From: a virus
IMG/VR virus record: IMGVR_UViG_3300008114_000345
Span: 1-22,230 of that record
Strand: one strand, 5' to 3'
Length of the DNA stretch: 22,230 nucleotides
Numbering within the stretch: position 1 is the first letter of the stretch; every line of letters starts with the position of its first letter. Positions 1 through 22,230 of the stretch are shown here, piece by piece. A program made the translations under genes and the position numbers. The notes beneath the pieces were generated by a model that worked only from the letters and a program-made list of their open reading frames with translations, was not told where the DNA came from and did no database searches.

Positions 1-126
1 TCAGGTGTTATATATCTCAATGGCTCTACAGACTATATAGAAATGTATATGTTTAGTAATACTGGAAATATTCAAACTGGACCTTCTGGCACATTTTTTC
101 AAGCTGCTTTAATTAGGAGTGCATAA
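1..126 (+). CDS. Tail fibre / C1q-like protein, C-terminal end (partial)
   Basis: The frame is open from the first base and ends at TAA 124-126, giving the last 41 residues of a protein whose start lies outside the window. The visible end contains LNGSTDYIEMYMFSN followed by TFFQAALIRSA. This is a pattern I recognise from the last strands of C1q/TNF-like beta-jellyroll domains closing many phage tail or head fibre proteins, in which a YIEMY-type strand is followed by a short FxxxLIR(S/A)A terminus. The adhesin genes downstream support a role at the tail tip or in fibre trimerisation. Its stop overlaps the next ATG by one base, which suggests coupled translation. Only the family type can be proposed; the N-terminal part is needed to say which structure it attaches to. 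Confidence 0.7.
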   Translation, partial: SGVIYLNGSTDYIEMYMFSNTGNIQTGPSGTFFQAALIRSA

Positions 127-290
127 TGACACTATACGAAAAAATTAAACAACTATATCCAGAACTAGAAGATAAAGATTTTATGACAGTCATCACTCTA
201 CAAAACGACTCTGATGGTCGTGGCGATTACATAGCTAAATGGGAACATCCAACATTAGCTAAACCAACTGACGAACAATTAAAGGATTAA
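126..290 (+). CDS. 54-aa XkdW-like small tail-region protein
   Basis: The ATG at 126 overlaps the preceding stop (TAATG), and the ORF encodes 54 residues ending at TAA 288-290. The N-terminus is MTLYEKIKQLYPEL, and the centre contains LQNDSDGRGDYIAKWEHP. Short proteins of this shape (a helical start, then an 'LQ(N/D)DSDG..YI..W' core) occur beside fibre genes in many tailed phages and are sometimes annotated XkdW-like after the PBSX gene. No enzyme motif, signal peptide or membrane segment is visible. Position between two fibre genes suggests a tail assembly or accessory role, but that is inference. The ORF is short yet well supported by frame continuity, stop-start coupling and its recognisable core. 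Confidence 0.7.
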   Translation: MTLYEKIKQLYPELEDKDFMTVITLQNDSDGRGDYIAKWEHPTLAKPTDEQLKD

Positions 291-293
291 TGT

Positions 294-1265
294 ATGCCAA
301 TTACACTAGACGGAACCAAAGGAGTTGGATTACCATCATGGACTACTGCAGGTAGACCTACTACTGGTATATCGACAGGGTATACAGGATACAATACGAC
401 CACTGGTCAGATAGAAGTTTATAACGCTACATACAATACTTGGTCAAATGCTGGTACATCGGGTATAACATATTCCGTTTCTTATTTACTTGTTGCTGGA
501 GCAGGTGGCGGAGCAGGTGGAACTGGAGGTGGTGGTGGCGGTGGTGCTGGTGGATTATTATCTGGAACTACCACATTAAATACTGGAACTATCTATTCAT
601 TTACTGTAGGTGCTGGAGGTTCAGGTACTAATGCAAATGGTACAAGAGGAAATAACGGTTCAAACTCTACAGCATTTAGTTTAACTGCGATAGGAGGCGG
701 AGGTGGAGGGCCTTTAAATACTAGTGGTGCAGCAGGCGGTTCAGGTGGTGGTTGTGGTCGTGATGGTAATAATGCTGGTGGTGGTGCTGGTACATCAGGT
801 CAAGGTTTTGCTGGAGGAAATACACCAGGAAATGGTTTTGCATCTGCTTCAGGTGGTGGCGGTGCTGGAGCTGTTGGTGGTAATGGTTCAGTTACTGGTA
901 GTGGTTCAGACGCAGCCCCTGGAGGAGCTGGAGGCACTGGTACTGCATCATCTATTACAGGGTCATCAGTTACTAGGGCTGGTGGCGGTGGCGGTTCAGC
1001 ATATCTTAACACTGCTGGTGCTGGAGGTTCTGGCGGTGGTGGTGCTGGAGGTAATAATACTGTTGGAACAAACGGAACAGCTAATTTAGGTGGTGGTGGA
1101 GGTGGAGGTATGAATGGCACTGGAGGTAATGGAGGTTCAGGTGTAGTTATTATTTCTGTTCCTACAGCAAACTATTCAGGTACAACAACAGGCTCACCAA
1201 CAGTTACAACATCAGGTTCAAATACTATATTACAATTTAACGCTTCAGGAAGTTATACAGCATAA
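294..1265 (+). CDS. Glycine-rich tail fibre protein
   Basis: A 323-aa protein in three parts. Residues 1-60 form a head with MPITLDGTKGVGLPSW followed by a segment (TTGQIEVYNATYNTW) typical of the N-terminal half of aquatic-phage short fibres. Residues ~60-290 form a long glycine-rich body with runs such as GGGGGGGAGG and GGGGSGVV-type ends (Gly_rich phage-tail domain); the LLVAGAGGGAGG start and SGVVIISVP end mark it. The last ~30 residues are Ser/Thr/Gly-rich. Such domains are known in phage adhesins, where polyglycine II helices form the sandwich seen in Salmonella phage S16 gp38, so receptor recognition is likely. ATG 294 sits 3 nt after the previous stop. The long glycine run creates spurious proline-rich and valine-rich ORFs in other frames, which are not genes. 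Confidence 0.85.
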   Translation: MPITLDGTKGVGLPSWTTAGRPTTGISTGYTGYNTTTGQIEVYNATYNTWSNAGTSGITYSVSYLLVAGAGGGAGGTGGGGGGGAGGLLSGTTTLNTGTIYSFTVGAGGSGTNANGTRGNNGSNSTAFSLTAIGGGGGGPLNTSGAAGGSGGGCGRDGNNAGGGAGTSGQGFAGGNTPGNGFASASGGGGAGAVGGNGSVTGSGSDAAPGGAGGTGTASSITGSSVTRAGGGGGSAYLNTAGAGGSGGGGAGGNNTVGTNGTANLGGGGGGGMNGTGGNGGSGVVIISVPTANYSGTTTGSPTVTTSGSNTILQFNASGSYTA

Positions 1266-1273
1266 GGATATAT

Positions 1274-1621
1274 ATGGCACATTACGCAAAAGTTAATAAC
1301 GGAATTGTAGAGCAAGTCATTGTAGCAGAAGCTGACTTCTTCAACACATTTGTAGATACAAGTCCAGGTACTTGGATTCAAACATCATATAATACCTATG
1401 GTAATCAACATAAACTTGGAGGTACTCCATTAAGAGGTAACTATGCTGGTATTGGTTATACATATGATGCTACTAACGATGTATTCTATGCACCTAAACC
1501 TTTCCCATCATGGACTCTAAATGAATCAACATGGTTATGGGAAGCTCCTGTAACATATCCTACAGATGGTAAAAGATATATTTGGGATGAAGCAACAACT
1601 AATTGGAAGGAAGTAGTATGA
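1274..1621 (+). CDS. 115-aa tail-associated protein of unknown function
   Basis: A 115-aa protein starting MAHYAKVNNGIVEQVIV, with a ribosome site (AAGGA) about 7 nt upstream. It contains a central TWIQTSYNTYGNQHKLGG segment, then YAGIGYTYDATNDVF and repeated tryptophan-rich strands (FPSWTLNESTWLWEAP). I recognise this as a family found near the tail genes of many cyanophages and pelagiphages, usually left as hypothetical or virion structural. No catalytic motif, signal peptide or membrane segment is seen; the aromatic beta-strand pattern suits a small beta-rich tail component. Its stop overlaps the next ATG as ATGA (1618-1621), so it is translationally coupled to the following fibre gene. 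Confidence 0.8.
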   Translation: MAHYAKVNNGIVEQVIVAEADFFNTFVDTSPGTWIQTSYNTYGNQHKLGGTPLRGNYAGIGYTYDATNDVFYAPKPFPSWTLNESTWLWEAPVTYPTDGKRYIWDEATTNWKEVV

Positions 1622-2727
1622 GTGTAACGCTTAATGGTAGTAATGGTATAACCTTTAATGATGGTAGTTCTCAGACTGCTGCTGCAAGTCCATTTGGATT
1701 GAAAAATCGTATAATTAATGGGGACTGTAGGATAGACCAGCGTAATGCTGGTGCTAGTGTAGCATCTCCTTCAGACACCTATACTTTAGACAGGTTTTAT
1801 TCTAGACAAGTAGGTGGTGGTGTAGCATCTATTCAACAATCATCAACAGCTCCTAATGGATTTAACAACTCTTTATTATTTACTGTTACTACAGCAGATA
1901 GTTCAATAGTGACAACTGATAGATATTATATTAGACAGTATATTGAAGGATATAATGTTGCAGATTTAGGTTGGGGAACTGCATCTGCTCAAACAATAAC
2001 ATTGTCTTTTTGGGTAAGAAGTTCTGTAACAGGAACATTTGGTGGTTCATTGCAAAATGATGCAGTAGATAGAACATACGCATTTACTTATACAGTTTCT
2101 TCTGCAAATACTTGGGAACAAAAAAGTATAACAATTGCTGGTGATACATCTGGAACATGGTTAAAAACTAATGGAATTGGGTTAATTGTGCAATGGAGTT
2201 TAGGTATGGGTCCAACATATCTAACAACTGCTGGTTCATGGACTGCTGGGAATTATCTTTCTGCAACTGGTTCTACAAATTTAATTGCAACTAACGGAGC
2301 TACCTTCTACATCACAGGTGTCCAACTAGAAGTAGGCTCAACAGCAACACCGTTTGAAAGAAGAATGTATGGTCAAGAGTTAGCGTTGTGTCAAAGGTAT
2401 TATTGGATGATGGTAAAGCAAACTACAGCAACTATTATAGCTCTTGCAAATATGTCTTATTACAATAATACTTATCTTGGTGGAAATATTACACTTCCTG
2501 TAACAATGAGAACAGCACCATCACTAGATGCAGCAAGTGGAACAAATTATTATATTATGTTTAGAAATAATGGAAATAATACTGTTAATTCATGGTCTAT
2601 TGTAGATTCTCAACCACAAGTTGTAAACATTTATAATACTGCTCAAGCAAGTGGAACAGCTGGTCAAGCTGGTTGGTCTAATACAAATGCTTCAGGTGCT
2701 TATGTTGCTTTTAATGCGGAGCTATAA
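1618..2727 (+). CDS. Tail fibre protein with carbohydrate-binding-like domain
   Basis: A 369-aa protein. I start it at ATG 1618, not at the in-frame TTG 1603: the ATG has GGAAGGAAG just upstream, forms the ATGA overlap, and gives the family-like N-terminus MSVTLNGSNGITFNDGSS. Residues ~30-45 contain LKNRIINGDCRIDQRNAG, the signature of a common phage tail domain. It is followed by a jellyroll-like region (ITLSFWVRSSVTG, QKSITIAGDTSGTW) and TGVQLEVGSTATPFERR, where this domain ends. Residues ~260-369 are a separate variable C-terminal domain starting LCQRYYWMM. The family is linked to receptor or polysaccharide binding; no depolymerase active site is visible, so adhesion is the better guess. 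Confidence 0.85.
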   Translation: MSVTLNGSNGITFNDGSSQTAAASPFGLKNRIINGDCRIDQRNAGASVASPSDTYTLDRFYSRQVGGGVASIQQSSTAPNGFNNSLLFTVTTADSSIVTTDRYYIRQYIEGYNVADLGWGTASAQTITLSFWVRSSVTGTFGGSLQNDAVDRTYAFTYTVSSANTWEQKSITIAGDTSGTWLKTNGIGLIVQWSLGMGPTYLTTAGSWTAGNYLSATGSTNLIATNGATFYITGVQLEVGSTATPFERRMYGQELALCQRYYWMMVKQTTATIIALANMSYYNNTYLGGNITLPVTMRTAPSLDAASGTNYYIMFRNNGNNTVNSWSIVDSQPQVVNIYNTAQASGTAGQAGWSNTNASGAYVAFNAEL

Positions 2728-2729
2728 CA

Positions 2730-2921
2730 ATGTATAAATTAATTAAAAATCCAATTACACAACAAACAAATGTAGTAAACAAAATTGAAGAAGGTAGAGT
2801 ATTATCAATTCCTTTTAATCCTGATAACACAGATTACCAAGCCTACTTAAAGTATAAAGAAGAAGGTGGTAAGGTTTATGGTCCAGACGAGGAAGTGCCT
2901 AGTGGGCAAACCTCTAAGTGA
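2730..2921 (+). CDS. 63-aa small tail-region protein
   Basis: A 63-aa protein beginning MYKLIKNPITQQTNVV, with a central SIPFNPDNTDYQAYLKYKEEG. The 'SIPFDPANTDYQAYLxWxxEG' pattern is a common small phage protein carried downstream of fibre genes in aquatic phages; its function is unknown. It starts 2 nt after the previous stop. Its last 20 nt overlap the GTG start of the HNH endonuclease. The C-terminus (KVYGPDEEVPSGQTSK) is longer and more polar than the short acidic ending I would expect, so it may have been altered when the endonuclease gene arrived. Confidence 0.75.
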   Translation: MYKLIKNPITQQTNVVNKIEEGRVLSIPFNPDNTDYQAYLKYKEEGGKVYGPDEEVPSGQTSK

Positions 2922-3543
2922 TTTAACTGGATTTCAGTTTGGTAGTTTAACCATACTGAAATTAGGAAGATCAAAAGGTAATGGTGCTTGGTGGATTTGC
3001 CAGTGTAAATGTGGCAAACAAAAAGAGATTAAAGCATCTGATATGGTGCAAGGTAAGATTAACTCTTGTGGATGTGAACATAAAGAACGAATAGCTAAGG
3101 CTAATACTACTCATGGTAAAACAAACACAAAGACTTATTCTATGTGGTTGGCTATGAGAAATAGATGTAATAGGGTAAATCAAGACTATTCTTCTCGTGG
3201 AATTACTTATGATAAAAGATGGGATAGTTTTGAAAACTTCTATCTTGATATGGGTGAAGCTCCAGAAGGAATGAGTTTAGATAGAATTGATGTTAATGGC
3301 AATTATGAGAAATCTAATTGTCGTTGGGCGACAAGAGAACAACAAGCTAATAATACAAGAGCTAATGTTTTTGTAGAATGGCAAGGTAAAACACAAACAA
3401 TAGCACAATGGGCTAAGGAACTAAATATGAATTATGACAAACTAAGAAGTAGAATTGTTAGGTACAAATGGTCTTTAGATAGAGCCTTTGAAGAAGGCAA
3501 TACACCTAACAATACTATCTGCATTTGCCCCAGTTGCTGTTGA
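2902..3543 (+). CDS. HNH homing-type endonuclease
   Basis: A 213-aa protein from GTG 2902, chosen over the in-frame GTG 2866 because AGGAAG lies 6 nt upstream and the family begins at this point (GKPLSDLTGFQFGSLTIL). Domains: a zinc-ribbon-like cluster (C33, C35, C37 with C56, C58); a core with YSMWLAMRNRCNR (79-91), SSRGITYDKRWDSFENF (97-113) and SLDRIDVNGNY...NCRWAT (125-144), the phage HNH nuclease signature; and a C-terminal helical DNA-binding repeat (TIAQWAKELNMNYDKL) like those of intron/NUMOD-type nucleases. It would cut DNA at a specific site and favour its own spread. It overlaps the 63-aa gene by 20 nt and the holin-like gene by 56 nt. The last ~15 residues (TPNNTICICPSCC) are a shadow of the holin coding sequence, supporting a recent insertion. 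Confidence 0.88.
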   Translation: MGKPLSDLTGFQFGSLTILKLGRSKGNGAWWICQCKCGKQKEIKASDMVQGKINSCGCEHKERIAKANTTHGKTNTKTYSMWLAMRNRCNRVNQDYSSRGITYDKRWDSFENFYLDMGEAPEGMSLDRIDVNGNYEKSNCRWATREQQANNTRANVFVEWQGKTQTIAQWAKELNMNYDKLRSRIVRYKWSLDRAFEEGNTPNNTICICPSCC

Positions 3544-3862
3544 TTTAGGTAAGTCCTTAATCAATAAGTTTATAGCCCCTGACCAATTCAAGCCAGCTAC
3601 TATAGAACAATATGTTAAAATGAAACAGATTGATCTAGACTTTTTTAAAGTCATGAATGAAGCTGGTGGGGGTAATCCATCATACTTATGGGTAGAAGCT
3701 GTTATAAGACTCATGCGACCAGCTATAGGTATTTTAGTACTAGCTACATGGGCTACTATGCACCTAAATGGTACAGCAACCAATGAAGTAGATAATTTTG
3801 CTAGTGCAGTAGGTTTTTATCTCTTTGGTGAACGTTCTTTAATGCATATTAAGAAGAAATGA
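3488..3862 (+). CDS. Holin-like membrane protein
   Basis: A 124-aa protein with a helical N-terminus (TILSAFAPVAVDLGKSLI), a charged middle, then NPSYLWVEAVIRLMRPAIG leading into a hydrophobic segment (78-92, AIGILVLATWATMHL) and a second short one (~104-113, FASAVGFYLFG) before a basic tail GERSLMHIKKK. This matches the layout of a phage holin family related to the 3-TM gene-transfer-agent type, as I recall it; holins form inner-membrane lesions that release the endolysin. Start: a stop at 3476 leaves TTG 3488 as the only usual start codon near the N-terminus, with a weak ribosome site (AGATAGAG). It lies inside the HNH gene, so initiation is probably weak or coupled. It overlaps the endolysin start by ATGA. 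Confidence 0.65.
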   Translation: MKKAIHLTILSAFAPVAVDLGKSLINKFIAPDQFKPATIEQYVKMKQIDLDFFKVMNEAGGGNPSYLWVEAVIRLMRPAIGILVLATWATMHLNGTATNEVDNFASAVGFYLFGERSLMHIKKK

Positions 3863-4296
3863 GTTTAACAAAACACTTTACTCTTAAAGAGTTAACAGCA
3901 TCAGATATAGCAGCAAGGCATGGAATAGACAATACTCCAACTAGCCCTTTAATTTTAAAAAATTTAAAGATCTTAGCAGAAGGGTTAGAACATGTCAGAG
4001 AAGTATTGGGAAAGCCTGTTATTGTTAATAGTGGCTATCGTTCTACTATGGTTAATACACTGGTTGGAAGTAAACCGACAAGTCAACACACGAAAGGACT
4101 GGCGGCAGATTTTATCTGTCCCGCTTTTGGAACACCTAAAGAGATTGTTAAAAAGATTGTATCTAGCGATATTGAATACGACCAAGTTATCTTGGAGTTT
4201 GATCGTTGGGTTCATATTAGCTTTTGTGAAGAAGGTTATAAACCTCGTAAGCAAGCGCTAATCATAGATGGTAAGGGTACTAGAAACTTTAACTAA
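3859..4296 (+). CDS. Endolysin, M15-family peptidase (peptidoglycan L,D/D,D-type)
   Basis: A 145-aa single-domain zinc peptidase of the M15_3 type. The order of motifs is typical: FTLKELTASDIAARHGIDN at the start, LEHVREVLGKPVIVNSGYRS (43-62), then TSQHTKGLAADF with zinc ligands H77 and D84, and RWVHISF with H119. VGSKPTSQH is the usual loop before the first ligand. Members cut stem-peptide bonds of peptidoglycan and act as phage endolysins; no signal peptide or cell-wall binding domain is present, so a holin is needed for export. It starts on the ATGA overlap with the holin-like gene, a classical lysis cassette. All three zinc ligands are present, so it should be active. Confidence 0.92.
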   Translation: MSLTKHFTLKELTASDIAARHGIDNTPTSPLILKNLKILAEGLEHVREVLGKPVIVNSGYRSTMVNTLVGSKPTSQHTKGLAADFICPAFGTPKEIVKKIVSSDIEYDQVILEFDRWVHISFCEEGYKPRKQALIIDGKGTRNFN

Positions 4297-4311
4297 GAAA
4301 GGTAAATAATT

Positions 4312-4431
4312 ATGCCAATGGTCGGAATGAAAAAATTTGCTTACACAGAAAAAGGTAAGAAACAAGCTAAAGAGTATGCTAAAAAAACTGGTAAGAAAAT
4401 GACTGCTAAAGCTAAAAAAGGAAAAAAATAA
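4312..4431 (+). CDS. 39-aa lysine-rich mini-protein
   Basis: A 39-aa ORF from ATG 4312 with an AAAGG ribosome site about 8 nt upstream. Of 39 residues 15 are lysine. The N-terminus MPMVGMKKFAYTEKGKKQA resembles short 'MPKVGxKKFPYT.KG' proteins that I recognise from marine podoviruses, where they sit in front of the terminase gene. There is no hydrophobic segment. The composition suggests binding to nucleic acid or to an acidic protein surface, but this is inference. The TAA overlaps the next ATG (TAATG), so it is coupled to the next basic gene. Confidence 0.7.
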   Translation: MPMVGMKKFAYTEKGKKQAKEYAKKTGKKMTAKAKKGKK

Positions 4432-4565
4432 TGGCTATGATTAAAGAGTATGGTGGTATGGAAAAGTATAAATCTAAAAAAGCTATGAAGGCCCATGAGA
4501 AAAAAGAAGGTAAAAAAATGGAAGCCAAAGAAAAAGTAATGGCTAAGAAGAAAAAGAAAAAATGA
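4431..4565 (+). CDS. 44-aa lysine-rich mini-protein
   Basis: A 44-aa ORF from ATG 4431, overlapping the previous stop by one base and the next start by ATGA. It contains 18 lysines and ends in a run of six. The N-terminal half (MAMIKEYGGMEKYKSKKAMKAHE) has the 'YGGxExYxSKxAMxxHE' look of short proteins near terminase in aquatic phages. A single charged helix is likely; no other motif is seen. Function unknown. Confidence 0.65.
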   Translation: MAMIKEYGGMEKYKSKKAMKAHEKKEGKKMEAKEKVMAKKKKKK

Positions 4566-4831
4566 TACAAAAAGGTAAAGAGAAGTTTTCAGGTTATAAC
4601 AAACCTAAACGCACTCCTTCTCATCCTACTAAGTCTCATGCTGTACTTGCTAAAGTAGGAGATAAGGAAAAGCTTATTCGCTTTGGTCAACAAGGTGTAA
4701 GTGGTGCAGGATCTAATCCTAAAACACCTAAAGAGAAAGCTAGACAGAAGTCATTTAAGGCTCGTCATGCAAGTAATATATCTAAGGGTAAAATGAGTGC
4801 AGCTTACTGGGCAGACAAAGTCAAATGGTAA
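4562..4831 (+). CDS. DUF6321-type 89-aa basic protein
   Basis: An 89-aa protein recognised by KFSGYNKPKRTPSHPTKSH (9-27), IRFGQQGVSGAG (39-50) and the C-terminal KARHASNISKGKMSAAYWAD (66-85). These are the hallmarks of a short family (DUF6321, as I recall) shared by cyanophages, pelagiphages and some giant viruses. It is strongly basic and tryptophan-containing, with no known reaction. It begins in an ATGA overlap and ends 7 nt inside the next gene. At 89 aa it has the length of T7 small terminase (gp18) and lies upstream of TerL, but I see no terminase-small-subunit signature and treat that as coincidence unless structure prediction says otherwise. Confidence 0.82.
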   Translation: MIQKGKEKFSGYNKPKRTPSHPTKSHAVLAKVGDKEKLIRFGQQGVSGAGSNPKTPKEKARQKSFKARHASNISKGKMSAAYWADKVKW

Positions 4832-5007
4832 AAAAACCTAAGAGTAAAGTTAATCAAGCAGGAAACTATACTAAACCTACTTTACGAAAAAGCTTATTTA
4901 ATAAAATAAAAGCAGGAAGTAAAGGAGGAGATCCAGGTGAATGGTCTGCTCGTAAGGCTCAAATGTTAGCTCGTGAGTATAAAAAAGCTGGTGGAGGCTA
5001 CAAGTAA
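4825..5007 (+). CDS. 60-aa basic protein (GxWSARKAQ family)
   Basis: A 60-aa protein with KVNQAGNYTKPTLRKSLFNKIKAGSKGG in the first half and GDPGEWSARKAQMLAREYKKAGGGYK at the end. The 'PGxWSARKAQ.LA..Y' motif is a known conserved phage/giant-virus signature of unknown function; I associate it with the DUF5872 group, though that name is from memory. The protein is basic and probably helical. It overlaps the previous gene by 7 nt and the next by TAATG. Confidence 0.75.
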   Translation: MVKKPKSKVNQAGNYTKPTLRKSLFNKIKAGSKGGDPGEWSARKAQMLAREYKKAGGGYK

Positions 5008-5243
5008 TGGCTTTAGCTAAATCACAAAAGTCTTTAAAGGATTGGACTAAGCAGAAGTGGAGAACCTCTGATGGTACTCCATCTAAGGGTAAAAAAAGAT
5101 ACTTACCTGACGCTGCTTGGAAAGCTTTAAGTCCTAGTGAAAAAGCCTCTACTAATAAAGCAAAAGCTCAAGGTAATAAAAAAGGTAAACAGTTCGTATC
5201 ACAACCAAAGAATATAGCTAAAAAGACAGCTAGATATAGATAA
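5007..5243 (+). CDS. 78-aa basic protein (WTKQKWRT family)
   Basis: A 78-aa protein with LKDWTKQKWRTSDGTPSKG (10-28), RYLPDAAWKALSPSEKAST (31-49), and a basic end with NIAKKTARYR. The sequence 'WT.QKWRT.SG.PS..G.RYLP..A...LSP.E' is a recurrent aquatic-phage and algal-virus signature, of unknown role. It is fused to nothing and lies directly before TerL, to which it is coupled by TAATG. Basic charge and conservation beside the packaging gene suggest a DNA- or virion-associated role; this is inference. Confidence 0.75.
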   Translation: MALAKSQKSLKDWTKQKWRTSDGTPSKGKKRYLPDAAWKALSPSEKASTNKAKAQGNKKGKQFVSQPKNIAKKTARYR

Positions 5244-6775
5244 TGAAAGATAAATTAGATCAGATTAGAGAGTCAGCAGAAGCTGACTTATCTATCTTCA
5301 TTAAATTGGTAGCACCACACTTGATGTTAGGTGCTGTACATGAAGAACTTATTAACTGGTGGACTCGTTCTGAGTCTAAGAATAACCAATTAGTATTACT
5401 TCCTCGTGGACACATGAAGAGTAAACTAGTTGCTTATAGAACTGCCTGGTGGATTACTAAATACCCAGAGACTACAATTCTATATGTATCTGCTACGGCA
5501 GACTTGGCTGAGAAACAACTATACGCTATTAAACAGATTATCGATAGTCCTATCTATCGTAGGTATTGGCCTGAGATGATCCATCCTGAAGAAGGTAAAC
5601 GTGAGAAATGGGCAGTTTCTGAAATTGCTGTTGATCATCCACAAAGAAAACTAGAAGGGATTCGAGATGCAACTTGTAAAGCTGTTGGTCTTACATCTAA
5701 TACCACAGGTTTTCATGCTGACGTTGTTGTTCTTGACGACATTGTTGTACCTGGGAACGCTTATACAGCTGATGGCCGTGAGAAAGTTGAGGCAGCTTAT
5801 TCTCAACTTGCTTCCATTGAAAATCCTGGAGCGAGAGAATGGGTAGTAGGTACTAGATATCACCCTAAAGACATCTATGATACCATGGTAGCGATGAAAG
5901 AAACTATTTATGGTGATGATGGTGACATAACTTCAGAAGAAGAAGTGTATGAGTTGTTCCAAAGAGTAGTTGAGACAGAAGGAGAGTTCCTCTGGCCTAA
6001 ACAGACTCGTGCAGATGGTAAGAAGTTTGGATTTGATGATAAAGAATTAGCACGAATCAAAGCAAAATATATAGATGCAACACAATTTTATGCACAATAC
6101 TACAATAATCCTAATAGTGAAGATGTTGCAAGAATTAGTTCTGAAAAGTTTCAGTATTTTGATAAGTCTATACTCCAAAATAAAGAAGGAGATTGGTACA
6201 TTAGAGATAGGAAGCTTAATATTTATGCTGCTATTGACTTTGCTTTCTCTCTTCGTAAAAAAGCTGACTATACAGCCTTAGTTACTATTGGTGTAGACCA
6301 TCAAGGTAACTATTATGTACTAGATATTGACAGATTTAAGACAGATCGAATAGTTGATTACTATGACCATATAGTAAAAGCTTGGGAAAAGTGGGGATTC
6401 AGAAAGATTAGAGCTGAGGTTACTGTAGCTCAACAAACCATCGTTAAAGAGTTGAAAGAAAGCTATCTTAAACCTAATGGTATACCTCTTTCAATTGATG
6501 AATTTAGACCTACAAGATCGCTAGGTGATAAATACGAACGTGTAGCTGCAGTATTAGAACCTAAATATGATAACATGCAAATTTGGCATTACAAAGGTGG
6601 TAATTGTCAATCATTAGAAGAAGAGTTAGTGATGGCTCATCCTCCTCATGACGACATTAAAGATGCTTTAGCTAATGCGATATCTATTGCAATTATTCCT
6701 AAAAATAGAGTAGGAACATTTTCAATAGGTAAAAATATAGTTACTCACAGCCGCTTCGGTGGTGTTTCTTACTAA
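5243..6775 (+). CDS. terL: Terminase large subunit
   Basis: A 510-aa DNA-packaging motor. ATPase domain: Walker A variant LPRGHMKS (53-60; K59, S60), Walker B VVVLDD (161-166; D165 with catalytic acid D166), and motif III/coupling VVGTRYHP (201-208). Nuclease domain: AAIDFAFS with D332, AEVT around E392, and PPHDDIKDALANA (467-479) with acidic metal ligands D470/D471 and D474. These are the expected RNase H-fold residues. It translocates DNA into the prohead at the portal and cuts it at headful or terminal sites. The Walker A sequence RGHMKS fits the RGHAKS-type loop of this subgroup. Start ATG 5243 is in a TAATG overlap; the portal gene follows after 9 nt. No clear small subunit is found nearby. 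Confidence 0.95.
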   Translation: MKDKLDQIRESAEADLSIFIKLVAPHLMLGAVHEELINWWTRSESKNNQLVLLPRGHMKSKLVAYRTAWWITKYPETTILYVSATADLAEKQLYAIKQIIDSPIYRRYWPEMIHPEEGKREKWAVSEIAVDHPQRKLEGIRDATCKAVGLTSNTTGFHADVVVLDDIVVPGNAYTADGREKVEAAYSQLASIENPGAREWVVGTRYHPKDIYDTMVAMKETIYGDDGDITSEEEVYELFQRVVETEGEFLWPKQTRADGKKFGFDDKELARIKAKYIDATQFYAQYYNNPNSEDVARISSEKFQYFDKSILQNKEGDWYIRDRKLNIYAAIDFAFSLRKKADYTALVTIGVDHQGNYYVLDIDRFKTDRIVDYYDHIVKAWEKWGFRKIRAEVTVAQQTIVKELKESYLKPNGIPLSIDEFRPTRSLGDKYERVAAVLEPKYDNMQIWHYKGGNCQSLEEELVMAHPPHDDIKDALANAISIAIIPKNRVGTFSIGKNIVTHSRFGGVSY

Positions 6776-6784
6776 GGAAAAATT

Positions 6785-8473
6785 ATGGCAGGATCAGTAG
6801 CACAACTAAGACAATTACTTAATAGAGAGACTCTAGCTAGAAAACTAGCAGGTCTTTATAATAATTGGTGGATTCAACGTGATGATAAAGAAGCAGAATG
6901 GAGAGAGCTCCGTAACTATCTATTTGCTACAGATACTACTAAAACTACTAACTCTAAACTACCTTGGAAGAATAAAACAACTCTTCCTAAACTTACACAG
7001 ATTAGAGATAACCTACATGCTAACTACATGGATGCTTTATTCCCTAACGATGACTGGGTTAAGTGGGAAGGTTATAACTTAGAAGCTTCTACTCATAATA
7101 AACGTAGAGCTATCGAGTCATACATTAAGACTAAGTTAAGAGAGTCTGGTTTCAGAGAAACAGTATCTCAACTTTTATATGATTATATTGATTATGGTAA
7201 CGTCTTTGCTGACGTAGTTTATGTAAATGAAACACACAAAGATCAATACACAAATGAAGAGATTACTACCTACCAAGGTCCTAAACTAGAAAGAATATCA
7301 CCATTTGATATTGTATTTAACCCTACAGCTAAGACTTTTAAAGAATCTCCTAAGTTTACTCGTTATGTTAAAACAGTAGGAGAGTTAAAGAAAGATATTA
7401 AATATCATCCAGATTTAAAATATGATGAGGCAGCTTTTGAGAAAGCTATTGCTGTTCGTAGAAATATCTCAGCATTTAAGATGGAAGATGTTAATAAGGC
7501 TGAAGGCTTTATTGTTGATGGTTTTGGTTCATTACAAGAGTACTACCAATCAGGTCTAGTAGAGATACTAGAATTTGAAGGTGATATCTATGATGAAGTT
7601 AAAGGTGAGCTTTTAGAACGTAGAATTATTACAATCATTGATAGATCTTATATTATTCGTAATATTGAGAATCCATCATGGTTAGGCCGTGATACTAAAC
7701 ATCACGTATCATGGAGAGAAAGACCAGATAACCTATATGGTATGGGTCCATTAGATAACTTAGTAGGTCTACAATATCGTATTGACCATCTAGAGAATCT
7801 TAAAGCTGACGCTATGGATCTTACTATTCATCCTCCTATTGTTATTAAGGGTGATGTAGAACCATTTGAATGGGGTCCAGAAGCTACTATTCACATCCCT
7901 GAAGATGGTGAAGTCAGTATGCTTCCTCCTAATGCTGCTGCCTTCCAAGTTAATAACGAGATTGCTTCTCTATTAGCTATCATGGAAGAAATGGCAGGAG
8001 CTCCTAAAGAAGCTATGGGTATTCGTAGTCCAGGTGAGAAAACAGCGTTTGAAGTACAACAATTACAGAATGCTGCTGGACGTATATTCCAACATAAGAT
8101 TAACAAGTTTGAAATTGAGTTCCTTGAACCAATCTTAAATACTATGTTAGAGATGGCTAGACGTAACCTAGATATTACTGAACTTACTAGAGTTATGGAT
8201 GATGACTTAGGTGTAACTGATTTCATCTCTATTACTAAAGAAGATATCACAGCTAAAGGTAAGCTACGTCCTATCGGTGCTAGACACTTTGCTGCTAGAG
8301 CACAACTCGTACAAAATATGATGGGAGTATTTAATAGTCCTATGGGTCAAGTTATAGCACCACATGTCTCTTCTAAGCGTCTTGCTAAGATGATTGAAGA
8401 ATACATGGGCTTTGAGAATGATGGAGCCTATTTCAGAGGAATCAGAACCTCCTGCAATGTAAATATTACTTGA
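6785..8473 (+). CDS. Portal (head-tail connector) protein
   Basis: A 562-aa protein with an AAGGA ribosome site before ATG 6785. The N-terminal third has WRELRNYLFATDT (39-51), KLPWKNKTTLPKLTQIRDN (58-76) and LFPNDDWVKWEG, a recognisable podovirus portal signature. The middle has NPSWLGRDTKHHVSW and GMGPLDNLVGLQYRIDHLENLK, and residues ~405-440 have APKEAMGIRSPGEKTAFEVQQ, the crown/stem-side conserved block. It forms the dodecameric ring that nucleates head assembly and docks terminase. Length is close to T7 gp8 (536 aa). The last ~16 codons (GAYFRGIRTSCNVNIT) use several C-ending codons rare in this genome, while the +1 frame reads MMEPISEESEPPAM and stops at 8462, so the native end may be there. 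The TGA of the present end lies inside the -35 of a promoter. Confidence 0.93.
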   Translation: MAGSVAQLRQLLNRETLARKLAGLYNNWWIQRDDKEAEWRELRNYLFATDTTKTTNSKLPWKNKTTLPKLTQIRDNLHANYMDALFPNDDWVKWEGYNLEASTHNKRRAIESYIKTKLRESGFRETVSQLLYDYIDYGNVFADVVYVNETHKDQYTNEEITTYQGPKLERISPFDIVFNPTAKTFKESPKFTRYVKTVGELKKDIKYHPDLKYDEAAFEKAIAVRRNISAFKMEDVNKAEGFIVDGFGSLQEYYQSGLVEILEFEGDIYDEVKGELLERRIITIIDRSYIIRNIENPSWLGRDTKHHVSWRERPDNLYGMGPLDNLVGLQYRIDHLENLKADAMDLTIHPPIVIKGDVEPFEWGPEATIHIPEDGEVSMLPPNAAAFQVNNEIASLLAIMEEMAGAPKEAMGIRSPGEKTAFEVQQLQNAAGRIFQHKINKFEIEFLEPILNTMLEMARRNLDITELTRVMDDDLGVTDFISITKEDITAKGKLRPIGARHFAARAQLVQNMMGVFNSPMGQVIAPHVSSKRLAKMIEEYMGFENDGAYFRGIRTSCNVNIT

Positions 8474-8498
8474 CTTTTAAGTAATTGTATGTTATAAT
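8470..8498 (+). promoter_or_regulatory. Strong sigma70-type promoter for the capsid cassette
   Basis: TTGACT (8470-8475, 5 of 6 consensus) is followed by a 17-nt spacer and a perfect TATAAT (8493-8498). This is the best promoter-like sequence I find in the window and sits in the only real gap between portal and the next gene. The expected start (about 7 nt after the -10) is 8505, the A of the next gene's ATG. Host RNA polymerase recognition is implied by the consensus; no phage-specific promoter repeats are seen. Confidence 0.75.
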
Positions 8499-8504
8499 TA
8501 GTGT

Positions 8505-8726
8505 ATGGATTTAAAATCTGAAAAAGCTAAAAGCTTATCAAAACAAGAAGTTTTCGATTTACTTAAAGCGTATATCACTGACCAAGTTGAATTGTCTAGA
8601 CGTAAATGTGTAGATGAAGAGAATTTCTCTCTTCCTTCTTGGGCTGAATATCAAGCTTATCAATTAGGCTTCCAAAAAGCATTTCTTAAACTTCAGTCTT
8701 TATTACCTGACAAAGGAGAAAAATAG
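8505..8726 (+). CDS. 73-aa protein between portal and scaffold
   Basis: A 73-aa protein starting MDLKSEKAKSLSKQEVFDLL, with the core SWAEYQAYQLGFQKAFLKLQS near the end. It is helical and mixed-charge, with no membrane segment or catalytic motif. Small proteins of this size and place (between portal and scaffold) are usual in marine T7-like phages and remain uncharacterised. There is no ribosome binding site upstream of ATG 8505 (TAATTAGTGT). The promoter's predicted start site is at the ATG itself, so the transcript may be leaderless. It ends TAGTG, overlapping the scaffold GTG start by one base. Confidence 0.75.
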   Translation: MDLKSEKAKSLSKQEVFDLLKAYITDQVELSRRKCVDEENFSLPSWAEYQAYQLGFQKAFLKLQSLLPDKGEK

Positions 8727-9433
8727 TGTCTGAAGACAATAAAATTACTGAACCAAGTACCAACGAGGCTCAGAACCAAGATAACCAACAACCACAATTC
8801 CAGATTCCGACAGAAGCTGCTGATTTTGTAGGTGATGGTAAAAAGTACAATTCTGTAGAAGATGCGTTAAAATCAGTACCACATGCTCAAAAGCATATTC
8901 AAACTCTTGAGTCTGAACTTGCTGCTGCTCGTGAGGAACTAGCTAAACGTAGAACTACTGAAGAACTACTAGATGAAATTAAGTCTGGAATTCAACCACA
9001 GGCTACCCCTGCTGGAACTGAATTTGATCAAGATAAATTATTGCAATTAGTTGATCAAACTCTCGAAGTTAAAGAGAGACAGAAAGCAGCTAAATCTAAT
9101 GCTGATACAGTAGCGTCTAAGTTTACTGAGAAGTATGGATCTAAAGCTGAAGAAGTCTATAACTCTGTAGCTAAAGAAAGTGGATTAACTGTCCAACAAT
9201 TAAATAACTTGGCAGCTAGTTCTCCCAAGATTGTACTAAAACTTGCTGGTCTAGAAAGTACATCTGCTCCTGTAGCAGGTAAACCTACTAGTTCAGTTAA
9301 CACAGAAGCACTAGGTCAAAAGGTTGACCCTAGCCAATTATCAGCTAGAGTTAAGCAGGGTGCTACTACTAAAGATTTAGTTAATGCCTGGAAGATCGCT
9401 GGCGAAAAAGCTAAATTAAATTTATCACAATAA
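8726..9433 (+). CDS. Capsid scaffolding (assembly) protein
   Basis: A 235-aa acidic protein starting at GTG 8726, with AAAGGAG 8-9 nt upstream. The first 30 residues are disordered and Gln/Asn-rich. DFVGDGKKYNSVEDALKSV (33-51) is the typical scaffold signature, followed by a coiled coil (~53-85, HIQTLESELAAAREELAKR), a helical middle, and a basic C-terminus (GEKAKLNLSQ) of the kind that binds capsid protein. It stands immediately before the major capsid gene as in T7 gp9-gp10. It guides procapsid assembly and is lost on DNA packaging. No protease domain is seen. Confidence 0.9.
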   Translation: MSEDNKITEPSTNEAQNQDNQQPQFQIPTEAADFVGDGKKYNSVEDALKSVPHAQKHIQTLESELAAAREELAKRRTTEELLDEIKSGIQPQATPAGTEFDQDKLLQLVDQTLEVKERQKAAKSNADTVASKFTEKYGSKAEEVYNSVAKESGLTVQQLNNLAASSPKIVLKLAGLESTSAPVAGKPTSSVNTEALGQKVDPSQLSARVKQGATTKDLVNAWKIAGEKAKLNLSQ

Positions 9434-9445
9434 TAAGGAAAAAAC

Positions 9446-10429
9446 ATGTCACAATTAACTAGCAATACAACTGCCTTTATTGAGGCACAACAGTATTCAC
9501 AGTTTATTCTTGATAACTTACATGATTTCTTACTACCTGAAGGTATGTGGAGAGATGTATCAGACTTTGGTTCTGGCACTACTTTAAACATCAAAACAGT
9601 TGGTACAGTATCAATTCAAGATGCAGCTGAAGATACACCATTAAACTTTAACCCTATCGACACAGGTACTATCACACTTGCTATCACTGACTACGTTGGT
9701 GACGCATGGAAAGTTAGTGATGACCTCCGTGAAGATGGTGCTCAAGTAGACTCATTAATGTCTATGCGTGCAATGGAATCAACACGTGCTCTTGGTGAAA
9801 ACCATGAATCACGTTTCTTATCAGTAGCTAACGCTGCTCAAACTAACGCTAATGTTAACTTAGTTAACGGCCGTCCACATCGTTGGGTAGCTGGTGGTGC
9901 TTCAGCATCAACACGCGTTATGACATTATCTGACTTCATTGCTATGAAATTAGCATTTGATAAAGCTAATGTTCCTGCAGCAGGTCGTATCGCTATTGTT
10001 GATCCAATCGTTGAAGCAACATTAAATAGCATTCAAAACTTAGTTAACGTATCTAACAACCCAATGTTCGAAGGTATTGTTACAGAAGGTTTTGCTAAAG
10101 ACCATAAATTTGTTAAAAACATCTTTGGTTTCGACATCTGGACTTCTAATCGTTTACCAGTTAAGACAGCTACAGAAGCATTAAACGCTTCTTCATATGG
10201 CTTAGCAAACGATACAGCGGAAATCGGTGACGTAGCTAACGTATTTATGTGCGTATCTGATGACTCAACAAAACCAATCATGCATGCTTGGAGACGTGCT
10301 CCTAAGACTGAAGGTTGGAGAGACAACGAAGAACGTGCTGATAAGTATCAAGTTACTTCTCGTTTCGGTTTTGGTGCCCAACGTGTTGACACACTTGGTG
10401 TTATTTTAACTAGCGGTTCTACATACTAA
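9446..10429 (+). CDS. Major capsid protein
   Basis: A 327-aa protein starting MSQLTSNTTAFIEAQQYS, with AAGGA about 8 nt upstream. The N-terminal region LLPEGMWRDVSDFGSGTTLN (29-48) and TDYVGDAWKVSDDL, RIAIVDPIVEA, and VKNIFGFDIWTSNRLP match the coat protein family of small T7-like aquatic podoviruses (HK97 fold, as known of related proteins). The C-terminus is GFGAQRVDTLGVILTSGS. It forms the icosahedral shell. It follows the scaffold by 12 nt and precedes a structural gene by 10 nt. Its first 18 codons have a diverged copy at 12343-12396. Confidence 0.95.
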   Translation: MSQLTSNTTAFIEAQQYSQFILDNLHDFLLPEGMWRDVSDFGSGTTLNIKTVGTVSIQDAAEDTPLNFNPIDTGTITLAITDYVGDAWKVSDDLREDGAQVDSLMSMRAMESTRALGENHESRFLSVANAAQTNANVNLVNGRPHRWVAGGASASTRVMTLSDFIAMKLAFDKANVPAAGRIAIVDPIVEATLNSIQNLVNVSNNPMFEGIVTEGFAKDHKFVKNIFGFDIWTSNRLPVKTATEALNASSYGLANDTAEIGDVANVFMCVSDDSTKPIMHAWRRAPKTEGWRDNEERADKYQVTSRFGFGAQRVDTLGVILTSGSTY

Positions 10430-10439
10430 GGAGAATAAC

Positions 10440-10931
10440 ATGGGTTTTGAAATCGACGGTAAAAGAGGCGTAGCTAATTACTACGGTGTTCGTACTACAA
10501 ACGGTAAGTTTGGTGGCCAACAATCAACTAAAGAAGGTGTTGTAAAATCTGCAATTTGGGATTTTGATTACAATGATCTTCCTAACTATGGTTCTGGTGC
10601 TCTTCACTTCCAACTTCCTGCTAATGCAACAATTGTTTCAGCAACATTATATGTTGATGTAGCGTTTACTTCTACATCTACAACAACTGACTTAGATGTT
10701 GGTTTGTATACTGCTGCTGGTGTAGCTATTGACGCTGACGGTTTAATTACTGCAGCCAATGCAACACAAACAGCAATTGGTACTGCTGGTAACGTAATTA
10801 CTGGTAGCGGTGCTTTGGTTGGTAAAACAATTGGTTCATCAGCTGGTGAATTAGTTGTAGCTCCTACAGTTGCAGACTTACTCACAGGTGCTGGTCGCAT
10901 CGTTGTTGAGTATGTTTATGACAAGAACTAG
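10440..10931 (+). CDS. 163-aa virion structural protein downstream of capsid
   Basis: A 163-aa protein, MGFEIDGKRGVANYYGVRTT, with a strong AAGGAG ribosome site. The middle (SAIWDFDYNDLPNYGSGALH, then ATLYVDVAF) and the C-terminal beta-rich part with GAGRIVVEYVYDKN suggest an all-beta fold. There is no signal peptide or membrane segment. It sits as the last gene of the promoter-terminator cassette, right after the capsid gene, a place usual for decoration or minor capsid proteins. Specific family is not recognised; decoration protein is inference. Confidence 0.8.
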   Translation: MGFEIDGKRGVANYYGVRTTNGKFGGQQSTKEGVVKSAIWDFDYNDLPNYGSGALHFQLPANATIVSATLYVDVAFTSTSTTTDLDVGLYTAAGVAIDADGLITAANATQTAIGTAGNVITGSGALVGKTIGSSAGELVVAPTVADLLTGAGRIVVEYVYDKN

Positions 10932-10947
10932 GTAGCAAACTGGGTAT

Positions 10948-10981
10948 AGCCTCTACATAGGTAGGGGCTTTCCCTTTCTCT
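10948..10981 (+). terminator. Intrinsic terminator after the capsid cassette
   Basis: AGCCTCTAC (10948-10956) pairs with GTAGGGGCT (10961-10969) as a 9-bp stem with one G-U pair around a 4-nt loop (ATAG), followed by a pyrimidine-rich tail (TTCCCTTTCTCT). The tail is not a pure T run, so partial termination is more likely. It lies in one of the few intergenic gaps of the window, between the 163-aa gene and the head fibre gene. Confidence 0.7.
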
Positions 10982-10993
10982 AAGGAATTCTAA

Positions 10994-11563
10994 ATGACGA
11001 TACAGCACAAATTAATTACAGATCCAGACATCCACGAACCAAAAGGGGTTGCAACAGCCTCTGCAGGTAAGGCTTATGTAGCCAATGGAACAGGATCAGG
11101 TTCTTGGGAATACCCATCAGGTAAAGTACACGGTGAAATCTATATAGATGCTGGCGTAACGTCACAAACTCTTTCAGGATCTTCTGCATATGCTAAACTC
11201 AATCCAACAGGTGAGTGGACAGCAGGAGTATCTAACATATTAACTTTAGGTGCAGGCACTGGTATTATTACATTAACTCAGGCTGGTACCTATATGATCA
11301 ATTTCTGGTGTCAATTTAGTACTGCTGCTATTGCTTCAGGTACAGTCTATAACTTTAAGTATAACTTAGATGGTACAAATAGTAGTAGAACTTTAACTGT
11401 AGCTAAAACATCTAATGGCTCTGATAAACTACATATCTCAGCTACAGGTTTAGTAACAGCTACAGCTAATCAGGTATTATCTATGTATGTTGGTGGAGAT
11501 GGTACATCTTCTTCAACAGCAATCACAGTTATTGAAGCAGGTTTATCTGCTGTTAAACTATAG
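10994..11563 (+). CDS. Head fibre protein
   Basis: A 189-aa protein beginning MTIQHKLITDPDIHEPKGV (1-19), then ASAGKAYVANGTGSGSWEYP, a head-attachment segment known from phage head fibre proteins of the phi29 gp8.5-like type. The rest is a beta-rich Ser/Thr/Gly domain (residues ~45-189) with TLTQAGTYMINFWCQF, a C1q-like strand pattern, and a Val/Leu terminus. Head fibres decorate the capsid and aid host adsorption. AAGGA stands upstream of ATG 10994. It follows the hairpin terminator, so its level may be set by read-through. Confidence 0.82.
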   Translation: MTIQHKLITDPDIHEPKGVATASAGKAYVANGTGSGSWEYPSGKVHGEIYIDAGVTSQTLSGSSAYAKLNPTGEWTAGVSNILTLGAGTGIITLTQAGTYMINFWCQFSTAAIASGTVYNFKYNLDGTNSSRTLTVAKTSNGSDKLHISATGLVTATANQVLSMYVGGDGTSSSTAITVIEAGLSAVKL

Positions 11564-11572
11564 GAGTACATC

Positions 11573-12343
11573 ATGGCTAAGATGACACTACTTGAGATTG
11601 TACAAGACATTATGTCTGATATGGATTCAGACGAAGTTAACTCTATTAATGATAGCGTTGAATCTCTTCAAGTAGCTCAAATTGTTAAATCATCTTACTA
11701 CAATATTGTAGATGGTAAAGACTATCCATGGTTATATGAATTATTTCAACTAGGTACTAGTGGTACTGTTTCTAGACCTACTCATATGAGATTACCTGAA
11801 ACAATTATAGATCTTAAATGGATTAAATATAATTGTGCTAAATCTGGTGAAACTCGTAATAGATTTACAAAGATTGAATATAAAACTCCTGAAGAGTTCT
11901 TAGATATTACTGATCAAAGATTAAGTACAGATTCTAAGATTACAGTAGTAACCGATTCTACAGGTATTAAGATCAATGTTTATGATGATAGAGCTCCATC
12001 TTATTTTACATCTTTTGATGATGACTATTTAGTATTTGATGCTTATGACTCTGCTGTAGAGTCTAGTTTACAAAATAGTAAGACTCAATGCCATGGTAAA
12101 CGTTCTGTAGTATTTACTCTATCAGATACATTTACTCCAGATCTACCAGTACAAATGTTTACTTATCTACTTAATGAGGCTAAGTCTGCTTCATTCTTAA
12201 CTCTTAAACAATTACCTAATGCTAAGGCAGAACAAATCTCAGTAAGTCAAAAGCGTAAGATGAGTCAAGAAGCTTGGAAGATTAGTAATGGTATTAAATA
12301 TCCTAACTATGGTCGTAAACCTAATTCAAGAGGACGTTACTAA
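11573..12343 (+). CDS. Tail tubular protein A (gp11-like, adaptor/gatekeeper)
   Basis: A 256-aa protein with N-terminus MTLLEIVQDIMSDMDSDEVN (4-23) and SLQVAQIVKSSYYNIVDGKD, the signature of podovirus tail tubular A/adaptor proteins. It has YPWLYELFQL and, near the C-terminus, a basic region (KAEQISVSQKRKMSQEAWK). It joins the portal ring to the nozzle and forms the tail entry. It is longer than T7 gp11 (196 aa). A GGAGT ribosome site precedes the ATG by 6 nt. Its stop TAA overlaps the ATG of the following miniature ORF, whose ribosome site (AAGAGGA) lies within this gene's end. Confidence 0.9.
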   Translation: MAKMTLLEIVQDIMSDMDSDEVNSINDSVESLQVAQIVKSSYYNIVDGKDYPWLYELFQLGTSGTVSRPTHMRLPETIIDLKWIKYNCAKSGETRNRFTKIEYKTPEEFLDITDQRLSTDSKITVVTDSTGIKINVYDDRAPSYFTSFDDDYLVFDAYDSAVESSLQNSKTQCHGKRSVVFTLSDTFTPDLPVQMFTYLLNEAKSASFLTLKQLPNAKAEQISVSQKRKMSQEAWKISNGIKYPNYGRKPNSRGRY

Positions 12344-12486
12344 TGGTAATGCTAACTAGTAATACTCCAGCATTTATTAACTCTCAACAGTACTCGAAAG
12401 GAAAGAAAAATGGCAGAAAAGTGGATTCAAAAAGCAATCAAAAAACCAGGAGCGTTAAGAGAAGCTCTAGGAGTAAAAAAAGGTAA
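12343..12486 (+). other. 47-codon ORF with major-capsid N-terminus echo
   Basis: ATG 12343 opens a 47-codon frame overlapping the tail tube A stop, with AAGAGGA 8 nt or so upstream. Its first 18 residues, MVMLTSNTPAFINSQQYS, align without gap to residues 1-18 of the major capsid protein with 13 identities (M1, L4-T8, A10-I12, Q15-S18). The nucleotide match over codons 4-18 is about 32 of 45, and many of the differences are synonymous. Similarity stops at 12396, just before AAAGGA, the ribosome site of the next gene. From about 12410 the frame is a basic shadow of that gene (KSNQKTRSVKRSS). It is either a relic of a duplicated or recombined capsid start, or a real tiny protein with a capsid-like arm and basic tail. 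I cannot tell from sequence alone. Confidence 0.5.
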
Positions 12487-12589
12487 AACAATTCCAGCAG
12501 CTAAACTTGCAGCTGCAGCTAAGAAACCAGGTAAGATGGGTCAACGTGCTAGATTAGCTCAAACTCTTAAGAAAATGAAAAAGAAATAA
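12410..12589 (+). CDS. 59-aa basic conserved phage protein
   Basis: A 59-aa ORF from ATG 12410 with AAAGGAAAG upstream. MAEKWIQKAIKKPGALREAL (1-20), then GVKKGKTIPAAKLAAAAKKP and GQRARLAQTLKKM, is a phage family I recognise as a widespread small basic protein of unknown role, often found among structural genes. It is strongly basic and helical, with no membrane segment. Its TAA overlaps the next ATG (TAATG). It probably binds nucleic acid or virion components; this is inference. Confidence 0.8.
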   Translation: MAEKWIQKAIKKPGALREALGVKKGKTIPAAKLAAAAKKPGKMGQRARLAQTLKKMKKK

Positions 12590-12798
12590 TGAAGACATAC
12601 ACAACTCCTAACGGAAAAGAAATACAGATCTATAGAGATAAAGTTTCTGCACAATACAAGATTCAGTTTGGTTCTGGTGGTGAATTACCAGAAGAGTTAA
12701 CTGGTATCTTTACTAATGAAGTCTTTGCTGAAACAGCTATTAATAAGTATTTAGAAAAACAAGAAACTAAAAAAGTAAAACTCGAATCTAAGGAGTAG
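12589..12798 (+). CDS. 69-aa hypothetical protein
   Basis: A 69-aa protein, MKTYTTPNGKEIQIYRDKVS, with a beta-rich first half (YKIQFGSGGELPEELTG) and a helical, lysine-rich end. It is coupled to the previous gene by TAATG and followed after 2 nt by tail tube B, whose ribosome site (AAGGAG) lies at its end. No motif or family is recognised beyond its position between the two tail tube genes. Confidence 0.7.
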   Translation: MKTYTTPNGKEIQIYRDKVSAQYKIQFGSGGELPEELTGIFTNEVFAETAINKYLEKQETKKVKLESKE

Positions 12799-12800
12799 TA

Positions 12801-15050
12801 ATGGCTGTAGGTAATGAGAAGATCTATAGATCATTTACCAAGGGATTAATTACTGAGGCTAGTCCTCTTACATACCCTGAGAATGCTTCTATAGATGAAG
12901 AAAACTTCGTCCTTAATCGTAATGGTTCTAGATCTAGACGTCTAGGATTAGACTACGAAGGAGGATATGCTCTCACGTCTACAGGTTTTACTGCTAGTTC
13001 TTTAGCTACAGGTAAGCAATCATTTCATAAATGGGATATGCCAGGTGGTGATACCACAGTAGCTATAGGTGTTGTTCGTATTCTAGATAAACTATGGTTC
13101 CTTGATCTACTTACAAGTGCTCCTAGTGATAATCTACTCAATGGTGGATCTTCAATAACTTTAGCAGGTCTTGGTGACGCTGATATTGAAACCTCTACAA
13201 TTAACAATAAACTTATTATTGTTTCTGAAGATCTTACCTATCCTATATTACTTTCTTATAATTCAAGTACCGATACTGTAACTCAATCAACTATTACAGT
13301 TGAAGTTAGAGATATCTGGGGTGTAGACGATAATCTTTTAGTTAATCAAAGACCTACTACATTAACAGTTAAACATAAATATAATTTAAGAAATCAAGGT
13401 TGGTCTCCAACCGTTCAAACTACTACAGGTGCAGATGCTATTGATCGCACTTTTACTCAATTAGCTGTTTATCCTTCTAATGCTGATCAATGGGTAACTG
13501 GTAAGATAACTAATCCTAGTTCAGCTGATTTTGAAAAGTATGATGGTACAACTCTACAAAGAAACTCTACATCTAATTATCAAGTTGCTAAAGGCAGTTA
13601 TATTATTGATGCTTTTAACCGAGGAGTTGAAAGAGAAGGTAATTCAGGTATAACAGGTTTACCTTTAGATAAAGAAACAGGTGCTTTCTCTACAGTAGCC
13701 TCTTATGCAGGTCGTATATTCTATTCAGGAGTTAATTCAGCTATTTCAGGAGGAGACTCAAGATCTCCTAACTATAGTGGTTATGTATTCTTTACTAGTA
13801 TTATTACTGGAGATGATAAACTAGGTGTTTGTTATCAAGAAGCTGACCCTACAGACTCTAATATTAATGATTTAGTTACTACTGACGGTGGTACTATTCA
13901 GATTCCAGAAGCAACTCAAATTGTCAAGATTGTTTCTAGCCAAGCATCACTATTAGTTTTTGCAGATAATGGCGTATGGGAAGTTTATGGAGATACTGGT
14001 GGCTTTATTGCTACATCTTTCCAAACAAGTAAAGTATCAACCAATGGTGTTAAGAATCCTAAGTCTATTGTTAATGTTAATGGTAACTTTGTTTACTGGT
14101 CTAAAGCTGGTATTTATTTATTAACTCCAGATCCTTCTTCTGGTAGATTTACTGCTAAGTCTATTTCATTAACTACTATTCAATCTTTATTCTTAGATAT
14201 TCCAACTGTAGGTAAAAACTATTGTAAAGGTTTCTTTGATGAAAAAGAAAATCGTGTTCGTTGGTTATATAATGATTCTGATAACTATGATACATCTAAT
14301 TATATTAATAGGTATAATAAAGAGTTAATACTAGATCTTACTCTAGAAGCTTTCTATGTAAACTCATTTTCTAGTTTAGCATCTAACTCTCCTTACATAG
14401 CAGACTATATTGAGATCCCAGGTTACTCTGTAGGTAATCAAGATACTAATGTATTAGTAGCTACTGATGAAGTTATTATTACTGCTGGAGACGCTGTACT
14501 TATTACCGCAAGTGTTATTGCATCTAGAAGTTCACAGTTTAGTTTCTTAACTATAAGAGGTACTTCATTTACTGTATCTAAGTTTAGTAATAAAAAGTTT
14601 ACTGATTGGGAAACAGCAGGGTCTGGTACAGGTGCAAACTACTTAAGTTACTTAATTACTGGTTATGAGTTATTTGGTGATGTTATGAGGAATAAACAAA
14701 TTCCTTATATCTTCTTTTACTTTAATAGAACTGAAGATGGCTTTACTGATATAGGTTCATCTTTAGCTATTGATAACCCATCATCTTGTTTAGTACAAGC
14801 TCAATGGAACTGGGCAGACTCTGTTAATAGTGGTAAATGGGGTAATCAATTCCAAGCATATAGACTCTTACGTAATTATATACCTAGTGGCTCTGGAGAT
14901 CCATTTGATTATGGTGACTCTGTTATTGTTACTAAGAATAAACTAAGAGGTTCTGGTAAAACAATCAGTCTTAAGATTCAGTCTGAGGCTGGTAAAGATA
15001 TGCAAATACTTGGTTGGGGAGTCTCCGCAGTAGCTACAAGTAAACCGTAA
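12801..15050 (+). CDS. Tail tubular protein B (gp12-like nozzle)
   Basis: A 749-aa protein with N-terminus KIYRSFTKGLITEASPLTYP (7-26) and DEENFVLNRNGSRSRRLGLD (31-50), the clear signature of podovirus nozzle proteins. The rest is beta-rich, as in the known beta-propeller nozzle, with FADNGVWEVYGDTGGF in the middle and FTAKSISLTTIQS after it. It forms the tail tube tip and contacts fibres. Length matches T7 gp12 (794 aa). It has AAGGAG 7 nt before the ATG, and its stop overlaps the next gene by TAATG. Confidence 0.92.
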   Translation: MAVGNEKIYRSFTKGLITEASPLTYPENASIDEENFVLNRNGSRSRRLGLDYEGGYALTSTGFTASSLATGKQSFHKWDMPGGDTTVAIGVVRILDKLWFLDLLTSAPSDNLLNGGSSITLAGLGDADIETSTINNKLIIVSEDLTYPILLSYNSSTDTVTQSTITVEVRDIWGVDDNLLVNQRPTTLTVKHKYNLRNQGWSPTVQTTTGADAIDRTFTQLAVYPSNADQWVTGKITNPSSADFEKYDGTTLQRNSTSNYQVAKGSYIIDAFNRGVEREGNSGITGLPLDKETGAFSTVASYAGRIFYSGVNSAISGGDSRSPNYSGYVFFTSIITGDDKLGVCYQEADPTDSNINDLVTTDGGTIQIPEATQIVKIVSSQASLLVFADNGVWEVYGDTGGFIATSFQTSKVSTNGVKNPKSIVNVNGNFVYWSKAGIYLLTPDPSSGRFTAKSISLTTIQSLFLDIPTVGKNYCKGFFDEKENRVRWLYNDSDNYDTSNYINRYNKELILDLTLEAFYVNSFSSLASNSPYIADYIEIPGYSVGNQDTNVLVATDEVIITAGDAVLITASVIASRSSQFSFLTIRGTSFTVSKFSNKKFTDWETAGSGTGANYLSYLITGYELFGDVMRNKQIPYIFFYFNRTEDGFTDIGSSLAIDNPSSCLVQAQWNWADSVNSGKWGNQFQAYRLLRNYIPSGSGDPFDYGDSVIVTKNKLRGSGKTISLKIQSEAGKDMQILGWGVSAVATSKP

Positions 15051-15355
15051 TGAGTTTAAAAGTAATATATAAAGAAGAAGATAATGGTTTTGTAGGTTTA
15101 AGTTATGAACCATTCTTACAAAAGACCATAATGCATTTAGAGTTTAAAAGATGGAACTTAACTGAATGTAGAAGATATAAAAAAGTTTGGAATGTTATTA
15201 AAAAAAGTTTAAAAGAATCAGGTTTTACAGAGGTACATAGTTTATGTGACTCTGAAAGAGCAGTAAAATTTAATAAGTTTTGGGGATTTAAGGATACTGG
15301 GTTTATAGCTCAGGTAGAAGATGGTTATAGATATATTTTAAAATTGGAGTTATAA
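15050..15355 (+). CDS. gp13-like internal virion protein A (GNAT-related)
   Basis: A 101-aa protein, MSLKVIYKEEDNGFVGLSYE, with FTEVHSLCDSERAVKFNKFW and GFKDTGFIAQVEDGYRYILK near the end. The last block resembles the C-terminal strand-helix-strand of GNAT-fold proteins. The place, between tail tube B and the gp14-like gene, is that of T7 gp13, and GNAT-like proteins at that locus are known from related phages. The acetyl-CoA pyrophosphate-binding loop (Q/RxxGxG/A) is not evident in this short ORF, so catalysis is doubtful. ATG 15050 overlaps the tail tube B stop. Confidence 0.6.
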   Translation: MSLKVIYKEEDNGFVGLSYEPFLQKTIMHLEFKRWNLTECRRYKKVWNVIKKSLKESGFTEVHSLCDSERAVKFNKFWGFKDTGFIAQVEDGYRYILKLEL

Positions 15356-15357
15356 TT

Positions 15358-15894
15358 ATGAAACATAAGAATGTAAGGAAAGTAGGATATGGTGGTGCAG
15401 TAGCAGCAGTAACTACTGTTTTTAAAGCTGTATCTCCCATTATTTCTGCAGCTAGTGCAGTTATGGGTGTGGTTAGTTCTCAACAACAAAGAAAAGCTAC
15501 AACTCAGGCTGCGGCAGCTACTGAACGTCAATCTGATCTACAAAATAGATTAAATGACATTAATGCTCAAAGACAAAGAATAGCTCAAATGAGAGAAGCT
15601 CGTATCAGACGTGCTCAAATTACTACAGAAACTACTGGTGGTGGTTTAGGATTAACAGGTACATCTTCATCAGTTGGTTCTATTGGTGCAGTATCTTCTC
15701 AAGAGGCTAGTAATATTGGTGCTATCAATACTCAAGCAGGTTTTGGTAAAGCTATTGGTACAGCTGGTACTGAAGCTTACACAGCTATGGGTGAAGCTAA
15801 AGGATGGCAAGATATTGGTCAATTATCTGGTAAGGTATTTGACTTATCTGGTGGCTTTGAATCAATGAAAAAAATTGGATCTATTTTTGGTTAA
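15358..15894 (+). CDS. gp14-like internal virion protein B (ejection pore)
   Basis: A 178-aa protein with a basic start (MKHKNVRKVG), a hydrophobic stretch (residues ~12-40, AVSPIISAASAVMGVV), a coiled-coil core rich in Gln/Arg (41-88, QRQRIAQMREARIRRAQI), then Gly/Ser/Thr-rich segments (SSVGSIGAVSSQEASNIGAI) and a Gly-rich end. This layout matches T7 gp14, which inserts in the outer membrane during DNA ejection. GGAG precedes the ATG by 8 nt. It begins the ejection-protein module and is followed by the 1608-aa gene after a 14-nt gap. Confidence 0.85.
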   Translation: MKHKNVRKVGYGGAVAAVTTVFKAVSPIISAASAVMGVVSSQQQRKATTQAAAATERQSDLQNRLNDINAQRQRIAQMREARIRRAQITTETTGGGLGLTGTSSSVGSIGAVSSQEASNIGAINTQAGFGKAIGTAGTEAYTAMGEAKGWQDIGQLSGKVFDLSGGFESMKKIGSIFG

Positions 15895-15908
15895 ACTAGG
15901 ATAAATTG

Positions 15909-18900
15909 ATGGAATTCTCTGAAGATTTTGTACTACCTACCATAGAAGTAACTAATAAGCCTGTTCCTGAAACACAGGCTAGTGATGATGCTTTCTATGC
16001 TGCAGGATCTTATAGTAATGATCCGATTAATGACTATACAAGAATGTATGGTGAATTAACGCAGGAAGGGTACTCACAATCTTTAGAAGATGCTAAAAAG
16101 ATGTGGATGAATGAACAGTCTTCTTCTAATAAAGAAGCTGTTCTAGGTCTCATTAATGATCCATCACTATCTAGAGAACAAAAAAGAAACATCTTATCTA
16201 CATACTCTGTCACAGGATATATCTCTACTGATATCAAAGATAAGTATGTTCAAAGAGCCGCATCAGTTACAATGGGAGATACCCATTTAGATGATTCATC
16301 TCAAGATACTAATGTTAACCTATTGCCTACTAAAAAACTAGAGATTGCTTCTAGAAAAGAAGACTATAGTAAAGAAAGTTTTCTTGACTCTGTAATCGAG
16401 AACTCCACAGCTATCTGGGAAGGTATTACTCCAGGCCTTATTATCAGAAAACCTGATGGAACTATTGATTTCAGAAAGACTCTTGCTCCATCTCAAATTG
16501 CTAAAGATGTAGGAGGAGAACTCTTAGGACTAGCTAACTTCTTTACTAGTATTCCTAACTTCTTAGAGTCTAGAGGCCATGCGTTTACTAGTATTACTAA
16601 ACAAGCTTTAAATAAAGAGAACATAGACTGGCAAGGTTCCTTAGCTAGAGGTGAAGAATGGGCTGAAACAAGTCCTATCGTCTCTTGGTCTGACTGGAGA
16701 CTTGAAACTATAGTTAAGAAACTAGGTTTAGAGTCAGAGTTTGAAACTGTTAAGAAAGAGTTTGAAGGATCAGTAATCAATAACATTCAAGGTGGTATTG
16801 GAACTGTCGTTCAAAAACTAGATCAAGCTGGTGTAGACTCAGGTAAAACTAAACCAGGACAAGTCCAAGTTATTACTGATGCTGCTATGATCTTTGGTGG
16901 TCCTTTATTTAAAGGAGCTAAAGCTCTTGGAAAGAAACTTAAAACTCAATCTGAAACTATTGATGTTCGTCCTGATAGCCCTATTGATAACACAGTAGAA
17001 GCTAATCCAGGTGTTGCTGCTCCAATTATTAAAGCTGGTATTGAGGATTCATCAGGTCAAACAGCTACATCTATAGGTGCTGGTGAACCAGGTGTACTCA
17101 TTCATAAGTACGTTTTACCTAAAACGAGTGAAAAATTCCCTGATGTTCGTAACAATCCTGACTTACATAGAGACATTATTGAATTAAATAAGAAGTTAGA
17201 AAACGTTCTAGAAACTACACGCTTTGATCCTAATATCATTAACGTAGAAGAAAGAATGGGTGATATTTCTGCGGTTAATAGAATCATTAACGAAAGAACT
17301 GCTCCTACTTACATGCAATCTAACTCAAGAGTTAACGTTGCAGATACTACATTTGAATTTAAAGCTGTCTTTGGTCGTGATAGTAACTACTTATTTAACT
17401 CTAGAGAGAGTGTTATTAATGCTTATGATAATTTAAAATCATTAGTTGATACCTTACCTGCAGAAGAAAAAGGTTCAGTATACATTACTGACAGAGTTAC
17501 TGGTCAAAAATATACTCCTGATTCCCTAAGAGCTGATCCTAAATTTACATCAGATGTAATGGATAATAAACAGTTTGCAGTAGAGTGGGAATATAAGAAA
17601 GACTATGACTTACTAGATGTAACTCTTAATGGTCCTGACTCTGTAAAAACTATTCTAGACTTCGGTATTAAGTTTGACATCTCTAAGATTGCTCAAACTA
17701 CATTTGGTAAATGGATTACTCCTTCTGGTAAGTTTGCACCTTGGATTGAACAAGGTTTAGGTAGACAGTCTGAAAGAGCAGCATACCTATCTTCACAAAC
17801 TCTTAACATTATCAAGACTAAACTAGGTGATGGTAAACTTAAACCAGAACTAGCAGCAGTAGTATCTGATGCCCTAGATCAAGGTAGAGAGTTATTTACT
17901 AAAGCAGAGTTAAGAGCTAAGTTCCCTAAGTTATCTACAGCTGAACTAGAAGCTTTATTCGAGAAACAAGTATACTGGAGACAAGTTAATTACTTTGATC
18001 TTGCTCTTACTGATAGAGCACGTCGTAATGAACTATTCCAAAAAGGATACAAACAAGGATTATACAAAGATAATGGCTACATAGGAGCCGCTAGGACTGA
18101 TTTTTCTTTCGTGGGTGAGGGTAGCCTACCACCTAAATCTGTATGGGATCTTACATTAGACCTACCTGTTGAGTTTGAATTAGACAGAGCTAAGACTGAT
18201 GGTGTATATAATGTTGGTGGCAAACAACTTGTCCTTCTTGAGAAGTCATTCACTGACGCATCTACTGGTAAGATCTATGAGTATGGATTGGTAGGAGATA
18301 GAGTAAAACTAGACGTATTACCACAAAAGATTATTAGAAGAATACCTGGATACTCTCCTATTCTATACAAAGAACACTTCTTTATTGATGCTGTTCCAAA
18401 CGAATTAAATGTAAATGGATACTTAATCCAAGACAAAACTAAACTAGAAAACTATTCTAGAACTGTGGCAGCTGCTTCTACTAAGTATGAAGCTGATGCT
18501 TTACTTACAGAGTTCCAAAGAAGGTATCCTGATCAAAAGGTTACTTTGAGAAAAGCTAGAGAGGAATCTTTATCAGATAGAGTTTCTTTATACGAAGTAC
18601 ATGGGGATATAGTTCGTAATGCTATGCGTAGAGGGGAGCGTTTACCGTCATTAAATGGTCCTGCTAGGATAGAAGATCCTCTTTCAGCTTTAATTAAAAC
18701 ATCTCAAAGTCTTGCTAGAATGGATACAATGAGATCTTACAAAGATGTCTTTGAATCTTATTTCATTAAGAACTACAAAGAATTCTTACCTAGAGTTAGA
18801 GAAGGTGAGTTTCCACCTAGAATAGAACTCATTGAACCCTTACCAAGAGCTATGAGTGAGGCTGAGAAAGCTAAGTTTGAGAAAGCCAAAGCAGAGTTTG

Positions 18901-20735
18901 AATACTACAGCACCATTACTTCTTTTGCAGAATGGTCTGATTCTATTCCTAGTGCTCTTGTTGGTGTAGCTGATGTTCTAGAAAAATATAAAGTTCCAGG
19001 TAATGTACTACGTGAGATTGGTAACAAGAATATGATTATCAATGCTCCACAAAGAATAGCTTCTTTATTCTATATTACTCTTAACGTTCCTAGACAATGG
19101 TTCGTACAAACACAACCTATCTTTGAAATGGTTGTAGCTAATCCTATTAAAGGATCTAAGAACGTAGCATTAATGCTTGCTACTAGATTAGCTGTACTAG
19201 ATGATGCTAGAATGTTAAAACCTTATAAGAACTTAGTAAGTAAGTTTGCGCACTCTTCTGTAAAGAACTTAGTAGATAAAGCTGAGTTTGATGCTACAGT
19301 TAAAGCTATGAAAGAGTCTGGTTTATTCCAAGGTGTTGATCAAAACTTATTAGTTAATCAAATCTTAACAGATTCTACTAGACCTTTAATTGAAACTCCA
19401 TTAGAAAGAGGAGTTGCTAATGTTACTGCAGTTCCTAGTGCTACTGTAAGATTAGCTAGAGCAGTTGGCTTTGATGCAGCTGAGTTATCTAATAGAATGT
19501 TTATGTGGTTACAAGCTAAGGATTTCTGGTTAGAACAAAATCCAGGTAAGAACTGGAATACTCCAGCAGCTCGTGAGGCTATCTCATATGAAGCTTGGAG
19601 ATTATCAGGTTCTATGAGTAGAGCAGGGTCATTACCATATCAACGTGGTGCTTTATCATTCTTGATGCAGTTCGCTGCAATCACACAAAAACAATTCCTA
19701 CTTGGTTTCCAAGAGGGTGGTAGTATTCTTACAAGATCCGATAGAGCTAGACTCTTAGCGTCTAGAGGATTACTATGGGGTGCCTACGGTGTAATCGGTG
19801 GTAAGATCCTAATGGATGCTCTAACAGCTACTCAAGATCCTGACATTCTTAAATTAAAAGAAGAGATCAGAAAAGGTGCTTATGATAGAGTTATGAATGG
19901 TCTATTTAAAGCCCTTGCAGGAGATGACATTGATCCTAAGATTAACTTCTCTAAAGACATTAACCCATATGGTGAGTCTGGTTTAGGTATTCCTTACATT
20001 GATTTAGCAGTAGAGATTGTTAAAACTTTAAATGGTGAAACTAACGGATTTAGATTCCCAGCACTATCAGCTATTGGTCGTATCCCTGATACTATTAATA
20101 CTCTTAATTCATGGTTAGCTACTAAAGAGATCACAGATCAAAACTTTGGTCGTGTAGTATTAGAAGCTTCTCGCTTTGCTTCAGGTATGGATAACTGGGC
20201 TAAAGCTCAGGTAATGCTTGCAATCAATGACAAGATTACTAAACAAGGTAAACCTCTTGGTCTAGAGTCTACTCGTGCAGAAGCATTTGCTCAAATCATA
20301 GGCTTTACTACTACTAAAGAAGAAGACATCTGGGCAGCAGCTAATGTTAAGAAAGATAGAACTACAGAAGTTAAAGACATGGCATCTAGTATCCATAGAG
20401 AATTAATTAAGATTATTTCAGATCCTGATATTAAGAATGATCCTAATTTAGAATCTACTAAACGAGCTCTTGTTAACAGTTTCTTATCTACTCTACAAGA
20501 TGATGATGGTACTAAATGGGACAAAGACAAGATTAAAGAGGTCAGAGATCAAATCTGGGAGTTAGATAAAGAAACCAGAAGAACTCTAAAACGTAGTTTA
20601 ATTGAATATACTTGGACTAAAATGAATAACCAGTATAATGAAAACAATCAAAAACTAGAGAATTTATTGAAAGATAAACAAAACGAATCAACATTTGAGT
20701 TACTTAATACTATACACGGAAGGGAAAATCCATAA
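15909..20735 (+). CDS. Large internal virion (ejection) protein, 1608 aa
   Basis: I start at ATG 15909, with AGGA seven nt upstream, rather than the adjacent TTG 15906. It is a helical protein with a disordered acidic N-terminus (~1-150). Segments WEGITPGLIIRKPDG and GGELLGLANFFTSIPNFL form a region of amphipathic helices (~175-215). The middle (~600-720) has GRQSERAAYLSSQTLN, LRAKFPKLSTAELEALFEKQ. The C-terminal third has LNVPRQWFVQTQPIFEM and SGSMSRAGSLPYQRGALSFL (~1234-1253), then the hydrophobic GLLWGAYGVIGGKILMDAL (~1286-1305). The last block is known from large internal proteins such as T7 gp16, which spans the inner membrane during ejection. No SLT transglycosylase motif is seen. It ends by TAATG overlap. 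Confidence 0.82.
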   Translation: MEFSEDFVLPTIEVTNKPVPETQASDDAFYAAGSYSNDPINDYTRMYGELTQEGYSQSLEDAKKMWMNEQSSSNKEAVLGLINDPSLSREQKRNILSTYSVTGYISTDIKDKYVQRAASVTMGDTHLDDSSQDTNVNLLPTKKLEIASRKEDYSKESFLDSVIENSTAIWEGITPGLIIRKPDGTIDFRKTLAPSQIAKDVGGELLGLANFFTSIPNFLESRGHAFTSITKQALNKENIDWQGSLARGEEWAETSPIVSWSDWRLETIVKKLGLESEFETVKKEFEGSVINNIQGGIGTVVQKLDQAGVDSGKTKPGQVQVITDAAMIFGGPLFKGAKALGKKLKTQSETIDVRPDSPIDNTVEANPGVAAPIIKAGIEDSSGQTATSIGAGEPGVLIHKYVLPKTSEKFPDVRNNPDLHRDIIELNKKLENVLETTRFDPNIINVEERMGDISAVNRIINERTAPTYMQSNSRVNVADTTFEFKAVFGRDSNYLFNSRESVINAYDNLKSLVDTLPAEEKGSVYITDRVTGQKYTPDSLRADPKFTSDVMDNKQFAVEWEYKKDYDLLDVTLNGPDSVKTILDFGIKFDISKIAQTTFGKWITPSGKFAPWIEQGLGRQSERAAYLSSQTLNIIKTKLGDGKLKPELAAVVSDALDQGRELFTKAELRAKFPKLSTAELEALFEKQVYWRQVNYFDLALTDRARRNELFQKGYKQGLYKDNGYIGAARTDFSFVGEGSLPPKSVWDLTLDLPVEFELDRAKTDGVYNVGGKQLVLLEKSFTDASTGKIYEYGLVGDRVKLDVLPQKIIRRIPGYSPILYKEHFFIDAVPNELNVNGYLIQDKTKLENYSRTVAAASTKYEADALLTEFQRRYPDQKVTLRKAREESLSDRVSLYEVHGDIVRNAMRRGERLPSLNGPARIEDPLSALIKTSQSLARMDTMRSYKDVFESYFIKNYKEFLPRVREGEFPPRIELIEPLPRAMSEAEKAKFEKAKAEFEYYSTITSFAEWSDSIPSALVGVADVLEKYKVPGNVLREIGNKNMIINAPQRIASLFYITLNVPRQWFVQTQPIFEMVVANPIKGSKNVALMLATRLAVLDDARMLKPYKNLVSKFAHSSVKNLVDKAEFDATVKAMKESGLFQGVDQNLLVNQILTDSTRPLIETPLERGVANVTAVPSATVRLARAVGFDAAELSNRMFMWLQAKDFWLEQNPGKNWNTPAAREAISYEAWRLSGSMSRAGSLPYQRGALSFLMQFAAITQKQFLLGFQEGGSILTRSDRARLLASRGLLWGAYGVIGGKILMDALTATQDPDILKLKEEIRKGAYDRVMNGLFKALAGDDIDPKINFSKDINPYGESGLGIPYIDLAVEIVKTLNGETNGFRFPALSAIGRIPDTINTLNSWLATKEITDQNFGRVVLEASRFASGMDNWAKAQVMLAINDKITKQGKPLGLESTRAEAFAQIIGFTTTKEEDIWAAANVKKDRTTEVKDMASSIHRELIKIISDPDIKNDPNLESTKRALVNSFLSTLQDDDGTKWDKDKIKEVRDQIWELDKETRRTLKRSLIEYTWTKMNNQYNENNQKLENLLKDKQNESTFELLNTIHGRENP

Positions 20736-22230
20736 TGGCACAAGAACGCTTTTCACAAACAATGAGTCTACCAAGCTACTCAGCTAATCCTGTATCTAGT
20801 AGGGCAGGACTTATATCAAATGACTTATCTAATTTAGCGTTAACTGGTGGGTTTATTGCTGAAGGTGTAGGAGAAATGGTTAAGGCAGGTACAGTAAGTG
20901 ATATTGAATCTAGCATCAAAGCTAACATTGAAGAATATCAAAAACAAAGTCCTACTTTTATTTCTCAAACAAATTTAGATCTTAAGAATCTGCAAGATAA
21001 AGCTGTAGATCCTACAACAAAAGATGTAGAACTACCTGGTATTCTTAAGTCAATTAATGATAAGACTAACTTCTTACAAACTGCTAAGGATCAACGTAGG
21101 ATCAATGAGTATGAATTCTCTTCTCGTATTAATCAATTGACTCGTGATGCTGTAGCAAAGAACCCAGCTTTTACTAGAGAGATTTTATCTAGAGCTCAAC
21201 AAACTCTTGAACTAAACAATATCCAACAAACTATTAGAATGGATACTGCTTTGTATGAGTCTGTAAGAAAAACTCAACAAGAAGAAAGAAAGAATTTAAG
21301 AGAGTTAGGTGAGAAATTCTTTATCATGGCTCCTAAAGTTAGAGGAGAAGATGGTCAAGAATATCTAGATTATTCTGCTTTAGATACAGAAGTTCGTAAA
21401 GCTATGAATGATCAAAGAATAGCTAATAATGCAGAAATGCTTTCTAAGACTCAAAAGAATGTAAGTGAGGTTGAGTTACAAGAACTTGTTAATAACAATG
21501 TACATTGGTCTGTTGTTAATAATACTTATAGAAACTCTTTATCTCAGTTTAATACTCTTATGAAAGATCCTAGTGTGCCTCTTGATAAGAAGCTTACTAC
21601 TATTGATTTGTTAGCTAATCAACAAAAATTAGAGTTCTCTACTAAATTTGGTAAGTTTTATAGCAAGCCTGAGATCAAAGAAGCTGCTGACTTCCTCAAT
21701 AAACAAATTGATGGTTTAGTAACAGCCTTGAAGAATGATACTTCAGGTAAGAACTTTGCTGAGATTCTTGAAACTAATTCTAAGATCAATACTAAATTAT
21801 CTGAATTAGAGTTACGTAACATGGGTATTGACCCTGTATATACTAAGACTCTTAGTGATCTTGCTCCATATCTTAACAAGTTTAATCTTAACCCTAAACT
21901 AGAGAATGACTTAATTAACTATGGTAATCTTACTGTATCAGGTATCTTGAAAAAGATGCAAGACAATAGTGCTAACCCTAAAGATCAAAACACAGTTAAT
22001 AATGTATTTCAACCTGGTTCTATTATGTTACAGAATGGTCAGAAACTATCTATCAATGGTGGTTATTTGAACTCATCTATGAATAACATTAGTAAAGGTG
22101 ATGCTACAGTAGTTCCTGTCTTTAAACAATCTATTGATAACTATATCAGTTATATCAACTTTGATTCTGATTACTTAAGCAATAGAGACAGACAAGTACA
22201 ACAAAAGAAACAATTTGGTGCTATGGAAGA
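20735..22230 (+). CDS. Internal virion/structural protein (partial, 3' end outside window)
   Basis: ATG 20735 overlaps the previous stop (TAATG) and follows AAGGGA. The frame stays open for 498 codons to the window edge, so the end is not seen. The N-terminus is MAQERFSQTMSLPSYSANPV, then LSNLALTGGFIAEGVGEMVK. The rest is helical and Gln/Asn/Lys-rich (EFSSRINQLTRDAVAKNPAF, RMDTALYESVRKTQQ), with no membrane segment or catalytic motif in the visible part. Position after the gp16-like gene and the helical, secreted-type composition suggest another ejection or internal head protein, perhaps equivalent to T7 gp15. That assignment is inference. Confidence 0.75.
   Translation, partial: MAQERFSQTMSLPSYSANPVSSRAGLISNDLSNLALTGGFIAEGVGEMVKAGTVSDIESSIKANIEEYQKQSPTFISQTNLDLKNLQDKAVDPTTKDVELPGILKSINDKTNFLQTAKDQRRINEYEFSSRINQLTRDAVAKNPAFTREILSRAQQTLELNNIQQTIRMDTALYESVRKTQQEERKNLRELGEKFFIMAPKVRGEDGQEYLDYSALDTEVRKAMNDQRIANNAEMLSKTQKNVSEVELQELVNNNVHWSVVNNTYRNSLSQFNTLMKDPSVPLDKKLTTIDLLANQQKLEFSTKFGKFYSKPEIKEAADFLNKQIDGLVTALKNDTSGKNFAEILETNSKINTKLSELELRNMGIDPVYTKTLSDLAPYLNKFNLNPKLENDLINYGNLTVSGILKKMQDNSANPKDQNTVNNVFQPGSIMLQNGQKLSINGGYLNSSMNNISKGDATVVPVFKQSIDNYISYINFDSDYLSNRDRQVQQKKQFGAME

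What the first reader, a model, noticed from the sequence alone, without database searches (positions are those of the whole stretch)
12343..12486. Capsid N-terminus echo placed between two tail genes
A 47-codon ORF after tail tube A begins MVMLTSNTPAFINSQQYS and aligns without a gap from its Met to residues 1-18 of the major capsid protein 2.9 kb upstream, with 13 identities. Many of the codon differences are synonymous, so the copy diverged under protein-level constraint or comes from a related phage's capsid gene. Similarity ends exactly where the ribosome site of the next gene begins. A good ribosome site precedes the ATG. Two readings: a recombination scar from capsid gene movement, or a functional mini-protein carrying a capsid assembly arm with a basic tail.
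Basis: partly seen in the sequence, partly recalled or inferred. Interest (0 to 1): 0.66.

Follow-up and report, generated by a model that had tools for sequence, protein, structure and literature searches.

The report
Capsid-arm copy with basic tail
A family of freshwater and marine phages carries an unannotated tiny gene whose protein starts with a copy of the capsid protein's first 18 residues and ends in a lysine-rich tail, and the copy has evolved in step with one residue of the capsid protein, so it probably plugs into the capsid wall rather than being a genetic scar.

Summary
It is not a scar. About 84 of 88 distinct relatives in this Zobellviridae-like clade (Methylophilales phage MEP402 gp39 included) carry the ORF at the same tubeA stop/start overlap, with invariant F and Y, purifying selection on the N-terminus (pN/pS 0.31) and a basic, variable tail. 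About 75 sister-clade loci lack it. No gene conversion: codons at shared residues agree no more than codon usage predicts. Yet the peptide co-evolves with the capsid: its residue -3 (L versus T/N/S) matches MCP body residue 91 (S versus T) in 78 of 79 genomes and 8 of 8 held-out ones. The MCP's own N-tip tracks the same residue, the top column of 1161 screened. Best explanation: a small virion protein that docks on the MCP where the MCP's own N-terminal tip docks and holds a DNA-binding basic tail, working like the microvirus J/VP8 protein. Docking is inferred from co-evolution; virion location and DNA binding are untested.

The parts
12343..12486 (+). mini-protein gene (47 aa): MCP-like N-terminal docking peptide plus basic tail
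   Evidence: conserved ORF at the same place in about 84 of 88 distinct relatives
12343..12396 (+). codons 1-18, capsid N-tip copy MVMLTSNTPAFINSQQYS
   Evidence: pN/pS 0.31; F and Y invariant in 32 distinct cores; co-varies with the MCP
12397..12483 (+). basic tail KGKKNGRKVDSKSNQKTRSVKRSSRSKKR
   Evidence: K+R 32-61% of tails (median 47%), median D+E 0, net charge of whole protein +6 to +19; sequence and length vary
12330..12334 (+). Shine-Dalgarno-like GAGGA; start codon overlaps the tubeA stop (TAATG)
   Evidence: start lies -11 to +11 from the tubeA stop in all 66 distinct complete copies; 47 are TAATG
9446..10429 (+). major capsid protein gene
   Evidence: PHROG 267 major head protein, E 1.7e-44; homologue of MEP402 MCP (78%)
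9446..9499 (+). MCP N-tip (codons 1-18), the sequence echoed by the mini-protein
   Evidence: conserved across Zobellviridae-like MCPs (N7, F11, E13, Y17, S18 invariant in 60)
9716..9718 (+). codon of MCP residue 91 (S/T), proposed specificity residue of the docking site
   Evidence: partial r 0.944 with residue -3 of both the MCP tip and the mini-protein
11573..12343 (+). tubeA / head-completion adaptor gene, overlapping upstream neighbour
   Evidence: PHROG 7592 tail protein, E 1e-87
12410..12589 (+). 59-aa basic protein (KK) overlapping the mini-protein tail in another frame
   Evidence: weak sub-threshold match to the Fusellovirus VP2 family (E 0.009)

Best explanation
The ORF encodes a real, selected virion-assembly protein. 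Its first ~17 residues imitate the N-terminal tip of the MCP and dock on the MCP at the site where the MCP's own tip docks, a site whose specificity depends on MCP residue 91. Its lysine/arginine-rich tail then binds packaged DNA or another acidic partner, so the protein lines or tethers the inside of the head. Shown: a conserved gene under purifying selection, no gene conversion, co-evolution with MCP residue 91. Inferred: physical docking on the MCP, location inside the capsid, DNA binding. Likely origin (inferred): one early duplication of the MCP 5' end at the tubeA junction at the base of this clade, followed by free drift of the tail.
For: Same-locus conservation in about 84 of 88 distinct relatives and in isolate MEP402 as gp39. 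Chance excluded. pN/pS 0.31 for the peptide. F and Y invariant, N-T-x-A-F-[IV] and QY nearly so, tail always basic. Residues -3 and -1 match the genome's own MCP more than shuffled partners (28 representatives, 2.36 versus 1.90 of 3; p<5e-5). Tree-based tests of correlated change: -3 p=9e-5, -1 p=0.03. MCP residue 91 is the top of 1161 columns in MCP, scaffold, portal and tubeA; r=0.944 on a tubeA-only tree with most flanking MCP columns near 0, 6-7 switches each but only 8 jointly; mini -3 versus residue 91 p=5e-4. Held-out genomes 8/8; L333/L335 (tip L, T91, mini T) show the mini following the capsid body, not the tip. Same-residue codons agree 53%, against 52% expected from usage.
Against: No structure, proteomics or binding data. 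Four relatives in the clade lack the gene, so it is dispensable. The MCP's invariant Glu13 is not kept in the copy (N or H instead), so the mimicry is partial. L065 breaks the residue-91 rule. Co-evolution could pass through a third partner. Overlap with tubeA says nothing about copy number.
Confidence: 0.6

Rival explanations
1. The protein binds the scaffold (or portal) through the same peptide the MCP uses, and so is carried into the procapsid as cargo or acts during assembly rather than in the mature shell.
For: In P22 the coat N-arm (D14, E15, E18) binds the scaffold hook (PMC12005531). A shared peptide would give co-variation with the MCP tip.
Against: The conserved acidic residue of the MCP tip (E13) is lost in the copy. 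No scaffold or portal column exceeds partial r 0.5, against 0.94 for MCP residue 91.
Confidence: 0.15
2. A decoy: it imitates the MCP tip to occupy a host defence sensor that recognises capsid protein.
For: It tracks the MCP sequence. Host sensors of phage capsid proteins are known (general knowledge).
Against: It follows MCP body residue 91 rather than the tip where they disagree (L165, L333/L335). The basic tail and late-gene position next to tubeA are unexplained.
Confidence: 0.05
3. A recombination scar or non-functional remnant of the MCP gene.
For: Clade-restricted and clearly related to the MCP 5' end.
Against: Conserved start, frame and peptide over large divergence, pN/pS 0.31, basic tails of many unrelated sequences all kept open, co-evolution.
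Confidence: 0.02
4. Repeated gene conversion between the MCP 5' end and this locus keeps the two alike, without shared function.
For: It would give within-genome matching of residues.
Against: Codon identity at shared residues is no higher within a genome (0.531) than between genomes (0.564) or than expected from usage (0.518). Genomes that switched residue also differ at synonymous sites.
Confidence: 0.04
5. A leader ORF whose only role is translational coupling from tubeA to the next gene.
For: Tight stop/start overlaps with tubeA.
Against: The next gene differs among relatives while the peptide stays. Selection acts on amino acids that match the MCP.
Confidence: 0.04

Closest known systems
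Microviridae J protein / VP8 (phiX174, SpV4)
   Same: Tiny, strongly basic protein with one short capsid-docking end anchored by an aromatic residue and a poorly conserved Arg/Lys-rich part that binds DNA inside the shell (PMC11281519).
   Different: Docking end is C-terminal there, N-terminal here; unrelated sequence and capsid fold; not a copy of the coat protein's own terminus; virion presence is proven there, not here.
Phage T4 internal proteins with a capsid targeting sequence (IPII, IPIII)
   Same: Short conserved N-terminal peptide that brings a protein into the head (PMC9958956); proposed to act likewise here.
   Different: The T4 sequence (~10 aa) is described in IPII and IPIII and not other core proteins, and allows processing by the prohead protease; here the peptide copies the MCP tip and no protease role is known.
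Phage P1 DarB N-terminal packaging signal
   Same: N-terminal 30 residues are enough to send a protein to the capsid (PMC9024508).
   Different: DarB is 250 kDa and its signal is not described as a copy of the MCP terminus.
Fusellovirus VP2 (PF25632)
   Same: The neighbouring overlapping KK gene weakly resembles this DNA-binding virion protein family.
   Different: That is the neighbour, not the mini-protein, and the match is below the curated cut-off.

Membership tests
Zobellviridae-like MCP paralogue | N-terminal 18 residues similar to the MCP | tested here: met
Zobellviridae-like MCP paralogue | HK97-type capsid sequence beyond the N-arm | tested here: not met
   Similarity stops at residue 17-18; the rest is an 18-55 aa basic tail
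Microvirus J/VP8 protein | Small protein, strongly basic, with a short conserved end holding invariant aromatics | tested here: met
   33-72 aa, net charge +6 to +19, F and Y invariant
Microvirus J/VP8 protein | Sequence homology to J/VP8 | tested here: not met
   No Pfam, PHROG, NCBIfam or PDB sequence match
Microvirus J/VP8 protein | Bound inside the virion to coat protein and DNA | not testable with these tools
   Needs cryo-EM or mass spectrometry
T4-type capsid targeting sequence | N-terminal peptide sufficient to bring a foreign protein into the head | not testable with these tools
   Needs a fusion experiment; natural fusions of the peptide to other basic domains (L051, L188, L050) are suggestive
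T4-type capsid targeting sequence | Cleavage by prohead protease | not tested
   No protease gene was looked for in detail

The most novel reading that the evidence does not exclude
A tailed phage makes a detached copy of its capsid protein's N-terminal tip that slots into tip-docking sites of the shell (for example sites left empty around the portal vertex, or sites freed on maturation) and tethers the genome through a protamine-like tail: a coat-protein self-mimic, a kind of capsid-lining protein not described in tailed phages as far as I could find.
Probability: 0.35. Interest if true: 0.78.

Novelty: new variant of a known kind. Interest (0 to 1): 0.63.

Why it matters
It adds a widespread, uncatalogued gene family next to tubeA in aquatic phages. 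It shows that a very short ORF can carry a testable function, and it points to one capsid residue (MCP 91) as part of the docking site of the MCP's own N-terminal tip. If docking is confirmed, the peptide would be a compact natural tag for placing proteins on or in a tailed-phage head, and an example of a virus copying a piece of its coat protein to furnish its own shell.

Tried and rejected
The MCP profile finds no solved structure by sequence except a weak match (9jwb_A, E 0.023, residues 21-189), which does not cover the N-tip. PHROGs, Pfam, NCBIfam and PDB sequence searches with the mini-proteins found no family. tblastn of a 33-aa distant member against annotated phages found nothing. Gene conversion, scar and linkage explanations were tested and rejected. 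Literature searches found no report of this gene; the MEP401/402 paper has no match for 'small protein' and does not single out gp39 in the passages shown.

Full report
What is there. The window is a 22-kb fragment of a podovirus related to Methylophilales phages MEP401/MEP402 (Zobellviridae): terminase, portal, scaffold, MCP, tubeA (head-completion adaptor) and later tail genes. ORF 12343-12486 starts at the tubeA stop (TAATG), has an SD-like GAGGA, and encodes a 47-aa protein. Its first 18 residues match the MCP's first 18 at 13 positions without a gap. Scanning all six frames of the window with MCP residues 1-18, this place scores 62, the next 26; the best of 200 shuffled windows is 38. In MEP401 and MEP402 the corresponding ORF is also the best match to the phage's own MCP tip apart from the MCP (44 and 49, against 31 and 27 for the next place).

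Conservation. Eighty MCP relatives were fetched from viral contigs and more with tubeA and peptide queries. After merging identical tubeA ends, 92 regions with a readable MCP tip remained. Four are outgroups without the ORF (CW02, PA11, a Vibrio phage, ICP2). Of the other 88, 79 match the motif directly, and five more have it truncated by the contig end or in divergent form (L048, L058, L127, L149, L153; L153 is cut so short that it is assigned by its start only). Four lack it: L063, L067, L097 and MW202697. In the sister clade fetched with the CW02 MCP, none of about 75 loci with a readable MCP tip has a second copy of the tip within the fetched DNA, apart from three chance-level scores of 29-30. 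So the gene belongs to one clade, with a few losses. MEP402 gp39, annotated 'hypothetical protein', is the isolate copy: LTFTTANTLSFIHKEQYGKKKK... with MCP MAHTTANTTAFIESQQYS.

Anatomy. In 66 distinct complete copies the protein is 33-72 aa; the start lies between -11 and +11 of the tubeA stop (47 are TAATG, 11 use TTG). F and Y are invariant in 32 distinct peptide cores, N-T and A-F-[IV] nearly so. Tails are 32-61% K+R (median 47%), acidic residues are nearly absent, net charge is +6 to +19, and tail sequences and lengths differ widely. In L051 and L188 the peptide is fused to a MAIKEYGGKEVYKSK... domain. In L050 the tail resembles the C-terminus of the neighbouring KK protein. The pattern is a fixed N-terminal peptide joined to exchangeable basic tails. 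The MCP's invariant Glu13 is not kept: 30 of 32 cores have N or H. No Pfam, PHROG or NCBIfam family and no PDB sequence matches.

Selection and origin. Across distinct copies, codons of the peptide have pN 0.20 and pS 0.65 (ratio 0.31), close to the MCP tip (0.24). Between the peptide and its own MCP tip, synonymous differences are near saturation (pS 0.71). At residues shared with the own MCP, codons agree in 53% of cases, against 56% with other genomes' MCPs and 52% expected from codon usage. So recent or repeated gene conversion does not explain the likeness. An early duplication of the MCP 5' end is the simplest origin (inference).

Co-evolution. Residues -3 to -1 before the NT motif vary among MCPs (LTS, TTS, NTA, NTT, NTG and others). 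The peptide matches its own MCP better than shuffled partners: 2.36 versus 1.90 of 3 in 28 representatives (p<5e-5), partial Mantel r 0.59 with tree distance removed. A tree-based test of dependent evolution gives p=9e-5 for position -3 and 0.03 for -1. I then screened 1161 variable columns of MCP body, scaffold, portal, tubeA and peptide for association with MCP residue -3. MCP residue 91 (GDAWKV[S/T]DDL) came first at 0.94; the peptide's own -3 came second at 0.72; nothing else passed 0.5. On a tubeA-only tree the value is 0.944 for both the MCP tip and the peptide, while variable MCP columns on either side of residue 91 are mostly near 0, so linkage is not the cause. Six to seven switches occur in each character but only eight in all three jointly. 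L goes with S91 and T/N/S with T91; peptide versus residue 91 agrees in 78 of 79 genomes. Direct tests: MCP tip-91 p=1.5e-5 (about 0.02 after multiplying by 1161), peptide-91 p=5e-4.

Held-out test. A further scan with the MEP402 tubeA gave 17 distinct loci with MCP sequence not used before, eight with a readable peptide. All eight obey the rule, though some are close relatives of earlier genomes. In L333 and L335 the MCP tip is L but residue 91 is T, and the peptide has T: it follows the capsid body, not the tip. L165 (tip S, S91, peptide L) says the same; L065 (T91, peptide L) is the one exception. This favours docking on the MCP body near residue 91 over copying of the tip or a shared partner that reads the tip.

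How it most likely works. The protein docks on the MCP with the same peptide that the MCP uses for its own N-terminal tip, and its basic tail reaches into the head and binds DNA. Microvirus J/VP8 proteins work this way, with a conserved aromatic docking end and a variable basic part (PMC11281519). T4 internal proteins and P1 DarB show that short N-terminal peptides can direct proteins into heads (PMC9958956, PMC9024508). It is not a member of those families by sequence. The chief rival is a scaffold-binding role: in P22, acidic N-arm residues of coat contact the scaffold (PMC12005531), but the copy has lost the conserved acidic residue and no scaffold column co-varies comparably.

Limits. Most sequences are metagenomic contigs, sometimes overlapping. 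Correlation tests depend on FastTree trees, and the permutation tests do not by themselves correct for ancestry, which is why the tree-based tests were added. Residue 91 was found by screening, so the held-out genomes are the cleaner test. Virion location, copy number, DNA binding and direct MCP binding are untested.

Noticed in passing
window 12410-12589: The overlapping 59-aa basic gene (MAEKWIQKAIKKPGALREALG...) weakly resembles the Fusellovirus VP2 family (PF25632, E 0.009, below cut-off), so it may be another DNA-binding virion protein; it is absent in many relatives that keep the mini-protein.
   Followed up: partly
L051:8871-9068 and L188 (near 5001): The capsid-tip peptide is fused in frame to a MAIKEYGGKEVYKSKAAMKKHEKKEGKK... 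basic domain; in L050:4198-4377 it continues into a KK-like C-terminus.
   Followed up: partly
L196 and L228 (contig IMGVR_UViG_3300021961_000065, 74813 bases): One contig holds two different copies of the MCP-tubeA-mini module about 46 kb apart with different sequences; possibly a chimeric assembly of two related phages.
   Followed up: no
L269, after tubeA: A sister-clade phage without the peptide has a lysine-rich ORF (MATAKKATPKKKAPAKKKA...) at the same place, suggesting that small basic proteins recur at this junction.
   Followed up: no
L082 / MW202697: Small structural-region genes are annotated 'flavivirus dead domain' and 'colicin immunity protein', which look like annotation errors; the first is a homologue of window 12589-12798.
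   Followed up: no
L230-L308 (sister clade MCPs): Many sister-clade MCP tips are NRANS-type instead of LTTNT, a second variable tip class not linked to a mini-protein.
   Followed up: no
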